Source: Pseudomonas sp. VD-NE ins
GTDB taxonomy: Bacteria; Pseudomonadota; Gammaproteobacteria; Pseudomonadales; Pseudomonadaceae
Assembly (NCBI RefSeq): GCF_031882575.1
Contig: NZ_CP134772.1
Span: forward strand, 2,127,001 to 2,191,000
Length of the DNA stretch: 64,000 nucleotides
Direction: 5' to 3'
A program made the translations under genes and the position numbers. Shown piece by piece: positions 1 to 64,000 of the stretch. Within the stretch, counting starts at the first letter, position 1. Each line of letters starts with the position of its first letter. Below the pieces are notes generated by a model. That model ran no database searches and was not told the origin of the DNA. It saw only the letters and a list, made by a program, of their open reading frames with translations.

Positions 1-1037
1 TCGCCGAGGTAGTACGAGTTGTCGGAGTGGAACATCGCGCGGTCAACGATCGACGCGGACAAGTCCGGCGAGCAGCCGCAGTTGCCGGCCAGGTCCATGT
101 TGATCCCGTGCAGGCGTCCGGTGCTGTCGAAGCCGACGTCATACTCGACGTAGAACGGGTGACGCTTGCCGGTCATCAGCATGTCTTCGACGCGCGGCAG
201 GCGCATCTTGGTCGGCTGGCCGGTGAGGTGCGCGACCACCGCGCACAGGCATGCAGGGCTGGCTGCCTGGGTTTCCTTGCCGCCGAAACCACCGCCCATG
301 CGGCGCATGTCGACGACGATTTTGTTCATCGACACGTCGAGCACTTCGGCGACCAGTTTCTGCACTTCGGTGGGGTTCTGCGTCGAGCAGTAGACGATCA
401 TGCCGCCGTCTTCGGTCGGCATTACCGAGGAGATTTGCGTCTCCAGGTAAAAGTGTTCCTGACCGCCGATGTGCAGCGTGCCTTGGATGCGGTGTTCAGC
501 CGTGGCCAGCGCAGAAACGGAGTCGCCGCGCTGGTGGGTGTGGCTGTCGAGGACGAAGTGGCGTTTGCGCAGGGCTTCGACCACATCAAGCACTGGCTCG
601 AGATCTTCGTATTCGATGATCGCGGCCATCGCCGCTTTGCGCGCGGTTTCCAGATCTTTCGCGGCGACGGCGAGCACCGGTTGACCGACGAATTGCACAT
701 CATCGATGGCCAGCAGCGGATCGCCCGGCATCAACGGGCCGATGTCTTTCAGGCCCGGCACGTCTTCGTGAGTGATGGCGATGCGCACGCCCTCGAAGGC
801 GTAGCACGGCGCGGTGTCGATGCTGATGATCTTTGCGTGGGCATGGTCCGACATGCGTGCATACAGGTGCAGCTGATTCGGAAATTCCAGGCGATCATCG
901 ATGTACTGCGCTTCACCGGACACGTGCTTGGCGGCGCTGTCGTGCTTGACGCTGCGGCCGACACCGGAGGTCAGGTCCTTGGCGAACAGTTCAGCCAGTT
1001 CAGCTTGGGTTTTTTCTACGCCGTGATGGTTAGACAT
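1..1037 (-). CDS. xdhB: Xanthine dehydrogenase, molybdenum-binding large subunit XdhB (partial, N-terminal part)
   Basis: This is the molybdopterin subunit that oxidises hypoxanthine and xanthine to urate in purine breakdown. About 345 N-terminal residues are present; the family is usually near 800 residues, so the C-terminal half lies beyond the left edge. Visible family marks are the opening ...VSGEAQYIDD, the GGQEHFYLE segment and the Moco-pocket motif MGGGFGGKE. The ATG at 1037 lies inside the end of xdhA (8-bp overlap), so the two are translationally coupled in one operon. An accessory-factor gene (xdhC) would be expected outside the window. Family assignment is firm; the product is incomplete only because of the window edge. 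Confidence 0.95.
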   Translation of the reverse strand, partial: MSNHHGVEKTQAELAELFAKDLTSGVGRSVKHDSAAKHVSGEAQYIDDRLEFPNQLHLYARMSDHAHAKIISIDTAPCYAFEGVRIAITHEDVPGLKDIGPLMPGDPLLAIDDVQFVGQPVLAVAAKDLETARKAAMAAIIEYEDLEPVLDVVEALRKRHFVLDSHTHQRGDSVSALATAEHRIQGTLHIGGQEHFYLETQISSVMPTEDGGMIVYCSTQNPTEVQKLVAEVLDVSMNKIVVDMRRMGGGFGGKETQAASPACLCAVVAHLTGQPTKMRLPRVEDMLMTGKRHPFYVEYDVGFDSTGRLHGINMDLAGNCGCSPDLSASIVDRAMFHSDNSYYLG

Positions 1038-2484
1038 AAGCGGTCACCCGAGTCTCGATGTGCGGTGTTTGCAGTTCGATGAAGTATTTACGCAGCAGGT
1101 TCTGCGCGCTGAGCAGGCGATATTCCTTGCTGGCGCGGAAGTCCGAAAGCGGCGTGAAATCTTCCGCTAGTGCGGCACAGGCGCGTTCGACCACGGCGTT
1201 GTTGAACGGCGCACCGATCAGCGCAGCTTCACAGTGGGCAGCGCGTTTCGGGATCGCGGCCATGCCGCCGAAGGCCATGCGCGCATCGGTGATCACACCG
1301 TTTTCGACGCGCAGGTTGAACGCGGCGCAGACGGCGGAGATGTCATCGTCCAGACGCTTCGACACTTTATAGGCGCGGAACAACTGTTCAGCCGTGGTGC
1401 GCGGGACGATGATCTTTTCGATGAATTCACTTTCCTGACGGGCCGTGACTTTGTAGTCGATGAAGTAATCGTCGAGGTTCAGGGTGCGGCGGGTTTCGCC
1501 CTTGCACAGCACAACCTGTGCGCCGAGAGCGATCAGCAGCGGTGGCGAGTCACCGATCGGCGAGGCGTTGCCGATGTTGCCGCCGAGGGTGCCCTGATTG
1601 CGGATTTGCAGCGAGGCGAAGCGATGCAGCAATTCGCCGAAGTCCGGGTACTCGGCGTTCAACGCTTCGTAGCAGTCGGAGAGGGCGGTGGCGGCACCGA
1701 TTTCAATGCGGTCTTCGAAGGTGTCGATGCGCTTCATTTCCGCGACGTTGCCGACGTAGATCATCACCGGCAGGGTGCGGTGGAACTGGGTAACTTCCAG
1801 TGCCAGATCGGTACCGCCAGCGAGCAGGCGCGCTTGTGGGTAAGCGTCGTAGAGATCGGCCAGATCAGCGACGGTCAGCGGCACCAGGCAGCGCTTGTCA
1901 CCGCTGTTGAGTTCGCCGATATCGGTCGGGGCGATGGCTTTGAGGCGCGCGATGGTCTCCGCTTCGCGGGCATCGAACTGATCCGGTTGCTTGCCGCAGC
2001 AGGATTGCTCGGCAGCCGCCAGAATCGGCCGGTAGCCGGTGCAACGGCAGAGGTTGCCGGCCAGCGCTTCGTGAGCCTTGGCGTGATCCGGTGCATCGCT
2101 GTTCTTTTGCAGGGCGAACAGCGACATGACGAAACCGGGGGTGCAGAAACCGCACTGCGAGCCGTGGCACTCGACCATGGCTTTTTGCACGCTGTGCAGT
2201 TCACCTTTGTGTTTGAGGTCTTCGACGCTGATCAGTTGTTTGCCGTGCAGCGACGAGACGAACGTCAGGCACGAATTGAGGCTGCGATAGCGAATGTGTT
2301 CGCGACCCTCGTCATCCGTTTGCAACTCGCCGACCACCACGGTGCAGGCGCCGCAGTCACCACTGGCGCAACCTTCTTTGGTGCCGGACTTGCCCACGTG
2401 TTCACGCAGGTAATTGAGCACAGTCAGATTCGGGTCCAGGGCGTGCTCGCTACGGAGTTCCTGGTTAAGTAAAAACTGGATCAC
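1030..2484 (-). CDS. xdhA: Xanthine dehydrogenase small subunit XdhA (2Fe-2S / FAD)
   Basis: This subunit passes electrons from the molybdenum site through two 2Fe-2S clusters and FAD to NAD+. Residues 1-80 form a plant-type ferredoxin domain with Cys39, Cys44, Cys47 and Cys71. Residues of about 110-155 hold the second cluster (CGFC ... CRC). From about 200 the FAD domain shows LLAGGTDLALE and GGNIGNASPIGD, followed by the CO dehydrogenase flavoprotein C-terminal domain. The 484-residue length is normal for bacterial XdhA. The start is a GTG preceded by GAGG at 6 bases, and the stop overlaps the xdhB start. The upstream gap to the divergent GntR gene carries palindromes that could be operators. 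Confidence 0.96.
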   Translation of the reverse strand: MIQFLLNQELRSEHALDPNLTVLNYLREHVGKSGTKEGCASGDCGACTVVVGELQTDDEGREHIRYRSLNSCLTFVSSLHGKQLISVEDLKHKGELHSVQKAMVECHGSQCGFCTPGFVMSLFALQKNSDAPDHAKAHEALAGNLCRCTGYRPILAAAEQSCCGKQPDQFDAREAETIARLKAIAPTDIGELNSGDKRCLVPLTVADLADLYDAYPQARLLAGGTDLALEVTQFHRTLPVMIYVGNVAEMKRIDTFEDRIEIGAATALSDCYEALNAEYPDFGELLHRFASLQIRNQGTLGGNIGNASPIGDSPPLLIALGAQVVLCKGETRRTLNLDDYFIDYKVTARQESEFIEKIIVPRTTAEQLFRAYKVSKRLDDDISAVCAAFNLRVENGVITDARMAFGGMAAIPKRAAHCEAALIGAPFNNAVVERACAALAEDFTPLSDFRASKEYRLLSAQNLLRKYFIELQTPHIETRVTAYV

Positions 2485-2542
2485 GGAAGGCCTCGCAGAC
2501 TCATTATTGTTGTTAACCGACTTGAGCCGAATTTAGCAGGTC

Positions 2543-2637
2543 TGACTTTTCGGTCAATGGTTTTCTGACTTAAAGGTCAGGAAAAAGCATTTCGTCGATC
2601 AACAACGTGTCTATTCAGTATTGACCTTCATTGGTCA
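2543..2637. promoter_or_regulatory. Cluster of three TGAC/GTCA palindromes between xdhA and the GntR regulator
   Basis: Three inverted repeats lie in the divergent gap: TGACTTTTCGGTCA at 2543-2556, TGACTTAAAGGTCA at 2566-2579 and TGACC-N6-GGTCA at 2622-2637. The first two have identical half-site spacing and centres 23 bp apart. Their placement between xdhA and a GntR-family gene suggests operator sites, but which regulator binds is inference. Confidence 0.5.
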
Positions 2638-2752
2638 CCCTGCTTTTTTGCGGGAATCGTGCCAAAAACCGCTGAGTGGGCACTCCGCCATGACCGTGCA
2701 TTTGCGCTACACTGCGCCGCTTGTGCAGATCGATAGAGTTTGAAGGACAACC

Positions 2753-3412
2753 ATGACGTTCAAGGCGCCGGACAGCCTCGCCGAGCAAATCGCTCACCAC
2801 CTCGCCGAACGCATCATTCGTGGCGAAATGAAGCCGGGAGAGCGCATCCAGGAACAGAAGGTCACGCTGGCCCTCAATGTCAGCCGCGGCTCGGTCCGCG
2901 AAGCCTTGCTGATCCTCGAACGCCGTCACCTGATCGCGATCCTGCCGCGTCGTGGTGCGCACGTCACCGAAATGACGCCGCACAAGGTGCAGAGCCTGTG
3001 CACGCTGATGAGCGAGCTGTACATCCTGCTCGGCAATTCGGTAGCCAATGGCTGGCAAGTGCAGTCGGACATGGCGCCGTTCGTGCAGATCCAGCAGCGC
3101 CTGACCGCCAGCTACGAGCGTCAGGACATCCGCAGCTTCGTCGACGACAGTTTCAGCGTGATGCGCGCGGCCTATCCGTTCGCCAACAATCCGTACCTAC
3201 AAGAAACGGTCGAGAACCTGCAACCGGCGATGAGCCGCGCCTACTTCCTCGCCCTCGAACAGCGCAAGGCCTCAATGAGCGAGTTCCTCGAACTGTTCGA
3301 ACGCCTGCTGGCCGCCGTGCTCGCCCGTGATTTGCCACAGATCCGCATCGTGCTGACGGCTTACGCCCAGCGCAGCTGCGATCTGGTGGTTTCCGCGCTG
3401 ACGGTTGCCTAA
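2753..3412 (+). CDS. GntR family (FadR/FCD subfamily) transcriptional regulator
   Basis: A 219-residue DNA-binding regulator. Residues of about 8-72 form the GntR winged helix (LAEQIAHHLAERIIRGEMKPGE ... SRGSVREAL). The rest is an alpha-helical FCD-type effector domain, in which the metal- or ligand-binding histidines common in that family are not obvious. It diverges from xdhA across a palindrome-rich 268-bp gap, so control of purine catabolism is plausible but unproven. The stop codon is only 2 bases before the smc start, so smc may be co-transcribed with it. The ATG sits just after a GAAGGACAACC ribosome-binding region. The effector is unknown. Confidence 0.88.
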   Translation: MTFKAPDSLAEQIAHHLAERIIRGEMKPGERIQEQKVTLALNVSRGSVREALLILERRHLIAILPRRGAHVTEMTPHKVQSLCTLMSELYILLGNSVANGWQVQSDMAPFVQIQQRLTASYERQDIRSFVDDSFSVMRAAYPFANNPYLQETVENLQPAMSRAYFLALEQRKASMSEFLELFERLLAAVLARDLPQIRIVLTAYAQRSCDLVVSALTVA

Positions 3413-3414
3413 GC

Positions 3415-6400
3415 GTGCGGCTCAAGTGCATCAAACTGGCGGGATTCAAATCCTTCGTCGACCCGACCACGGTGAACTTCCCCAGTAACATGGCGGCGGT
3501 CGTCGGGCCGAACGGTTGCGGCAAGTCGAATATCATCGACGCCGTACGCTGGGTGATGGGCGAGAGTTCGGCGAAGAACCTCCGTGGCGAGTCGATGACC
3601 GACGTCATCTTCAACGGCTCGACCAGCCGCAAACCGGTGAGTCAAGCGAGTATCGAGCTGGTTTTCGACAACTCCGACGGCACGCTGCTGGGCGAGTACG
3701 CCGCCTACGCCGAGATTTCGATTCGCCGTAAAGTCACCCGCGACAGCCAGACCACGTATTACCTCAACGGCACCAAATGCCGGCGTCGCGACATCACCGA
3801 TATTTTCCTCGGCACCGGCCTCGGCCCGCGCAGCTACTCGATCATCGAGCAGGGGATGATCTCCAAGCTGATCGAATCCAAGCCGGAAGATCTGCGCAAC
3901 TTCATCGAAGAAGCCGCCGGCATCTCCAAGTACAAGGAGCGCCGCCGCGAGACCGAAAACCGTATCCGCCGCACCCATGAAAACCTCGCGCGTCTGACTG
4001 ACCTGCGCGATGAGCTGGAGCGCCAACTCGAACGCCTGCACCGCCAGGCCGAAGCGGCGAAGAAGTATCAGGAATTCAAAGCTGAAGAACGCCAGCTCAA
4101 GGCGCAACTGTCGGCCTTGCGCTGGCAGGATCTGAATGATCAGGTTGGCCAGCGCGAGTCGATCATCGGCACCCAGGAAGTCAGTTTCGAAGCCTTGGTC
4201 GCCGAGCAGCGCAATGCCGACGCGGCCATTGAGCGCCTGCGCGACGGTCACCATGACCTGTCCGAGCGCTTCAATCTGGTGCAAGGGCGCTTCTATTCGG
4301 TCGGCGGCGACATCGCCCGGGTCGAGCAGAGCATCCAGCACGGCCAGCAGCGTCTGCGGCAGTTGCAGGACGACTTGAAAGAGGCCGAGCGCGCCCGTCT
4401 GGAAACCGAGTCGCACCTGGGCCACGACCGCACGTTGCTGCTGACCCTCGGCGAAGAGCTGGACATGCTCACCCCCGAGCAGGAAGTCACCAGCGCTGCC
4501 GCCGAAGAGGCTGCTGCCGCGCTGGAAGATTCCGAATCCGTCATGCACGGCTGGCAGGAGCAGTGGGACGCTTTCAACCTGACCGCTGCCGAACCGCGTC
4601 GTCAGGCCGAAGTCCAGCAGTCGCGCATCCAGCAGCTGGAAACCAGCATGGAGCGTCTGGCTGATCGGCAGAAACGTCTCGGTGAAGAACGCGCGTTGCT
4701 CTCGGCTGATCCGGAAGACGCGGCGATCATGGAACTCAATGAGCAGCTCGCCGAGTCCGAAGCGACGCTCGAAGATTTGCAGACCAGTGAGGAAGCGCAG
4801 GTCGAAAAGCTTGAACAACTGCGTCAGGAATTGCAGCAAGCGCTGATCGCGCAGCAGCAGGCGCAGGGTGATCTGCAGCGGCTCAACGGTCGCCTGGCGT
4901 CCCTCGAAGCTTTGCAGCAAGCCGCGCTCGATCCGGGCACCGGCACCGCCGAATGGCTGAAGGAACACAACCTCGCCGAGCGTCCGCGTCTGGCCGAAGG
5001 CCTGAAGGTCGAGGCGGGTTGGGAGCTGGCGGTGGAAACCGTGCTCGGCGCCGATCTGCAAGCGGTGCTGGTCGACGACTTCAGCGGATTCGATTTGTCC
5101 GGATTCACCCAAGGCGATCTGCGCCTGCTCAGCCCGGCCAGCGATGGCGTGCGTGTGGCGGGCAGCTTGCTGGATAAAGTCGACGCGCAGATCGATCTGT
5201 CGCCGTGGCTCGGTCAGGTCAAACCGGTCGACAGCCTTGAGCAGGCCTTGGCTTTGCGCGGGCAGTTGAGCGCTGGCGAGAGTTTGATCAGCCGCGACGG
5301 TTACTGGGTCGGTCGGCACTTTTTACGCGTACGACGGGCCAGCGAAGCGGAAAGCGGCATGCTCGCCCGTGGCCAGGAAATCGAAGCGCTGCACCTCGAG
5401 CGCGAAGAGAAAGAAGCCACGGTCGAGGCCATGGAAACCCGTCTGCAAACCCTGCGCGCGCAACAGCGTCAGCAGGAAAACGGCCGCGAGCATTTGCGTC
5501 GTTTGCTGCAAGACGAAGCGCGTCAGCAAGGCGAGTTGAAAGCGCAACTGTCCGCCGGTAAAGCCAAGGCTGAACAGCTCACCCTGCGTCGTACTCGTCT
5601 CGATGAGGAGCTGGTCGAACTCGGCGAGCAACGCGAACTCGAGCACGAACAGATCGGCGAAGCGCGCATGCAATTGCAGGAAGCGCTGGATGCCATGGCG
5701 CTGGACACCGAACAGCGTGAGTTGCTGCTGGCCCAGCGCGACAGCCTGCGCGAACGCCTCGACCGTGTGCGTCAGGAAGCGCGGCAGCACAAGGATCACG
5801 CGCATCAATTGGCCGTGCGTCTCGGCTCGTTGCGCGCGCAGCACGACTCCACGCGTCAGGCGCTGGAGCGTCTGGAAATGCAGGCCGAGCGCCTCACCGA
5901 AAAGCGTGAACAGTTGAGTCTGAACCTGGAGGAGGGCGAGGCGCCGCTGGAAGAGCTGCGCCTGAAACTCGAAGAGTTGCTCGATAAGCGCATGACCGTC
6001 GACGAAGAGCTGAAGACCGCGCAGATCGCCCTCGAAGACGCCGATCGCGAATTGCGCGACGCGGAAAAACGCCGGACTCAGGCTGAGCAGCAATCGCAGT
6101 TGATTCGTGGCCAGCTCGAACAGCAACGCATGGAATGGCAAGCCCTGACCGTGCGCCGCAAGGCTCTACAGGATCAATTGCTCGAAGACGGCTACGATCT
6201 CAACGGCGTGCTCGCGACATTAACCGCGCAAGCCAGTGAACGCGAAGCCGAAGAAGAACTCGAACGCATCAATGCGCGGATTCAGCGCTTGGGTGCGATC
6301 AACCTCGCGGCCATCGATGAATACACGCAACAATCCGAGCGTAAACGTTATCTGGATGCGCAGGACGCCGATCTGGTCGAAGCACTGGAGACCCTGGAAA

Positions 6401-6903
6401 ACGTCATTCGCAAGATCGACAAGGAAACCCGTAATCGCTTCAAAGATACCTTTGATCAGATCAATGGCGGTTTACAGGCGCTTTTCCCAAAAGTTTTCGG
6501 TGGCGGGCGCGCGTATTTGGAACTGACGGGCGAAGATCTACTCGATACAGGGGTAACGATCATGGCGCAGCCGCCAGGGAAGAAGAACAGCACCATCCAT
6601 TTGCTCTCCGGCGGGGAAAAAGCCCTGACCGCGCTGGCACTGGTGTTTGCCATCTTCAAATTGAACCCGGCGCCGTTCTGCATGCTCGATGAAGTTGACG
6701 CGCCGCTGGATGACGCTAACGTTGGACGCTACGCACGCTTGGTCAAAGAGATGTCGCAGACCGTGCAGTTCATCTATATCACCCACAACAAGATCGCCAT
6801 GGAAATGGCTGAGCAGTTGATGGGCGTGACGATGCATGAACCGGGTTGTTCGCGACTGGTAGCCGTGGATGTCGAGGAGGCGATGGCGATGGTGGACGCC
6901 TAG
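3415..6903 (+). CDS. smc: Chromosome partition/condensation protein SMC
   Basis: This is the structural-maintenance-of-chromosomes ATPase that compacts and segregates DNA with ScpA and ScpB. The 1162 residues show the full architecture. The N-terminal Walker A is GPNGCGKSN (about 33-41), followed by a long coiled coil of Glu/Arg/Leu/Gln. A hinge occupies about 510-650 (...VETVLGADLQAVLVDDF...), then comes the returning coiled coil. The C-terminal head has the signature LSGGEKALTALAL and Walker B CMLDEVDAPLDDANV. It starts with GTG at 3415, 2 bases after the regulator's stop codon. zipA and ligA follow, as in other pseudomonads. Very long open frames on the opposite strand are codon-bias shadows. 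Confidence 0.98.
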   Translation: MRLKCIKLAGFKSFVDPTTVNFPSNMAAVVGPNGCGKSNIIDAVRWVMGESSAKNLRGESMTDVIFNGSTSRKPVSQASIELVFDNSDGTLLGEYAAYAEISIRRKVTRDSQTTYYLNGTKCRRRDITDIFLGTGLGPRSYSIIEQGMISKLIESKPEDLRNFIEEAAGISKYKERRRETENRIRRTHENLARLTDLRDELERQLERLHRQAEAAKKYQEFKAEERQLKAQLSALRWQDLNDQVGQRESIIGTQEVSFEALVAEQRNADAAIERLRDGHHDLSERFNLVQGRFYSVGGDIARVEQSIQHGQQRLRQLQDDLKEAERARLETESHLGHDRTLLLTLGEELDMLTPEQEVTSAAAEEAAAALEDSESVMHGWQEQWDAFNLTAAEPRRQAEVQQSRIQQLETSMERLADRQKRLGEERALLSADPEDAAIMELNEQLAESEATLEDLQTSEEAQVEKLEQLRQELQQALIAQQQAQGDLQRLNGRLASLEALQQAALDPGTGTAEWLKEHNLAERPRLAEGLKVEAGWELAVETVLGADLQAVLVDDFSGFDLSGFTQGDLRLLSPASDGVRVAGSLLDKVDAQIDLSPWLGQVKPVDSLEQALALRGQLSAGESLISRDGYWVGRHFLRVRRASEAESGMLARGQEIEALHLEREEKEATVEAMETRLQTLRAQQRQQENGREHLRRLLQDEARQQGELKAQLSAGKAKAEQLTLRRTRLDEELVELGEQRELEHEQIGEARMQLQEALDAMALDTEQRELLLAQRDSLRERLDRVRQEARQHKDHAHQLAVRLGSLRAQHDSTRQALERLEMQAERLTEKREQLSLNLEEGEAPLEELRLKLEELLDKRMTVDEELKTAQIALEDADRELRDAEKRRTQAEQQSQLIRGQLEQQRMEWQALTVRRKALQDQLLEDGYDLNGVLATLTAQASEREAEEELERINARIQRLGAINLAAIDEYTQQSERKRYLDAQDADLVEALETLENVIRKIDKETRNRFKDTFDQINGGLQALFPKVFGGGRAYLELTGEDLLDTGVTIMAQPPGKKNSTIHLLSGGEKALTALALVFAIFKLNPAPFCMLDEVDAPLDDANVGRYARLVKEMSQTVQFIYITHNKIAMEMAEQLMGVTMHEPGCSRLVAVDVEEAMAMVDA

Positions 6904-6909
6904 CGGCGC

Positions 6910-6948
6910 AGCTTCTAGCGACAAGCTTTGAGCTACAAGCTAGAAGCT
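6910..6948. repeat. Inverted repeat after smc
   Basis: AGCTTCTAGC at 6910-6919 and its exact complement GCTAGAAGCT at 6939-6948 flank a 19-base loop just after the smc stop. There is no poly-T run, so it looks more like a dispersed palindromic repeat than a classical terminator. The rest of the gap to zipA (6949-7163) is moderately AT-rich and probably holds the zipA promoter, though I see no clear hexamers. Confidence 0.6.
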
Positions 6949-7163
6949 TACGGCTCGAAGCCTGAGCGAAGCGAGCCCACAATTTGCGCAGCGATTTCGA
7001 CAGACGGTGTAAAGTTGTCTTTGGTCGTGCTAGTTTAATGTCAATTTTTCGTATACGTGGGCAAAACGCCTGTCAGAACATAGAGTTGGCGCCACGTTTT
7101 AAAGCGGTTTGCACAATGTAAACCCCTTATTTTTCAGCATTTTTTATAGAGGCACGGGATTAC

Positions 7164-8027
7164 ATGGAAATCGGTCTGCGCGAGTGGCTGATCGTCATCG
7201 GCATCATTGTGATAGCCGGTATTCTTTTCGATGGCTGGCGCCGTATGCGCGGCGGCAAGGGAAAACTGAAATTCCGTCTTGACCGAAGTCTGTCCAACCT
7301 GCCGGACGAGGACACCAGCGCTGAGCTGTTGGGCCCGGCCCGTGTACTGGATACGCACCAAGAGCCACAGCTGGATGAACACGATCTGCCGTCGGTGAGC
7401 ATGCCGGCCCGCGAAGCACGCGAGCCTCGCGAGTCCGGCTCGAAACGTGGCAAGCGTGGCGGCAACGGCCCGGCTCAGGGCGACCTGAACCTCGACCTGG
7501 ATCTGGACGGCGGCCCGAGCTTCAGCAGTCGTGACGACGATTTCGTTGAAGGTACAAAACCTGCGCCAGCGGTGGCCGACAAGGATCAACCGCAAGCCGA
7601 AGAAGTCTTGGTCATCAGTGTGATCTGCCGTGACGCTGCCGGCTTCAAAGGCCCGGCGCTGTTGCAGAACATCCTGGAAAGCGGTCTGCGTTTCGGCGAG
7701 ATGGATATTTTCCACCGCCACGAAAGCATGGCCGGCAACGGTGAAGTGCTGTTCTCCATGGCCAATGCGGTCAAGCCGGGCATTTTTGATCTGGACGACA
7801 TCGACCATTTCAGCACCCCGGCGGTGAGCTTCTTCCTCGGCCTGCCAGGCCCGCGTCATCCGAAGCAGGCCTTCGACGTGATGGTGGCCGCAGCCCGCAA
7901 GTTGTCGCAGGAACTGAACGGCGAGCTGAAAGATGACCAGCGCAGTGTTCTGACCGCGCAGACCATCGAGCACTACCGTCAGCGCATCGTTGAATTCGAA
8001 CGCCGCGCCCTGACCCAGAAGCGCTAA
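7164..8027 (+). CDS. zipA: Cell division protein ZipA
   Basis: ZipA anchors FtsZ rings to the inner membrane and is essential for divisome assembly in gammaproteobacteria. In the 287 residues, positions of about 5-22 form the single N-terminal membrane anchor ([18 protein letters not shown]), followed by a positive cluster. A charged, low-complexity linker runs to about residue 140. The C-terminal FtsZ-binding domain begins near [16 protein letters not shown] and contains the MDIFHRH and VKPGIFD segments typical of the fold. The ATG follows a GAGG-containing ribosome-binding region. It lies between smc and ligA, a conserved neighbourhood. Confidence 0.96.
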
Positions 8028-8032
8028 GGCCA

Positions 8033-8116
8033 AGATCAAAAGATCGCAACCTCGTTTCACTCGACAGCTCCTACAGGAATGCGATTTCTGTAGGAGTTGC
8101 CGAAGGCTGCGATCTT
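8033..8116. repeat. REP-type inverted repeat (GATCAAAAGATCGCA family)
   Basis: Two imperfect, inverted copies of a GATCGCAGCC...AGCTCCTACAG unit lie between zipA and ligA. Related doublets recur in this window at 22612-22702, 42141-42216 and 56048-56143, which marks it as a dispersed intergenic repeat. Confidence 0.8.
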
Positions 8117-8176
8117 TGCTTCAGCTGCCACAGATAGATGAATTAGAGCAGCCTCGGCTGCTCTTTTGCTTTATGA

Positions 8177-10541
<2,365 letters not shown>

Positions 10542-10543
<2 letters not shown>

Positions 10544-10645
10544 TCGTTCCCACGCTCCCGCGTGGGATGCCACCCCGGACGCTCCGCGTCCGTTGTGATG
10601 CAGAGCGTCAATGAATGCATTCCCACGCAGAGCGGTGGAACGATC
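10542..10645. repeat. Dispersed palindromic repeat (GATCGTTCCCACGC...GCGTGGAACGATC type)
   Basis: The stretch opens with GATCGTTCCCACGCTCCCGC and closes with its near complement. Inside is a second inverted pair, ACGCTCCGCGTCC / CAGAGCGTC. It follows the ligA stop directly and separates ligA from the next gene. It has the form of an intergenic REP-like element. Confidence 0.75.
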
Positions 10646-10693
10646 AACCCGCAAGAATGATCTAGTCTTGGCAAGCCCCAGGGAGAGATCGCC

Positions 10694-11857
10694 ATGCACC
10701 GCTTTTTCGAGCAGCTCAGTTCCCGCATCATCGCGCCGTTCGTGGGCGAATCCTCACGCAACAGCAAAGTCTGGCCGTGCCGCTGCGGCCAGTCGCTGTT
10801 CTTTCGCAACAGCCAGTGCCTGGCCTGTAACGCTTTGCTCGGTTATCAACCGGAAGAAAGTCGCCTGACTTCGCTGCAGCCGGGGCCGTACGAGGGCACC
10901 TGGACGCTCGACGCCGACCCCGACTCGGGATTGTTCCGCCGCTGCGCCAACCTCGACACGCCTGCCGCGTGCAACTGGCTGTTGCCGGCCAACGATCACG
11001 ACAGCCTGTGCGTCGCTTGCAGCCTCAACCACACAATCCCTGACTTGTCCGATCCAGACAACCCCGAGCGCTGGCGCAAAGTCGAAATCGCCAAGCGTCG
11101 CCTCGTCGCGCAACTGATCACCCTTGGCCTGCAAGTCATCCCGAAAACCGTGGATGAAGACACCGGGCTGGCCTTCGATTTCATCGGCGTCGACCTCGAA
11201 GGCAACGCGCCGATGACCGGCCACGCCAACGGCCTGATCACCCTCGACATCAAAGAAGCTGACGATGCCCACCGTGAGCAGGTGAGGGCGGCGATGCATG
11301 AACCCTACCGCACACTGCTCGGGCATTTTCGTCATGAGGTCGGCCATTATTACTGGGATCGCCTGATCGCCAACGGCCCCTGGCTCGATTCATTCCGCAG
11401 CCTGTTCGGCGACGAACGCGCCAGTTACGCCGAGGCGCTTGATCGTCACTATCAGCAAGGCGCACCGCTGGACTGGCCGCAGCACTACGTCAGTGCCTAC
11501 GCAACCATGCACCCGTGGGAAGACTGGGCGGAAACCTGGGCGCATTACCTGCACATGATGGACGCCGTGGACACGGCGTTGGGTTTTGGCATGAGCGCAC
11601 GGGAAATGGATTTCGACTACCAGCCGTTTCCGACCAGCACGCTGTACGACCCGGAGCATCCCGGTGGCGAGGCGTTTCTGTCATTCGTCAACGCGTGGAT
11701 TGAACTGGCCGGGATGCTCAACGAATTGTCACGGAGCATGGGCCAGCCGGATTTCTACCCGTTCGTGCTGCCGGCGGCGGCGATTGCCAAGTTGCACTTC
11801 ATTCACCTGGTGATCCAGCAGGCGGGCGGCAGGGCGGACGAGGTTCTGGCCCTGTAG
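10694..11857 (+). CDS. Zinc-ribbon putative metallopeptidase (COG4307-like)
   Basis: A 387-residue soluble protein of a conserved but poorly characterised family. The N-terminus has a zinc ribbon with Cys pairs CRC ... CLAC (about 29-46). A second cysteine-rich stretch (CANLDTPAACNW ... CVAC) runs to about residue 113. A gluzincin-like HEVGHYYWD motif near residue 218, followed by a conserved Asp/Glu-rich helix and the HPWEDWAETWAHYLH region, supports metal-dependent peptidase chemistry. The substrate is unknown. The ATG is preceded by GGGAGAG. It stands alone between the ligA repeat and ffs. Annotation as a peptidase rests on the HExxH-type motif only. Confidence 0.8.
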   Translation: MHRFFEQLSSRIIAPFVGESSRNSKVWPCRCGQSLFFRNSQCLACNALLGYQPEESRLTSLQPGPYEGTWTLDADPDSGLFRRCANLDTPAACNWLLPANDHDSLCVACSLNHTIPDLSDPDNPERWRKVEIAKRRLVAQLITLGLQVIPKTVDEDTGLAFDFIGVDLEGNAPMTGHANGLITLDIKEADDAHREQVRAAMHEPYRTLLGHFRHEVGHYYWDRLIANGPWLDSFRSLFGDERASYAEALDRHYQQGAPLDWPQHYVSAYATMHPWEDWAETWAHYLHMMDAVDTALGFGMSAREMDFDYQPFPTSTLYDPEHPGGEAFLSFVNAWIELAGMLNELSRSMGQPDFYPFVLPAAAIAKLHFIHLVIQQAGGRADEVLAL

Positions 11858-11923
11858 GCGCTGCCGCAGGCTGCGATCTTTATGTCCTTGAACCCGTTCA
11901 TATTTTTAATCTGCAACCAACGG

Positions 11924-11951
11924 TTGTAACTTCGTCTCAGATAGGTACAAT
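11924..11951 (+). promoter_or_regulatory. Candidate sigma-70 promoter of ffs
   Basis: TTGTAA (11924-11929) and TACAAT (11946-11951) are separated by 16 bases and lie about 33 bases upstream of the 4.5S RNA. Both hexamers are close to consensus. Confidence 0.6.
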
Positions 11952-11983
11952 GGCGCGGCTCGCCGACAGGCAAGCGTCGTTAT

Positions 11984-12093
11984 GGTGACCCCATCGGTCC
12001 CCCCGCAACGATTACCCGTGAACCTGGTCAGAGCCGGAAGGCAGCAGCCACAGCGGGAACATTGTGTGCCGGGGTGTGGCTGGTGGGGTTACC
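11984..12093 (+). ncRNA. ffs: 4.5S RNA of the signal recognition particle (small bacterial SRP RNA)
   Basis: The conserved Ffh-binding helix is plain: CAGAGCCGGAAGGCAGCAGCC, with the GGAA tetraloop and the internal loops around it. The terminal strands GGTGACCCCA and TGGGGTTACC pair to close the hairpin. The matching 3' side GTGTGCCGGGGTGTGGCTGG is also typical. The RNA binds Ffh and directs membrane-protein ribosomes to FtsY. A rho-independent terminator follows at 12127-12157. The exact ends are inferred from pairing. Confidence 0.95.
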
Positions 12094-12126
12094 ACCTTAA
12101 CGAACAATCAAACGCTTCAAACAGAA

Positions 12127-12157
12127 CTGCATGGGTTTCGCCCACTGCGGTTTTTTT
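12127..12157 (+). terminator. Rho-independent terminator after ffs
   Basis: CTGCATGGG, a TTTCG loop and CCCACTGCGG form a stem with one bulged base, followed directly by seven T residues. Confidence 0.75.
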
Positions 12158-12205
12158 GTGTCTGCGATTTGGCCAGCCCACACAAATCCGCCTGTTGAAG
12201 ATGAT

Positions 12206-12298
12206 CCTGTGGGAGCTGGCTTGCCAGCGATAGCGGTGGGTCAGGTTCATCTATTTCACTGAAAATCCGCAATCGCTGGCAAGCCAGCTCCCACAAGG
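12206..12298. repeat. REP doublet (CCTGTGGGAGCTGGCTTGCCAGCGAT family)
   Basis: CCTGTGGGAGCTGGCTTGCC at the left and its inverted copy at the right enclose about 40 bases. Relatives lie at 17681-17777, 19038-19132 and 45261-45352. It ends exactly at the stop of the minus-strand gene that follows. Confidence 0.85.
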
Positions 12299-13048
12299 TT
12301 ATGGGGTGTTGTCGGAGTGGCCGGTATACAGCCGGATAATCTCATCAATCTCCCCCGACATTTTCATCCGCAACAACGTGCGCAATATCCGCTGCACCGG
12401 CACCTTCGGATCATTCCTCACATAACAACCGACTTTCTGCTCCTGCAACACGGCGACACCTTGCAGTTGCTGCTCAGGCATCAATCGCTGGTTAAACCAG
12501 TCCAGCGTCCACTGATTACTCACCGCATAGCGATAACGCCCGGCCAGCAGCTTTTCCAACACCTGCTCCTGATTGCGCGCATCTTCGCGTTGCAGTCGAT
12601 CAGCATCGAACAGCGGTTGCAGGGTCGGGTAGGTGTAGCCCAGAACGGTGCCGATGGATTGGCGGGACAGGTGCGTGGGGTCTGCGCTGGCAGGTTGATC
12701 CTTGCGGCTGATCAATAGATCGCGCTGGAAGAACAACGGCAGACTCCAGATGTAATCCCCCGACTGATTCGGCAGCCATGACTGCGCGGCATAGCAGCGC
12801 ACGTCGATCTCGCCGTGTTCCATGGCGCCTTGGACCCGGGCGCGGGGCAGAACGTGAAACTCGGCCGGTACGCCGACCTGCGTGGCCAGGCTGAGCATCA
12901 GATCGTAGAGGATGCCCTGCGTCGGACGCCCGCGTTCGTATTGCACCATCGGCATCGCCCAGCTGTCGGGCATGGCGAAGCGCAACGGGGTTTCCGCTGC
13001 CGTCACATTCAGGCTGATTCCCAGCAACGCCCCCACGGCCCACCGCAT
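12299..13048 (-). CDS. Periplasmic substrate-binding protein, amino-acid-binding (SBP_bac_3-like) family
   Basis: A 249-residue protein with a short signal peptide (MRWAVGALLGISLNVTAAE, probable cleavage after TAA). The mature part has the two-lobed solute-binding layout: RFAMPDSWAMPMVQYERGRPTQGILYDL at the start, a central DVRCYAAQSWL, then LSRQSIGTVLGYTYP and a C-terminal RLYTGHSDNTP. Orphan copies of this family in Pseudomonas often lack their own permease, and none lies next to this one. The ligand cannot be told from sequence; transport or sensing are both possible. The ATG follows GGAG at a suitable distance. It is divergent from dnaX. Confidence 0.8.
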   Translation of the reverse strand: MRWAVGALLGISLNVTAAETPLRFAMPDSWAMPMVQYERGRPTQGILYDLMLSLATQVGVPAEFHVLPRARVQGAMEHGEIDVRCYAAQSWLPNQSGDYIWSLPLFFQRDLLISRKDQPASADPTHLSRQSIGTVLGYTYPTLQPLFDADRLQREDARNQEQVLEKLLAGRYRYAVSNQWTLDWFNQRLMPEQQLQGVAVLQEQKVGCYVRNDPKVPVQRILRTLLRMKMSGEIDEIIRLYTGHSDNTP

Positions 13049-13193
13049 AAACGCTCCGGTAATTCCCGATCCTGAGCCGATAAAAGCCTCTGCTGATGCA
13101 GCTTAGCCATATTAGACGAGGACACCGGATGCAATTTTGCCCTTGCTCCGCTAGCATTAGCCGCTTCAGCTTCCTTCGTTGCGACGGTTTTCG

Positions 13194-15284
13194 ATGAGTT
13201 ATCAGGTTCTTGCACGTAAATGGCGTCCGCGCTCGTTCCGCGAAATGGTCGGCCAGACCCATGTGCTCAAGGCTCTGATCAATGCCTTGGACAGCCAGCG
13301 GCTGCACCACGCGTACCTGTTTACCGGTACGCGCGGGGTGGGTAAAACCACGATTGCGCGGATCATTGCCAAATGCCTGAACTGTGAGACAGGTATCACG
13401 TCCAGCCCGTGCGGCGAGTGCTCGGTGTGCCGTGAAATCGACGAAGGTCGCTTTGTCGACCTGATCGAGATCGACGCCGCGAGCCGTACCAAGGTCGAAG
13501 ACACCCGTGAACTGCTCGACAACGTGCAGTACGCCCCGAGCCGTGGGCGCTTCAAGGTCTACCTGATCGACGAAGTGCACATGCTTTCCAGCCATTCCTT
13601 CAATGCGCTGCTGAAAACCCTCGAAGAGCCACCGCCGTACGTCAAGTTCATCCTCGCGACCACTGACCCGCAGAAACTTCCGGCAACGATTTTGTCGCGC
13701 TGCCTGCAGTTCTCGCTGAAGAACATGACGCCGGAGCGCGTGGTCGAGCATTTGACCCACGTCCTGACCGCCGAAAACGTGCCGTTCGAAGACGATGCAC
13801 TGTGGCTGCTCGGTCGCGCTGCTGACGGTTCGATGCGGGACGCCATGAGCCTGACCGATCAGGCGATTGCCTTCGGTGAAGGCAAGGTGCTCGCCACCGA
13901 CGTGCGGGCGATGCTCGGTACGCTGGATCACGGTCAGGTCTATGACGTTCTGCATTCCTTGATCGAAGGCGACGCCAAGGCGTTGCTCGAGGGCGTACGT
14001 CATCTGGCCGAGCAAGGCCCGGACTGGAACGGCGTGCTCTCGGAAATTCTCAACGTGCTGCACCGCGTGGCCATCGCTCAGGCGTTGCCGGAAGGCGTCG
14101 ACAATGGCCATGGCGACCGTGATCGCGTGCTGGCATTGGCGCAGGCCTTGCCGGCCGAAGACGTGCAGTTCTATTACCAGATGGGCCTGATCGGCCGCCG
14201 CGATTTACCGCTGGCGCCGGATCCGCGCGGTGGTTTTGAAATGGTCTTGCTGCGGATGCTGGCCTTCCGGCCGGCAGATACCGCGGACGCCCCGAGGCAA
14301 CCGCTAAAGCCAGTGGGGATCAGCCAGGCCACAGTTGATTCCGCAAACTCCGTGGCTGCCGCGCCTAAACCTGCGCCGGTAGTTGCTGCGGCTGTTGCGC
14401 CGGCTCCCGTTCCGGCACCTGTGGCAGCACCGGCTCCCGAGCCTGCGCCGGTTGCGCCCGTTGCCGCAGCAGAACCTGAACCCGCACCTGTCGTTGCCGA
14501 AGCCGTCGTCGACTTGCCGTGGAATGACCCGGTAGAGCCCGAGGCGGAGCCAGAGCCCGAACCAGCGCAGCAACCCGCGGTCGAGCCGGTGCTGGAAACC
14601 ACCGCCGAGCAACCCGAGTTGCCGCCGATGCCGCTGCCGACCCCGGACAGCGTCGTTCCGGAGGCTCCAGAATGGGCTGCCGCACCGATTCCCGAGCCGT
14701 CGGTCGCCGATGTCGATGCCGCCACCCCGGGCATGGACATGGACGACGAGCCGCCGCTGGACGAGGATTACATCGAGCCGGACATGGACTCGGCGTACAG
14801 CTACCTCGACGAACTGGCCAGTGAGCACGCCGCCGAGCCGGCCCCGGAACCCGAGCCAGAGCCTGCTGCCGCGCCGGCCACCGGTCTGGCGTTGCAATGG
14901 CTGGAGCTGTTCCCGAAACTGCCGATCTCCGGCATGACCGGCAGCATCGCCGCCAACTGCACGTTGATTGCGGTCGATGGCGACCATTGGCTGATGCACC
15001 TCGATCCGGCGCACAGCGCACTGTTCAACGCCACGCAGCAACGGCGTCTGAACGATGCGTTGAACCAGTACCACGGTCGCACGCTGAGCCTGACCATCGA
15101 GCTGATCAAGCCCGAGCAGGAAACCCCGGCCCAGGCCGCGTCCCGCCGCCGGGCCAACCGTCAGCGCGAGGCGGAGGAATCGATTCACGGTGATCCGTTC
15201 ATCCAGCAGATGGTTCAGCAGTTCGGCGCGGTGGTGCGACACGATACTATTGAACCTGTCGATGCCTTGGTCGCCCAAGGCTAA
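13194..15284 (+). CDS. dnaX: DNA polymerase III subunits tau/gamma
   Basis: DnaX is the clamp-loader ATPase of the replicase. From the ATG at 13194 (MSYQVLARKWRPRSF) it has 696 residues. The AAA+ module shows Walker A GTRGVGKTT (about 45-53), the zinc-binding cysteines (CLNC ... CGECSVC), Walker B/DEVHML and the sensor SRCLQF. A long Pro/Ala/Glu linker occupies about 380-560. The C-terminal tau region binds DnaE and DnaB. I see no A-rich slippery heptamer of the E. coli kind, so a frameshifted gamma product is not supported here. ybaB follows after a hairpin. Confidence 0.97.
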   Translation: MSYQVLARKWRPRSFREMVGQTHVLKALINALDSQRLHHAYLFTGTRGVGKTTIARIIAKCLNCETGITSSPCGECSVCREIDEGRFVDLIEIDAASRTKVEDTRELLDNVQYAPSRGRFKVYLIDEVHMLSSHSFNALLKTLEEPPPYVKFILATTDPQKLPATILSRCLQFSLKNMTPERVVEHLTHVLTAENVPFEDDALWLLGRAADGSMRDAMSLTDQAIAFGEGKVLATDVRAMLGTLDHGQVYDVLHSLIEGDAKALLEGVRHLAEQGPDWNGVLSEILNVLHRVAIAQALPEGVDNGHGDRDRVLALAQALPAEDVQFYYQMGLIGRRDLPLAPDPRGGFEMVLLRMLAFRPADTADAPRQPLKPVGISQATVDSANSVAAAPKPAPVVAAAVAPAPVPAPVAAPAPEPAPVAPVAAAEPEPAPVVAEAVVDLPWNDPVEPEAEPEPEPAQQPAVEPVLETTAEQPELPPMPLPTPDSVVPEAPEWAAAPIPEPSVADVDAATPGMDMDDEPPLDEDYIEPDMDSAYSYLDELASEHAAEPAPEPEPEPAAAPATGLALQWLELFPKLPISGMTGSIAANCTLIAVDGDHWLMHLDPAHSALFNATQQRRLNDALNQYHGRTLSLTIELIKPEQETPAQAASRRRANRQREAEESIHGDPFIQQMVQQFGAVVRHDTIEPVDALVAQG

Positions 15285-15295
15285 TAACTGAAGGT

Positions 15296-15324
15296 GCCCG
15301 GCCTCGCTGGCCGGGCGCTGTTTT
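15296..15324 (+). terminator. Hairpin between dnaX and ybaB
   Basis: GCCCGGCC and GGCCGGGC form a perfect 8-bp stem around a 5-base loop, with a short T run 4 bases later. It may attenuate or process the dnaX-ybaB message. Confidence 0.6.
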
Positions 15325-15350
15325 GATCCAAGTACTTTGAGGTGATTCCC

Positions 15351-15689
15351 ATGATGAAAGGTGGCATGGCCGGCCTGATGAAGCAGGCGCAGCAGATGCA
15401 GGAAAAAATGGCCAAGATGCAGGAAGAACTGGCCAACGCCGAAGTCACCGGTAAGGCCGGCGGCGACATGGTCACCGTAGTGATGACCGGTCGTCACGAC
15501 GTGAAGAGCGTGAGCATTGACCCGAGCCTGGTTGAAGGCATGAGCGAAGATGACAAAGAAATGCTGGAAGCGGTCATTGCTTCCGCCGTCAACGACGCAG
15601 TGCGCAAGATCGAAAAGAACAGCCAGGACAAAATGGGCAACATGACCGCCGGCATGAACCTGCCAGCCGGTATGAAACTGCCATTCTGA
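15351..15689 (+). CDS. ybaB: Nucleoid-associated protein, YbaB/EbfC family
   Basis: A 112-residue DNA-binding protein. The start ATG at 15351 is preceded by GAGG at 8 bases and gives [31 protein letters not shown], the long N-terminal helix of the family. The central [21 protein letters not shown] strand and C-terminal [14 protein letters not shown] helix also fit. It forms homodimers that coat DNA. It is normally in a dnaX-ybaB-recR operon; here a reductase gene separates it from recR. Confidence 0.95.
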
Positions 15690-15718
15690 TTCGCCAATCG
15701 GCGGCAGATGAGCTACAC

Positions 15719-15748
15719 AAAATGCCAGGCCTTGCGCTTGGCATTTTT
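15719..15748 (+). terminator. Rho-independent terminator after ybaB
   Basis: AAAATGCCAGGC ... TTGGCATTTTTG forms a stem-loop with flanking A and T runs, 30 bases after the ybaB stop. It separates ybaB from the inserted reductase gene. Confidence 0.75.
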
Positions 15749-15787
15749 GTTTCTGACTCTTGGAGGTGTGGTGTCTTTGAGGTCGCC

Positions 15788-15852
15788 TTCGCGAGCAGGC
15801 TCGCTCCCACATTTGAAATGCATTCCCCTGTGGGAGCGAGCCTGCTCGCGAA
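15788..15852. repeat. REP doublet (TTCGCGAGCAGGCTCGCTCCCACA family)
   Basis: TTCGCGAGCAGGCTCGCTCC and its exact inverted copy flank a short spacer. The same family occurs at 41973-42067, 42501-42593 and 53927-54018. Confidence 0.85.
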
Positions 15853-15953
15853 TGAACTCACCTCGGTACAATTGAAGAAACATCGAACACACCAAAGCCA
15901 CAACGGTCTGCTCCCTATACCCGCTGAATTCACCATTCACAGGAGACGCTGAC

Positions 15954-16988
15954 ATGTCCGACCCTCTCACCCTCAACCAACGCTTCGTTCTCGCCTCTCG
16001 CCCGGTCGGTGCGCCGACCCCGGAAAACTTCCGCCTCGAACGTGAAGCCTTGCCGGATCTGCAGGACGGCGAGGTATTGTTGAAAACCCTCTATCTGTCC
16101 CTCGATCCCTACATGCGCGGGCGCATGAGCGACGCACCGTCCTACGCCGCGCCGGTACAGATCGGCGAAGTGATGACCGGTGGCGCGGTCAGCCGTGTCG
16201 AGGACTCACGTCATCCGAAGTTTCATAAAGGCGATCTGGTGGTCGGCGCCACCGGTTGGCAGAGCCACAGCATCAGCGACGGCCGCAATATCATTCCGAT
16301 CCCGGCCGGGCTGCCGAGCCCGTCGATGGCCCTGGGTGTGTTGGGCATGCCAGGCATGACCGCGTACATGGGTTTGATGGACATCGGTCAGCCTAAAGAA
16401 GGCGAAACGCTAGTCGTAGCCGCTGCATCCGGCGCGGTGGGTTCGGTGGTAGGCCAGGTCGCGAAAATCAAAGGCCTGCGCGCGGTCGGCGTGGCCGGCG
16501 GTGCCGAGAAGTGCAAATACGTGGTCGAAGAACTGGGCTTTGATGCCTGCATCGATCACAAAGCGTCCGATTTTGCTGAGCAATTGGCCAAGGCCTGTCC
16601 CGATGGCATCGACATCTATTATGAGAACGTCGGTGGTCATGTGTTCGATGCAGTGGTGCCATTGCTCAACCCCAAGGCGCGCATTCCGCTGTGCGGTCTG
16701 ATCGCCGGTTACAACGCCTCCGAAGCGCCGCAAGGCCCGGATCGTCTGCCGATGCTGCAACGCACACTGCTGACCAAGCGCGTGCGGATTCAGGGCTTCA
16801 TCGTGTTCGACGACTACGGTGATCGGCAGCCGGAATTCATCAGCCACATGGTGCCGTGGGTGCGCGACGGCAAGGTCAAATTCCGCGAGGACGTGGTGGA
16901 AGGCCTGGAGCAGGCGCCCGAGGCGTTTATCGGTCTGCTCGAGGGGCGCAACTTCGGCAAACTGGTGGTGAAGGTCGCCCAGGACTGA
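15954..16988 (+). CDS. NADP-dependent medium-chain reductase, CurA/leukotriene B4 dehydrogenase-like
   Basis: A 344-residue zinc-free MDR-superfamily reductase that reduces activated C=C bonds of enones with NADPH. The N-terminal lobe has the family-typical LYLSLDPYMRGRMSD. The Rossmann motif is AASGAVGSVVGQVAKIKG (about 155-172), and IDIYYENVGGHVFDAV is also characteristic. The catalytic zinc cysteines of alcohol dehydrogenases are absent, as expected. An AGGAG ribosome-binding site lies 8 bases before the ATG. It sits alone between a REP element and recR, so it looks like a gene placed into the dnaX-ybaB-recR neighbourhood. The natural substrate is unknown. Confidence 0.9.
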   Translation: MSDPLTLNQRFVLASRPVGAPTPENFRLEREALPDLQDGEVLLKTLYLSLDPYMRGRMSDAPSYAAPVQIGEVMTGGAVSRVEDSRHPKFHKGDLVVGATGWQSHSISDGRNIIPIPAGLPSPSMALGVLGMPGMTAYMGLMDIGQPKEGETLVVAAASGAVGSVVGQVAKIKGLRAVGVAGGAEKCKYVVEELGFDACIDHKASDFAEQLAKACPDGIDIYYENVGGHVFDAVVPLLNPKARIPLCGLIAGYNASEAPQGPDRLPMLQRTLLTKRVRIQGFIVFDDYGDRQPEFISHMVPWVRDGKVKFREDVVEGLEQAPEAFIGLLEGRNFGKLVVKVAQD

Positions 16989-17054
16989 GTATTTGACGCT
17001 GGCCAGAGGCGCGGGTATAAACCGCGTCTCGTTGTTTTGTCGGACTTTTTACCC

Positions 17055-17657
17055 ATGAGCTTCAGCCCTTTGATTCGCCAACTGATCGACGCCTTGCGCA
17101 CCTTGCCGGGCGTGGGTCAGAAAACCGCCCAGCGCATGGCGTTGCAGATGCTCGAGCGTGACCGCAGCGGCGGTTTGCGTCTGGCCCAGGCCCTCAGCCA
17201 GGCCATGGAAGGGGTCGGTCACTGCCGCCAGTGCCGCACGCTGACCGAAGACGATCTGTGCCCGCAATGCGCCGATACCCGCCGTGACGACACGCTGCTG
17301 TGCGTGGTCGAAGGGCCAATGGATGTCTATGCGGTCGAGCAGACCGGTTTCCGTGGGCGTTACTTTGTGCTCAAGGGGCATTTGTCGCCGCTCGATGGCC
17401 TCGGGCCTGAGGCGATCGGCATTCCGCAATTGATGACGCGGATTGAAGAGGCGGGAACGTTTACCGAAGTCATCCTCGCGACCAACCCGACCGTGGAAGG
17501 TGAAGCGACGGCGCATTACATCGCGCAGTTGCTGAGCAACAAGGGTCTGATCGCTTCGCGGATCGCTCACGGCGTGCCGTTGGGCGGTGAACTGGAACTG
17601 GTCGATGGCGGCACCCTGGCGCATTCGTTTGCCGGGCGTAAACCGATTTCCCTCTAA
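17055..17657 (+). CDS. recR: Recombination mediator RecR
   Basis: RecR works with RecF and RecO to load RecA at gaps. From the ATG at 17055 the protein has 200 residues, the usual size. Visible parts are the N-terminal helix-hairpin-helix ([13 protein letters not shown]), the Cys4 zinc finger ([16 protein letters not shown]) and the Toprim domain ([18 protein letters not shown] ... [16 protein letters not shown]). An upstream in-frame TTG at 17037 gives no better ribosome-binding site, so the ATG is preferred. Confidence 0.97.
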
Positions 17658-17680
17658 TTCTGTATCGCCTGTTCTGGCCT

Positions 17681-17777
17681 CATCGCTGGCAAGCCAGCTC
17701 CCACAGTGATTTCGGTCGTTCACAAATGTTGTGTACCACCAAAGATATCTGTGGGAGCTGGCTTGCCAGCGATGGCC
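17681..17777. repeat. REP doublet left of the acyl-CoA dehydrogenase
   Basis: An inverted pair of CGCTGGCAAGCCAGCTCCCAC with a 45-base spacer. The spacer (GTGATTTCGGTCGTTCACAAA...) is almost identical to that of the copy at 19038-19132, in the same orientation. Confidence 0.9.
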
Positions 17778-17866
17778 GCACTGCGGTCTGTCTGATTCAC
17801 ACAATTGAGTTGTAAACCAAGCAAGCGCTCGGTTAAGTTCGGTGAACCCTTCCGTGGAGCTCGCCC

Positions 17867-19015
17867 ATGCCGGCCTTTCAGGAATACTTCGACCCCAGCC
17901 ATCAATTGGTCCGCGACAGCGTCAGGCGCTTCGTCGAGCGCGAGATCCTGCCGGACATCGACCAGTGGGAAGAAGCCGAAAGCTTCCCCCGCGAGCTGTA
18001 CCTGAAGGCCGGCGCGGCGGGCATCCTCGGCATTGGTTACCCCGAAGCGCTGGGTGGTAGCCATGAAGGCGATCTGTTCGCCAAGGTCGCCGCCAGTGAG
18101 GAATTGATGCGCTGCGGCTCTGGCGGCTTGGTGGCGGGGCTGGGCTCGCTGGATATCGGCCTGCCGCCGATCGTCAAATGGGCCCGTCCCGAGGTGCGTG
18201 ATCGGGTTGTGCCGCAAGTGCTCAGCGGCGAAAGGATCAGCGCCCTGGCGGTCACCGAGCCGGGCGGCGGTTCCGACGTCGCCAACCTGCAAACCCGCGC
18301 CATGCGTGACGGCGACTTCTACCGGGTCAGCGGCAGCAAAACCTTTATCACCAGTGGCGTACGCGCCGATTTCTACACCGTCGCGGTGCGCACCGGTGCG
18401 CCGGGGTTTGGCGGTATCAGCCTGTTGTTGATCGAAAAGGGCACGCCGGGCTTCACCGTCGGCCGCCAGCTGAAGAAAATGGGCTGGTGGGCGTCGGACA
18501 CCGCCGAGTTGTTCTTCGACGACTGCCGCGTGCCTGCAGGAAACCTGATCGGAGCCGAGAATATGGGCTTCGCCTGCATCATGGGCAATTTTCAGAGTGA
18601 ACGGTTGGCGTTGGCATTGATGGCCAACATGACCTCACAACTTGCGCTGGAACAGAGCCTGAAATGGGCGCGCGAGCGTGAAGCGTTTGGCAAGCCGATC
18701 GGCAAGTTTCAGGTGATCAAGCATCGCCTCGCCGAGATGGCCACGGCGCTGGAGGTCTCGCGGGAATTCACTTACCGACAAGCGGCGAAGATGGCGGCGG
18801 GGCAGAGTGTGATCAAGGAGATTTCCATGGCCAAGAATTTTGCCACGGACACGTCGGACCGGATCACCACCGAGGCGGTGCAGATTCTTGGCGGGCTCGG
18901 TTACATGCGCGAGAGTCTGGTGGAACGGCTGTATCGGGATAACCGCATTCTGTCGATTGGCGGCGGGACGCGGGAGGTGATGAACGAGATCATCAGCAAG
19001 CAGATGGGGCTTTAA
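17867..19015 (+). CDS. Acyl-CoA dehydrogenase family protein (LCAD/IVD-type active site)
   Basis: An FAD flavoenzyme of 382 residues that introduces a 2,3-double bond into acyl-CoA. Family motifs include ALAVTEPGGGSDVANLQT (about 126-143), the substrate/FAD segment SGSKTFITSG, and WAREREAFGKPIGKFQVIKHRLAEM. At the C-terminus the position that holds the catalytic Glu in MCAD-type enzymes is Gly (ILSIGGGTREVM). Glu245 in NFQSERLALAL matches the helix-G base used by LCAD and isovaleryl-CoA dehydrogenases. So it is probably catalytic, with the alternative base. GGAG precedes the ATG by 7 bases. The chain length of the substrate is unknown. It is bracketed by two near-identical REP doublets. Confidence 0.93.
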   Translation: MPAFQEYFDPSHQLVRDSVRRFVEREILPDIDQWEEAESFPRELYLKAGAAGILGIGYPEALGGSHEGDLFAKVAASEELMRCGSGGLVAGLGSLDIGLPPIVKWARPEVRDRVVPQVLSGERISALAVTEPGGGSDVANLQTRAMRDGDFYRVSGSKTFITSGVRADFYTVAVRTGAPGFGGISLLLIEKGTPGFTVGRQLKKMGWWASDTAELFFDDCRVPAGNLIGAENMGFACIMGNFQSERLALALMANMTSQLALEQSLKWAREREAFGKPIGKFQVIKHRLAEMATALEVSREFTYRQAAKMAAGQSVIKEISMAKNFATDTSDRITTEAVQILGGLGYMRESLVERLYRDNRILSIGGGTREVMNEIISKQMGL

Positions 19016-19037
19016 ATAATTGGTGAAGCAACTGGCG

Positions 19038-19132
19038 TCATCGCTGGCAAGCCAGCTCCCACAGTGATTTCGGTCGTTCACAAATTTTGTGTACGCCAAA
19101 GACACCTGTGGGAGCTGGCTTGCCAGCGATGG
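19038..19132. repeat. REP doublet right of the acyl-CoA dehydrogenase
   Basis: Same element and same orientation as 17681-17777, with only a few differences, including in the non-palindromic spacer. The two copies form direct repeats about 1.36 kb apart around one gene. Confidence 0.9.
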
Positions 19133-19150
19133 CGTCAGTGAAATCGCCGC

Positions 19151-19699
19151 TTACTTATCAGTCAGGGCAAATTGCGTCAGGCAGAACGTCGGGATGCCCA
19201 TGTCCTCAAGACGCTGCGACCCGTTCAGCTCCGGCAAATCAATAATCGCTGCTGCCTCATGCACCCGCGCGCCCATGCGGCGAATCAGGTTGGCCGCGGC
19301 AATCAGCGTGCCGCCCGTGGCGATCAAGTCATCGAACATCACCACCGAATCGCCTTCACACAGGCTGTCGGCGTGCACCTCCAGGAACGCTTCGCCGTAT
19401 TCGGTTGCGTAACCTTCAGCCAGCACGTCCGCCGGCAGTTTGCCTTGCTTGCGGAACAGCACCAGCGGCTTGTTCAACTGATACGCCAGCACCGAGCCGA
19501 TCAGGAAACCACGGGCGTCCATCGCGCCGATGTGGGTGAAATCAGCTTCCACGTAGCGGTGGGCGAAGCTGTCCATCACCAGGCGCAGGGCCGTTGGCGA
19601 CTGGAACAGCGGGGTGATGTCACGAAAGATCACGCCCGGTTTCGGGAAGTCGATCACTGGGCGGATAAGCGATTTGATGTCGAAGGAGTCGAAGACCAT
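19151..19699 (-). CDS. apt: Adenine phosphoribosyltransferase
   Basis: Apt salvages adenine to AMP with PRPP. From the ATG at 19699 ([31 protein letters not shown]) the protein has 182 residues, the normal size. The PRPP-binding loop is [17 protein letters not shown], and the adenine-binding ARGF (MDARGFLIG) is present. An upstream in-frame start at 19726 would add nine unconserved residues and is less likely. It is convergent with the acyl-CoA dehydrogenase and upstream of anr in the same direction, with a 79-base gap to it. Confidence 0.96.
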
Positions 19700-19777
19700 C
19701 GTCGAGGTGTCCTGGCAGGGCTGCAAACGGCGCAGTATACCCGCGGCTGAAACGCTTCGCTCAACCGCGGATCGACA

Positions 19778-20512
19778 TTAACCTTCGAGTGAGCCACCGG
19801 CCAGCGCGCACAGCTGGATCGGGTCGAGGATGTGAATCTCCTTGCCCTCGGCGGCGATCAGCTCGTTTTGCTGGAAGCGCGTGAACACGCGAGACACGGT
19901 TTCCACCGCCAGGCCGAGGTAGTTGCCGATTTCATTGCGCGACATGCTCAGGCGGAACTGATTGGCCGAGAAACCGCGAGCGCGGAAGCGTGCGGACAGG
20001 TTCACCAGAAAGGTGGCGATGCGCTCGTCGGCGGTTTTCTTCGACAGCAGCAACATCATTTGCTGGTCGTCGCGGATTTCACGGCTCATCACGCGCATCA
20101 ACTGGCGGCGCAGCTGCGGCAGTTGCAGGGCCAATTCGTCGAGGCGTTCAAAGGGGATTTCGCAGACCGAGGTGGTTTCCAGCGCCTGGGCGGAGACCGG
20201 GTGTTTCTCGGTGTCCATGCCGGACAGGCCGACCAGTTCGCTCGGCAGGTGGAAACCGGTCAGTTGCTCTTCGCCGCTGTCGCTGAGGCTGAAGGTCTTC
20301 AGGGCGCCGGAGCGTACTGCATAAACGGAATCGAACGTGTCGCCCTGGCGGAACAGGAACTCGCCCTTTTTCAACGGGCGGCCGCGTTTAACGATTTCGT
20401 CCAGCGCATCCATGTCTTCCAGATTCAGAGAAAGTGGCAGGCAGAGAGGGGCCAGGCTGCAATCCTTGCAATGGGCCTGGTTGTGAGCGCGCAGTTTAAC
20501 TGGCTCGGACAT
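19778..20512 (-). CDS. anr: Anaerobic regulator Anr (FNR family, 4Fe-4S oxygen sensor)
   Basis: Anr switches on genes for low-oxygen life by binding TTGAT-N4-ATCAA when its 4Fe-4S cluster is intact. From the ATG at 20512 ([12 protein letters not shown]) it has 244 residues. The cluster ligands are visible: CKDC followed by C of APLC, plus a later Cys in TSVCEIP. The cAMP-binding-fold domain follows. The C-terminal Crp-type HTH includes the recognition helix [13 protein letters not shown], with the Glu/Ser/Arg of FNR proteins. A longer open frame continues upstream only because it runs antisense to the next gene. Matching boxes lie in this window before hemN, ccoG and one ccoN. Confidence 0.97.
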
Positions 20513-20666
20513 TTCTTTAATCCTTGTGGGAAAACACACATAAGCCGTAAGGGTAACCCACGGGAGGACATTCAGGCCAGTCTGGGGCGACTTTGCCCTA
20601 CAGCCATAAAGCCACAGGGCCAACAGCCGATAAACAGTTATCAAAGTGCATACAAGGAACGATTCG

Positions 20667-21149
20667 ATGGCCGCCATTGGCACGCTGGGCCCGGGTAACA
20701 GCGATGTTGCGGCAGTGCCGGAGACGTTTAAAACGGCGTCTGGCAATGCACGCGACCCAGGCTCGACCGAAGAGGCAACCCCGACCTTGGTCGAGGGCGT
20801 CAAAGTGTCGCTGTCCGGTGCATCAATTGAAAAAGCCGCCAGTGTCGGTGGCGAAAACAGCGACATTGACGACAGCGGGCTGCCGGAGAACATCCAGCAA
20901 TTGCTGAAGATGATCCGCAAATTGCAGAAAGAGATTACCGAGAAAAAAGCGCTCATCGAAGCGATCATGGTCGACAAGCGTCTTTCCAGCGAAGAAAAGA
21001 TCATCAAGGCCGCTGCACTGCGCGGCGCTATCGCCGCGTTGAACACCGGTCTGATTACGGCCAATCTTGCTTTGTCCAAAGTCGTGGGACAGTCAGGCCT
21101 GACGTCGGATCAGAACCTGAAAGTCGGTTCGCTGCTGATGAAAAACTAA
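20667..21149 (+). CDS. Conserved-context hypothetical protein with a coiled coil
   Basis: A 160-residue protein I do not recognise. The ATG at 20667 is preceded by AAGGA at 8 bases. The first 75 residues are Gly/Ser/Ala/Thr-rich and probably disordered. Residues of about 78-115 ([32 protein letters not shown]) form a strong amphipathic coiled coil, and the tail is helical and Ala/Leu-rich. There is no signal peptide or membrane segment. It diverges from anr and ends with a 4-bp overlap with the convergent hemN stop. In P. aeruginosa I recall a small uncharacterised gene at the equivalent place, so the context may be conserved. Confidence 0.75.
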
Positions 21150-22528
21150 ATCACCCGCGAAAAACGCTGGCGGTTCTGCTGTTCCAGGTAGGCATCGAAC
21201 ACCATGCACACCGAGCGCACCAGCAGACGTCCCGCCGGCAACACGACGATTCGCTCGCGATCCAGCTCAATCAGGCCATCGTTGGCCATGCCTTGCAACT
21301 GCGGCCAGAGCGCGCCGAAATAGCCCTGAAAATCGATGTTGAACTGCTGCTCGATCTCGGCGAATTCCAGGCTGAAGTTGCAGATCAGTTGCTGGATTAC
21401 CGCGCGCCGCAAGCGATCATCGGCGTTGCACACCAGGCCACGGCTGGTCGCCAGTTGCGCGGCGGCAAGGGTGTTCTGGTATTCGTTGAGATCGCTGCTG
21501 TTCTGGCAGTACAGGTCGCCGATCTGGCTGATGGCCGAAACGCCCAACCCGATCAGGTCGCAATGGCCGTGAGTGGTGTAACCCTGGAAGTTACGTTGCA
21601 GGGTTTCTTCTTCCTGAGCAATCGCCAGCTCGTCATCGGGCAGGGCGAAGTGATCCATGCCGATGTAGCGATAGCCGGCGGCGGTGAGCTGCTCAATGGT
21701 GCGTTCAAGCATTTCCAGCTTCTGCGCGGGCGCCGGCAACTCATTGCCATTGATCCGCCGCTGCGGCATGAAGCGCTCCGGCAGGTGCGCGTAGTTGAAC
21801 ACCGAGAGCCGGTCCGGTTGCAGGCTGATGACTTCCTCGACCGTGTGAGCGAAGTTTTCCGGGGTCTGCTTGGGCAACCCGTAAATAAGGTCGATATTGA
21901 TCGAGCGAAATTGCAGGGTGCGCGCCGCATCGATCACCGCGCGGGTTTCTTCCAGACTTTGCAGGCGATTGACCGCACGCTGCACCGCCGGATCGAGGTC
22001 TTGCAGGCCGATGCTGACCCGGTTGAAACCGAGTTCGCGCAGCAGGCCCATGGTCGACCAGTCGGCTTCGCGCGGGTCGATCTCGATGCCGTAGTCGCCG
22101 GAGTCGTCATCCAGCAGATTGAAATGCTTGCGCAGGTGCGCCATCAACTGCCGCAGTTCGTCGTGGCTGAGAAAGGTCGGCGTGCCACCGCCAAAGTGCA
22201 GCTGCTCGACTTTCTGCGCGGGGTCGAGGTGGCAGGCGATCAACTGGATCTCCTGCTCCAGCCGCTGCAAGTATGGCAGCGCGCGGCCGCGATCCTTGGT
22301 GATGACTTTGTTGCAGGCGCAGTAGTAGCAAATGTTCGCGCAGAACGGCACGTGCACGTACAGCGACAAGGGGCGTAGGACCTTGCGGCTGTCGCGCAGG
22401 GCATGGAACAGGTCGAAGGTGCCGACCTGACCGTGAAATTGCACGGCCGTCGGATAAGAGGTGTAGCGCGGCCCCGCCAGGTCGTAGCGGCGGATCAGAT
22501 CAGAGTCCCAACGAATGGCGTCGAGCAT
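21146..22528 (-). CDS. hemN: Oxygen-independent coproporphyrinogen III oxidase (radical SAM)
   Basis: HemN makes protoporphyrinogen IX without oxygen, supplying haem for the cbb3 oxidases under low oxygen. Its 460 residues are normal for the family. The radical-SAM cysteines are in CANICYYCACNKV (about residues 62-74), with the extra cysteine typical of HemN. QLHFGGGTPTFLS and the C-terminal HemN domain (FQGYTTHGHCDLIGLGVSAIS) are also present. A perfect Anr box lies 65 bases upstream of the ATG, with a TAGACT -10-like hexamer between them. It lies in the anr/cco neighbourhood. Confidence 0.97.
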   Translation of the reverse strand: MLDAIRWDSDLIRRYDLAGPRYTSYPTAVQFHGQVGTFDLFHALRDSRKVLRPLSLYVHVPFCANICYYCACNKVITKDRGRALPYLQRLEQEIQLIACHLDPAQKVEQLHFGGGTPTFLSHDELRQLMAHLRKHFNLLDDDSGDYGIEIDPREADWSTMGLLRELGFNRVSIGLQDLDPAVQRAVNRLQSLEETRAVIDAARTLQFRSINIDLIYGLPKQTPENFAHTVEEVISLQPDRLSVFNYAHLPERFMPQRRINGNELPAPAQKLEMLERTIEQLTAAGYRYIGMDHFALPDDELAIAQEEETLQRNFQGYTTHGHCDLIGLGVSAISQIGDLYCQNSSDLNEYQNTLAAAQLATSRGLVCNADDRLRRAVIQQLICNFSLEFAEIEQQFNIDFQGYFGALWPQLQGMANDGLIELDRERIVVLPAGRLLVRSVCMVFDAYLEQQNRQRFSRVI

Positions 22529-22592
22529 GCGGGCATTCCCCCGGATAGGCTGGCAGTGTGGGCGAGTCTATCGGGGGGCGGCGATGGGGCTG

Positions 22593-22606
22593 TTGATTTG
22601 CATCAA
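22593..22606 (-). promoter_or_regulatory. Anr/FNR box upstream of hemN
   Basis: TTGAT-TTGC-ATCAA, a perfect match to the FNR/Anr consensus. It is centred 71 bases upstream of the hemN start, with TAGACT (22565-22570, minus strand) at about the right distance for a -10 element when the box sits near -41. Confidence 0.85.
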
Positions 22607-22611
22607 CAGCA

Positions 22612-22702
22612 TAAGATCAAAAGATCGCAGCCTTCGGCAGCTCCTACAGGGAAACGCATTCCAAAGGTAGGAGCTGCCGAAGGCTGCGATCTTTTGATCT
22701 TA
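22612..22702. repeat. REP doublet (GATCAAAAGATCGCAGCCTTCGGCAGC family)
   Basis: A nearly perfect inverted repeat with 38-40-base arms around a 12-base centre. Its right end includes the stop codon of the next minus-strand gene, so it probably acts as that gene's 3' hairpin. Confidence 0.85.
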
Positions 22703-23383
22703 ATGGCCCATCAGCCAATGCTGATGTGGGCCGGGTAATGTCCAGATACCAAAGAGGATCACCAGCAAACCACCGGCCATGCGCACACTGCGTTTGCGCA
22801 AAATGGCGGTGACGCGTTCTGCCGCAAGCCCCGTGGCGAGCAATACCGGCCAGGTGCCGAGGCCAAACGCAAGCATCAACAATGCACTGTCCAGCGCATT
22901 GCCCTGACTCGCCGACCACAACAACGTGCTGTAAACCAGTCCGCACGGCAGCCAGCCCCACAGCGCGCCAAGCAGCAGCGCGCGGGGCAGACTCGACACC
23001 GGCAACAAGCGGTTGGCCACTGGCTGAATGTAGCGCCACAAACCGCGTCCGAGACTTTCAATGCGCGTCAGTCCGCTCCACCAACCGGCCAGATACAAAC
23101 CCATGGCGATCAGTAACAATCCGGCCAATACACGCATGAACAACGCGGCAGGACTGTTGGCCACCGCCCAGCCCGCCAGGCCGATCAGCAATCCTGCGGT
23201 GGCATAACTGAGGATTCGTCCAAGGTTGTACGCCAGCAGCAAACGAAAGCGCCGGCTGCGCTGTTCCTTGGGAATCGCCAGGGTCAGCGCGCCCATCAAA
23301 CCGCCGCACATGCCCAGACAATGCCCGCCACCGAGCAAACCAAGAATCAGTGCAGACACCAACAGCGGCGCCAGTTCAAGCAT
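22700..23383 (-). CDS. TauE/SafE-like (COG2836) membrane protein of the cbb3 assembly cluster
   Basis: From the ATG at 23383 (MLELAPLLVSALILGLLGGGHCLGMCGGLMGAL) this 227-residue protein has about six membrane segments. The early GHCLGMCGGLMGA motif with two cysteines and LLGALWGWLPCGLVYS resemble the DsbD/CcdA-like branch. A role in metal (copper) or thiol handling during cytochrome oxidase maturation is inferred from its place at the end of ccoGHIS; the reaction is not known. Its start lies inside the ccoS stop region (8-bp overlap). 'Sulfite exporter', the label usual for the family, is not supported by context. Confidence 0.8.
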   Translation of the reverse strand: MLELAPLLVSALILGLLGGGHCLGMCGGLMGALTLAIPKEQRSRRFRLLLAYNLGRILSYATAGLLIGLAGWAVANSPAALFMRVLAGLLLIAMGLYLAGWWSGLTRIESLGRGLWRYIQPVANRLLPVSSLPRALLLGALWGWLPCGLVYSTLLWSASQGNALDSALLMLAFGLGTWPVLLATGLAAERVTAILRKRSVRMAGGLLVILFGIWTLPGPHQHWLMGH

Positions 23384-23588
23384 GGGGTGGGGCCTTGTCG
23401 TCCGGTTTGTTGGAATTGGCTTCGTCCACGGCAGCGGTGTGGTTCGGATCCTGATCATCGAAGAGGATGCTGTGCGCCGGGCCGTCGAGGTCGTCGTACT
23501 GACCGCTGTCCACCGCCCAGAAAAAGATGTACACGGCGATGGCCACGATCAGCAGGGCGGCCGGGATCATCACGTAGAGAGCTGGCAT
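23376..23588 (-). CDS. ccoS: cbb3 oxidase maturation protein CcoS
   Basis: A 70-residue protein with one N-terminal membrane helix (ALYVMIPAALLIVAIAVYIFFWAV), followed by the conserved SGQYDDLDGPAHSILFDD. This is the hallmark of CcoS, needed for incorporation of cofactors into the CcoN subunit. It lies between ccoI and the TauE/SafE-like gene in one operon. Small size and motif leave little doubt. Confidence 0.93.
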   Translation of the reverse strand: MPALYVMIPAALLIVAIAVYIFFWAVDSGQYDDLDGPAHSILFDDQDPNHTAAVDEANSNKPDDKAPPHA

Positions 23589-23612
23589 CGGTACTCCATG
23601 CGCCCGCGCGGC

Positions 23613-26063
23613 TCAGGCCGGCAGCGGGCGGGTTTCTGACCGGGTGCTGACGGGCGACGAACTCGGCAGGCGAGTCAGGCGCAGCGCGTTGAGCACCACG
23701 GTCAACGAACTGATCGACATGCCGACGGCGGCCCACACCGGAGTGATCCAGCCGAGGGCGGCGAACGGCAACATGAGGCCATTGTACAGCGCCGCCCACA
23801 GCAGGTTCTCGATGATTACCCGGCGGGTGCGCCGCGCCAAGGTGAAGGCTTGGACCAAGGCGTCGAGGCGGTTGGACAGCAGCACGGCGTCGGCGCTGGT
23901 TTTCGCCAGATCGGTGGCCGAACCCATGGCGACACTGATGTCGGCCGCCGCGAGCACCGGCACATCGTTGACGCCGTCGCCGAGCATCAGCACCTTGCGA
24001 CCTTCCTTGTGCAACTGTTGCAGGACTTGAAGTTTGTCGTCCGGGCGCAGACCGCCGCGAGCCTCATCGATGTCCAGTTCCGCCGCCACACTGGCGACCA
24101 TCGGCGAGCTGTCTCCGGACAACAACAGCGTACGCCAGCCACGGGCCTTGCACGCAGCGAGCAGGGCGGGGGCGTCATCACGCAAGCGATCGTCGAGGAC
24201 GAACCATGCCAGTGGCCCTTGAGTGTCGCCGAGCAGCAACCATTGGCCCGCCTCGTCCGGCATTGACGGTGTTGCAGTGCCGCTGAGGGCGCAAACAAAT
24301 TCTGCCTGACCGATGCGCAAACGCTGTCCGCCCACCAAGCCTTCGAGGCCAAGCCCCGGCGTGCTGTGGACTTCTTCAGCGGCCAGCGGCGCACGGCCGA
24401 ACGCGCGAGCAATCGGATGCTCCGATCGGTTCTCCAGCGCGGCTGCAAGGCCCAGGCATTGATCGCTGTCGTGCGCACCGAGTGGGCGAATCGAGCGCAG
24501 CACCAGTCGGCCCTCGGTGAGGGTGCCGGTCTTGTCGAAGATCACCGTGTCAATCTGATTCAAGCCTTCCAGCACATGCCCGCGCGTCAACAGCAAACCG
24601 AGTTTGTGCAGGGTGCCGGTGGCGGCGGTGAGCGCGGTCGGCGTTGCCAGCGACAGCGCGCACGGGCAAGTAGCAACCAGCATGGCCAGGACAATCCAGA
24701 ACGCCCGCGACGAATCCAGTTCCCACCAGAGCAGGCCGATGGCCGCTGCGGCGATCAGCGATAGCAGCAAAAACCATTGCGCGGCACGGTCGGCGATTTC
24801 CGCCAGTCGCGGTTTTTCCGCCTGGGCGCGATCGAGCAGACGGACGATGGCCGACAGGCGCGTGTCCTGTCCCAGCGCCTGCACCTCCACGGTCAACGCG
24901 CCTTCGACGTTGAGTGTGCCGGCGGTGACCGCATCGCCCGGTACGCGCGGTTGCGGCAGGTATTCGCCGGTGAGCAGCGATTCGTCGATGCTCGATTGGC
25001 CGTCGATGATCTTGCCGTCCGCTGGCAGAATCGAGCCGGCCTGCACCAGAATCCGCTCGCCGAGACGCAGTTCGCTGAGCAGGATGCGCTCGCTCTGGCC
25101 GTTGTTGTCCAGCCGCAGACACGAGGCCGGCAATAGATTCACAAGTTGCGCCGTCGCGGCGGCGGTGCGCTCGCGGGCACGGCGTTCGAGATAGCGGCCG
25201 GCGAGCAGGAACAGCGCAAACATCCCCACCGCATCGAAATACAACTCGCCGACGCCGGTGATCGAGGTCCAGATCCCGGCAATGTAGGCACTGCCGATTG
25301 CCAGCGACACCGAGACATCCATGGTCAGGTGGCGCGTGCGCAGATCGCGCATCGCCCCTTTGAAGAAAGGCGCGCAGCTGTAGAACACGATCGGTGTGGT
25401 CAGGAACAGCGCGACCCAGCGCAGGATCGTGTGCAGCTCGGGGCTGAGGTCGATGTTGAATTCCGGCCAGGTGGCCATGGTCGCCATCATCGCCTGGAAC
25501 CACAGCAGTCCAGCCACGCCGAGTTGACGCAGAGCGAGGCGGTTTTCGCTGGCCAGTTGTTCGCTGGCGCGGTCGGCCTGATACGGGTGGGCGGCGTAAC
25601 CGATGTGGCGCAGTTCGGCGAGGATCTGGCTGAGCGGCAATTGCGCGTCGGCCCAGCGCACATGCAAGCGATGGTTGGACAGGTTCAGCCGTGCTTCGGC
25701 CACCGCGGGCAGCGTGCGCAGGTGTTTTTCGATCAGCCAGCCACACGCGGCGCAACTGATGCCTTCCATCAACAGCGTGGTTTCGGCCAGATCGCCTTCA
25801 TGGCGAACGAAGGGTTGCTGCACATCGGCGCGGTCGTACAGGGCCAGTTCATCGACCAATTGCACCGGCAATGCTTCGGGGTTGGCCGAGGCTTCGCTGC
25901 GGTGTTGGTAATAGCTTTCCAGGCCTCCGGCGACGATGGCTTCGGCCACGGCCTGACAGCCCGGGCAGCAGAACTCGCGGGACTCCCCGAGCACGACAGC
26001 GGTGAAGCGGCTGCCAGACGGAACGGGCAGGGCGCAGTGGTAGCAGGGCAGTGGGCTGGTCAT
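23613..26063 (-). CDS. ccoI: Copper-translocating P1B-type ATPase CcoI
   Basis: CcoI is a membrane pump of 816 residues that delivers copper for cbb3 oxidase assembly. The N-terminus has a cysteine motif (CYHC ... CCPGC), then a heavy-metal-associated domain with GISCAACGW (about 98-106). Eight membrane helices follow, including the CPC ion-binding motif (ATCPCALSLATP). The catalytic core shows the actuator TGEYLPQ, phosphorylation site DKTGTLTEG, a conserved SEHPIA nucleotide-binding motif and the hinge GDGVNDVPVLA. It lies between ccoH and ccoS. It differs from detoxifying CopA by its double N-terminal cysteine motif and context. Confidence 0.95.
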   Translation of the reverse strand: MTSPLPCYHCALPVPSGSRFTAVVLGESREFCCPGCQAVAEAIVAGGLESYYQHRSEASANPEALPVQLVDELALYDRADVQQPFVRHEGDLAETTLLMEGISCAACGWLIEKHLRTLPAVAEARLNLSNHRLHVRWADAQLPLSQILAELRHIGYAAHPYQADRASEQLASENRLALRQLGVAGLLWFQAMMATMATWPEFNIDLSPELHTILRWVALFLTTPIVFYSCAPFFKGAMRDLRTRHLTMDVSVSLAIGSAYIAGIWTSITGVGELYFDAVGMFALFLLAGRYLERRARERTAAATAQLVNLLPASCLRLDNNGQSERILLSELRLGERILVQAGSILPADGKIIDGQSSIDESLLTGEYLPQPRVPGDAVTAGTLNVEGALTVEVQALGQDTRLSAIVRLLDRAQAEKPRLAEIADRAAQWFLLLSLIAAAAIGLLWWELDSSRAFWIVLAMLVATCPCALSLATPTALTAATGTLHKLGLLLTRGHVLEGLNQIDTVIFDKTGTLTEGRLVLRSIRPLGAHDSDQCLGLAAALENRSEHPIARAFGRAPLAAEEVHSTPGLGLEGLVGGQRLRIGQAEFVCALSGTATPSMPDEAGQWLLLGDTQGPLAWFVLDDRLRDDAPALLAACKARGWRTLLLSGDSSPMVASVAAELDIDEARGGLRPDDKLQVLQQLHKEGRKVLMLGDGVNDVPVLAAADISVAMGSATDLAKTSADAVLLSNRLDALVQAFTLARRTRRVIIENLLWAALYNGLMLPFAALGWITPVWAAVGMSISSLTVVLNALRLTRLPSSSPVSTRSETRPLPA

Positions 26064-26108
26064 GGCATCGTTGAGGGGGTAAGCCCTTGCATTGGAGTTG
26101 TCCGCTTG

Positions 26109-26260
26109 CCCTCACCCCAGCCCTCTCCCGGATGGAGAGGGAGCCGATCGGTGTGAGCCTGAAAACAGGCTCAGTCGCCTGGATTCTCACTGTCATACAC
26201 AAAACGTGCAAACGCTCGAGATCAGTCCCCTCTCCCGGGGGAGAGGGTTAGGGTGAGGGG
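26109..26260. repeat. CCCTCACCC(C/T)A(G/A)CCCTCTCCC inverted repeat between ccoH and ccoI
   Basis: An inverted pair of the CCCTCACCCNNNCCCTCTCCC unit with about 100 bases between. It splits the ccoH-ccoI gap. The same family occurs at 38699-38758 and as a tandem array near 40801-41170. Confidence 0.8.
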
Positions 26261-26274
26261 GCTTTTGAAGTTGT

Positions 26275-26814
26275 TTACTTCTTCAGGTCTTCCGCGCCTT
26301 GCAGCGGTTCATCACCGAGTAGCAGATCCTTGTCATGGCTGACCAGTTCTTCCTCGAACATGCGCCACACATGGTCATCCTGACTGCCGAGCAATTCAAC
26401 AAAGCGACGACCCTCAACCTTGTCACCCAATTGACCAATATAACGCCCGGTTTCAGTCTCGCTGCGAGTCAGGACAATCTTGCGATCTTTCTCCGGCTGA
26501 GTCGGTGAGATCAGATTCAGTTCCAGAGTCTTCGGCTGACTGTCACCGCTCAAGCGCAGATCAACCTCACCGGTCACGTCATCCAGATGCACCGCCGCAC
26601 GCATCTTCAGATTCTGCGCCAACAGTTCACGATCCAGCGAACGGTTGATGCCTTTGCCGGCCTCGTAATAGTTGTCGTTGACGAGGTTGTCCGGGTTGTT
26701 CACCGCGATGGTCACCATCGACAGGGTCAGGGTCACCGAACAGGCCAGAATCCCGATGATGATCCATGGCCAAAGGTGCTTGTACCAGGGACTTGCGGCG
26801 TTTGCTGCGGGCAT
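26275..26814 (-). CDS. ccoH: cbb3 oxidase assembly protein CcoH (FixH-like)
   Basis: From the ATG at 26814 (MPAANAASPWYKHLWPWIIIGILA) the protein has 179 residues. It has one membrane helix (about 14-36) and a periplasmic domain beginning VNNPDNLVNDNYYEAGKGIN, the conserved FixH signature. FixH/CcoH proteins associate with the oxidase during assembly and aid copper delivery with CcoI. It follows ccoG by 11 bases. A TTG start 15 bases upstream would overlap ccoG and is less convincing. Confidence 0.92.
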   Translation of the reverse strand: MPAANAASPWYKHLWPWIIIGILACSVTLTLSMVTIAVNNPDNLVNDNYYEAGKGINRSLDRELLAQNLKMRAAVHLDDVTGEVDLRLSGDSQPKTLELNLISPTQPEKDRKIVLTRSETETGRYIGQLGDKVEGRRFVELLGSQDDHVWRMFEEELVSHDKDLLLGDEPLQGAEDLKK

Positions 26815-26825
26815 GTTCAGTTCTC

Positions 26826-28241
26826 TCAACGGATTTGTGGGCCGATGAATCGGCTCTTGGCTTCAACGTGGACGCTGTCGTCATCGGCATCCTTGAGGAG
26901 GAATTTCACCTCGTTGGTGCTCGACGGCAGTTGTTCCGGTGCGCTCGACAACTCGACCGGCATGCTGACGATGTCGCCGGCCGCGACTTTGATCTCGCGC
27001 TTGCCTTGCAGGCGCAGGTCGGGCAGGCCGGCGGCTTCCAGCACGTAGGTGTGGTCGCGCTGGTCCTTGTTCATGATCTTCAGGCTGTAGACGTTTTCGA
27101 TCCGGCCTTCGGCGTTCTCGCGGTACAACACGCGGTCCTTGCTGACGTCGAAACCGACCAGCGAGCGCATGAAGAACGCGGTCACCAGCAGGCTGATCAT
27201 CGCCAGCAGCACCACGGCATAACCGATCAGGCGTGGTCGCAGTTTATTGGTTTTCTGCCCGGACAGGTTGTGCTCGGTGGTGTAGCTGATCAGCCCGCGC
27301 GGGTAATCCATCTTGTCCATGATGCTGTCGCAGGCATCGATGCACGCGGCGCAGCCGATGCACTCGATCTGCAGGCCGTCGCGGATGTCGATGCCGGTCG
27401 GGCAGACTTGCACGCACATCGTGCAATCGATGCAATCGCCCAGGCCTTGGGCCTTGTAATCAATACCTTTCTTGCGCGGGCCACGGCTTTCACCGCGACG
27501 CGGGTCGTAGGAAACAATCAGCGTGTCCTTGTCGAACATCACGCTCTGGAAGCGCGCATACGGACACATGTAGATGCACACCTGCTCGCGCAGCCAGCCG
27601 GCGTTGCCGTAGGTGGCAAGGGTGAAGAAACCGACCCAGAAGTACGACCAGCCATCGGCCTGGCCGGTGAAGAATTCGAAGACCAGTTCACGGATCGGCG
27701 AGAAGTAGCCGACGAAGGTCATGCCAGTGACGAAACCGATCAACAGCCACATCACGTGTTTGGCGGCTTTGCGCAGGAACTTGTTGGCGCTCATCGGCGC
27801 CTTGTCGAGCTTGATGCGCTGATTGCGGTCGCCTTCGGTGACCTTCTCGCACCACATGAATATCCACGTCCACACGCTTTGCGGACAGGTGTAACCGCAC
27901 CAGACGCGCCCGGCATAGACCGTGATGAAGAACAGGCCGAACGCGGCAATGATCAACAGGCCCGAGAGCAGAATGAAGTCCTGCGGCCAGAAGGTGGCGC
28001 CGAAAATGAAGAACTTGCGCTCCGGCAAATTCCACCACACGGCCTGATGACCGCCCCAGTTCAGCCACACCGTGCCGAAATACAGGAGGAACAATGCGGC
28101 GCCGCCCATCATCCGCAAATTGCGGAACAGGCCGGTGAACGCGCGGGTGTAGATTTTTTCTCGAGAGGCGTAAAGGTCAACGCTGTTGTTCGCGTTTTTG
28201 CTCGGTGGTGTGACGTCGTGTACCGGAATCTGGTTGCTCAT
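26826..28241 (-). CDS. ccoG: cbb3 oxidase accessory iron-sulfur protein CcoG (FixG-like)
   Basis: A 471-residue membrane ferredoxin-like protein that helps mature cbb3 oxidase; family members can reduce Cu(II). About five membrane helices precede two 4Fe-4S motifs near residues 255-300: CIDCTMCVQVCPTGIDIRDG and CIGCAACIDACDSIM. The C-terminal part is an immunoglobulin-like domain. Two adjacent ATG codons exist (28244 and 28241). The GGGA ribosome-binding site at 7 bases favours 28241. An Anr box lies 168 bases upstream. In other pseudomonads ccoG directly follows a ccoP; here a phosphoesterase gene and a toxin-antitoxin pair intervene. Confidence 0.94.
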   Translation of the reverse strand: MSNQIPVHDVTPPSKNANNSVDLYASREKIYTRAFTGLFRNLRMMGGAALFLLYFGTVWLNWGGHQAVWWNLPERKFFIFGATFWPQDFILLSGLLIIAAFGLFFITVYAGRVWCGYTCPQSVWTWIFMWCEKVTEGDRNQRIKLDKAPMSANKFLRKAAKHVMWLLIGFVTGMTFVGYFSPIRELVFEFFTGQADGWSYFWVGFFTLATYGNAGWLREQVCIYMCPYARFQSVMFDKDTLIVSYDPRRGESRGPRKKGIDYKAQGLGDCIDCTMCVQVCPTGIDIRDGLQIECIGCAACIDACDSIMDKMDYPRGLISYTTEHNLSGQKTNKLRPRLIGYAVVLLAMISLLVTAFFMRSLVGFDVSKDRVLYRENAEGRIENVYSLKIMNKDQRDHTYVLEAAGLPDLRLQGKREIKVAAGDIVSMPVELSSAPEQLPSSTNEVKFLLKDADDDSVHVEAKSRFIGPQIR

Positions 28242-28346
28242 CATTGCATCCCACGGCAGTGGAAAAATGCCTCGGTCGATACGTGCCAACCAAGGTCAAA
28301 AAGGGGCGAAGCAGTGGCGCAATGATACGCCGGTCGCTCTGGCTCA

Positions 28347-28422
28347 AGGGTGCGACCTTTGGTCGCGTTGGGTAAAAAACATGAATGGTGTAGCGAATGC
28401 AGAAAAGCCTGATGCAGATCAA
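28347..28422 (-). promoter_or_regulatory. ccoG upstream region with Anr box and small hairpin
   Basis: On the minus strand TTGAT-CTGC-ATCAG (28409-28422) is one base off the perfect Anr consensus. A GCGACC-TTT-GGTCGC hairpin (28347-28361) lies between it and ccoG. The remaining gap up to 28665 is AT-rich and leads into the oppositely oriented phosphoesterase gene. Confidence 0.65.
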
Positions 28423-28665
28423 TTGACTTGTTGAGTATGGCTGAGTTTTCGGTGGATGCAGACAAAACTGTGGATAGGCTTTCGCAACAATTCGGAAAAG
28501 GCATTACATAAGTGTGATGTCTTTTGTATGTATGAGCGAGTTGTTGTAAGTCTGGGTTAATTAATTTGCAATGGAATAGCGGTTTTATTGTTTTGAGTTT
28601 TCAAATAACTTTTGCCTGCGGTTGTCTTGGTTGCCGCTATTTTAATAATGGGTAAAAGGAATTGT

Positions 28666-29658
28666 ATGAAAGGCTTATTTAAGTTTTGGCGTGTTTGTGC
28701 GCTTGTGTGGGTGTTCGGTTTTATTCCGTCGCTGGTGCTGGCTGAGCAAAATCCAAACCATTTGATATTTGCGTCCGACCCACAATATCCATGGACTGAC
28801 AAAACGGACAGTGGTGAGGATGAGTCCCAGTCGGTAAAAGAAGAGCGCTCCCGCACGTTGATCGAGCGCCAGTTTTCCGATATTGCAAGTTTTCGGAAAA
28901 ATTTCAGCACCTCTCCGGAACATATTCCGATCATGATCAATGGGGATGTAACGGCCTATGGTCATGGTTGGCAGCGTAGTTGGTTAAGGCCGGTGCTGAA
29001 TAAATACTTTGGTGATCACGTGTTCTACGGTCTGGGTAACCATGATTACGAGAAGAATGACTGTTTTTCCGAAAGTTGTGCTGCCGGTAGTATTACCGAC
29101 TTTGAAGAACATCATCGTGACAAGGTCCAGAATCTGGATCTGACAGTCACTGGCACTGCGGTTAACAGACTGTATTCTGGCAGTCTGGCTTATTCCAGGG
29201 ATGTTGGAGATGTGCACCTTGTCCAGTTGCACAACGAGCCGACGTATTCAGTACGGATTTCACATTTCTTGAATCCGACGACGTTCGACATCAAGAACTC
29301 CCTGGACTGGCTGGAAGAGGACTTGAAGGCAGCTCGGAAGAAAGGTCAAATCATTATCCTCAATATGCACAAACCTTCCCGCTGGCAGGGCAGTGATGAG
29401 CAGGTCAAGCGATTCACAAAAATCATTGAGGATTACAATGTTACTGCGGTGTTTGCAGGCCATTTACATACAAGGGCCGGACGCTTTTGGTCGGCCGATA
29501 ATTTCGGCAGCGTGCCAGTTTATCTGAGCGGTGCCGCTTCTCAGCAAACTTACCTGATTGCCAGTTTTTCCAAAGACAGGAAGACTCTGGACATCAGCAA
29601 GGTTGAGAATAATAACTGGCCGAGTCGGCGAGTGGTGGAGACGATTCCCGTCAATTAA
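28666..29658 (+). CDS. Secreted calcineurin-like metallophosphoesterase (AT-rich, probably acquired)
   Basis: From the ATG at 28666, with AAGGA 5 bases before it, this 330-residue protein has a signal peptide (MKGLFKFWRVCALVWVFGFIPSLVLA). It then shows the metallophosphoesterase motifs in order: DPQYPW, MINGDVTAYG, GLGNHDYE, NMHKP and AGHLHTR. These bind two metal ions and hydrolyse phosphate esters in the periplasm. The substrate is unknown. The gene and the 376-base gap before it are clearly AT-richer than the cco genes on either side. It lies on the opposite strand inside the cco block, so acquisition by transfer is likely. A terminator follows at 29744-29778. Confidence 0.85.
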   Translation: MKGLFKFWRVCALVWVFGFIPSLVLAEQNPNHLIFASDPQYPWTDKTDSGEDESQSVKEERSRTLIERQFSDIASFRKNFSTSPEHIPIMINGDVTAYGHGWQRSWLRPVLNKYFGDHVFYGLGNHDYEKNDCFSESCAAGSITDFEEHHRDKVQNLDLTVTGTAVNRLYSGSLAYSRDVGDVHLVQLHNEPTYSVRISHFLNPTTFDIKNSLDWLEEDLKAARKKGQIIILNMHKPSRWQGSDEQVKRFTKIIEDYNVTAVFAGHLHTRAGRFWSADNFGSVPVYLSGAASQQTYLIASFSKDRKTLDISKVENNNWPSRRVVETIPVN

Positions 29659-29743
29659 GTATGGCAGGCTAACGCGCAAACGCCCCGCGATGGAATGGGG
29701 TGTCATAAAGTCTATTGAGCAAATGTCTTGAGGCACGCCCATG

Positions 29744-29778
29744 AAAAAAGCCCTGCCAGTGATGTGGCGGGGCTTTTT
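29744..29778. terminator. Bidirectional terminator, left copy of a duplicated module
   Basis: AAAAAA-GCCCTGCCA, a 6-base loop, TGGCGGGGC-TTTTT. It serves the phosphoesterase gene and vapC. It is preceded at 29710-29723 by GTCTATTGAGCAAA, which also precedes the terminator at 30928-30967. Confidence 0.85.
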
Positions 29779-29782
29779 ATGA

Positions 29783-30202
29783 TCAGTTATTGGCAGCGAC
29801 CCATGGGTTGATCAGATGAACGCCGCTGAGTTGAAAGTCCGCAATATTACGAGTGACCAAAGTCAGCCCGTGTACCAGTGCGGTAGCCGCGATCAAAGCG
29901 TCGCACTCATTGCTGCGGTCAGGCACATGCAACTGTGCGCATCGGGTGGCGACGGCGGTATCGACCGCCAGGATTCTTCCGCTGAAGGCTGGCTTGACGT
30001 GACATTCGAGCCAGTTACGCAGCGTCCTTCCTTGTGGCGGGTCGCGGCGTTCAATACGCAGAATGCCGGTTTCCAGCTCCAGCACGGTGATGGCCGATAG
30101 ATACAGGCTGGCTGGGACGACGCTGTTTGCCCAGGTCACCACCTGCTTGTCGGCCTGGGGTTTTCGCAGTTCGGACACCACATTTGTATCAAGTAGAAAC
30201 AT
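29783..30202 (-). CDS. vapC: VapC-type PIN-domain toxin (ribonuclease)
   Basis: A 139-residue PIN-domain nuclease, the toxin half of a type II pair. The acidic metal-binding residues are visible: Asp in FLLDTNVVSELRK near the N-terminus, Glu in ITVLELETGI, Asp in NECDALIAATA and Asp in TRNIADF. The ATG at 30202 overlaps the antitoxin stop as TGATG, so translation is coupled. The RNA target is unknown (initiator tRNA is typical for some VapC). It ends 5 bases before a terminator. Confidence 0.92.
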   Translation of the reverse strand: MFLLDTNVVSELRKPQADKQVVTWANSVVPASLYLSAITVLELETGILRIERRDPPQGRTLRNWLECHVKPAFSGRILAVDTAVATRCAQLHVPDRSNECDALIAATALVHGLTLVTRNIADFQLSGVHLINPWVAANN

Positions 30203-30459
30203 CAAGTCAGGTCCACGCTACGAGAGGGGATGACGGCGCGCTCTGGTTCGAATTCGATGTCAGACGTATTCGGCATGACCAGCAGATCGACGATGCTGGA
30301 CTGGCTACCGGTCAGTTTCTGGTACTCCTCAATGCTCAGCAGTACATGGGCGGGCCTGCCCCGGTCGGTAATGATAACCGGGCCTTGATGCGTGGCTTTT
30401 TTCGCAGCACTGGTGTCCTGGTTGAATTCGCGACTGGAAATGGTCTTGATGGCCATCAT
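30202..30459 (-). CDS. vapB: Phd/YefM-type antitoxin partner of VapC
   Basis: An 85-residue antitoxin beginning MMAIKTISSREFNQD, a Phd/YefM-fold DNA-binding segment with GPVIITDRGRPAHVLLSIEEYQKL. A GGAGG ribosome-binding site lies 6 bases before the first of two ATG codons (30459). The C-terminal tail (about 55-85) would wrap the toxin. Phd-type antitoxins usually autorepress the operon; no clear operator palindrome is visible upstream. Confidence 0.9.
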   Translation of the reverse strand: MMAIKTISSREFNQDTSAAKKATHQGPVIITDRGRPAHVLLSIEEYQKLTGSQSSIVDLLVMPNTSDIEFEPERAVIPSRSVDLT

Positions 30460-30639
30460 GTTCGGCCTCCAGAAATTCTGATGTAGAAACGTTACTACTT
30501 TGGAGTTTGCCCGACAACCGGAAAGGTGGGTTGCGGACGATCGGTTTGTCACGGTCATAACGGTACCGGCGAATGCACCCCGCGAAAGGCCGGGGCGCTG
30601 GAGGTTGGACGAATATTCGTGGTGCGTTGCTGCCTGCTG

Positions 30640-30813
30640 TCAGGGCAATCTGCCGCCGCCGAGGCCGTCAAGGCCGCTACCGTCAACCGGACTGGTCAAG
30701 GTGTTTTGCGCTGTTGAACTTGCGGGTTGCTCAGGCGTTTGTGCCGGGATTTTTTCATGCTCAGGGCTGGGCTGAGACTGATTTCGCGGGGTACTGTCGT
30801 CATTCTTCGACAT
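30640..30813 (-). CDS. Short hypothetical protein upstream of vapBC
   Basis: A 57-residue frame (MSKNDDSTPRNQSQP...) rich in Ser, Pro, Asn and Gly, with no recognisable domain. A weak AGGA ribosome-binding site precedes the ATG by about 9 bases. It lies between the vapB promoter region and the ccoP terminator, within the segment bounded by duplicated terminators. It could be a small disordered protein or a chance frame. Confidence 0.35.
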   Translation of the reverse strand: MSKNDDSTPRNQSQPSPEHEKIPAQTPEQPASSTAQNTLTSPVDGSGLDGLGGGRLP

Positions 30814-30927
30814 CTGGGCTTCATCCTTGAAGTTTGCCCCGATGCTGATCATCGGGGTGGAAAAAACCTACAGGGCAGCGTTGCCCAGGTCTATTGAGCA
30901 AACGTTTCAAGTCATGAACACAGCATG

Positions 30928-30967
30928 AAAAAAGGCCCCGCCAATCAACCTTGGCGGGGCCTTTTTT
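30928..30967. terminator. Bidirectional terminator of the ccoG-proximal ccoNOQP operon
   Basis: AAAAAA-GGCCCCGCCAA, 6-base loop, TTGGCGGGGCC-TTTTTT: an 11-bp perfect stem 17 bases beyond the ccoP stop. GTCTATTGAGCAAA (30889-30902) lies beside it, as it does beside the copy at 29744-29778. Confidence 0.92.
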
Positions 30968-30983
30968 GTTTCAAGCGCTGGCC

Positions 30984-31967
30984 TTACTCGGCGTTCGCTT
31001 CCGGTGCTTTTTCACCGTGGGACAGGCTGTAAACATACGCCGCCAGCAGGTGCACCTTGTCGTTGCCTTGCAGTTGTTCCTGCGCAGGCATCTGGCCCTG
31101 ACGGCCGTAACGGATGGTCTGCTGCAGTTGCGCAAAGCTCGAACCGTAGATGAACGCGCCCGGGTGGGTCAAATTCGGCGCGCCCATGGCGGGAGTGCCT
31201 TTGCCTTCCGGACCGTGGCAGGCCACGCAGTTGGCGGCGAACAGTTTGCCGCCGTTTTCCGGGTCAGCCTTGGTGTCTTCCGGCAGTTTGCGGCCATCGA
31301 GTTTGGTTACGACGAAGGCCGCGACATCGGCAACGCCTTGCTCGCCAATGACTTCAGCCCAGGCCGGCATCACCGCGTGACGACCGCCCATGATGGTGGT
31401 CTTGATGGTTTCCGGCTCGCCGCCCCAGCGCCAGTCGGCGTCGGTCAGGTTAGGGAAACCGTAGGCGCCCTTGGCGTCGGAACCGTGGCACACCGAGCAG
31501 TTGGAGGCGAACAGACGGCCACCCATTTTCAGTGCTTGCGGATCCTTGGCCACTTCTTCGATCGGCATGGCGGCGAACTTGGCGAAGATCGGACCGAACT
31601 TGGCGTCCGAGCGGGCCATTTCCTTTTCCCACTCGTGCACGCCGGTCCAGCCGGTCTGGCCGTTGGCGAACGCGGTCTGCTTGTCGTTATCGAGGTAGTT
31701 GTAGCCTGGCAGCAGGCCTTTCCAGTTGCCCAGGCCCGGGTACAGCACCAGGTAGCCCAAGGCGAAAACGATGGTGCCGACAAACAGCATGAACCACCAT
31801 TTCGGCAATGGGTTGTCGTACTCCTCGATCCCGTCGAAGGAGTGCCCGACCGTCTCGTCCGTCTGTTCGCTGCGCTGGCCCTTGCGGGTCGACAGCAGCA
31901 GCCAGGTCAGGGCGAAGATCGTACCGAGACTGAGGACTGTGACGTACAGACTCCAGAATGTAGTCAT
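30984..31967 (-). CDS. ccoP: cbb3 oxidase subunit CcoP, di-haem cytochrome c (ccoG-proximal copy)
   Basis: CcoP carries electrons from soluble cytochrome c to CcoO. The 327 residues have two N-terminal membrane helices around the conserved [17 protein letters not shown]. Two class I cytochrome c domains follow, with CSVCH and CVACH haem sites. This copy has a [13 protein letters not shown] insertion after the second helix that the distal copy lacks. Its start overlaps ccoQ by 4 bases. It is the last gene of its operon and is followed by a strong terminator. Confidence 0.96.
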
Positions 31968-32149
31968 TCTTTGTTACTCCTAGAAGCTTGCTCGACGTGC
32001 TTGATGGCTTCGGGATCATCCGCAAAAGGCAACAAGGTCGCGTCTTCAAACTCCGACTTGCGCTTGGGGCTGAACACCCACAACGCCAGACCGATGAAGG
32101 CCACCATCACGACAACGGTGCCCAGGCCACGAATCATCCCGATATCCAT
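31964..32149 (-). CDS. ccoQ: cbb3 oxidase subunit CcoQ (ccoG-proximal copy)
   Basis: A 61-residue protein with one membrane helix ([26 protein letters not shown]), followed by [12 protein letters not shown], the typical short CcoQ. It stabilises the oxidase complex. It is sandwiched between ccoO and ccoP with a 4-base overlap to ccoP. Confidence 0.93.
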
Positions 32150-32154
32150 CTAAT

Positions 32155-32763
32155 TCACCGTTTGCTTTTGATGATGGTGCCCAGGCCTTGCAGGTAGGCC
32201 ACCAGCGCGTCCATTTCGGTTTTGCCCTTCACGGCATCCTGTGCACCGGCGATGTCTTCGTCGGTGTAAGGGACGCCGAGCGTGCGCAAGACTTCCATTT
32301 TTTTGGCCGTCTCTTTGCCGTCGAGCTTGTTTTCCACGAGGAACGGGTAAGCCGGCATTTTCGACTCAGGGACCACGTTGCGCGGGTTGTACAAGTGCGC
32401 ACGTTGCCAGTCATCGGAGTAACGACCGCCGACACGGGCCAGATCCGGACCGGTACGTTTGGAACCCCACAGGAACGGGTGATCCCAGACGCTTTCACCG
32501 GCGACCGAGTAGTGGCCGTAACGTTCGGTTTCAGCACGGAACGGACGGATCATCTGCGAGTGGCAGCCGACACAGCCGTTGGCGATATAAACGTCGCGGC
32601 CTTCCAGTTCCAGCGCCGAACGCGGCTTCATGCCTTCGACCGGTTTGTTGGTGACGTCCTGGAAAAACAGCGGAACGATTTGGGTCAGGCCGCCAACGCT
32701 GACGGCGATGACCATGAAGAAGGCCAGCAGGCCAATATTCTTCTCGACAGCTTCATGCTTCAT
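32155..32763 (-). CDS. ccoO: cbb3 oxidase subunit CcoO, mono-haem cytochrome c (ccoG-proximal copy)
   Basis: A 202-residue membrane cytochrome. One N-terminal helix ([25 protein letters not shown]) is followed by the [15 protein letters not shown] haem motif, and the distal methionine region MPAYPFL is also visible. It overlaps the ccoN stop by one base. It passes electrons from CcoP to CcoN. Confidence 0.96.
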
Positions 32764-34205
32764 CAGTGAGCTCCAACGACAGCGATCTGGGCAGCGGCTT
32801 CAGCTTCAACCGGGTTCGAGGCGCACACGGTGCGCCAGACGTTGTAAGCCATCAGGAACATGCCGCTGGCGAAGAACGCACCGCCCAGCGCACGGACGAT
32901 GTAGCCCGGGTGGCTGGCTTGCAGCGCTTCAACGAACGAGTAGGTGAGGGTGCCGTCGTCGTTGATCGCACGCCACATCAGGCCCTGAGTAATGCCGTTG
33001 ACCCACATCGAAGCGATGTACAGCACGGTGCCGATGGTCGCGAGCCAGAAGTGCGCGTTGATCAGGCCGACGCTGTGCATCTGCGCACGGCCGAACAGGC
33101 GCGGAATCATGTGGTAGATCGCGCCAATCGAGATCATCGCCACCCAGCCCAGCGCGCCGGCGTGTACGTGGCCGATGGTCCAGTCGGTGTAGTGCGAGAG
33201 CGAGTTGACGGTCTTGATCGCCATCATCGGCCCTTCGAAGGTCGACATGCCGTAGAACGCCAGCGATACCACGAGGAAACGCAGGATCGGGTCGGTGCGC
33301 AGCTTATGCCAGGCGCCCGACAGGGTCATCATGCCGTTGATCATGCCGCCCCAACTTGGCGCCAGCAGAATGATCGACATGGCCATGCCCAAAGATTGTG
33401 CCCAATCCGGCAGGGCGGTGTAGTGCAAGTGGTGCGGGCCGGCCCAGATGTACAGGGTGATCAGTGCCCAGAAGTGCACGATCGACAGGCGATAGGAGTA
33501 GATCGGACGTTCGGCCTGTTTCGGCACGAAGTAATACATCATCCCGAGGAAACCGGTGGTCAGGAAGAAGCCCACCGCGTTGTGGCCGTACCACCACTGG
33601 ATCATCGCATCTGTCGCGCCCGAGTAGGCGGAGTAGGACTTGAACAGGTTCACTGGCAGCGACATGTGGTTGACGATGTGCAGCATCGCGGTCACGACGA
33701 TGAACGCGCCGTAGAACCAGTTACCGACATAGATGTGCTTGGTTTTGCGCTTGGTGATGGTGCCGAAGAACACCAGACCGTAGGTGACCCAGACAATGGC
33801 CAGCAAAATGGCGATCGGCCATTCCAGTTCCGCGTATTCCTTGGTGGTGGTGTAACCCAGCGGCAAGGTAATGATCGCGCCGACGATGACCGCTTGCCAG
33901 CCCCAGAAGGTGAAGGCCGCGAGGCTGTCGGAGATCAGTCGCGTCTGGCAGGTTCGCTGCACGACATAGTAGGAAGTGGCAAATAGTGCACAACCACCGA
34001 AGGCGAAAATCACCAGGTTTGTGTGCAACGGGCGCAGGCGTCCAAAGCTCGTCCACGGCAGACCGAAGTTCAACTCCGGCCAGACCAGTTGCGAGGCGAT
34101 GAAGACACCGAGCCCCATGCCAAGGATCCCCCAGACCACCGTCATGATGGCGAACTGGCGGACTACCTTATAGTTATAAGCAGTCGGACTGATTGCTGTG
34201 CTCAT
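32763..34205 (-). CDS. ccoN: cbb3 oxidase catalytic subunit CcoN (ccoG-proximal copy)
   Basis: The 480-residue haem-copper oxidase subunit I, with about 12 membrane helices, reduces oxygen to water at high affinity. Haem and Cu(B) ligand histidines are seen in [40 protein letters not shown] and [10 protein letters not shown]. The C-type-specific Tyr/His active-site layout is implied by the family. A candidate Anr box lies 85 bases upstream. The copy at 36457-37881 is very similar; the two differ mainly at both ends. Confidence 0.97.
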
Positions 34206-34289
34206 TCTAAGGTTCCACGGTTTGGGTGTTTTATTAGGATTAAAATCGGCCGCAAGTATGCAGAGAGCAGGGGGTCATTGCAACGCGCC

Positions 34290-34303
34290 ATGACCTGGGT
34301 CAA
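34290..34303 (-). promoter_or_regulatory. Candidate Anr box upstream of the ccoG-proximal ccoN
   Basis: On the minus strand TTGAC-CCAG-GTCAT, one base off the TTGAY-N4-RTCAA consensus, 85 bases before the ccoN start. The rest of the gap 34206-34689 holds no convincing gene. It ends in a perfect hairpin that terminates the distal operon. Confidence 0.6.
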
Positions 34304-34645
34304 TGCTTTCCAACGCTGATTCTGCGGCCTTTCCATGCGCCGCGTAAGGACAAAATCAGCCTCGGACAAAATGTCGCAGCGGACGAAAAAAGCGAGGGGT
34401 TCAGGTCACTTGTAACGAGGTATGTTCGAACGGCCAGTTCGGCTGATGAATGGCAATCGGCGCGACAGCCGGTATCTACCGGCCTTTGCGGCGAGTCTGT
34501 CAGCCAATTCATCGAACACATCGCTCGGGGTCGACCTGGAACCGGCACGGGCCAGTCCGCATCGAGCAAGCGTAGACCCGAATCCGGGGAACCGAAAGGT
34601 GAGGGTGTGAAGGGGTGCGACAATGCGTCGCAAAGGGGCAGGATG

Positions 34646-34671
34646 CTGCCGCACCGAGAAAGGTGCGGCAG
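34646..34671. terminator. Hairpin after the distal ccoP
   Basis: CTGCCGCACC and GGTGCGGCAG form a perfect 10-bp stem around GAGAAA, 18 bases beyond the distal ccoP stop. No T run follows on the minus strand, so termination is likely but not classical. Confidence 0.6.
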
Positions 34672-34689
34672 AGGTGTACGCAATGCTTG

Positions 34690-35640
34690 CTATTTGTTGT
34701 CTTCGGTAATCAGTTTTTCTGTATTCAATCTGTGCGACAAGCTGTACACATAAGCGGCGAGCAATTGCACTTTATCGTTGCCCAACAGCTCGTTCTGCGC
34801 CGGCATGTGGCCCTGGCGACCATGGCGAATGGTCTGCTCGAGTTGAGTCAGGCTGGTGCCATAGATAAACCCGGCCGGGTGCGTCAGATTCGGCGCGCCC
34901 ATGGCTTCAGTGCCGTGGCCGGTTGCCCCATGACAGGCTACGCACGTGGTGCTGAACGCTTGCTGTCCGGCTTGCAGGTCAGCCTTGTTGTCGGCGGGCA
35001 ATGGCAGGCCGGCCAGTTCATGACGCACATAAGCGGCCACGTTCTTCACCCCGGCCTCGCCCAACACTTCGCCCCAGGCCGGCATCGCCGCCATCCGGCC
35101 ACCCATGATGGTGGTCTTGATGGTGTCGGCGTCGCCGCCCCAGCGCCAGTCACTGTCGGCGAGGTTAGGGAAACCGAACGCACCTTTGGCGTCTGAGCCA
35201 TGGCACACCGAACAGTTGGAGGCGAACAAGCGGCCACCCATTTTCAGCGCCTGCGGATCCTTCGCCACTTCTTCCACCGGCATGGCGGCGAACTTGGCGA
35301 AGATCGGCCCGAATTTGGCGTCGGCCTTGTTCATTTCCTTTTCCCACTCGTGCACGCCGGTCCAGCCATCCTCGTATCCCGGCAGGATGCCTTTCCAGTT
35401 GCCCAGGCCCGGATAGAGGATCAGATAGCCCACGGAAAACACCAGCGTGCCGGCGAACAGCATGAACCACCACTGCGGCAGCGGGTTGTCGTACTCCTCG
35501 ATGCCGTCGAAGCTGTGGCCCATGGTCTGGTCGACGCTGCCCTTGGTCTCGCCCCGGCGGGTGCCGATCAGCAGCCATGTCAGGCCGATCAGGCTGCCGA
35601 TGGTCAGTACGCAGATCCACGTACTCCAGAAGGTGGTCAT
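34690..35640 (-). CDS. ccoP: cbb3 oxidase subunit CcoP, di-haem cytochrome c (distal copy)
   Basis: A 316-residue homologue of the proximal CcoP with the same plan: two membrane helices, the [17 protein letters not shown] segment and haem sites CSVCH and CVACH. It lacks the short insertion after [12 protein letters not shown] that the other copy has. Its start overlaps the distal ccoQ by 4 bases. It ends the distal operon before a hairpin. Confidence 0.96.
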
Positions 35641-35834
35641 GGCCGGGTACTCCTTGTCTCATTTACTGGGGTTGTGTCGGGTTGCGGCTCGTCGGCGAAC
35701 GGCAGCAGACGCGCTTCGGCGAACTCCGGGGTGCGCTTGCGGTTGAACACCCACAAAGTCAAACCGACGAAAGCTACAAACACGACAACGGTGCCTAAAC
35801 CACGGATCAGCCCTGTGCTCATTTCAATGACCAT
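35637..35834 (-). CDS. ccoQ: cbb3 oxidase subunit CcoQ (distal copy)
   Basis: A 65-residue single-helix protein ([41 protein letters not shown]). The ATG at 35834 is preceded by GAGG at 6 bases, which favours it over the internal ATG of MSTGL. It follows ccoO by 3 bases. Confidence 0.92.
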
Positions 35835-35837
35835 GGC

Positions 35838-36446
35838 TCACCTCTTGCTCTTGATCGCAGTGCCGAGCACTTGCAGGTAGGAGACGAGGGCGTCCATTTC
35901 GGTCTTGCCCTTGAGGCTGGCCACCGCGCCGCTGATGTCGTCGTCGGTGTACGGCACGCCGAGGGTGCGCATGGTCTTGAGCTTGGTTTCGGTGTGGCTG
36001 CTGTCGACCGCTTGCGTGACCAGCCACGGGTAGGCCGGCATTTTCGATTCCGGTACGACGTTGCGCGGGTTGTACAAGTGCGCGCGGTGCCAGTCATCCG
36101 AGTAACGCGCGCCGACCCGGGCCAGATCCGGACCGGTACGCTTCGAACCCCACAGGAACGGGTGATCCCAAACGCTTTCGCCCGCTACCGAGTAGTGCCC
36201 GTAGCGTTCGGTTTCGGCGCGGAACGGGCGGATCATCTGCGAGTGGCAACCGACGCAGCCTTCGCGGATATAGATGTCGCGACCTTCCAGTTGCAGCGCG
36301 GTGTAGGGCTTCATGCCTTCCACCGGCTTGTTGGTGACGTCCTGGAAGAACAGCGGGACGATCTGGGTCAGGCCGCCGATGCTCACGGCAAAGACCATGA
36401 GCAACATCAACAGGCCGACGTTCTTTTCAATCGTTTCGTGTTTCAT
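35838..36446 (-). CDS. ccoO: cbb3 oxidase subunit CcoO (distal copy)
   Basis: A 202-residue mono-haem membrane cytochrome with [15 protein letters not shown] and one N-terminal helix. It is almost identical to the proximal CcoO in its central part; the main differences lie in the 40 residues before the C-terminus. It is separated from ccoN by 10 bases. Confidence 0.96.
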
Positions 36447-36456
36447 GGCGGACTCC

Positions 36457-37881
36457 TCAGGCCATCTGCGCGGCAGCGACGACGTCAGCAGGCTGCGAGG
36501 CCCGCACGGTGCGCCAGGTGTTGTAAGCCATCAGGAACATGCCGCTGAGGAAGATCGCCCCACCGATCAGCCGCACGACGAAGCCTGGGTGGCTGGCCAC
36601 CAGGGTTTCGACGAAGGAATAGGTCAACGTGCCGTCCTCGTTCACCGCGCGCCACATCAGGCCCTGGGCGATGCCGTTGACCCACATCGACGCGATGTAG
36701 AGCACGGTGCCGATGGTCGCGAGCCAGAAGTGCGCGTTGATCAAACCGACGCTGTGCATCTGCGCCTTGCCGAAGATTTTCGGGATCATGTGGTACAGCG
36801 CGCCGATGGAAATCATCGCCACCCAACCGAGGGCGCCAGCGTGAACGTGGCCGATGGTCCAGTCGGTGTAGTGGGAGAGGGCGTTGACGGTCTTGATCGC
36901 CATCATCGGACCTTCGAACGTCGACATGCCGTAGAACGCCAGCGAGACCACGAGGAAACGCAGGATCGGGTCGCTGCGCAACTTATGCCACGCGCCCGAG
37001 AGGGTCATCATGCCGTTGATCATGCCGCCCCAGCTCGGTGCCAGCAGAATCAGCGACATCACCATGCCCAGCGACTGCGCCCAGTCCGGCAGCGCGGTGT
37101 AGTGCAAGTGGTGCGGGCCGGCCCAGATGTACAAGGTGATCAGCGCCCAGAAGTGCACGATCGACAGGCGATACGAGTACACCGGACGTTCTGCCTGTTT
37201 CGGCACGAAGTAGTACATCATCCCGAGGAAACCGGCGGTGAGGAAAAAGCCTACGGCATTGTGGCCGTACCACCATTGCACCATCGCGTCGGTTGCACCG
37301 GCGTACACCGAGTACGACTTGGTGAAACTCACCGGCAACTCAAGGTTATTGACGATGTGCAGAATCGCCACGGTGATGATGAACGCGCCGAAGAACCAGT
37401 TGCCCACATAAATGTGCTTGGTTTTGCGCTGCATGATCGTGCCGAAGAACACGATGGCGTAGGCGACCCAGACGATGGTGATCAGGATGTCGATCGGCCA
37501 TTCCAGCTCGGCGTATTCCTTGGAGCTGGTGTAACCCAGTGGCAGGCTGATGGCTGCCAATAGAATTACAAGCTGCCAGCCCCAGAAGCAGAACGCGGCG
37601 ATTTTTGGTGCAAACAATTGGGTCTGGCAGGTGCGTTGCACCGAGTAGAACGAACTGGCGAACAGCGCACAGCCACCGAACGCGAAGATCACCGCGTTGG
37701 TGTGCAGCGGGCGCAGACGGCCGAAACTGGTCCAGGGCAAATTGAAGTTGAGTTCGGGCCAGACCAATTGGGCCGCGAGAAAAACCCCGAGGCCCATGCC
37801 GACGATGCCCCACACCACCGTCATAATGGCGAATTGGCGGACCACCTTGTAGTTGTAGGCGGTACTGATAGAAGTGTTCAT
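36457..37881 (-). CDS. ccoN: cbb3 oxidase catalytic subunit CcoN (distal copy)
   Basis: A 474-residue catalytic subunit with the same metal-ligand histidine segments as the proximal copy. No Anr box is visible in the short gap to the divergent hydrolase. A TATAAC -10-like hexamer (37948-37953, minus strand) suggests an ordinary sigma-70 promoter. This fits the common Pseudomonas pattern of one constitutive and one Anr-induced cbb3 oxidase. Copy numbering differs between species, so I leave the operons unnumbered. Confidence 0.97.
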
Positions 37882-37976
37882 GGTTCCCCATCCACGGTTC
37901 AGCCGAAGTGAGCGCGCGCAAAAGACGCGGCGAATCCTTCGTCTGGAGTTATAGGCAGACTAAAAGCGAGGCAAGC

Positions 37977-38657
37977 ATGGACAAACAGCACAAGGCCAGT
38001 ATTGACGGGGATCAATGGGCGCAGTGCGTGCTCGATCATGGATGGCTTTGGAACGCCGCCAGTGGTGAGGTTTCGGCGACGTTGATCCTGGCCCACGGCG
38101 CTGGTGCGCCGATGGACAGTGACTGGATGAACGATATGGCTGGGCGCCTTGCCGGGCTTGGGGTGAATGTGTTGCGGTTTGAGTTTCCTTATATGGCGCA
38201 GCGGCGGGTGGATGGGGTGAAGCGGCCGCCGAATCCTGCGGGGAAATTGCAGGAGTGTTGGCGTGAGGTGTATGCCGAGGTGCGGCGTCATGTCGCTGGG
38301 GTTTTGGCCATTGGCGGGAAGTCGATGGGTGGGCGGATGGCGAGTCTTTTGGCTGACGGATTGGGTGCCGATGCGTTGGTGTGTTTGGGCTATCCGTTTT
38401 ATGCGGTGGGGAAGCCGGAGAAGCCTCGGGTTGAGCATTTGGCTTCTTTGCAGACGCGGACTTTGGTTGTGCAAGGCGAGCGGGATGCGCTGGGCAATCG
38501 TGAGGCGGTTGAGGGTTATACCTTGTCACCGAGTATTGAGGTGGCGTGGTTAGCGGCCGGGGATCATGACCTCAAGCCATTAAAGGTTTCCGGGTTTACC
38601 CATGAACAGCATTTGGCCAGCGCCGCGCAGAAAGTAGCCGAGTTTCTCAGCAAGTGA
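37977..38657 (+). CDS. Alpha/beta-hydrolase fold protein (Tex30/KANL3-like family)
   Basis: From the ATG at 37977, preceded by GAGG, a 226-residue protein. Visible are LILAHGAGAPMDSDWM (oxyanion region), the nucleophile elbow GGKSMGGRMAS with Ser near 107, an acid in LVVQGERDALG, and the final His in AGDHDLKPLK. Proteins of this family are small soluble hydrolases of unknown substrate. Codons become more T-rich in the second half than in neighbouring genes. It diverges from the distal ccoN. Confidence 0.88.
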   Translation: MDKQHKASIDGDQWAQCVLDHGWLWNAASGEVSATLILAHGAGAPMDSDWMNDMAGRLAGLGVNVLRFEFPYMAQRRVDGVKRPPNPAGKLQECWREVYAEVRRHVAGVLAIGGKSMGGRMASLLADGLGADALVCLGYPFYAVGKPEKPRVEHLASLQTRTLVVQGERDALGNREAVEGYTLSPSIEVAWLAAGDHDLKPLKVSGFTHEQHLASAAQKVAEFLSK

Positions 38658-38698
38658 CCGAGCCGGGCTGAGATTTTGAACTGCATGAAGATCTGCTC

Positions 38699-38758
38699 CC
38701 TTTCCCCTCGCCCCCATGGGGGCGGTCCGACGTTTCGGGAGGGCTGGGGTGAGGGGGA
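38699..38758. repeat. CCCTCNCCC inverted repeat
   Basis: CCCTTTCCCCTCGCCCCCATGG ... GGAGGGCTGGGGTGAGGGGG, a compact member of the repeat family seen at 26109-26260. The following 38759-38863 contains another repeat arm (CTTACGGCGGGTCACTTTTTACAAACGCC) that is broken by the IS insertion. Confidence 0.7.
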
Positions 38759-38927
38759 TCGATTTCAGCTACGACATATTTTTTGGGTACATATCCATTG
38801 CTGCGGTAACGGCCACTTAGGGTTCCGCCCTTACGGCGGGTCACTTTTTACAAACGCCCTCCGTGTCAGGCTACCTGTCGCCCTTGTTGATTGACTCAAC
38901 TACTCAAGAGGGCGAAGGTGCATAACC

Positions 38928-39428
38928 ATGTCCAAAATGGGCAAACGCTACGACAACGACTTCAAAGATTGGGTCGTTCTGCAAATGATGCCGCCACTCA
39001 ATCGATCAGTGGCGGAACTTGCCTCTGCACTCAATCTCACGCCACAGTCACTGCGAAACTGGAGACAAATGGCTAGAGACAAAGGCTTAATTGTTCCGGG
39101 AAACGGCAAGACCAGTGACCAATGGTCTAGCGCCGATAAATTCAATGCCGTCATGGAAACCGCGCCGTTGAGCGAGGTCGAGATCTCTCAATATTGCCGA
39201 ATCAAAGGCATTTACCCTGAGCAAATCCAACAGTGGCGAGTGGCATGCCAAAACGCTAATCCCGTTGTTGATCTCTCCTCTCGAACTTCAAAAACGGCCG
39301 AGCAACGGCGCATCAAAATACTTGAGCGCCAACTGATTCAGTCTGATGCCAGTCGTGCAGAGGCGGTGGCGTTGCTGGAGCTCAGAAAAAAAGCCAATGC
39401 GATCTGGGGCAAGGACAAGGAAGACTGA
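38928..39428 (+). CDS. IS3-family transposase OrfA
   Basis: A 166-residue DNA-binding protein with two helix-turn-helix segments (SVAELASALNLTPQSLRNWRQ and LSEVEISQYCRIKGIYPEQIQQWR). A C-terminal leucine-zipper-like helix (RIKILERQLIQSDASRAEAVALLEL) is followed by KK, encoded by the A7 run. It binds the ends and regulates transposition. The stop is at 39426-39428, after the frameshift site. Confidence 0.9.
   Translation: MSKMGKRYDNDFKDWVVLQMMPPLNRSVAELASALNLTPQSLRNWRQMARDKGLIVPGNGKTSDQWSSADKFNAVMETAPLSEVEISQYCRIKGIYPEQIQQWRVACQNANPVVDLSSRTSKTAEQRRIKILERQLIQSDASRAEAVALLELRKKANAIWGKDKED
39386..39392 (+). promoter_or_regulatory. Programmed -1 frameshift site of the IS element
   Basis: Seven A residues read as A-AAA-AAA in the OrfA frame. 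A -1 slip leads into the OrfB frame with no stop before its ATG at 39455, giving an OrfAB fusion of the sort IS3 elements use as the active transposase. Confidence 0.7.
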
Positions 39429-39454
39429 TCAACGCCTCTGATCGTACGCAAGCC

Positions 39455-40465
39455 ATGAAGTTGATTGCCGACGCAGTGCTGAATGGCGCTCGTCGATACC
39501 GCGCTTGCAATGAACTGGGTCTGAGCCTGCGCACAGTTCAACGCTGGCAACACTCGTCGTGTGACGGACGACAGTTGGCTCAACGTGCAGCTCCGGCTAA
39601 CAAGCTCAGTGATACGGAGCGTCAAGCGGTGCTGGATGCTGCCAATCAGGCTGGCTACGCCAGCCTGACCCCACACCAAATCGTGCCTAAGCTGGCCGAT
39701 GAAGGCATTTATCTGGCTTCGGAGTCGACGTTTTATCGTGTGTTGAAAGCCGTCAATCAAAACGTCCGTCGCGGCCGGGCCAAAGCCCCAAAACGCAGAG
39801 TACTGACGACGCATCGCGCTGATGGCCCCAATCAGGTGTGGTGCTGGGACATCACCTGGTTGCCGAGCACAGTGAAGGGCCGTTTTTTCTACTGGTACAT
39901 GGTCAAGGACGTCTACAGCCGCAAACTGGTCGCCAATGAAGTCCACGAGGTGGAGAGCGCCGAACACGCCTGTGAACTGCTCACAAAGGGATGTTTACGG
40001 GAACATACTGCAGGTCGTCCGCTGGTGTTGCACTCAGATAATGGACACGTGATGAGAGGTTCTTTGTTGCGTGAAAGCATGGTCGCGCTGGGTGTAGAAC
40101 CTTCTTTTAGCCGGCCAAGAGTGAGCAATGACAACGCTTACGCCGAAGCACTTTTTCGCACTGCAAAGTACTGCCCGCTTTGGCCCGATCAACCATTTGA
40201 TACGGTCACTGATGCAAGGCTTTGGGTGCAGACGTTCATCGAGTGGTACAACGAAGATCACCGCCACAGCGCCTTGAAATACGTCACGCCAAACCAACGG
40301 CACGAGGGCAAAGCAACCGCCCTATTACAAGCTAGAACAGAGCTTTATGAGGATGCCAGGGAAGCTAATCCAAGCCGCTGGAGTACTCGAACACGAAACT
40401 GGAAACTGGCAGACGCAGTTTATTTAAACCCAGAACGCCCTGAAATTAAGGGCGTAATGGGCTAG
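39455..40465 (+). CDS. IS3-family transposase OrfB (DDE integrase core)
   Basis: A 336-residue catalytic protein. The N-terminal part has an HTH (ACNELGLSLRTVQRWQ), followed by the HTH_21-like segment. The rve core shows the DDE residues: Asp in CWDITWLP, Asp in LHSDNGH, and Glu in AYAEALFRTAKY. No internal stop or frameshift is seen, so the element may still be active. Confidence 0.92.
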   Translation: MKLIADAVLNGARRYRACNELGLSLRTVQRWQHSSCDGRQLAQRAAPANKLSDTERQAVLDAANQAGYASLTPHQIVPKLADEGIYLASESTFYRVLKAVNQNVRRGRAKAPKRRVLTTHRADGPNQVWCWDITWLPSTVKGRFFYWYMVKDVYSRKLVANEVHEVESAEHACELLTKGCLREHTAGRPLVLHSDNGHVMRGSLLRESMVALGVEPSFSRPRVSNDNAYAEALFRTAKYCPLWPDQPFDTVTDARLWVQTFIEWYNEDHRHSALKYVTPNQRHEGKATALLQARTELYEDAREANPSRWSTRTRNWKLADAVYLNPERPEIKGVMG

Positions 40466-40499
40466 CAGTTGTAGGACCAAGGCGACAGGTACCTTGACA

Positions 40500-41221
40500 C
40501 GTACCGAACGCCTAAAAAGTAACCAAAAACGCTTGCTCCTACGTACGGCCCGCTCGCTGGGGCTCGGGGTTCCTTCGCTGCGGGATCGATCCGGGCGCAG
40601 CGTCTCCGGTTTGCTTCGCTGCACCTACTCCCGCTGTGTTTGGCTGCGCCAAACGGTCGCTGCGCTCCCACGCCCGGATCAATCCCTCCACTCAGCCTTC
40701 CGACGTCGCCCGTGGATCAAGATCAAGAGCAGGCGAGCTGACACTCGGCCTATTGAGTGGTTAAGGGCCAAGCGGTGTTCGGCTATTAATTTGTGTTGTG
40801 ACTGCCCCTCACCCCAGCCCTCTCCCGAGGGAGAGGGAGCCGATTTGTGAGCTTTTCAAAGCCTGAGTTCAACGCGCTATCGCACGTCGGCGTACCTCTC
40901 CCAAACACCGCGATCAGTCCCCTCTCCCTCTGGGAGAGGGCTAGGGTGAGGGGCTTTTGATCTGTTTCAGAATCTGAACTCGACTCGGTATTTCACGTCG
41001 GCGTACTTTGCCCAAACGCCTCGGTCAGTCACCTCTCTCTGGGAAGGAGAAGAGCCGATTTGTGTGCTTTTCAGTGCTTGAGTTCAACGCGGTATTGCAC
41101 GTCGGTTTACCTTGCCCAAACACCTCGGTCAGTCCCCTCTCCCTCTGGGAGAGGGTTAGGGTGAGGGGCGATTTCGCTGACACGATAAAAAACTGGAAGC
41201 GCTCTCTGTCCAGCATTTCCT
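40500..41221. repeat. Dispersed repeat flank and tandem CCCTCACCC/CACGTCGG array
   Basis: 40500-40740 is a repeat-like sequence beginning TAAAAAGTAACCAAAAACGC with no supportable gene. From about 40801 to 41170 a unit of about 105-111 bases recurs. CACGTCGG lies at 40883, 40994 and 41098, each followed by GCCCAAAC or CCCAAAC and a CCCTCTCCC hairpin arm. The CCCTCACCC hairpin family at 26109 and 38699 is the same. No gene is seen in this stretch. Confidence 0.7.
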
Positions 41222-41382
41222 GTGCGTAAACATGATTCCGTGAGCGCGTTTAAAGTACACGAACCGTTACGCCATCGGGCCTACAACACCTTGCGCCGTT
41301 ACCTACGCGTACGCCAGAATCCGCCGGCTTACACGACCATGGCGCGGGCTATATCGTTTGCCTGCCACTGCCCATCAGTGGT

Positions 41383-41536
41383 CGGGTTTAGTAGCCCGTA
41401 TGGTTTTAGTAAGTGCATAGGTCCCATTAAGTCAGGCGTATTTGCCTGCACTCAATGGTGGCTGTGCTCAGGGCGCTTTCGAGCGCGCCGGTCTTGCTAA
41501 TTCCTCCGGTCTACTAACCTGCGCACAGCCGCCACC
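41383..41536 (+). ncRNA. Candidate structured leader RNA upstream of a small unknown gene
   Basis: Several hairpins follow each other. CGGG/CCCG is at 41383-41398 and CAGGC-N6-GCCTG at about 41433-41448. A long outer stem pairs GGTGGCTGTGC (41457-41467) with GCACA-GCC-GCCACC (41523-41536), leaving a three-base bulge. Inside the outer stem is GCGCT-TTCG-AGCGC, a UUCG-tetraloop hairpin, and a CCGG...CCGG pair. TAGTAG/TTTAGTA elements recur around it. The start codon of the next gene is 50 bases beyond. A leader, small RNA or transcription-control element are all possible. Confidence 0.5.
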
Positions 41537-41586
41537 CTTCTTTTAGTAGAGAACGGTCGCGGCCCTTGATCAGGAATTAGATATTT

Positions 41587-41952
41587 ATGTTCAAAGCCAC
41601 GCCAAACCCTCCGGGCATCGACCCAACCCCTCACGACCCAGCGCTTGAGTCTCAAAAGACAAAAGAAGCGACGGATCGCGCCCTCGACTACTACCTCCGA
41701 CCCGAAGCCCTGGCGGCCCCGCCAAACTCGCCCAAGTTTCGCCCCGTCTATCTCGTCGACCCCACGCTGGACGACGAAACCCTGCTGGTCGAGGCGAGCG
41801 AGTCGCTTTCATACGCCCATGCCATGGCCGGCAATATCGCCAACTCAATCGGTGGCCCGGAGCGCAAACCGCTGCTGGCGCTGCAACAGGTGATCATGCT
41901 CAACGAGCTGTTGGTCAATCGACTATTGGATAAGCTGAAGTTGCCTCAGTAA
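41587..41952 (+). CDS. Small DUF3077/DUF6124-like hypothetical protein
   Basis: A 121-residue protein. The first 55 residues are Pro-rich and polar (MFKATPNPPGIDPTPHDPA...). The C-terminal half is helical: LVEASESLSYAHAMAGNIANSIGGPERKPLLALQQVIMLNELLVNRLLDKL. This resembles small Pseudomonas proteins of the DUF3077 type as I remember them; the function is unknown. AGGA lies about 12 bases before the ATG, a loose spacing. It follows the structured leader directly and precedes REP elements. No partner gene is adjacent. Confidence 0.75.
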   Translation: MFKATPNPPGIDPTPHDPALESQKTKEATDRALDYYLRPEALAAPPNSPKFRPVYLVDPTLDDETLLVEASESLSYAHAMAGNIANSIGGPERKPLLALQQVIMLNELLVNRLLDKLKLPQ

Positions 41953-41972
41953 TTTCGCTGGCTGTTATGGCC

Positions 41973-42067
41973 TCATCGCGAGCAGGCTCACTCCTACATT
42001 GGATCTGCGGTGATCACTGATTGAGTGCCCGACAACGACCCCTGTAGGAGTGAGCCTGCTCGCGATG
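41973..42067. repeat. REP doublet (CATCGCGAGCAGGCTCACTCCTACA family)
   Basis: Inverted copies of CATCGCGAGCAGGCTCACTC with a 45-base spacer, just after the small hypothetical gene. Confidence 0.8.
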
Positions 42068-42140
42068 GCGGCCTGCCAAGCACCATCGATTTCAAACAGG
42101 CAATAAAAAACCGGAAGCTTTCGCCGTCCGGGCTTTCAGA

Positions 42141-42216
42141 ATTAAAAGATCGCAGCCTGCGGCAGCTCCTACACAATGGCTTTTTAGGAGCTGTGGCAGG
42201 CTGCGATTTTTTTGAT
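42141..42216. repeat. REP doublet (AAAAGATCGCAGCCTGCGGCAGC family)
   Basis: ATTAAAAGATCGCAGCCTGC and its imperfect inverted copy around ACACAATGGC. It abuts the next small frame. Confidence 0.8.
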
Positions 42217-42360
42217 TTACTTTGTAATGGGGAGCCTGCCAGTGATCACAAATTTATCGAGCACTTTCTGCCCATCACGGGCGGCTTGTCGAACATCAAG
42301 GAATGTCAGTTCATCGCGAACTTTCTGTTTTGCGGGTTTTCGAGCAGGGGTTGTATTCAT
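42217..42360 (-). CDS. Very short hypothetical protein
   Basis: A 47-residue basic frame (MNTTPARKPAKQKVRDELTFLDVRQAARD...) with no recognised domain and no clear ribosome-binding site. A longer in-frame start exists at 42435. It lies between two REP elements, where chance frames are common. I list it only as a possibility. Confidence 0.3.
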   Translation of the reverse strand: MNTTPARKPAKQKVRDELTFLDVRQAARDGQKVLDKFVITGRLPITK

Positions 42361-42500
42361 GCTGGCCGGTCTGCGTGATTGAGTAGCGACCGACAAACGA
42401 TAGAACCTGGCTTCATCGAGCACCAGTCGGCTCATTCTGGGCGAGTTGTAGGCAGTGTCTGCATTGCTTGAGTGAGATCTTCGCCGGCAGAGAAGGCCTC

Positions 42501-42593
42501 TTCGCGAGCAAGCTCGCTCCCACAGGAGATTGTCGTCGGACACAGAACTGTGGTTCCGAGCAGTTCCAATGTGGGAGCGAGCTTGCTCGCGAA
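42501..42593. repeat. REP doublet (TTCGCGAGCAAGCTCGCTCCCACA family)
   Basis: Inverted copies of TTCGCGAGCAAGCTCGCTCC with a 45-base spacer. Confidence 0.85.
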
Positions 42594-42631
42594 AGCGGTC
42601 TGCCAAACAACATCCTTTTCAGACAGGCAAC

Positions 42632-42667
42632 AAAAAACCCGGAAGCTCGCGCCCTCCGGGTTTTTTT
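42632..42667. terminator. Terminator of the chemoreceptor gene
   Basis: AAAAAA-CCCGGA, an 11-base loop, TCCGGG-TTTTTTT. It lies 18 bases beyond the minus-strand chemoreceptor stop and has T runs in both directions. Confidence 0.85.
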
Positions 42668-42684
42668 AGTTACCGCCAGTTCAA

Positions 42685-44250
42685 TCAGCGGTTAAACCGC
42701 TCCACCAACGAGTACTGCGTATTCGCCGTCTTCGTCAGCTCTTCACTCAGCAACGCCGAGTTATGCGCCTGTTCCGAGGTCTGATCCGCCAGTTCCGAAA
42801 TATTGCTGATGTTGCGGCTGATCTCTTCAGCCACCGCACTTTGCTCTTCCGTTGCCGCAGCAATCTGCGTGGTCATGTCGGTGATGTTGGCCACCGCTTC
42901 ACTGATGCCGACCAATGCCTGATCCGCTTCCAGCACCCGAGCCACACCTTCTTCGGCCTGACGATGCCCGGCTTCCATGGTCTGCACGGCGCTCGAAGCC
43001 GTTTGCTGCAACTTGGCGATCAGGGCGTGAATCTGTCCGGTCGATTCGCTGGTGCGTTGCGCCAGTTGACGCACTTCGTCAGCCACCACGGCAAAACCAC
43101 GACCCATCTCACCGGCACGCGCGGCTTCAATCGCAGCGTTGAGCGCGAGCAGGTTGGTCTGGTCGGCGATGCCTTTGATCACATCAACCACGCCGCCGAT
43201 TTCGTCGCTGTCCTTGGCCAGTTGGGTCACGGTCAGACCGGTTTCGCCAACGACGACCGACAAACGCTGAATGGCTTCGCGGGTTTCACCGGCGATGTCA
43301 CGGCCGCGACCGGTCAGGCGATTGGCTTCCTGAGTGGCGTCAGCAGTGCGCTGTACGTGGCTCGCCACTTCCTGAGTCGTCGCGGCCATCTGGTTGACGG
43401 CGGTGGCGACCTGTTCGGTTTCCACGCGCTGACGTTCCAGGCCGGTGGAGCTGTTGTGCGCCAGGGCGTCGGACTGCTTGGCCTGATCGGTCAGGTGTTC
43501 GGCGGTGTCCTGCAGACGGGTCAGGCAGGTTTTCAGGCGTGCTTCCTGGCTGAGGATCGACATTTCCAGACGCGCCTGGGCGCCACGGCTGTCGGTGTAC
43601 ATCTGCGCGATCAGCGGGTCGGAGGTGGTCTGCTCGGCCAGGCGCAGCAGGCGCTTGAGCCCGCGTTGCTGCCATTGCAGGCCCATCAGGCCCAGTGGCA
43701 CCGACAGACCGGCGGCGAGGGCGAAGCCCCACTGCGAGTTCAGGGTGGCGCCGATCACGAAGCTCAGTTGGCTGACCAGAATGAACGGCAGCCAGTCTTG
43801 CAGCACCGGCAGCCATTTATCGCTGGAAGGGATCGCCGACTTGCCCTGGTTGATGCGTTGGTAAAGCGCTTCGGCACGGCGGATCTGCTCGGCGGTGGGT
43901 TTGATCCGCACCGACTCGTAACCGACCACCTGATTGCCGTCGAACACCGGCGTGACATAGGCGTTAACCCAGTAATGGTCACCGGTCTTGCAGCGATTCT
44001 TGACAATGCCCATCCATGGCAAGCCTTGTTTCAGTGTGCCCCACATGTGCGAAAACACCGCAGCCGGGACGTCGGGGTGACGGACCAGGTTGTGCGGCGC
44101 ACGGATCAGCTCTTCACGCGAAAACCCGCTGATCTCGACGAACGCATCGTTGCAGTAGGTGATCACGCCCTTGGCGTCGGTTGTGGAAATCAACCGCTGC
44201 TGAGCCGGGAAAGTCCGTTCGCGTTGTGTAATGGGCTGGTTGTTACGCAT
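42685..44250 (-). CDS. Methyl-accepting chemotaxis protein with N-terminal PAS domain (Aer-like)
   Basis: A 521-residue energy- or redox-taxis receptor. Residues of about 15-120 form a PAS domain ([19 protein letters not shown] ... [22 protein letters not shown]), which in Aer binds FAD. A hydrophobic pair of helices is at about 145-195. A HAMP-like stretch and a long coiled-coil signalling domain follow, with the hairpin motif [27 protein letters not shown]. No periplasmic domain is present, so sensing is cytoplasmic. Similar receptors mediate aerotaxis or biofilm dispersal. The ligand is not determinable here. Confidence 0.93.
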
Positions 44251-44352
44251 GGTTTTTCAATCCGCAAGGCTTTGAAAGGTTGTCGGCGGTGACAGCTTTT
44301 TATTGAAATTTTTTTTCAATAATCAGCACGGCGTCGCAAAACGGCGCTTGCT

Positions 44353-45144
44353 TCAGCCGGCGAGCATCGGATAAGTGAACAGGCCGAAGTGCAGCAGGTT
44401 CAGGCCGAAGTGCGTGGCTATCGCTGCGCCGAGTCCGCCAAAACGGTAGGCCAGACCATAGCCGACACCCGCCAGGCCTGCCAGCAACACCCAGGTCCAG
44501 CCAGCACCGACATGCACCAGGCCGAACAGCAACGAGGCCAGCAGCAGGGCAAGGTTTTCACCGTAAGGCAGGTGTTTGAAACGCTGACTGAGACCGCCCT
44601 GTATATAGCCGCGAAACAGTGCTTCCTCGACCAAGGTCACCAGCAGCAGGTTGTTCAGCACCCACAGCCATGCCTGATCCGGCCACTTCGGCGCCCAGGC
44701 AATCACACCCAGCAACAGCGCACCGCCGAGGGCCAGAATCGCACTGAGCGCCAAGGCGAGGGCGGTGGCGTAGACGCTCAGGCGCAACGAGCGGCGCCCG
44801 ACAATCCACGGGCAGACCAGCAGCAGCCAGAAGCCAATCAGTGGTTTGTCGAGATTCAGGTACATCGAAAACGGCACGGCGTTGTCGGTGAAGCGCTGCG
44901 GGTCAATGGCGCGACCGTTGGCGAAACCCGGCAGCCAGTGCAGGGCCAGCGCCAAAGCCAGCACGATAAACAGGCCATGACCGAGAAACCGCGCGACCGG
45001 CACCTGTTGTTGGCGCACGGCAAAGCCTGCGAACACCAGCAGCCCAACGGAAAGCAAAGCGAGCCAGCCGAGGTGGCCGAAACTCAGCGCCCATCCATAA
45101 CCGACGCTGAGAAGTGCCAGATAGAGCCATGGCAAAGCCTTCAT
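44353..45144 (-). CDS. CPBP-family (CaaX protease/Rce1-like) intramembrane metalloprotease
   Basis: From the ATG at 45144 (MKALPWLYLALLSVGYGWALSF), with AGGGA 7 bases upstream, a 263-residue membrane protein with about eight helices. The family motifs are all present: EEALFRGYIQG (EExxxR), FGLVHVGAG (FxxxH) and THFGLNLLHFG (HxxxN). These form the metal-binding active site in the membrane. The substrate is unknown; bacterial members act in bacteriocin maturation, immunity or protein sorting. No bacteriocin gene is adjacent. Confidence 0.9.
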   Translation of the reverse strand: MKALPWLYLALLSVGYGWALSFGHLGWLALLSVGLLVFAGFAVRQQQVPVARFLGHGLFIVLALALALHWLPGFANGRAIDPQRFTDNAVPFSMYLNLDKPLIGFWLLLVCPWIVGRRSLRLSVYATALALALSAILALGGALLLGVIAWAPKWPDQAWLWVLNNLLLVTLVEEALFRGYIQGGLSQRFKHLPYGENLALLLASLLFGLVHVGAGWTWVLLAGLAGVGYGLAYRFGGLGAAIATHFGLNLLHFGLFTYPMLAG

Positions 45145-45260
45145 CGAAAGTCCCTGTGCAAATTTGTGGAAGGGCTTTCTACACGGGTGGGGGCGTGGGG
45201 ACAAGTGAAGGTGGAGGGGGAAACGGGGGCATCACACAAACCTGTGGCCAACCCCGTTAC

Positions 45261-45352
45261 CTGTGGGAGCTGGCTTGCCAGCGATGAGGCCTGTTCAGCC
45301 GACATCTTTATCGACTGGTCCACCGCTATCGCTGGCAAGCCAGCTCCCACAG
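45261..45352. repeat. REP doublet (CTGTGGGAGCTGGCTTGCCAGCGAT family)
   Basis: Inverted copies of CTGTGGGAGCTGGCTTGCCA with a 40-base spacer between the CPBP gene and inhA. Confidence 0.85.
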
Positions 45353-45373
45353 GGTTTTGTGTTTGCCTGGGAA

Positions 45374-46060
45374 TCAGTGCAGGTTGAGTTTCGCGGCCGC
45401 GCGCTCGGTAATTTCCGTGCGCAGCTTCAGCGATGGCGCGGCGCGCAGGCGGGCCTCATCGACAATCGCACCCGGCGCAGTCTCCGGGCTGCCGGAATTG
45501 AACGGCGGTGCCGGGGCATATTCCAATTGCAACTGGATCAGTTGCGCCGCGTCGGCACTCACCAACTCTTCAGCCAACACCAAGGCAAAATCAATCCCCG
45601 CCGTAATCCCGCCACCCGTAAACAGATTGCCGTCACGCACCACCCGATCCTTCACCGCGATCGCCCCCAGCGTCGGCAGCAGATCGTGATACGCCCAATG
45701 CGTGGTCGCGCGTTTGCCTTGCAGCAGGCCCGCCGCGCCGAGCACCAGCGAACCGGTACATACCGATGTCACGTATTTCGCCTGAGCAGCCTGACGCTTG
45801 ATGAAGGTCAGCGTCACCTCATCTTCCATCAAAGCGCCGACACCGCCGCCACCGGGCACACAGATCACATCCAGATCCGGACAGTCCTCGAACGTGGTGG
45901 TGGGTTTCAGTAGCAGACCGGTGCTGGCGGTCACCGGCATCAGATCCTTCCAGATCAGATGCACCTGCACGCCCGGCAGCGAGGCGAGCACGTCATAGGG
46001 CCCGGTCAAGTCAAGTTGCTGAACTTGCGGAAACAACAGAAAACCGATCTGCAACGTCAT
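45374..46060 (-). CDS. inhA: Isonitrile hydratase (DJ-1/PfpI family)
   Basis: This enzyme hydrates isonitriles to N-substituted formamides. From the ATG at 46060 (MTLQIGFLLFPQVQQLDLTGPYDVLASLP) it has 228 residues, the length I recall for the Pseudomonas enzyme, and the sequence resembles it closely. The nucleophile elbow is SVCTGSLVLGAAGLLQG, with the reactive Cys near 101. The upstream ATG at 46096 adds unconserved residues. It diverges from a GlxA-type regulator gene that would normally control it; that gene is frameshifted here. Family membership is certain, the exact reaction very likely. Confidence 0.85.
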   Translation of the reverse strand: MTLQIGFLLFPQVQQLDLTGPYDVLASLPGVQVHLIWKDLMPVTASTGLLLKPTTTFEDCPDLDVICVPGGGGVGALMEDEVTLTFIKRQAAQAKYVTSVCTGSLVLGAAGLLQGKRATTHWAYHDLLPTLGAIAVKDRVVRDGNLFTGGGITAGIDFALVLAEELVSADAAQLIQLQLEYAPAPPFNSGSPETAPGAIVDEARLRAAPSLKLRTEITERAAAKLNLH

Positions 46061-46149
46061 CGTGCTTACTCCATGAAAAGGGGTGGACGGCTTCACTGTA
46101 GGCGCGTAGGTTCTGGCGCATACGCCAATAACCCCACGAATTACGCCAA

Positions 46150-47132
46150 ATGCCCAAAGCCATTCACGTACTCGCGTTTGCCAACATGCAGATCCTCGAT
46201 GTCACCGGGCCGTTGCAGGTGTTCGCCTCGGCCAACGACATCGCCCGCCAGCGCGGATTGCCAGTCCCGTATGCGCCGAGCGTGATTGCCAGCGGCGGCG
46301 GGGCGGTGATGTCATCGGCGGGTTTGGCGGTGTTGGCCGAGCCGTTGCCCGAAGCGCCCAGCGACACGTTGATCATTGCCGGTGGCTGGGGCATTTATCC
46401 GGCGGCTGAAGATGTGTTTTTGGTGGATTGGGTGCGCGAACACGCGGCGAAATGTCGGCGCGTGGCTTCGGTATGTACCGGCGCATTTCTGTTGGCCGCC
46501 AGTGGCTGGCTCGATGGTCGCCGTGTGGTTACACACTGGACGCGATGCGAACAACTGGCGCAGCAGCACCCGAATTTGCACGTCGAGGCCAATCCGATTT
46601 TCATCAATGACGGCCCGGTGTGGACCTCGGCAGGCGTTACGGCCGGTATCGATCTGGCACTGGCAATGGTCGAAGAGGACCTGGGCAGCGATATCGCGCT
46701 GGACGTCGCCCGCCATCTGGTGGTGTTCCTCAAGCGTCCCGGCGGGCAATCGCAATTCAGCGTGACCTTGTCCTTGCAGAATCAGGGCAATCGCTTCGAT
46801 GAACTGCACGCGTGGATCGCCGAGAACCTCACCTGCGACCTCGGCTCCCGACCCTGGCCGAACAGGCGGGCATGAGCGAACGCAGTTTCGTCCGCCATTA
46901 CCGCGCCGACACTGGCCAGACCCCGGCGCGGGCGATCGAATTGATCCGCGTCGAAACCGCCCGGCGATTGCTCAGTGACACCGGTTTGCCGGTCAAACGC
47001 ATCGCCGCCAATTGCGGGTTTGGCAGTGAAGAGACATTGCGACGAAGTTTCCTGCGGGCTATCGGCGTGACGCCGCAAGCCTATCGCGAGCGATTTTCGG
47101 TCAGTGCTGCAACAGATCCAGTAATGCCTTGA
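46150..47132 (+). pseudogene. GlxA/FtrA-family AraC-type regulator, disrupted by a -1 frameshift
   Basis: The first frame (46150-46875) encodes a DJ-1/PfpI-like sensor domain (MPKAIHVLAFANMQILDVTGPLQVFA ... SVCTGAFLLAASGWLDG). It continues to DELHAWIAENLTCDL and then runs into nonsense. The second frame (readable to 47132) continues the protein as RLPTLAEQAGMSERSFVRHY and carries the second AraC HTH (LPVKRIAANCGFGSEETLRRSF). The switch is at about 46838-46846, where GACCTCGGCTCCC looks one C short of GACCTCCGGCTCCC. Either a true one-base deletion or a sequencing error is possible. Intact, it would be about 320 residues and would probably regulate inhA. Its 3' end overlaps the convergent hydrolase by 32 bases. 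Confidence 0.85.
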
Positions 47133-48000
47133 GGGTTTGTTCGGGGGCTTCTTCGGGAATGTTATGCCCGACACCGGACAACACACGCCGCTCATAAAAA
47201 CCAGTGAAATGCTCGGCGTCTTCATCCTCTTGTGGTGCAGGGCCGACACCGTCGTCGGCACCGCACAAAGAAATGGTCGGCACGCCAATGGTCGGTTGCC
47301 GAGTCAGCAAATCTTCCATCAACTCAAACGCCGGATCTCCCGCGACATACATGAAGCGGTGGCGATAGGAGTGGATCACCACGTCAACGAAATCAGGGTT
47401 GTCGAAGGCAGGCGCAGTCAGGGGAAAGCGCTTGGCTGCGTGCGACCAGGTCGGAGACCAAAGCCTCCAGAGCAGCTCACAAAACTCCCGACGATTGTGC
47501 TTCAGGCCCTCAACGCCACGTGGCGTGTGGAAGTAATACTGATACCAGAACCGATGCTCGGTCTCGGGATCCAGCGGTTGAATCGAGTTGGGGATGTCCT
47601 GCAGGTTGTAGCCATCACCGGTCACCAAGCCGCGCACTCGTTCCGGAAACAACGCCGCGACGATGCACGCCGCGCGACCGCCCCAGTCGTAACCGCAGAG
47701 GGTGGCCTGTTCGATGGAGAGTGCATCCATCAAGTCCAGCAGATCCTGGGCCAACGCCGCTTGCTGGCCAGATCGCAATGTTTGTGGGTGGTTGAACCGG
47801 GTCGGCCCGTAGCCGCGCAAGTACGGCACGATGACGTGGTAACCCTCTGCGGCGAGCGCCGGGGCGATCTCGTCATACGCGCGAGGGGAATAGGGAAAGC
47901 CGTGGAGCAAAATCACCGAACCGCCGCTGGCCGGGCCGTGTTGTTCGTAGGCAATGGTCAGACTGGCAGTTTTGCAGGACAGAATCGCTTTATCGCTCAT
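47101..48000 (-). CDS. Alpha/beta hydrolase, haloalkane dehalogenase/epoxide hydrolase type
   Basis: A 299-residue soluble hydrolase. Features are the oxyanion HGFPYSPRAYDEIAPALAAEGYHVIVPYLRGYGPT, the nucleophile elbow GYDWGG with Asp near 107, and the terminal SGVGHNIPEEAP with the catalytic His. An Asp nucleophile, rather than Ser, points to dehalogenase or epoxide hydrolase chemistry. The cap domain contains WYQYYFHTPRG. The substrate is unknown. It is convergent with the frameshifted regulator. Confidence 0.9.
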   Translation of the reverse strand: MSDKAILSCKTASLTIAYEQHGPASGGSVILLHGFPYSPRAYDEIAPALAAEGYHVIVPYLRGYGPTRFNHPQTLRSGQQAALAQDLLDLMDALSIEQATLCGYDWGGRAACIVAALFPERVRGLVTGDGYNLQDIPNSIQPLDPETEHRFWYQYYFHTPRGVEGLKHNRREFCELLWRLWSPTWSHAAKRFPLTAPAFDNPDFVDVVIHSYRHRFMYVAGDPAFELMEDLLTRQPTIGVPTISLCGADDGVGPAPQEDEDAEHFTGFYERRVLSGVGHNIPEEAPEQTLKALLDLLQH

Positions 48001-48067
48001 ACCGGGTTCCTCTTATCCGAACAGCACCTTCTGCCGTGATCTTCACTGATGGCAATCGGCACGCCGC

Positions 48068-48457
48068 TTAAGCCTCGGCTTCCGCCAACTGATTGAAATA
48101 CTTAGTACGGTCCGGGGTAAACGTCACCCGCATCTTCGTCCGCGAGCAGGTCAGCGAACGCTCTTCACTCAAATCAATATCCAGATCCTCACCGCGCAAG
48201 CCTTGCCACTGCGCCAGGTATTTCAGCGAGCCATATTTTTCGTTTTTCTTCAGGCTGCGGCTCACGCCACCTTTCCAGCCGAGCACCGGCAATTCGCCGT
48301 CGAGGCATTGTTGGGCGATGTGGGGAAAGCGTGCGGCGCGCTGGCGGCCGATTTCCCAGCATTTGATCAGGCCTTTGTCCGCGGCTTCCCAGAGCTGGGT
48401 GCGGGTCAGGCCCGTGCGAAGAGGGGAGTCGATGCTGCGCTGGACGTGCTGGGACAT
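48068..48457 (-). CDS. Conserved hypothetical protein
   Basis: From the ATG at 48457 (MSQHVQRSIDSPLRTGLTRTQLWEAADKGLIKCWEIG) a 129-residue basic protein without signal peptide or membrane segment. It contains an N-terminal helical region and a Lys/Arg-rich middle (GGVSRSLKKNEKYGSLKYLAQW). I do not recognise a named domain. Codon use is like that of neighbouring genes, which supports it being real. The start is chosen because upstream residues look like non-coding translation. Confidence 0.65.
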   Translation of the reverse strand: MSQHVQRSIDSPLRTGLTRTQLWEAADKGLIKCWEIGRQRAARFPHIAQQCLDGELPVLGWKGGVSRSLKKNEKYGSLKYLAQWQGLRGEDLDIDLSEERSLTCSRTKMRVTFTPDRTKYFNQLAEAEA

Positions 48458-48768
48458 TCTGGTTCCTTGAATTCGGGTTTTATTGGACAGCTCCGCTGTG
48501 CCCGTTGCGGTGGATGGTAGGGGCGGATGTAACCGCTGGCAACAAGGTATTTCGGGGTGTAAGTGCAAGTTACGAGGGTGGCGTTGCGTGGCGTTTGTGA
48601 GTTTTTTGCAGGCATGGATTTACACAAAGTGTCGCCGCAGGTAACGGGTGCAGGGGGCAGCGCCGAAACTCGGCGCTGGGTGATGTGTGTGGCGTGTAGT
48701 CCGGTTTCCCACAAACGGCGTTTAAAATGCGATTTGTCTGACAGACACTGACGAAGAACCGGACGATC
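48458..48768. other. Intergenic stretch with one perfect hairpin
   Basis: No supportable gene. CAGCGCCGA-AAC-TCGGCGCTG at 48658-48678 is a perfect 9-bp hairpin with no T run. The remaining bases are unremarkable and may hold the promoter of the minus-strand hypothetical gene. Confidence 0.55.
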
Positions 48769-50595
48769 TCAAGGCTGCCACTCACTCTTTTCCCCGCTCA
48801 AACGTCGATCCAGAAAACTCGCCGCGCTGATCAACGCCAGATGTGTCAGCGCTTGCGGCGTATTACCCAAATGCCGGCCATGGCTGTCGAATTCTTCGGC
48901 ATACAACCCGAGCGGGTTGGCGTAACGCAGCAGTTGCTCAAACTCCAGATGCGCTTTTTCCACCTGCCCCGCGCGGGCCAGACATTCGACGTACCAGAAC
49001 GAGCACGCGGCAAAGGCGCCTTCGGTGCCGGCCAGGCCATCAATATTGCTGTCGTCATTGCGATAGCGATAAACCATGCCGTCGCGCACCAGATGCTTCT
49101 CGATGGCTTCAAGGGTCGACAGCCAGCGCGGATCCTTGGCGCTGACGAAACGCACCAACGGCATCAACAGCATCGAACCATCCAGCGCCGTGCCGTCCTT
49201 GTACTGAACGAAATGCCCGCGCTCTTCGTTCCAGAAGTTGTCCCAGATATCGGCGTAGATCGCCTGCCGGGTCTGGTCCCACTGCGCGAACGGTGCGGGC
49301 AGCGAGCGTTTCGAGGCCAGTCGGATGGCCCGGTCCAGCGCTACCCAGCACATCAACCGCGAGTGCAGAAAGTGGTGCTGTTCACCGCGCATCTCCCAAA
49401 TGCCTACATCCTTGGTCTGCCACGTCTCACAAACTTGATCGACGACTTCGCGCACGTGTTTCCAGCCCTCGTGGGAAATCGCATCACCATATTTGTTGAC
49501 CAGATACACCGCGTCCATCAGCTCGCCGAAGATGTCGAGCTGGATCTGGTCGTACGCGCCATTGCCGATGCGCACCGGTTTCGCGCCGCCGTGTCCCGAC
49601 AGGTGATCAAGTTCGGTTTCCGGCAATTCCTGTTGTCCGTCGATGGCGTACAGAATATTCAGTTTCATCGGTTGCCCGTGGCAATCGCTGACCCGTCCGC
49701 GCAGCCAGCCCATATAGGCGTTGGCTTCGCCGACGAAACCCAGACGCATGAACGCGTACACCGTGAACGAGGCATCGCGGATCCAGGTGTAGCGATAATC
49801 CCAGTTGCGCTCGCCGCCCGGTGTTTCCGGGAGCCCGAAGGTAGCGGCGGCGAGAATCGCGCCGTGTTTGCGCGAGGTCAGCAGCTTGAGCGCCAGTGCC
49901 GAGCGGTTGACCATTTCGCGCCAGCGTCCGCGGTAAATCGACTGACCGATCCAGTCGCGCCAGAACTTCAGGGTGCGTTCCATGCACAAGTGTCCGGCGC
50001 CTTCGGCGAATCGTGGATCATCGGTGGCACCGAGCATGAACGCTGCCGTTTCATCTTGTTTGAGCGTGAATTGCGCCACCGCCGCTTGCCCGTCGATCTG
50101 CATCGGCTGGTCCGAAGCCAGGCGCAATGACGGTTGGCCAGCAGCGCTGAACGTCACGTCTTGTTGATCCATCTCTGCTCGGGTGTCGGCTCGGGCGTAA
50201 TCGTGGCGCACGGCGCAGCGCATCGTGAAAGTCGCCGAGCCGCTCACTACACGAACCCGGCGCATCAGCAGCGGCAGGGCATCGTCACTGTCGCCGATAG
50301 GCAGCAGGTCGGTCACTTCCACCACCGCATGCTCACTCAACCAACGGGTTTGCAGGACATTGGTGTCAGGCAGATAGATCTGTTCACGGCGTGCGTCGGG
50401 CAAGTCCGGCGCCAACTGAAAAATCCCCGCGTCGGGGGTGTCGAGCAACGAACAGAAAATCGATGGGCTGTCGAACTCCGGCCAGCAGAAAAAATCCACA
50501 CTGCCGCGATCATTGACCAGCGCTGCACTGCGCATATCGCCGATGATGCCGTGGGCGTCGATCGGGCTTTGTCGTTCCAGGTGATGCTCAGCCAT
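48769..50595 (-). CDS. Glycoside hydrolase family 15 protein (glucoamylase/trehalase-like)
   Basis: A 608-residue cytoplasmic enzyme. The N-terminal GH15 beta-sandwich begins IGDMRSAALVNDRGSVDFFCWPEFDSPSIF. The (alpha/alpha)6 barrel shows GLPETPGGERNWDYRYTWIRDASFT (substrate-binding), the catalytic acid region DVGIWEMRG and the base region NPLGLYAEEFD. Bacterial members of this branch act on trehalose or short glucans. There is no signal peptide. Its ATG overlaps the SDR stop by 8 bases, so the two are co-translated. The context suggests stress-related sugar or polyol metabolism, but this is inference. Confidence 0.92.
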   Translation of the reverse strand: MAEHHLERQSPIDAHGIIGDMRSAALVNDRGSVDFFCWPEFDSPSIFCSLLDTPDAGIFQLAPDLPDARREQIYLPDTNVLQTRWLSEHAVVEVTDLLPIGDSDDALPLLMRRVRVVSGSATFTMRCAVRHDYARADTRAEMDQQDVTFSAAGQPSLRLASDQPMQIDGQAAVAQFTLKQDETAAFMLGATDDPRFAEGAGHLCMERTLKFWRDWIGQSIYRGRWREMVNRSALALKLLTSRKHGAILAAATFGLPETPGGERNWDYRYTWIRDASFTVYAFMRLGFVGEANAYMGWLRGRVSDCHGQPMKLNILYAIDGQQELPETELDHLSGHGGAKPVRIGNGAYDQIQLDIFGELMDAVYLVNKYGDAISHEGWKHVREVVDQVCETWQTKDVGIWEMRGEQHHFLHSRLMCWVALDRAIRLASKRSLPAPFAQWDQTRQAIYADIWDNFWNEERGHFVQYKDGTALDGSMLLMPLVRFVSAKDPRWLSTLEAIEKHLVRDGMVYRYRNDDSNIDGLAGTEGAFAACSFWYVECLARAGQVEKAHLEFEQLLRYANPLGLYAEEFDSHGRHLGNTPQALTHLALISAASFLDRRLSGEKSEWQP

Positions 50596-51388
50596 TGCCG
50601 CGAAACTCCGGATAGAGGCTCATGCCGCCGTCGATGAACAGGGTGGTGCCAACGATGTAATCGGAGGCATCCGAGGCGAGAAAGACCACCGCGTTGGCGA
50701 CGTCTTCGACATCGCCGATGCGGCCGTAAGGAATCAGATCCAGCAGCTTTTCGCCGGCAGCGCCTTCGGTGGCGTCCTTGTTGATTGCGGTGCGACTCGC
50801 TCCCGGCGCGATACCGTTGATGCGGATGCGTTGATGGCTGACTTCCTGCGCGAGGGTTTGCATCAACTGATCGACGCCGCCCTTGGACGCTGAATAGTTG
50901 ACGTGCCCGGCCCAAGGGATGCGTTGGTGCACCGAGCTCATGTGGATGATCTTGCCGGCGGCGCGGGACACGCCTTCGCGAACGCCCTGACGAGTGAAAA
51001 TCCGCAGGGCGGCACGGGCGCAGAGGAACTGGCCGGTGAGGTTGACACCGATCACCGCGTTCCAGTCGTCCAGGGTCATGTCCACGGCGGCGGCGTCTTT
51101 TTGCATCCCGGAATTGGCGATCAGAATGTCCAGCGAGCCGAAGGCGTCGAGGGTCTGGGCGAATAATCGCTCGACCTCGTCTTCTTTCGACACATCCGCG
51201 CCGATGGCGATGGCCTGACCACCGCCAGCAATGATCTGTCGGGCCAGTGCTTCGGCCGGTTCCGCCTGGCGGTTGTAGTTGATGACAACCGCGGCGCCGG
51301 CCGCGGCGAGGGCTTTGGCGGCGGCGTGCCCGATGCCGGAGCTGGCACCGGTGATCAGGGCTGTTTGTCCGGTGAGGGAAATATGCAT
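50588..51388 (-). CDS. Short-chain dehydrogenase/reductase (glucose 1-dehydrogenase-like)
   Basis: A 266-residue classical SDR. The cofactor motif is TGASSGIGHAAAKAL (about 14-28). NSG (ILIANSG) stabilises the core, the catalytic Ser is in IIHMSSVHQ, and the active-site YSASKGG provides Tyr and Lys. The segment after beta-2 (INYNRQ) is compatible with NADP(H). Annotation as glucose 1-dehydrogenase is by family resemblance. It lies in one direction with the GH15 gene and, 91 bases upstream, the terpene synthase gene. A GCGAGA-N5-TCTCGC hairpin (51440-51456) lies in that gap. Confidence 0.92.
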   Translation of the reverse strand: MHISLTGQTALITGASSGIGHAAAKALAAAGAAVVINYNRQAEPAEALARQIIAGGGQAIAIGADVSKEDEVERLFAQTLDAFGSLDILIANSGMQKDAAAVDMTLDDWNAVIGVNLTGQFLCARAALRIFTRQGVREGVSRAAGKIIHMSSVHQRIPWAGHVNYSASKGGVDQLMQTLAQEVSHQRIRINGIAPGASRTAINKDATEGAAGEKLLDLIPYGRIGDVEDVANAVVFLASDASDYIVGTTLFIDGGMSLYPEFRGNG

Positions 51389-51479
51389 GCAGCGTCGCGC
51401 CTTGGGTCGGTGGGCTTATTTAGCTGACTGACGAGCGGCGGCGAGAGTTCATCTCGCGATCATGAAAAGATCGATAGCT

Positions 51480-52448
51480 TTAGACCTGATAGCGCCCGCT
51501 GGTGCGATGCCACTCCACGCTGCCGGCCAGCCAGCACTTGAGGCCTGTCAGATAGCATTTGAGTAACGGCGAGGCCTGCGGCAGTACGCTGCTTTCTGCC
51601 GCCTCGTACAAATGCATGATTTCGTCGTGAATGGCGGCACTTTGCGCCATCGCTTGTTCAGGCGAGCATTGCTGTTCGCGGATCAACAGCAAGGGCAGGT
51701 TGAAATCACCGATCCCGGCTTGCTGCTCCTTCAGCGCCGAAAAAAGATCATTGGCAATGATCGTCGCGCTGGCAGCCAGTGTCGTGACGCGCCGCACATC
51801 GGGTGCGCTATACACATTCGCGGGCAGTTCATAGCCTCCGATGATGTCGATCAACGACAGGCACGGCAGGAAACTGTTGACCTGACGGTGGGCCAGATAT
51901 TCCCAAAGTGCTGGCGTGAGACCTTCGGTGCGCCAGGTCGCTTCGGCGCTCATGGTCACGAACATGGCGATGATTTCATGGCGTACGCGTGCGACCTGTG
52001 CTGGTGTGGCGAGGGCCTCCACCCGCGCCAGATAGCCGCGCAGAGCGACCATTACCGGATCGCTGCTCAATGCCTGCTCAAGACCGGGCCGGAACCGTTC
52101 GCTCAAGTACACCGGTTCCAGCGCCGCCAGCGCCACGGACAGGCGCGGGCCGACCATTTTCGGTTCAGATCCCGTTCTCTCATCATCACAGTAGTAATCA
52201 TCGACAGCGAAGAGGGCGGCAAAACATTGCGCCGCCAGTAGAAGACGATCGGGATCATCGGTGTCGGTATGGCACAGCATGGCGAAGCGGCCGAAGCCCA
52301 TGGCGCGCACTTTTGCATGGTGTCCTGGAAAAATTCCGACCTGCTCAATCCACGGCATGAGGCGATCATCCACTTCTGCCGCCAGAGCGAGGTCGACTCT
52401 AAAGGGCGCAAGTCCATACAGCGGCGGGACGGTCCAAGGCGATTTCAT
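51480..52448 (-). CDS. Class I terpene synthase (terpene cyclase family)
   Basis: From the ATG at 52448 (MKSPWTVPPLYGLAP), with AAGGA 7 bases upstream, a 322-residue bacterial terpene synthase. The aspartate-rich metal motif is DDYYCDDE (about residue 100), and the NSE triad is NDLFSALKE (about 220). A pyrophosphate-sensing Arg lies in the APDVRRVT segment, and the C-terminal SGRY supplies the RY pair. These bind three Mg2+ and the diphosphate of a prenyl substrate. No methyltransferase or prenyl synthase lies nearby, so a methylisoborneol-type product is not supported. The product is unknown. A 20-bp perfect palindrome of lux-box form lies 59-78 bases upstream. Confidence 0.88.
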   Translation of the reverse strand: MKSPWTVPPLYGLAPFRVDLALAAEVDDRLMPWIEQVGIFPGHHAKVRAMGFGRFAMLCHTDTDDPDRLLLAAQCFAALFAVDDYYCDDERTGSEPKMVGPRLSVALAALEPVYLSERFRPGLEQALSSDPVMVALRGYLARVEALATPAQVARVRHEIIAMFVTMSAEATWRTEGLTPALWEYLAHRQVNSFLPCLSLIDIIGGYELPANVYSAPDVRRVTTLAASATIIANDLFSALKEQQAGIGDFNLPLLLIREQQCSPEQAMAQSAAIHDEIMHLYEAAESSVLPQASPLLKCYLTGLKCWLAGSVEWHRTSGRYQV

Positions 52449-52506
52449 TGACGATTCCTTCGCGGTTGAGCGCAGGGTCATCAGAGCCCTATTGGCCAAA
52501 AAAGGC

Positions 52507-52526
52507 ACCTGTCATACCTGACAGGT
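52507..52526. promoter_or_regulatory. lux-box-like perfect palindrome
   Basis: ACCTGTCA-TACC-TGACAGGT, a 20-bp perfect dyad containing the CT-N12-AG core of LuxR-family operators. It lies in the divergent gap between the terpene synthase (59 bases away) and the MFS gene (219 bases away). The rest of the gap, 52527-52744, holds no clear gene. Confidence 0.6.
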
Positions 52527-52744
52527 CTGTGCGTTTTGCGACGGATGGTCAACGTCGATCCAGCATCCGACGGAGGTTTCCATCGGTCTGGTCAGTTGAC
52601 ACCGGCAGGCTCGCCGGGGCGGCTGAGTCATCTGTTTATCAAAAGGCCCTTGGACTTCACTCCTTCACATTCCACCAACAATTCCCCGCTTCCACGCCAT
52701 CTGACCCTATGGCAACTTGGCGGCCCTTGATGAGGCTGCAGTCC

Positions 52745-53917
52745 ATGGCAAACCCCTACCGCGAATTGTTCAACGCCCCCGGCGCACGAAACTTTGTGCT
52801 GGCCGGGATGATCGCGCGCATGCCGATCTCCATGACCGGCATCGGCGTGATCACCATGCTCTCGCAACTCAAGGGCGGCTACGCTTTGGCTGGTGGCGTG
52901 GCGGCGACGTTTGCCCTCGCCACGGCGTTTTGCGCGCCGCAGGTTTCAAGGCTGGTGGACCGCTTCGGTCAGGGGCGGATTCTGCCGATATCGGCGTTGA
53001 TCGGCGGCGGCGCATTGCTGATGTTGCTGCTGTGCACGCGGTTACAGGCGCCGGACTGGACGCTGTTCATCTTCGCCGCACTGGCCGGTTGCATGCCGAG
53101 CATGTCGGCGATGGTGCGCGCACGCTGGACCGAGATCTATCGTGGCCAGCCGCAATTACAGACCGCGTATGCGCTGGAATCGGTGCTTGATGAGGTCTGT
53201 TTTATTGTCGGTCCGCCGCTGTCGGTGGGGTTGTGTGTGGCAGTGTTCCCCGAGGCCGGGCCGTTGGCGGCTTTGCTGGCGCTGGCGATCGGCGTGACGG
53301 CGTTCGTCGCCCAGCGCAGCACCGAGCCGGCGGTGCATCCGCAGGAGTTGCATCATCAGGGGTCGATCATTGCATCGACGGACATTCAGCTACTGCTGGC
53401 GCTGATGATTGCCATGGGCATCATCGTCGGTGTGATTGATGTGGTCAGCGTCGCGTTTGCCCAGCAACAAGGGCAGCCGGCGGCGGCGAGCATCGTCTTG
53501 TCGGTTTACGCCATCGGCTCGTGCCTGGCCGGTATCGCCTTCGGCGCCATGCGTTCGAAACTGCCGTTGCCGCGATTGTTTTTGTACGGCGGCGTGGCGA
53601 CAGCGGTGACGACGTTGCCGCTGTTATTGGCGAGCAATATTTTCGGCTTGTCGGTGGCGGTATTCATCGCCGGGCTGTTCTTCGCGCCGACGCTGATTGT
53701 GGCGATGGCGTTGATCGAACGCATCGTGCCGCCGGCCAAACTGACGGAAGGCCTGACCTGGCTGGTGACCGGTTTGAGTATCGGCGTGGCGATGGGGGCT
53801 GCCGGTTCCGGCTGGCTGGTGGATGCCTTCGGCGCACGTAGCGGTTTCTGGCTGGCGATTGCGGCAGGGGCGGTGGTGCTGGGCTCGGCAATACAGAGTT
53901 ACCGCCATCTGAAATGA
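52745..53917 (+). CDS. Major facilitator superfamily transporter
   Basis: From the ATG at 52745 (MANPYRELFNAPGARNFVLAGMIARMPISM), with GAGG 9 bases before it, a 390-residue protein with about 12 membrane helices. Loop motifs include SRLVDRFGQGRILP between helices 2 and 3 and a central cytoplasmic loop after VAQRSTEPAVHP. Earlier in-frame starts (52730, 52709) are possible. Similar proteins are annotated as drug or sugar effluxers; the substrate is not evident. It diverges from the terpene synthase gene, so export of its product is one option. Confidence 0.88.
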   Translation: MANPYRELFNAPGARNFVLAGMIARMPISMTGIGVITMLSQLKGGYALAGGVAATFALATAFCAPQVSRLVDRFGQGRILPISALIGGGALLMLLLCTRLQAPDWTLFIFAALAGCMPSMSAMVRARWTEIYRGQPQLQTAYALESVLDEVCFIVGPPLSVGLCVAVFPEAGPLAALLALAIGVTAFVAQRSTEPAVHPQELHHQGSIIASTDIQLLLALMIAMGIIVGVIDVVSVAFAQQQGQPAAASIVLSVYAIGSCLAGIAFGAMRSKLPLPRLFLYGGVATAVTTLPLLLASNIFGLSVAVFIAGLFFAPTLIVAMALIERIVPPAKLTEGLTWLVTGLSIGVAMGAAGSGWLVDAFGARSGFWLAIAAGAVVLGSAIQSYRHLK

Positions 53918-53926
53918 AATTTCCAT

Positions 53927-54018
53927 TGTGGGAGCGAGCCTGCTCGCGAAAGCGGTGTGTCAGTCAACATTCCTATTGAATGTGAAATGGCTTTCGCGAG
54001 CAGGCTCGCTCCCACAGG
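53927..54018. repeat. REP doublet (TGTGGGAGCGAGCCTGCTCGCGAAAGC family)
   Basis: Inverted copies of TGTGGGAGCGAGCCTGCTCG with a 35-base spacer, between the convergent MFS and SCP2-JmjC genes. Confidence 0.9.
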
Positions 54019-54028
54019 ATTTGCAGTG

Positions 54029-55162
54029 TTACCAGCCTCGTCCCGAGTTGACCCAGAAATTCACTGACAGCGAAGTCGACACCGACTCCACCTGATGGAA
54101 CCAGCCCTCCGGCAGAAACAGCAAATCCCCAGCCTCCAGCGTTACGCGCAGGAAGGTCACGTCCCGAGCGGCGGGAAAGCGCTCGTAGTCCGGCGCATCG
54201 GGGTTGAAATCACAACCATCCAGGCCACCCTTCGGCGCTGTCGACCAGGTGCCCAGCGCTTCGCGGTGATGCGGGGCGGCGAGGGTGAATTTCTTCTGCC
54301 CCCAGACCTGCGCGAAGAGGTTGTCGGTGTCGTCGCGATGCAACGGCGTCAACGTGCCTTTCGGCCCGATCCAGATACGCGGCGGGATGAATAACGAGGC
54401 GTCGAAGTAGGCCGGGTATTTGATCTGTTGCATCAGCTGCGCTGGCAGGATGTTGTTGCCCATATACGCTGGCGGCTCGCCATCGGCGCCCTTGACCGCC
54501 GGTTGGTCCAGCGAGGCGATGAAGTCGGCCATCGAGGTGGAGCGAAAATCACGTTCGGTGGAGAAAGTTTTCTTCACGTAGTCGCCATGGCGGGTGATGC
54601 CTTGCAGTTCGGCGAAATGCACCAGCGATTCTTCACGGCTGAGCTTGAACAGTGGCCAGTCCTGCAGCGCATTGCTGATCACCACGGGAATGCCGTTGGG
54701 CAGATAGCGGCTTTTGAACTCGGTGACCGACAGTTCACTGCGCGCAAGGCGTTCGATGCTGCTTTGGGTCGGCAGGCTGGCGGTGAGTTTTTCACTGAAG
54801 CGCGGCGGGGTCGGGTAGCGCTTGTTCATGTCGACTTTTTCCGCCACGGCGCGGCCGTGTATCGCATGCTCGATGATCTGCGGCAGCATCGTTGCCAGGC
54901 CCATGTTGCCGCCGATTTTCAGGCGCCCGCTGGCGAACAGTTCCTCGACGTTGGCCATGCCGCCCATGATCCCGAGAAAGTCGCGCTCGGCGACTTCAAT
55001 GGTAACGTCCGGGCTGGCGTGGCGTCCGGGCACCGTGCGGCTGCTGGCCTTGACCTCGGACCAGTAGGCTTGCTGCGGACCGAACACGAATTGAAAAACG
55101 CCTTCGATGCCGACGGCGCCGGCGTTGGCGAACAGTTTGCCCAGGATGCTCTGCAGGTCCAC
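54029..55162 (-). CDS. SCP2-JmjC fusion, candidate Fe(II)/2-oxoglutarate oxygenase under PvdS-type control
   Basis: Starting from a GTG at 55162 with GAGGG 7 bases upstream, the protein has 377 residues (MDLQSILGKLFANAG...). Residues of about 1-115 resemble an SCP2 sterol-carrier/lipid-binding domain (SPDVTIEVAERDFLGIMGGMANVEELFASGRLKIGG). Residues of about 140-377 are a cupin_8/JmjC domain with LTPLHRDDTDN (His and Asp of the iron triad) and GWFHQVES (distal His). Such enzymes hydroxylate amino-acid or other substrates. Upstream on its strand is a perfect PvdS promoter, TAAAT-N16-CGT, so it should be made in iron starvation with the adjacent NRPS. Modification of a pyoverdine residue or precursor is the inference; a regulatory or iron-sparing role is an alternative. 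Confidence 0.85.
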   Translation of the reverse strand: MDLQSILGKLFANAGAVGIEGVFQFVFGPQQAYWSEVKASSRTVPGRHASPDVTIEVAERDFLGIMGGMANVEELFASGRLKIGGNMGLATMLPQIIEHAIHGRAVAEKVDMNKRYPTPPRFSEKLTASLPTQSSIERLARSELSVTEFKSRYLPNGIPVVISNALQDWPLFKLSREESLVHFAELQGITRHGDYVKKTFSTERDFRSTSMADFIASLDQPAVKGADGEPPAYMGNNILPAQLMQQIKYPAYFDASLFIPPRIWIGPKGTLTPLHRDDTDNLFAQVWGQKKFTLAAPHHREALGTWSTAPKGGLDGCDFNPDAPDYERFPAARDVTFLRVTLEAGDLLFLPEGWFHQVESVSTSLSVNFWVNSGRGW

Positions 55163-55200
55163 GGTGGTGCCCTCGTTATTGGTTTTGGCCTGAACAGTTA

Positions 55201-55224
55201 ACGAGCGCCTGTTGGGGGAATTTA
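55201..55224 (-). promoter_or_regulatory. PvdS (iron-starvation) promoter of the SCP2-JmjC gene
   Basis: On the minus strand TAAAT at 55224-55220, a 16-base spacer and CGT at 55203-55201: an exact match to the PvdS consensus TAAAT-N16/17-CGT, 39 bases before the GTG start. Confidence 0.8.
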
Positions 55225-55236
55225 CTGGTCGCTGAC

Positions 55237-55260
55237 TAATTTGCCCGGTGCGGGATCCGT
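55237..55260 (+). promoter_or_regulatory. PvdS-type promoter of the thioesterase gene
   Basis: TAATT (55237-55241), a 16-base spacer and CGT (55258-55260). It differs from the consensus by one base, is 36 bases before the GTG, and lies back-to-back with the minus-strand box at 55201-55224. Confidence 0.65.
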
Positions 55261-55295
55261 CTATCTCTACAGATGAATTTTTCGAGGAAAGCGTG

Positions 55296-56030
55296 GTGAC
55301 CAAGCTGACCCTGCTGTGCCTGCCGTACTCCGGCGCCAGTGCCATGGTCTACAGCCGCTGGCGGCCGAAGCTGCCGCAATGGCTGCACTTGCAACCGGTT
55401 GAGCTGCCGGGGCGTGGCGCACGTTTTGGTGAGCCGCTGCACACCGACATGCGTGGGCTGGCAATGCAGTTGGCCAAGGAATTGCGACCGACACTCAACC
55501 CCCCTTATGCGCTGTTCGGCCACAGTCTGGGCGCGTTGCTGGCCTGCGAAATGGCGCACGCCCTGCGTGCGCTGGGTTGTCCGGAGCCGGTGGCGATGTT
55601 CGCTTCCGGCACAGCGGCGCCGACCCTGCGTGCCGATTACGATCGCGGCTTCGCTGAGCCCAAGACTGACGCCGAGTTGATCGAGCAACTGCGCACGCTC
55701 AGTGGCACCAGCGAGGAAGTGCTGGCCAACGAAGAGCTGATGAGTCTGACCCTGCCGATCCTGCGCGCGGATTTTCAACTGTGCGGCAAGTTCGAGCCGC
55801 TGGCGCGACCGCTGCTCAACTGCCCGGTGCATGTGCTCGGCGGCAAGGCTGATCGCGCCACCACCGAGCAATTGATCGGCTGGAGCAAGGAAACCCGCGG
55901 CAGTTTCTCGGTGGACATGTTCGCCGGCGGGCACTTCTTTATCCATGAGCATGAAGCGAAGGTATTGAAGGTGATCAAGGATCAGCTCGACGTGCACCAT
56001 CGCCGCCATGCCATGGCTGCAATCGCCTGA
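55296..56030 (+). CDS. Type II thioesterase of the pyoverdine NRPS (PvdG/GrsT-like)
   Basis: A 244-residue editing thioesterase that clears mis-primed or stalled carrier domains. The GTG at 55296, 7 bases after AGGA, gives MTKLTLLCLPYSGASAMVY. The longer frame from 55248 would begin inside the promoter, so it is rejected. Motifs are CLPYSG (family start), LPGRGARF, the nucleophile ALFGHSLGALLACEMA (Ser near 85), the Asp in HVLGGKADRAT and the His in FAGGHFFIHEHE. It lies directly before the NRPS gene in the same direction, with its own PvdS-like promoter. Confidence 0.92.
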   Translation: MTKLTLLCLPYSGASAMVYSRWRPKLPQWLHLQPVELPGRGARFGEPLHTDMRGLAMQLAKELRPTLNPPYALFGHSLGALLACEMAHALRALGCPEPVAMFASGTAAPTLRADYDRGFAEPKTDAELIEQLRTLSGTSEEVLANEELMSLTLPILRADFQLCGKFEPLARPLLNCPVHVLGGKADRATTEQLIGWSKETRGSFSVDMFAGGHFFIHEHEAKVLKVIKDQLDVHHRRHAMAAIA

Positions 56031-56047
56031 ACACTACGCGGTGCCCT

Positions 56048-56143
56048 CCTGTAGGAGCTGCCGCAGGCTGCGATCCTTTGATCCTGAGCTTTAAAACAGG
56101 ATCAAAAGATCGCAGCCTCGTTTCACTCGTCAGCTCCTACAGG
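56048..56143. repeat. REP doublet (CTGTAGGAGCTGCCGCAGGCTGCGATC family)
   Basis: Inverted copies of CTGTAGGAGCTGCCGCAGGC with GATCAAAAGATCGCAGCC at the inner edge. It lies in the gap between the thioesterase and the NRPS, upstream of the NRPS promoter. Confidence 0.85.
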
Positions 56144-56204
56144 GGTTGTGTTGACGACAGATAACCTTCGTTATACCTCCCGCCTGACAGTTGTTCTCAT
56201 TCGC

Positions 56205-56227
56205 TAATTTTTCCGGTCTGCATTCGT
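56205..56227 (+). promoter_or_regulatory. PvdS-type promoter of the NRPS gene
   Basis: TAATT (56205-56209), a 15-base spacer and CGT (56225-56227), 55 bases before the ATG. It shares the GCTAATTT...CCGGT context with the thioesterase promoter, but the spacer is one base short. Confidence 0.55.
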
Positions 56228-56282
56228 TTTATAGGGATGACGTGCCTTTGTGCTTCCTGCCTACTGATCCGGATGCTGAGAA

Positions 56283-59200
56283 ATGAATGCTGAAGACTCC
56301 TTGAAACTTGCTCGCCGGTTTATCGGGTTGCCCCTGGAAAAGCGCCAGATGTTCCTCGCGGCCCTGCAAAAGGAGGGCGTGGATTTTGCCCGGTTTCCGA
56401 TCCCGGCCGGGATCGAAGCCGAGGATCGCCAGGCGTTGTCCTACGCGCAGCGGCGCATGTGGTTTCTCTGGCAACTCGATCCGCAGAGCGGCGCCTATAA
56501 CCTGCCGGGCGCGGTGCGCCTGAGCGGTCGCCTCAACCTCGGCGCGCTGGAGCAAGCCTTCGCCAGCCTGGTCGAGCGCCATGAAACCCTGCGCACGGTG
56601 TTCCAGCGCCAGGCTGACGACAGTCTGTTGCAAGTGCCGGCCAGCGCGCCGTTGCTGATCAATCATGAAGATTTCAGCGCGCTGCCGGCCCTCGAGCGTG
56701 AGCAGGCCGTCGTCCGCGCCGCCGAGCTGCAATCGGTATTGCCGTTCGATCTGGCCGTCGGCCCGCTGCTGCGGGTGACTTTGCTCAAGCTCGCCGAGCA
56801 GGAACATGTCCTGCTGCTGACCCTGCACCACATCGTTTCCGATGGCTGGTCGATGAACGTGCTGATCGACGAGTTCATTCGTTGCTACGACGCTTTCGAT
56901 GCCGGCCAGCCACCACAGCTGAGCGCGTTGCCGATCCAGTACAGCGACTATGCGTTGTGGCAGCGCCGTTGGCTGGAGGCGGGCGAGCAGGCGCGGCAAC
57001 TCGATTACTGGCAAGCACAACTGGGCGACGAACACCCGGTGCTGGAGCTGCCGCTGGATCATGCCCGCCCGGCGATGCCGAGCTATCGCGGCACCCGTTA
57101 CGAGTTCGCCATTGATGAGCAACTGGCCGAACAGCTGCGCAATACCGCGCAGCAGCATCAGGTCACCCTGTTCATGTTGTTGCTTGGTGCTTTCAACGCG
57201 TTGCTGCATCGTTATACCGGTCAGACCGACATCCGTGTCGGCGTGCCGATTGCCAACCGCAACCGTGGCGAAATCGAAGGGCTGATCGGCTTCTTCGTCA
57301 ACACTCAGGTGTTGCGTACCCGACTGGACGGACAGACGCGGGTCGATGACCTGCTGCGCGCGATCAAGGAAACCGCGCTTGGCGCTCAGGCGCATCAGGA
57401 TCTGCCGTTCGAGCAACTGGTCGAAGCACTGAAACTGGAACGCAGCCTCAGTCACACGCCACTGTTCCAGGTGATGTACAACCACCAGCCGCAAGTGGCC
57501 GATATTGCCGTCCTCAGCACGGCGTCCGGTCTGGTGCTCGACAGCCTCGACTGGCAGAGCCGTACCACCCAGTTCGACCTGACGCTCGATACCTACGAGA
57601 AGGGCGGCAAGTTGCACGCCGCGCTGACGTACGCCAGCGACTTGTTCGAGCCCGCGACCATCGAGCGCATGGCGCGCCACTGGTTGCGCTTGCTCTCGGC
57701 CATGGTCGCCGATCCGGCGCAACGCGTCGGCGAATTGCCGTTGCTCGAAGCGGATGAACAACACACGCTGGTGCATGACTGGAACAACGCTCACGCGGTT
57801 TATCCGACCGAAACACCGATCCATCAACTGATCGAAGCGCAGGTCGCGCGCACGCCGAATGCGCCGGCGCTGCTGTTCGGCGAACAGACCCTGAGCTACG
57901 CCGAACTGGATGCCCGCGCCAACCGCCTGGCGCATCTGCTGCGTGAGCAAGGTGTGCGGGCCGACAGTCTGGTCGGTGTGTGCGCCCTGCGTTCGGTGGA
58001 AATGGTTGTCGCGCTGCTGGCGATTCTCAAGGCTGGCGGCGCTTATGTGCCGCTGGATCCGGAGTACCCGCAGGAACGTCTGGCCTACATGATCGAGGAC
58101 AGCGGCATCACCTTGCTGCTGACCCAGGATGCTTTGCGGGCATCGCTGCCGACTGACGGCGTGCAGGTCATCACGCTGGATCAAGCGGGCCTGCTCGACG
58201 GCTACAGCGACAGCCGCCCGGACGTCAGCGTCGATCCGCTGAACCTGGCCTATGTGATTTACACCTCGGGTTCTACCGGTAAACCGAAAGGCGCCGGCAA
58301 CAGCCACGCGGCGCTGGTCAACCGCTTGTGCTGGATGCAGGAAGCGTACGGCCTCGACGCCAGCGATTCGGTGCTGCAGAAAACCCCGTTCAGTTTCGAC
58401 GTGTCGGTCTGGGAATTCTTCTGGCCGCTGCTGACCGGCGCACGCCTGGTGGTTGCTGCGCCAGGTGCACATCGCGATCCGCTGCAACTGATCGACATCA
58501 TCAACCGCCACGGCATCAGCACACTGCACTTTGTGCCGTCGATGTTGCAGGCGTTCATCCACGAGGCGGGCGTTGAAAGCTGCGTGGGCCTCAAGCGCAT
58601 CGTCTGCAGCGGTGAAGCGCTGCCGCTGGACGCGCAATTGCAAGTCTTCGCCAAACTGCCGAACGCCGGCCTCTACAACCTCTACGGCCCGACCGAAGCG
58701 GCGATCGATGTGACCCACTGGACCTGCGTTGACGAAGGCGCCGACAGCGTGCCGATCGGCCGGCCGATCGCCAACCTGCGCACCCACGTCCTCGATGCCG
58801 AGCTGCTGCCGGTACCGAGCGGCGTGGCCGGCGAGCTGTACCTGGGTGGCGCCGGGCTGGCGCGCAGTTATCACCAGCGTCCGGCGCTGACCGCCGAGCG
58901 TTTTGTACCGTGCCCGTTCCATGATGGCGCGCGCCTGTACCGCACCGGTGACCGTGTGCGCCAGCGTGCCGACGGCGTGATCGAATACCTTGGTCGTCTC
59001 GACCATCAAGTGAAACTGCGCGGTCTGCGCATCGAGCTGGGCGAAATCGAAACCCGCCTGATGCAGCACCCGCTGGTGCGCGAAGCGGTGGTGCTGGTGC
59101 AGGGCGGCAAACACCTGGTGGCTTACCTTGTGCTGGAACAGGCTCAGGCGGACGAGCAGTGGCAGCAGGACGTCAAGGCGTGGCTGCTCGGCAGTCTGCC

Positions 59201-62200
59201 GGAATTCATGGTGCCGACCTACCTGATGACGCTGGCGAAACTGCCGGTCACCGCCAACGGCAAACTCGACCGTAAAGCCTTGCCGCAACCGGACGCCGCG
59301 CCACAACAAGCATTCGTTGCCCCGCAAGATGCGCTGCAAAAAGCCTTGGCGGCGATCTGGGAAGACGTGCTCGGCCTTGAGCGTGTCGGTCTCGAAGACA
59401 ACTTCTTCGAACTGGGCGGCGACTCGATCATCTCGATTCAAGTGGTCAGCCGTGCGCGGCAGGCCGGGATTCGTATCAGCCCGCGCGACCTGTTCCAGTA
59501 CCAGACCGTGCGCAGCCTCGCGCTGGTGGCGACGCTGGATAATCAGACCTTGGTAGATCAAGGACCGGTGACCGGCGCCGCCGTGCTCGGGCCGATCCAG
59601 CAGCATTTCTTCAGCCGCGCAATGCCGCTGCGTGAACACTGGAACCAGTCGTTGCTGCTGACCCCACGCGACACCTTGAACGCGCAGTGGCTGGATGCCG
59701 CGCTGACGCAGGTGATCAATCATCACGACGCCTTGCGCCTGCGCTTTGGCGAAAGCGCCGACGGCTGGCAGCAAAGCCACGGCCCGTTGGTTGACAGTGC
59801 TGAGCTGTGGCTGCGCGACGCCGAGACTGCTGAGCAATTGCAGGCGCTGTGCAACGAAGCCCAGCGCAGCCTTGATCTGCAGAACGGTCCGCTGCTGCGT
59901 GCAATGCTGGTGACCCTGGCCGATGGCTCTCAGCGCCTGGCGTTGATTATTCACCACTTGGCGGTGGACGGCGTTTCCTGGCGGGTGTTGCTGGAAGATC
60001 TTCAGCAGGCGTATGAGCAATTGGCGGCGGGCGGCGGCATTCAGTTGCCGGCCAAGACCAATGCCATGCAGAACTGGACCGCGCGCCTCGAAGGCGCCGC
60101 TTCACGCTTCGATGAACAACTGGGTTACTGGAAAGCCCAGCATCAGGGCGCGACGGACCTGCCGTGCGAACGTCCCGATGGCAGTCTGCAAAACCTGCAC
60201 GGCGAGAAAATCGAATGGCGCCTTGATGCCGAGCGCACCCGTCAGTTGCTGCAGCAGGCCCCGGCCGCGTATCGCACGCAGGTCAATGATCTGCTGCTCA
60301 CCGCACTGGCGCGCACCATCAGCCGCTGGACCCGGCAGCCGGGCACGCTGATCGAACTGGAAGGGCATGGTCGCGAAGACCTGTTCGATGACATCGACCT
60401 GACCCGCACCGTGGGCTGGTTCACCAGTTTGTTCGCGGTCAAGCTGACGGCCGCCGACGATCTCGACGGGTCGATCAAGTCGACCAAGGAGCAACTGCGC
60501 GCCGTGCCGGACAAAGGTCTGGGCTACGGCGTGCTGCGTTATCTGGCTGCGCCGTCGGTGCGCGCCGAATTGGCCGGGCTGACGCCGCCACGGATTACCT
60601 TCAACTACCTCGGCCAGTTCGATCGTCAGTTCGACGACGCCGCGCTGTTCGTGCCGTCCGCTGAAACCAGCGGCGTTGCGCAGGATCCTGCGGCGCCACT
60701 GGCCAACTGGTTGACCGTGGAAGGTCAGGTGTATGGCGGTGAACTGTCGATGAGCTGGGGTTTCAGCCGCGAAATGTTCGACAGCGCGACCGTGCAGCAT
60801 CTGGTCGATCAATACGCGCTGGAACTGCATGCGCTGATCGAGCATTGCTGCACGTTGCAAGCCGCGCAAGCGACGCCGTCGGACTTCCCGCTGGCCCGTG
60901 TGACGCAGGCACAACTGGATGCGTTGCCGGTCCCGGCAGGTTTGCTCGACGATGTTTATCCACTGTCGCCGATGCAGCAGGGTCTGCTGTTTCACACCCT
61001 CTACGAACAAGCGGCGGGCGAGTACATCAACCAGTTGCGCGTTGACGTACAAGGTCTCGATCCCGAGCGGTTCCGCGCTGCGTGGCAGGCCACCGTCGAT
61101 GCGCAGGACATTCTGCGCAGCGGTTTCGTCTGGCAGGGTGAGCTGGCGCAGCCGCTGCAGATCGTCCACAAGCAGGTGCAACTGCCATTCAGCACGCTGG
61201 ACTGGCGCGACCGCGATGATCAGCCAGCGGCGCTCGCGGCGTTGGCCGATGCCGAGCGTCAGCAAGGTTTCGATCTGAGCAGCGCACCATTGCTGCGACT
61301 GCTGCTGGTGCAAACCGGCGCCAAGCAATGGCACCTGATTTACACCCATCACCACATCCTCATGGACGGCTGGAGCAACTCGCAGTTGCTCGGCGAAGTC
61401 TTGCAGCGCTACAGCGGGCGCACGCCGGCGAATGGTGGCGGGCGTTATCGCGACTACATCGCGTGGCTGCAACGCCAGGATGGTCAACTGAGTCAGGCAT
61501 TCTGGAGCGGTCAATTGGCCGCGTTGCAAGAGCCGACGCGACTGGCGCGCGCAGCCACTGGCGGCGAGAACCTCAGCGGCCACGGCGATCACTACCTGAC
61601 CCTGGACGTGCAGCGCACTCAAGCACTGGAGGCCTTCGCCCGTCAGCAAAAAGTCACCGTCAACACCTTGGTGCAAGCGGCGTGGCTGCTGTTGCTGCAA
61701 CGCTATACCGGTCACGAAGCCGTGGCGTTCGGTGCGACCGTGGCCGGGCGGCCGGCGGATCTGCCGGGCATCGAGCAACAGGTCGGTCTGTTCATCAACA
61801 CCTTGCCGGTGATTGGCGCGCCGCGTCCGGATCAGAGCGTTGGCAGCTGGCTGCAAGCGGTACAGGCGCAAAACCTCAGCCTGCGCGACTTCGAACACAC
61901 GCCACTGGCAGATATCCAGCGTTGGGCCGGGCAGGGCGGTGAAGCGCTGTTCGACAACATTCTGGTGTTCGAAAACTACCCGATTGCCCAGGCGCTGAGT
62001 CAGGCCGGGCAAGGGCTGACATTCGGCGAGGTCGGCAACCTCGAGCAGACGCACTATGCGCTGAGCGTGGCCGTTACGCTCGGCCAACAACTGGCGTTGC
62101 ACTACAGCTTCGATCGCGGCCAGTTCGCCAGCGATGTCATCGCCGGCATCAGTGCGCACCTGCTGCAATTGCTTGAGCAGTTCGCCGTGTCGGCGGAGCG

Positions 62201-64000
62201 CAACCTCGGTGAAATCGCCTTGGCAGATGCTCAAGAGCAGGCGCGCCAGCAAGCCGAAAACCAGCCGCAGCCGTACCCGCTGGACATCGGCGTGCATCAG
62301 CGCATTGCTGCATTGGCCGCGCAGAATCCGCAGCGCACGGCGGTGATTTTCAATGATCAGCATTTCAGCTACGGCGAAATCGACCAGCGCGCCAACCAAC
62401 TGGCACACGCGCTGATCGCCCGTGGCGTCGGTGCGGAAACCCGTGTCGGCGTAGCGCTGCCGCGCAGTGAGTCGGTGATCGTCGCGCTGCTGGCCGTGCT
62501 CAAGGCGGGCGGCGCTTATGTGCCGCTGGACACCAGCTACCCACGCGAACGTCTGGCCTATCTGATCGAAGATTCCGGGCTGGCGCTGCTGATCAGCGAC
62601 TCGTCGGTGTCGGCGCAATTGCCGGTCGATGAGTCGGTGCCGCTGCTGGAACTGGATCGTCTCGAATTGCGCGAGCTGCCGATCAAGGCACCGCACGTGC
62701 AACTCGATCCGCACAACCTCGCCTACGTGATTTATACCTCTGGTTCCACCGGCAACCCGAAAGGCGTCAGCGTCGCCCACGGCCCGCTGGCCATGCACTG
62801 TCAGGCCATTGGTCAGCGCTATGAGATGCGTGACAGCGACTGCGAATTCCACTTCATGTCGTTCGCCTTCGACGGTGCCCACGAGCGCTGGCTGACCAGC
62901 CTGACCCACGGCGCGTCGCTGCTGATTCGCGACGACACGTTGTGGACGCCGGAGCAGACCTACAACGCGATGATCGAACACGGCGTGACCGTGGTCGCAT
63001 TTCCGCCGGTTTACCTGCAACAACTGGCCGAACACGCCGAACGCGTTGGCAATCCGCCGAAAGTACGCATCTATTGCTTCGGTGGTGATGCGGTGCCGAA
63101 CGCGAGTTTCGAGCGGGTTAAACGCGCGCTCGATCCGGACTACATCATCAACGGTTACGGCCCGACCGAAACCGTGGTCACGCCGCTGATCTGGAAGGCC
63201 GGGCGCGAGGTGCCATGCGGCGCTGCGTACGCGCCAATCGGCAGCCGCATTGGTGACCGTAGCGCTTATGTGCTCGACGCCGATCTGAACCTGCTGCCGC
63301 AAGGCATGGCCGGCGAGTTGTACCTTGGTGGTACAGGGCTGGCGCGGGGTTATCTGAACCGTCCGGGGCTGACCGCCGAGCGCTTTGTGGCTGATCCGTT
63401 CAGCACCAGCGGCGGTTTGCTTTATCGCACTGGCGACCTGGTGCGTCAGCGTGTCGACGGCACGTTCGATTATCTGGACCGCATCGACAATCAGGTGAAA
63501 ATTCGCGGTTTCCGTATCGAGTTGGGCGAAGTCGAAGCGGCGCTGCAAGCCCTCGACGGCGTGCGTGAAGCGGTGGTCGTCGCGCAGGAAGGCAGCGCCG
63601 GCAGTGGCAAGCGTCTGGTGGCCTACGTGGTCGGCGATTCCAGCCGTACCGACTTCACCGACGATCTGCGCGCGCAACTCAAGACGACGTTGCCAGCGCA
63701 TATGGTGCCGGCGTACGTCTTGCGTCTGGAGCGCATGCCGCTGACACCGAACGGCAAACTCGATCGCAAGAACCTGCCGAAACCGGACGTCAGCCAACTG
63801 CAACACACTTACGTTGCACCGCAAACGGCGCTGGAGCAGCAACTGGCTGCGATCTGGCAGGACGTGCTCAAGCTTGAGCAAGTGGGCGTCAGCGATAACT
63901 TCTTCGAGCTGGGCGGCGACTCGATCATTTCGATCCAGGTGGTCAGCCGCGCGCGGCAGGCCGGGATTCGCTTCACACCGAAAGACCTGTTCCAGCACCA
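56283..64000 (+). CDS. pvdI: Pyoverdine-type nonribosomal peptide synthetase, PvdI-like (partial, first two modules)
   Basis: The ATG at 56283 (MNAEDSLKLARRFIGL) opens a frame with no stop before the right edge: 2572 codons. Domain order is C-A-T-E-C-A-T. C1 has HHIVSDG (182-188). A1 has YTSGSTGKPKG from residue 660 and reads specificity code DVWHVSLID plus Lys, the classical serine code. T1 has the phosphopantetheine Ser1048 in GGDSI. E1 has HHLAVDG (1224-1230). C2 has HHILMDG (1690-1696). A2 has YTSGSTGNPKG from residue 2151 and code DGEACGGVT plus Lys, whose acidic Glu suggests a basic residue such as lysine. T2 has Ser2547 in GGDSI. So D-Ser followed by a probable Lys is predicted, like the start of several P. 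fluorescens pyoverdines. The choice of pvdI over pvdJ or pvdD rests on the N-terminus and context. The 56031-56282 gap holds a REP and the promoter. Confidence 0.93.
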   Translation, partial: MNAEDSLKLARRFIGLPLEKRQMFLAALQKEGVDFARFPIPAGIEAEDRQALSYAQRRMWFLWQLDPQSGAYNLPGAVRLSGRLNLGALEQAFASLVERHETLRTVFQRQADDSLLQVPASAPLLINHEDFSALPALEREQAVVRAAELQSVLPFDLAVGPLLRVTLLKLAEQEHVLLLTLHHIVSDGWSMNVLIDEFIRCYDAFDAGQPPQLSALPIQYSDYALWQRRWLEAGEQARQLDYWQAQLGDEHPVLELPLDHARPAMPSYRGTRYEFAIDEQLAEQLRNTAQQHQVTLFMLLLGAFNALLHRYTGQTDIRVGVPIANRNRGEIEGLIGFFVNTQVLRTRLDGQTRVDDLLRAIKETALGAQAHQDLPFEQLVEALKLERSLSHTPLFQVMYNHQPQVADIAVLSTASGLVLDSLDWQSRTTQFDLTLDTYEKGGKLHAALTYASDLFEPATIERMARHWLRLLSAMVADPAQRVGELPLLEADEQHTLVHDWNNAHAVYPTETPIHQLIEAQVARTPNAPALLFGEQTLSYAELDARANRLAHLLREQGVRADSLVGVCALRSVEMVVALLAILKAGGAYVPLDPEYPQERLAYMIEDSGITLLLTQDALRASLPTDGVQVITLDQAGLLDGYSDSRPDVSVDPLNLAYVIYTSGSTGKPKGAGNSHAALVNRLCWMQEAYGLDASDSVLQKTPFSFDVSVWEFFWPLLTGARLVVAAPGAHRDPLQLIDIINRHGISTLHFVPSMLQAFIHEAGVESCVGLKRIVCSGEALPLDAQLQVFAKLPNAGLYNLYGPTEAAIDVTHWTCVDEGADSVPIGRPIANLRTHVLDAELLPVPSGVAGELYLGGAGLARSYHQRPALTAERFVPCPFHDGARLYRTGDRVRQRADGVIEYLGRLDHQVKLRGLRIELGEIETRLMQHPLVREAVVLVQGGKHLVAYLVLEQAQADEQWQQDVKAWLLGSLPEFMVPTYLMTLAKLPVTANGKLDRKALPQPDAAPQQAFVAPQDALQKALAAIWEDVLGLERVGLEDNFFELGGDSIISIQVVSRARQAGIRISPRDLFQYQTVRSLALVATLDNQTLVDQGPVTGAAVLGPIQQHFFSRAMPLREHWNQSLLLTPRDTLNAQWLDAALTQVINHHDALRLRFGESADGWQQSHGPLVDSAELWLRDAETAEQLQALCNEAQRSLDLQNGPLLRAMLVTLADGSQRLALIIHHLAVDGVSWRVLLEDLQQAYEQLAAGGGIQLPAKTNAMQNWTARLEGAASRFDEQLGYWKAQHQGATDLPCERPDGSLQNLHGEKIEWRLDAERTRQLLQQAPAAYRTQVNDLLLTALARTISRWTRQPGTLIELEGHGREDLFDDIDLTRTVGWFTSLFAVKLTAADDLDGSIKSTKEQLRAVPDKGLGYGVLRYLAAPSVRAELAGLTPPRITFNYLGQFDRQFDDAALFVPSAETSGVAQDPAAPLANWLTVEGQVYGGELSMSWGFSREMFDSATVQHLVDQYALELHALIEHCCTLQAAQATPSDFPLARVTQAQLDALPVPAGLLDDVYPLSPMQQGLLFHTLYEQAAGEYINQLRVDVQGLDPERFRAAWQATVDAQDILRSGFVWQGELAQPLQIVHKQVQLPFSTLDWRDRDDQPAALAALADAERQQGFDLSSAPLLRLLLVQTGAKQWHLIYTHHHILMDGWSNSQLLGEVLQRYSGRTPANGGGRYRDYIAWLQRQDGQLSQAFWSGQLAALQEPTRLARAATGGENLSGHGDHYLTLDVQRTQALEAFARQQKVTVNTLVQAAWLLLLQRYTGHEAVAFGATVAGRPADLPGIEQQVGLFINTLPVIGAPRPDQSVGSWLQAVQAQNLSLRDFEHTPLADIQRWAGQGGEALFDNILVFENYPIAQALSQAGQGLTFGEVGNLEQTHYALSVAVTLGQQLALHYSFDRGQFASDVIAGISAHLLQLLEQFAVSAERNLGEIALADAQEQARQQAENQPQPYPLDIGVHQRIAALAAQNPQRTAVIFNDQHFSYGEIDQRANQLAHALIARGVGAETRVGVALPRSESVIVALLAVLKAGGAYVPLDTSYPRERLAYLIEDSGLALLISDSSVSAQLPVDESVPLLELDRLELRELPIKAPHVQLDPHNLAYVIYTSGSTGNPKGVSVAHGPLAMHCQAIGQRYEMRDSDCEFHFMSFAFDGAHERWLTSLTHGASLLIRDDTLWTPEQTYNAMIEHGVTVVAFPPVYLQQLAEHAERVGNPPKVRIYCFGGDAVPNASFERVKRALDPDYIINGYGPTETVVTPLIWKAGREVPCGAAYAPIGSRIGDRSAYVLDADLNLLPQGMAGELYLGGTGLARGYLNRPGLTAERFVADPFSTSGGLLYRTGDLVRQRVDGTFDYLDRIDNQVKIRGFRIELGEVEAALQALDGVREAVVVAQEGSAGSGKRLVAYVVGDSSRTDFTDDLRAQLKTTLPAHMVPAYVLRLERMPLTPNGKLDRKNLPKPDVSQLQHTYVAPQTALEQQLAAIWQDVLKLEQVGVSDNFFELGGDSIISIQVVSRARQAGIRFTPKDLFQH

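What the first reader, a model, noticed from the sequence alone, without database searches (positions are those of the whole stretch)
54029..55260. An SCP2-JmjC oxygenase-like gene carries a perfect PvdS promoter next to the pyoverdine NRPS
The minus-strand gene 54029-55162 encodes a lipid-carrier-like domain joined to a JmjC/cupin_8 domain with an intact HxD...H iron triad. Its promoter region has TAAAT-N16-CGT (exact PvdS consensus), back-to-back with a near-consensus box for the thioesterase. A fusion of this sort is not among the classical pyoverdine genes I know. Sharing iron-starvation control implies a role in siderophore tailoring, in handling an acylated precursor (SCP2 would suit a fatty-acylated pyoverdine intermediate), or in iron-responsive regulation. 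An iron enzyme induced by iron starvation is itself notable.
Basis: partly seen in the sequence, partly recalled or inferred. Interest (0 to 1): 0.82.

Follow-up and report, generated by a model that had tools for sequence, protein, structure and literature searches.

The report
Lipid-gripping hydroxylase for pyoverdine side chain
Beside the genes for the iron-scavenging pigment pyoverdine sits an enzyme, apparently switched on by iron starvation, that joins a lipid-binding domain to an oxygen-using hydroxylase; it is a good candidate for the unknown enzyme that adds the extra oxygen in pyoverdines with a malic-acid-type side chain.

Summary
Window 54029-55162 (-) encodes SCP2 plus JmjC/Cupin_8 with an intact iron site, and TAAAT-N16-CGT lies at 55201-55224. 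One exact box in 64 kb is not significant alone (0.55 expected), but 73 of 80 relatives keep it with exactly 16 bp. The gene belongs to pyoverdine biosynthesis: 73 of 80 relatives have a core pvd gene in the DNA held, and all 38 full-length orthologues among 398 genomes fall in the 141 pvdP-positive ones.

It is unlikely to be a beta-hydroxy-Asp/His enzyme: this strain's NRPS codes read Ser-OHOrn-Ala-Gly-Thr-Ala-OHOrn. Proposed role: SCP2 holds the fatty-acyl chain on Glu1 of the acylated precursor, JmjC hydroxylates that Glu, and PvdN then trims it to malamide/malate. A 2018 review calls this enzyme unknown. P. fulva NBRC 16637 has the gene and no SyrP/TauD relative; its published masses fit succinamide and malamide forms.

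Complications: 7 of 38 gene-positive genomes lack PvdN, one of them Azotobacter-like (azotobactin, as recalled, keeps no such side chain). Other strains with +16 masses have unknown gene status. Catalysis is untested.

The parts
54029..55162 (-). SCP2-JmjC (Cupin_8) protein, 377 aa; stop codon 54029-54031, GTG start at 55162
   Evidence: start supported by ATG at the same position in some relatives
54872..55108 (-). SCP2 lipid-carrier domain, residues 19-97
   Evidence: Pfam PF02036, 39.9 bits, cut-off 21.3; PDB nonspecific lipid-transfer protein, E 3.2e-8
54053..54721 (-). Cupin_8/JmjC oxygenase domain, residues 148-370; H275, D277, H356 iron site
55201..55224 (-). PvdS-type box TAAAT-N16-CGT of the SCP2-JmjC gene
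   Evidence: conserved exactly in 73 of 80 relatives
55237..55260 (+). near-consensus box TAATT-N16-CGT facing the thioesterase
   Evidence: TAAWT form in 54 of 80 relatives
55296..56030 (+). stand-alone type II thioesterase; start inferred at 55293 or 55296, the open frame begins at 55248
   Evidence: Pfam Thioesterase 154.6 bits; sequence
56283..64000 (+). PvdI-type NRPS (runs on to window-equivalent 68600): Ser, OHOrn-type, Ala modules; a second NRPS follows with Gly, Thr, Ala, OHOrn-type and a terminal thioesterase-like motif

Best explanation
The protein is an Fe(II)/2-oxoglutarate hydroxylase made under iron starvation for pyoverdine synthesis. Proposed mechanism: in the cytoplasm its SCP2 domain takes up the fatty-acyl chain on the N-terminal L-Glu of the acylated precursor (NRPS-bound or released acyl-ferribactin), and the JmjC domain hydroxylates that Glu, most likely at C-beta. 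After export and removal of the acyl chain, PvdN converts hydroxy-Glu to malamide (malate by hydrolysis) instead of succinamide. Shown: domains, intact active-site residues, conserved PvdS-type box, confinement to pyoverdine genomes in the sample, presence irrespective of Asp modules. Supported by one close and one weaker strain-level match of genes and published masses. Inferred: substrate, carbon position, timing, cellular place and the role of SCP2.
For: Residues and fold of a small JmjC hydroxylase. Exact PvdS-type box in 73 of 80 relatives, kept even in L076-L079, which show no core pvd gene in the DNA held. Core pvd gene in the flank of 73 of 80, divergent NRPS in 64; pvdM-pvdN-this gene in a row in L074 and pvdP/M/N nearby in L061, L063, L065, L066, L068, L069. 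38 of 38 full-length orthologues lie in pvdP-positive genomes, 141 of 398 (1.9e-19 by chance, relatedness ignored). Own NRPS codes contain no Asp or His; 5 of 21 gene-positive clusters have no Asp module; SyrP/TauD relatives occur in 11 of 16 clusters with Asp and 0 of 5 without. P. fulva NBRC 16637: gene once, no SyrP/TauD relative, PvdN present; published masses 1204.56 and 1220.55 equal the calculated succinamide and malamide forms of a peptide without OHAsp. P. putida NBRC 14671: gene and PvdN present, no SyrP/TauD relative, masses 1358.58 and 1374.59, +16.01. A 2018 review says an unknown enzyme makes malamide (PMC6206403, passages).
Against: PvdN is missing from 7 of 38 gene-positive genomes; PvdN is no commoner than in gene-negative producers (31 of 38 against 95 of 103, p 0.12). 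G056, one of the 7, is Azotobacter-like, and azotobactin is recalled to keep no such side chain. The review prefers succinamide as the hydroxylated species and notes that hydroxy-Glu has never been found. In PMC12195549 the MS/MS assignment was made on NBRC 16639; for 16637 the paper only infers the same peptide from masses, its text labels the 1204.57 and 1205.54 forms the other way round from my calculation, and NBRC 14671 is unassigned with a further mass 1342.58. Several other P. putida strains in that table show +16 partners (e.g. NBRC 14164, 1336.52/1352.52) and their gene status is unknown; no NBRC 14164 record is among my 80 loci. No negative strain was tested by name. No expression, activity or mutant data.
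Confidence: 0.56

Rival explanations
1. It hydroxylates the acylated Glu1, but the main purpose is another fate: a hydroxy-Glu pyoverdine, or loss of the side chain on the way to an azotobactin-type chromophore. Malamide is a branch product where PvdN is present.
For: 7 of 38 gene-positive genomes lack PvdN, including Azotobacter-like G056, where the gene follows pvdP. Malamide/malate makers GB-1, MnB1 and CFML 90-51 also make azotobactin (PMC4019867, passages), and P. fulva shows an azotobactin-like form (PMC12195549).
Against: No chemistry for the ring closure is known to me; whether G056 makes azotobactin was not tested; 31 of 38 have PvdN.
Confidence: 0.16
2. It is the beta-hydroxylase of an Asp or His residue in the peptide, like SyrP.
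For: FIH-type JmjC enzymes hydroxylate Asn, Asp and His (recalled); 16 of 21 gene-positive clusters have an Asp module.
Against: This strain's clustered NRPS genes have no Asp or His code and no SyrP/TauD relative was found in its genome; 5 of 21 clusters have no Asp code; SyrP/TauD relatives track Asp instead. NRPS genes outside the 40-66 kb read were not examined.
Confidence: 0.06
3. It oxidises the fatty-acyl chain itself, or another residue of the acylated precursor, as an editing or membrane-handling step that leaves no trace in mature pyoverdine.
For: SCP2 suggests a lipid-linked substrate; the acyl chain is removed later (PMC6206403).
Against: All pyoverdine precursors are acylated, yet only 38 of 141 pvdP-positive genomes have the gene; it does not explain the +16 forms.
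Confidence: 0.12
4. It is a protein hydroxylase or iron/oxygen-responsive regulator that merely shares PvdS control.
For: The closest solved relatives, JMJD5, JMJD7, TYW5 and FIH, act on protein or RNA (names; functions recalled).
Against: Confined to pvdP-positive genomes in the sample, mostly inside pvd loci, and SCP2 kept in 53 of 53 aligned relatives.
Confidence: 0.05

Closest known systems
JMJD5/JMJD7/TYW5/FIH-type small JmjC hydroxylases (Cupin_8)
   Different: About 27% identical; fused to SCP2; bacterial siderophore locus; substrate expected to be a lipopeptide, not protein or RNA.
SCP2 / nonspecific lipid-transfer proteins
   Same: N-terminal domain matches SCP2 by Pfam and PDB sequence.
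   Different: Fused to an oxygenase; lipid binding not shown, and its fold was not searched alone.
SyrP-type TauD Asp hydroxylases of pyoverdine and syringomycin clusters
   Same: Fe/2OG oxygenase next to a siderophore NRPS, possibly acting on NRPS intermediates.
   Different: Different family (TauD); tracks Asp modules, which this gene does not.
PvdN and PtaA, pyoverdine side-chain enzymes
   Same: Proposed to work on the same Glu1 residue (PMC6206403).
   Different: They are periplasmic PLP enzymes; this is an oxygenase expected in the cytoplasm before export.

Membership tests
Small JmjC hydroxylases (Cupin_8) | JmjC double-stranded beta-helix fold | tested here: met
Small JmjC hydroxylases (Cupin_8) | HxD...H iron-binding triad | tested here: met
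   H275, D277, H356 in 53 of 53 and aligned with JMJD5
Small JmjC hydroxylases (Cupin_8) | 2OG-binding residues | tested here: inconclusive
   N281 and K290 align with JMJD5 Asn and Lys, T272 with Ser; their 2OG role is recalled and binding was not tested
Small JmjC hydroxylases (Cupin_8) | 2OG-dependent hydroxylation | not testable with these tools
   needs an enzyme assay
SCP2 family | SCP2 sequence domain | tested here: met
   39.9 bits, cut-off 21.3; PDB E 3.2e-8
SCP2 family | lipid or acyl-chain binding | not testable with these tools
   needs binding data
PvdS regulon | TAAAT-N16-CGT promoter box | tested here: met
PvdS regulon | iron- and PvdS-dependent expression | not testable with these tools
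   needs a fusion or RNA-seq
SyrP-type Asp hydroxylases | TauD domain | tested here: not met
   no TauD match in the Pfam table of this protein; a SyrP-like protein gives TauD 172.7 bits
SyrP-type Asp hydroxylases | presence tied to an Asp module | tested here: not met
   5 of 21 gene-positive clusters, this one included, show no Asp code
Malamide-forming enzyme (proposed, no reference member) | present where malamide/malate pyoverdine is made | tested here: inconclusive
   P. fulva NBRC 16637 fits by mass, NBRC 14671 weakly; other strains' gene status unknown
Malamide-forming enzyme (proposed, no reference member) | PvdN always co-present | tested here: not met
   31 of 38

The most novel reading that the evidence does not exclude
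A JmjC oxygenase with its own acyl-chain grip: SCP2 holds the fatty-acylated pyoverdine precursor while JmjC hydroxylates Glu1 in the cytoplasm. Hydroxy-Glu is the common root of malamide/malate pyoverdines (with PvdN) and of hydroxy-Glu forms or side-chain loss to azotobactin-type chromophores (without it). It would be the missing side-chain hydroxylase and, as far as I recall, the first JmjC enzyme with a lipopeptide substrate.
Probability: 0.3. Interest if true: 0.82.

Novelty: new variant of a known kind. Interest (0 to 1): 0.7.

Why it matters
Which enzyme makes malamide/malate pyoverdines was stated to be unknown in 2018 (PMC6206403, passages) and in 2022 (PMC9569983, passages). This gives one gene, one mechanism and a single-deletion test. 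It would also give the precursor's lipid tail a role in tailoring before export, and offer a genome marker for predicting siderophore side chains.

Tried and rejected
Beta-hydroxy-Asp/His role: judged unlikely from module codes and the SyrP/TauD distribution. PvdN as a strict partner: expected, not met in 7 of 38, kept as evidence against. Long open frames around some copies (G295 2358 codons, G327 759, G345 674, G244 689) looked like fusions, but they run antisense over the neighbouring thioesterase or NRPS genes. A viral-contig scan with the Azotobacter-named homologue found no relative. Earlier A-domain code readers misread or missed positions and were replaced by an alignment-based one. 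PMC9925543 (passages) deals with succinate, succinamide and Glu forms and gives no test. Whether SBW25, A506, PAO1, KT2440, GB-1 or NBRC 14164 carry the gene could not be looked up by name. The structure matches listed cover only the JmjC half (127-377); the SCP2 half was not searched alone. Paper searches listed no paper that I recognised as linking this gene to pyoverdine; some lists were capped (15 of 266, 20 of 164), and most subscription papers and all preprints are outside the library.

Full report

Promoter. TAAAT-N16-CGT lies at 55201-55224 (-). One exact site in 64 kb is expected 0.55 times, so the window alone proves nothing. In named genomes 112 stretches matched a pattern, 91 encode a relative and the best 80 were kept. 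In the 200 bp upstream the exact box with N16 is in 73 of 80; each other spacing from 12 to 21 is in 0-2 of 80. Random 200-bp windows of the same loci carry it in 40 of 13428, shuffled upstream regions in 19 of 16000. Of the seven without it, L031, L033, L067 and L080 have TAANT-N16-CGT; L074 and L075 lie behind pvdN and pvdP on the same strand; L058 has none found.

Context. An NRPS like the one here lies divergently upstream in 64 of 80 loci and the thioesterase is present in 54; 73 of 80 have at least one core pvd gene in the DNA held, up to 10 kb a side. L011 and L040 are short contigs showing only the thioesterase, and L072 shows only an alpha/beta hydrolase. L076-L079 show no pvd gene (L079 has only 1.2 kb on one side) but keep the exact box. 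Loci L061, L063, L065, L066, L068 and L069 read pvdP, pvdM, pvdN, alpha/beta hydrolase, this gene; L074 reads pvdM-pvdN-this gene with 73 bp between the matches of the last two. In the distant relatives L091 and L092 it follows pvdP on the same strand.

Distribution. In 398 Pseudomonadaceae genomes 215 have some match at E 0.001, many of them weak matches to one domain; 38 are full length with E below 1e-150. PvdP at E 1e-60 is in 141 of 398 and in all 38 (about 2e-19 by chance, relatedness ignored). So 38 of 141 pvdP-positive genomes have it, which fits a trait found only 'sometimes'. G332 keeps only the two ends of the gene beside intact thioesterase and transporter genes, and P0126, named from a P. 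putida, runs out of frame from the HxD region on.

Substrate. The NRPS codes of this strain read Ser, OHOrn-type, Ala, Gly, Thr, Ala, OHOrn-type, with no Asp or His. Code meanings are recalled; Asp, Thr and Lys codes agree with those printed in PMC7139650 and PMC12195549, and OHOrn-type is my reading. Of 21 gene-positive clusters read (about 40 kb each, some probably incomplete), 5 show no Asp code (G000, G344, G365, G137, G253) and none a His code. A SyrP/TauD relative is in 11 of the 16 with Asp and 0 of the 5 without (Fisher p 0.012); none was found in the whole genome G000 at E 1e-15. So peptide OHAsp has its own enzyme, and this gene occurs with very different peptides. What pyoverdines share is the acylated Glu1. 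PMC6206403 (passages) says Glu becomes succinamide (PvdN) or ketoglutarate (PtaA), that malamide and malate occur in some species through an unknown enzyme, that PAO1 and A506 lack them, and that succinamide is the more likely precursor.

Strain-level test. L071 is P. fulva NBRC 16637. Its genome has the gene once, no SyrP/TauD relative at E 1e-15 and PvdN. PMC12195549 (passages and two sections) solved Asp-Ser-Ser-AcOHOrn-Lys-Lys-cOHOrn by MS/MS in NBRC 16639 and gives matching masses 1204.56 and 1220.55 for 16637, whose peptide it infers to be the same. I calculate 1204.56 for succinamide and 1220.55 for malamide; the paper's wording labels the 1204.57 and 1205.54 forms the other way round. 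P. putida NBRC 14671 (L070) has the gene and PvdN, no SyrP/TauD relative, and masses 1342.58, 1358.58, 1359.58 and 1374.59; the last three fit succinamide, succinate and +16, but the peptide is unassigned. NBRC 100650 shows 1056.40, 1073.42, 1074.41 and 1092.42 and no malamide or malate mass; I recall it to be KT2440 and recall that KT2440 lacks the gene, but tested neither. NBRC 12996 (1122.43) and 109349 (1251.52) fit malamide and malate by mass; NBRC 14164, 14796, 15366, 3778 and 110474 also show +16 pairs. The gene status of all these is unknown, and Asp/OHAsp differences could also give +16. GB-1 makes malamide and has SyrP and OHAsp (PMC4019867, passages); whether it has this gene was not seen. 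WCS358 (L063) has both this gene and a SyrP/TauD relative; its side chain was not found.

Mechanism. Fe/2OG enzymes use cytosolic 2OG and the N-terminus shows no export signal by eye, so it should act before export, when the precursor is still acylated (inference). SCP2 binding the acyl chain next to Glu1 would explain why 53 of 53 aligned relatives keep that domain. PvdN would then yield malamide with the hydroxyl beside the amide if C-beta is the site (inference).

Against. 7 of 38 gene-positive genomes lack PvdN at E 1e-40 (G250, G301, G328, G375, G334, G056, G043); in the first five pvdM and pvdO are neighbours with no pvdN between (L134-L138). PvdN is in 95 of 103 gene-negative producers (p 0.12). 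G056 is Azotobacter-like (its protein is 97% identical to P0122, named from A. vinelandii). Hydroxy-Glu forms or an azotobactin role are therefore open there; the malamide makers GB-1, MnB1 and CFML 90-51 also make azotobactin.

Verdict. It is a genuine pyoverdine gene that I found in no listed paper, and the best candidate I know for the missing malamide hydroxylase. The chemistry is unproven.

Noticed in passing
51480-52508 (-): A terpene cyclase over the NCBIfam cut-off for 'family 2 encapsulin nanocompartment cargo' (407.8 against 400 bits). No encapsulin was looked for. It is present in only part of the related loci.
   Followed up: partly
52529-53917 (+): An MFS transporter beside the SCP2-JmjC gene, found next to it in many related loci; export of a pyoverdine form is a guess.
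   Followed up: no
L083:3744-4700 (own genome, behind the second NRPS) and L090:7460-8419 (-): An Abhydrolase_3 esterase-like gene recurs in pyoverdine loci, and in putida-type loci it lies head to head with the SCP2-JmjC gene.
   Followed up: partly
L050, L054, L058, L059: The thioesterase lies on the other side of the SCP2-JmjC gene, next to the MFS gene, so the local order has been rearranged.
   Followed up: no
L134-L138: Syringae/viridiflava-like pyoverdine clusters with pvdM and pvdO adjacent and no pvdN, yet with SCP2-JmjC in the genome (the group label comes from titles such as L053-L056).
   Followed up: partly
L089 (G332) 6964-7187; protein P0126: Natural losses: one copy reduced to its two ends between intact neighbours, another out of frame from the iron-site region. 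Possible natural mutants for pyoverdine comparison.
   Followed up: no
L091 (G056): An Azotobacter-like genome has SCP2-JmjC behind pvdP, with pvdM and two pvdO-like matches and no pvdN.
   Followed up: partly
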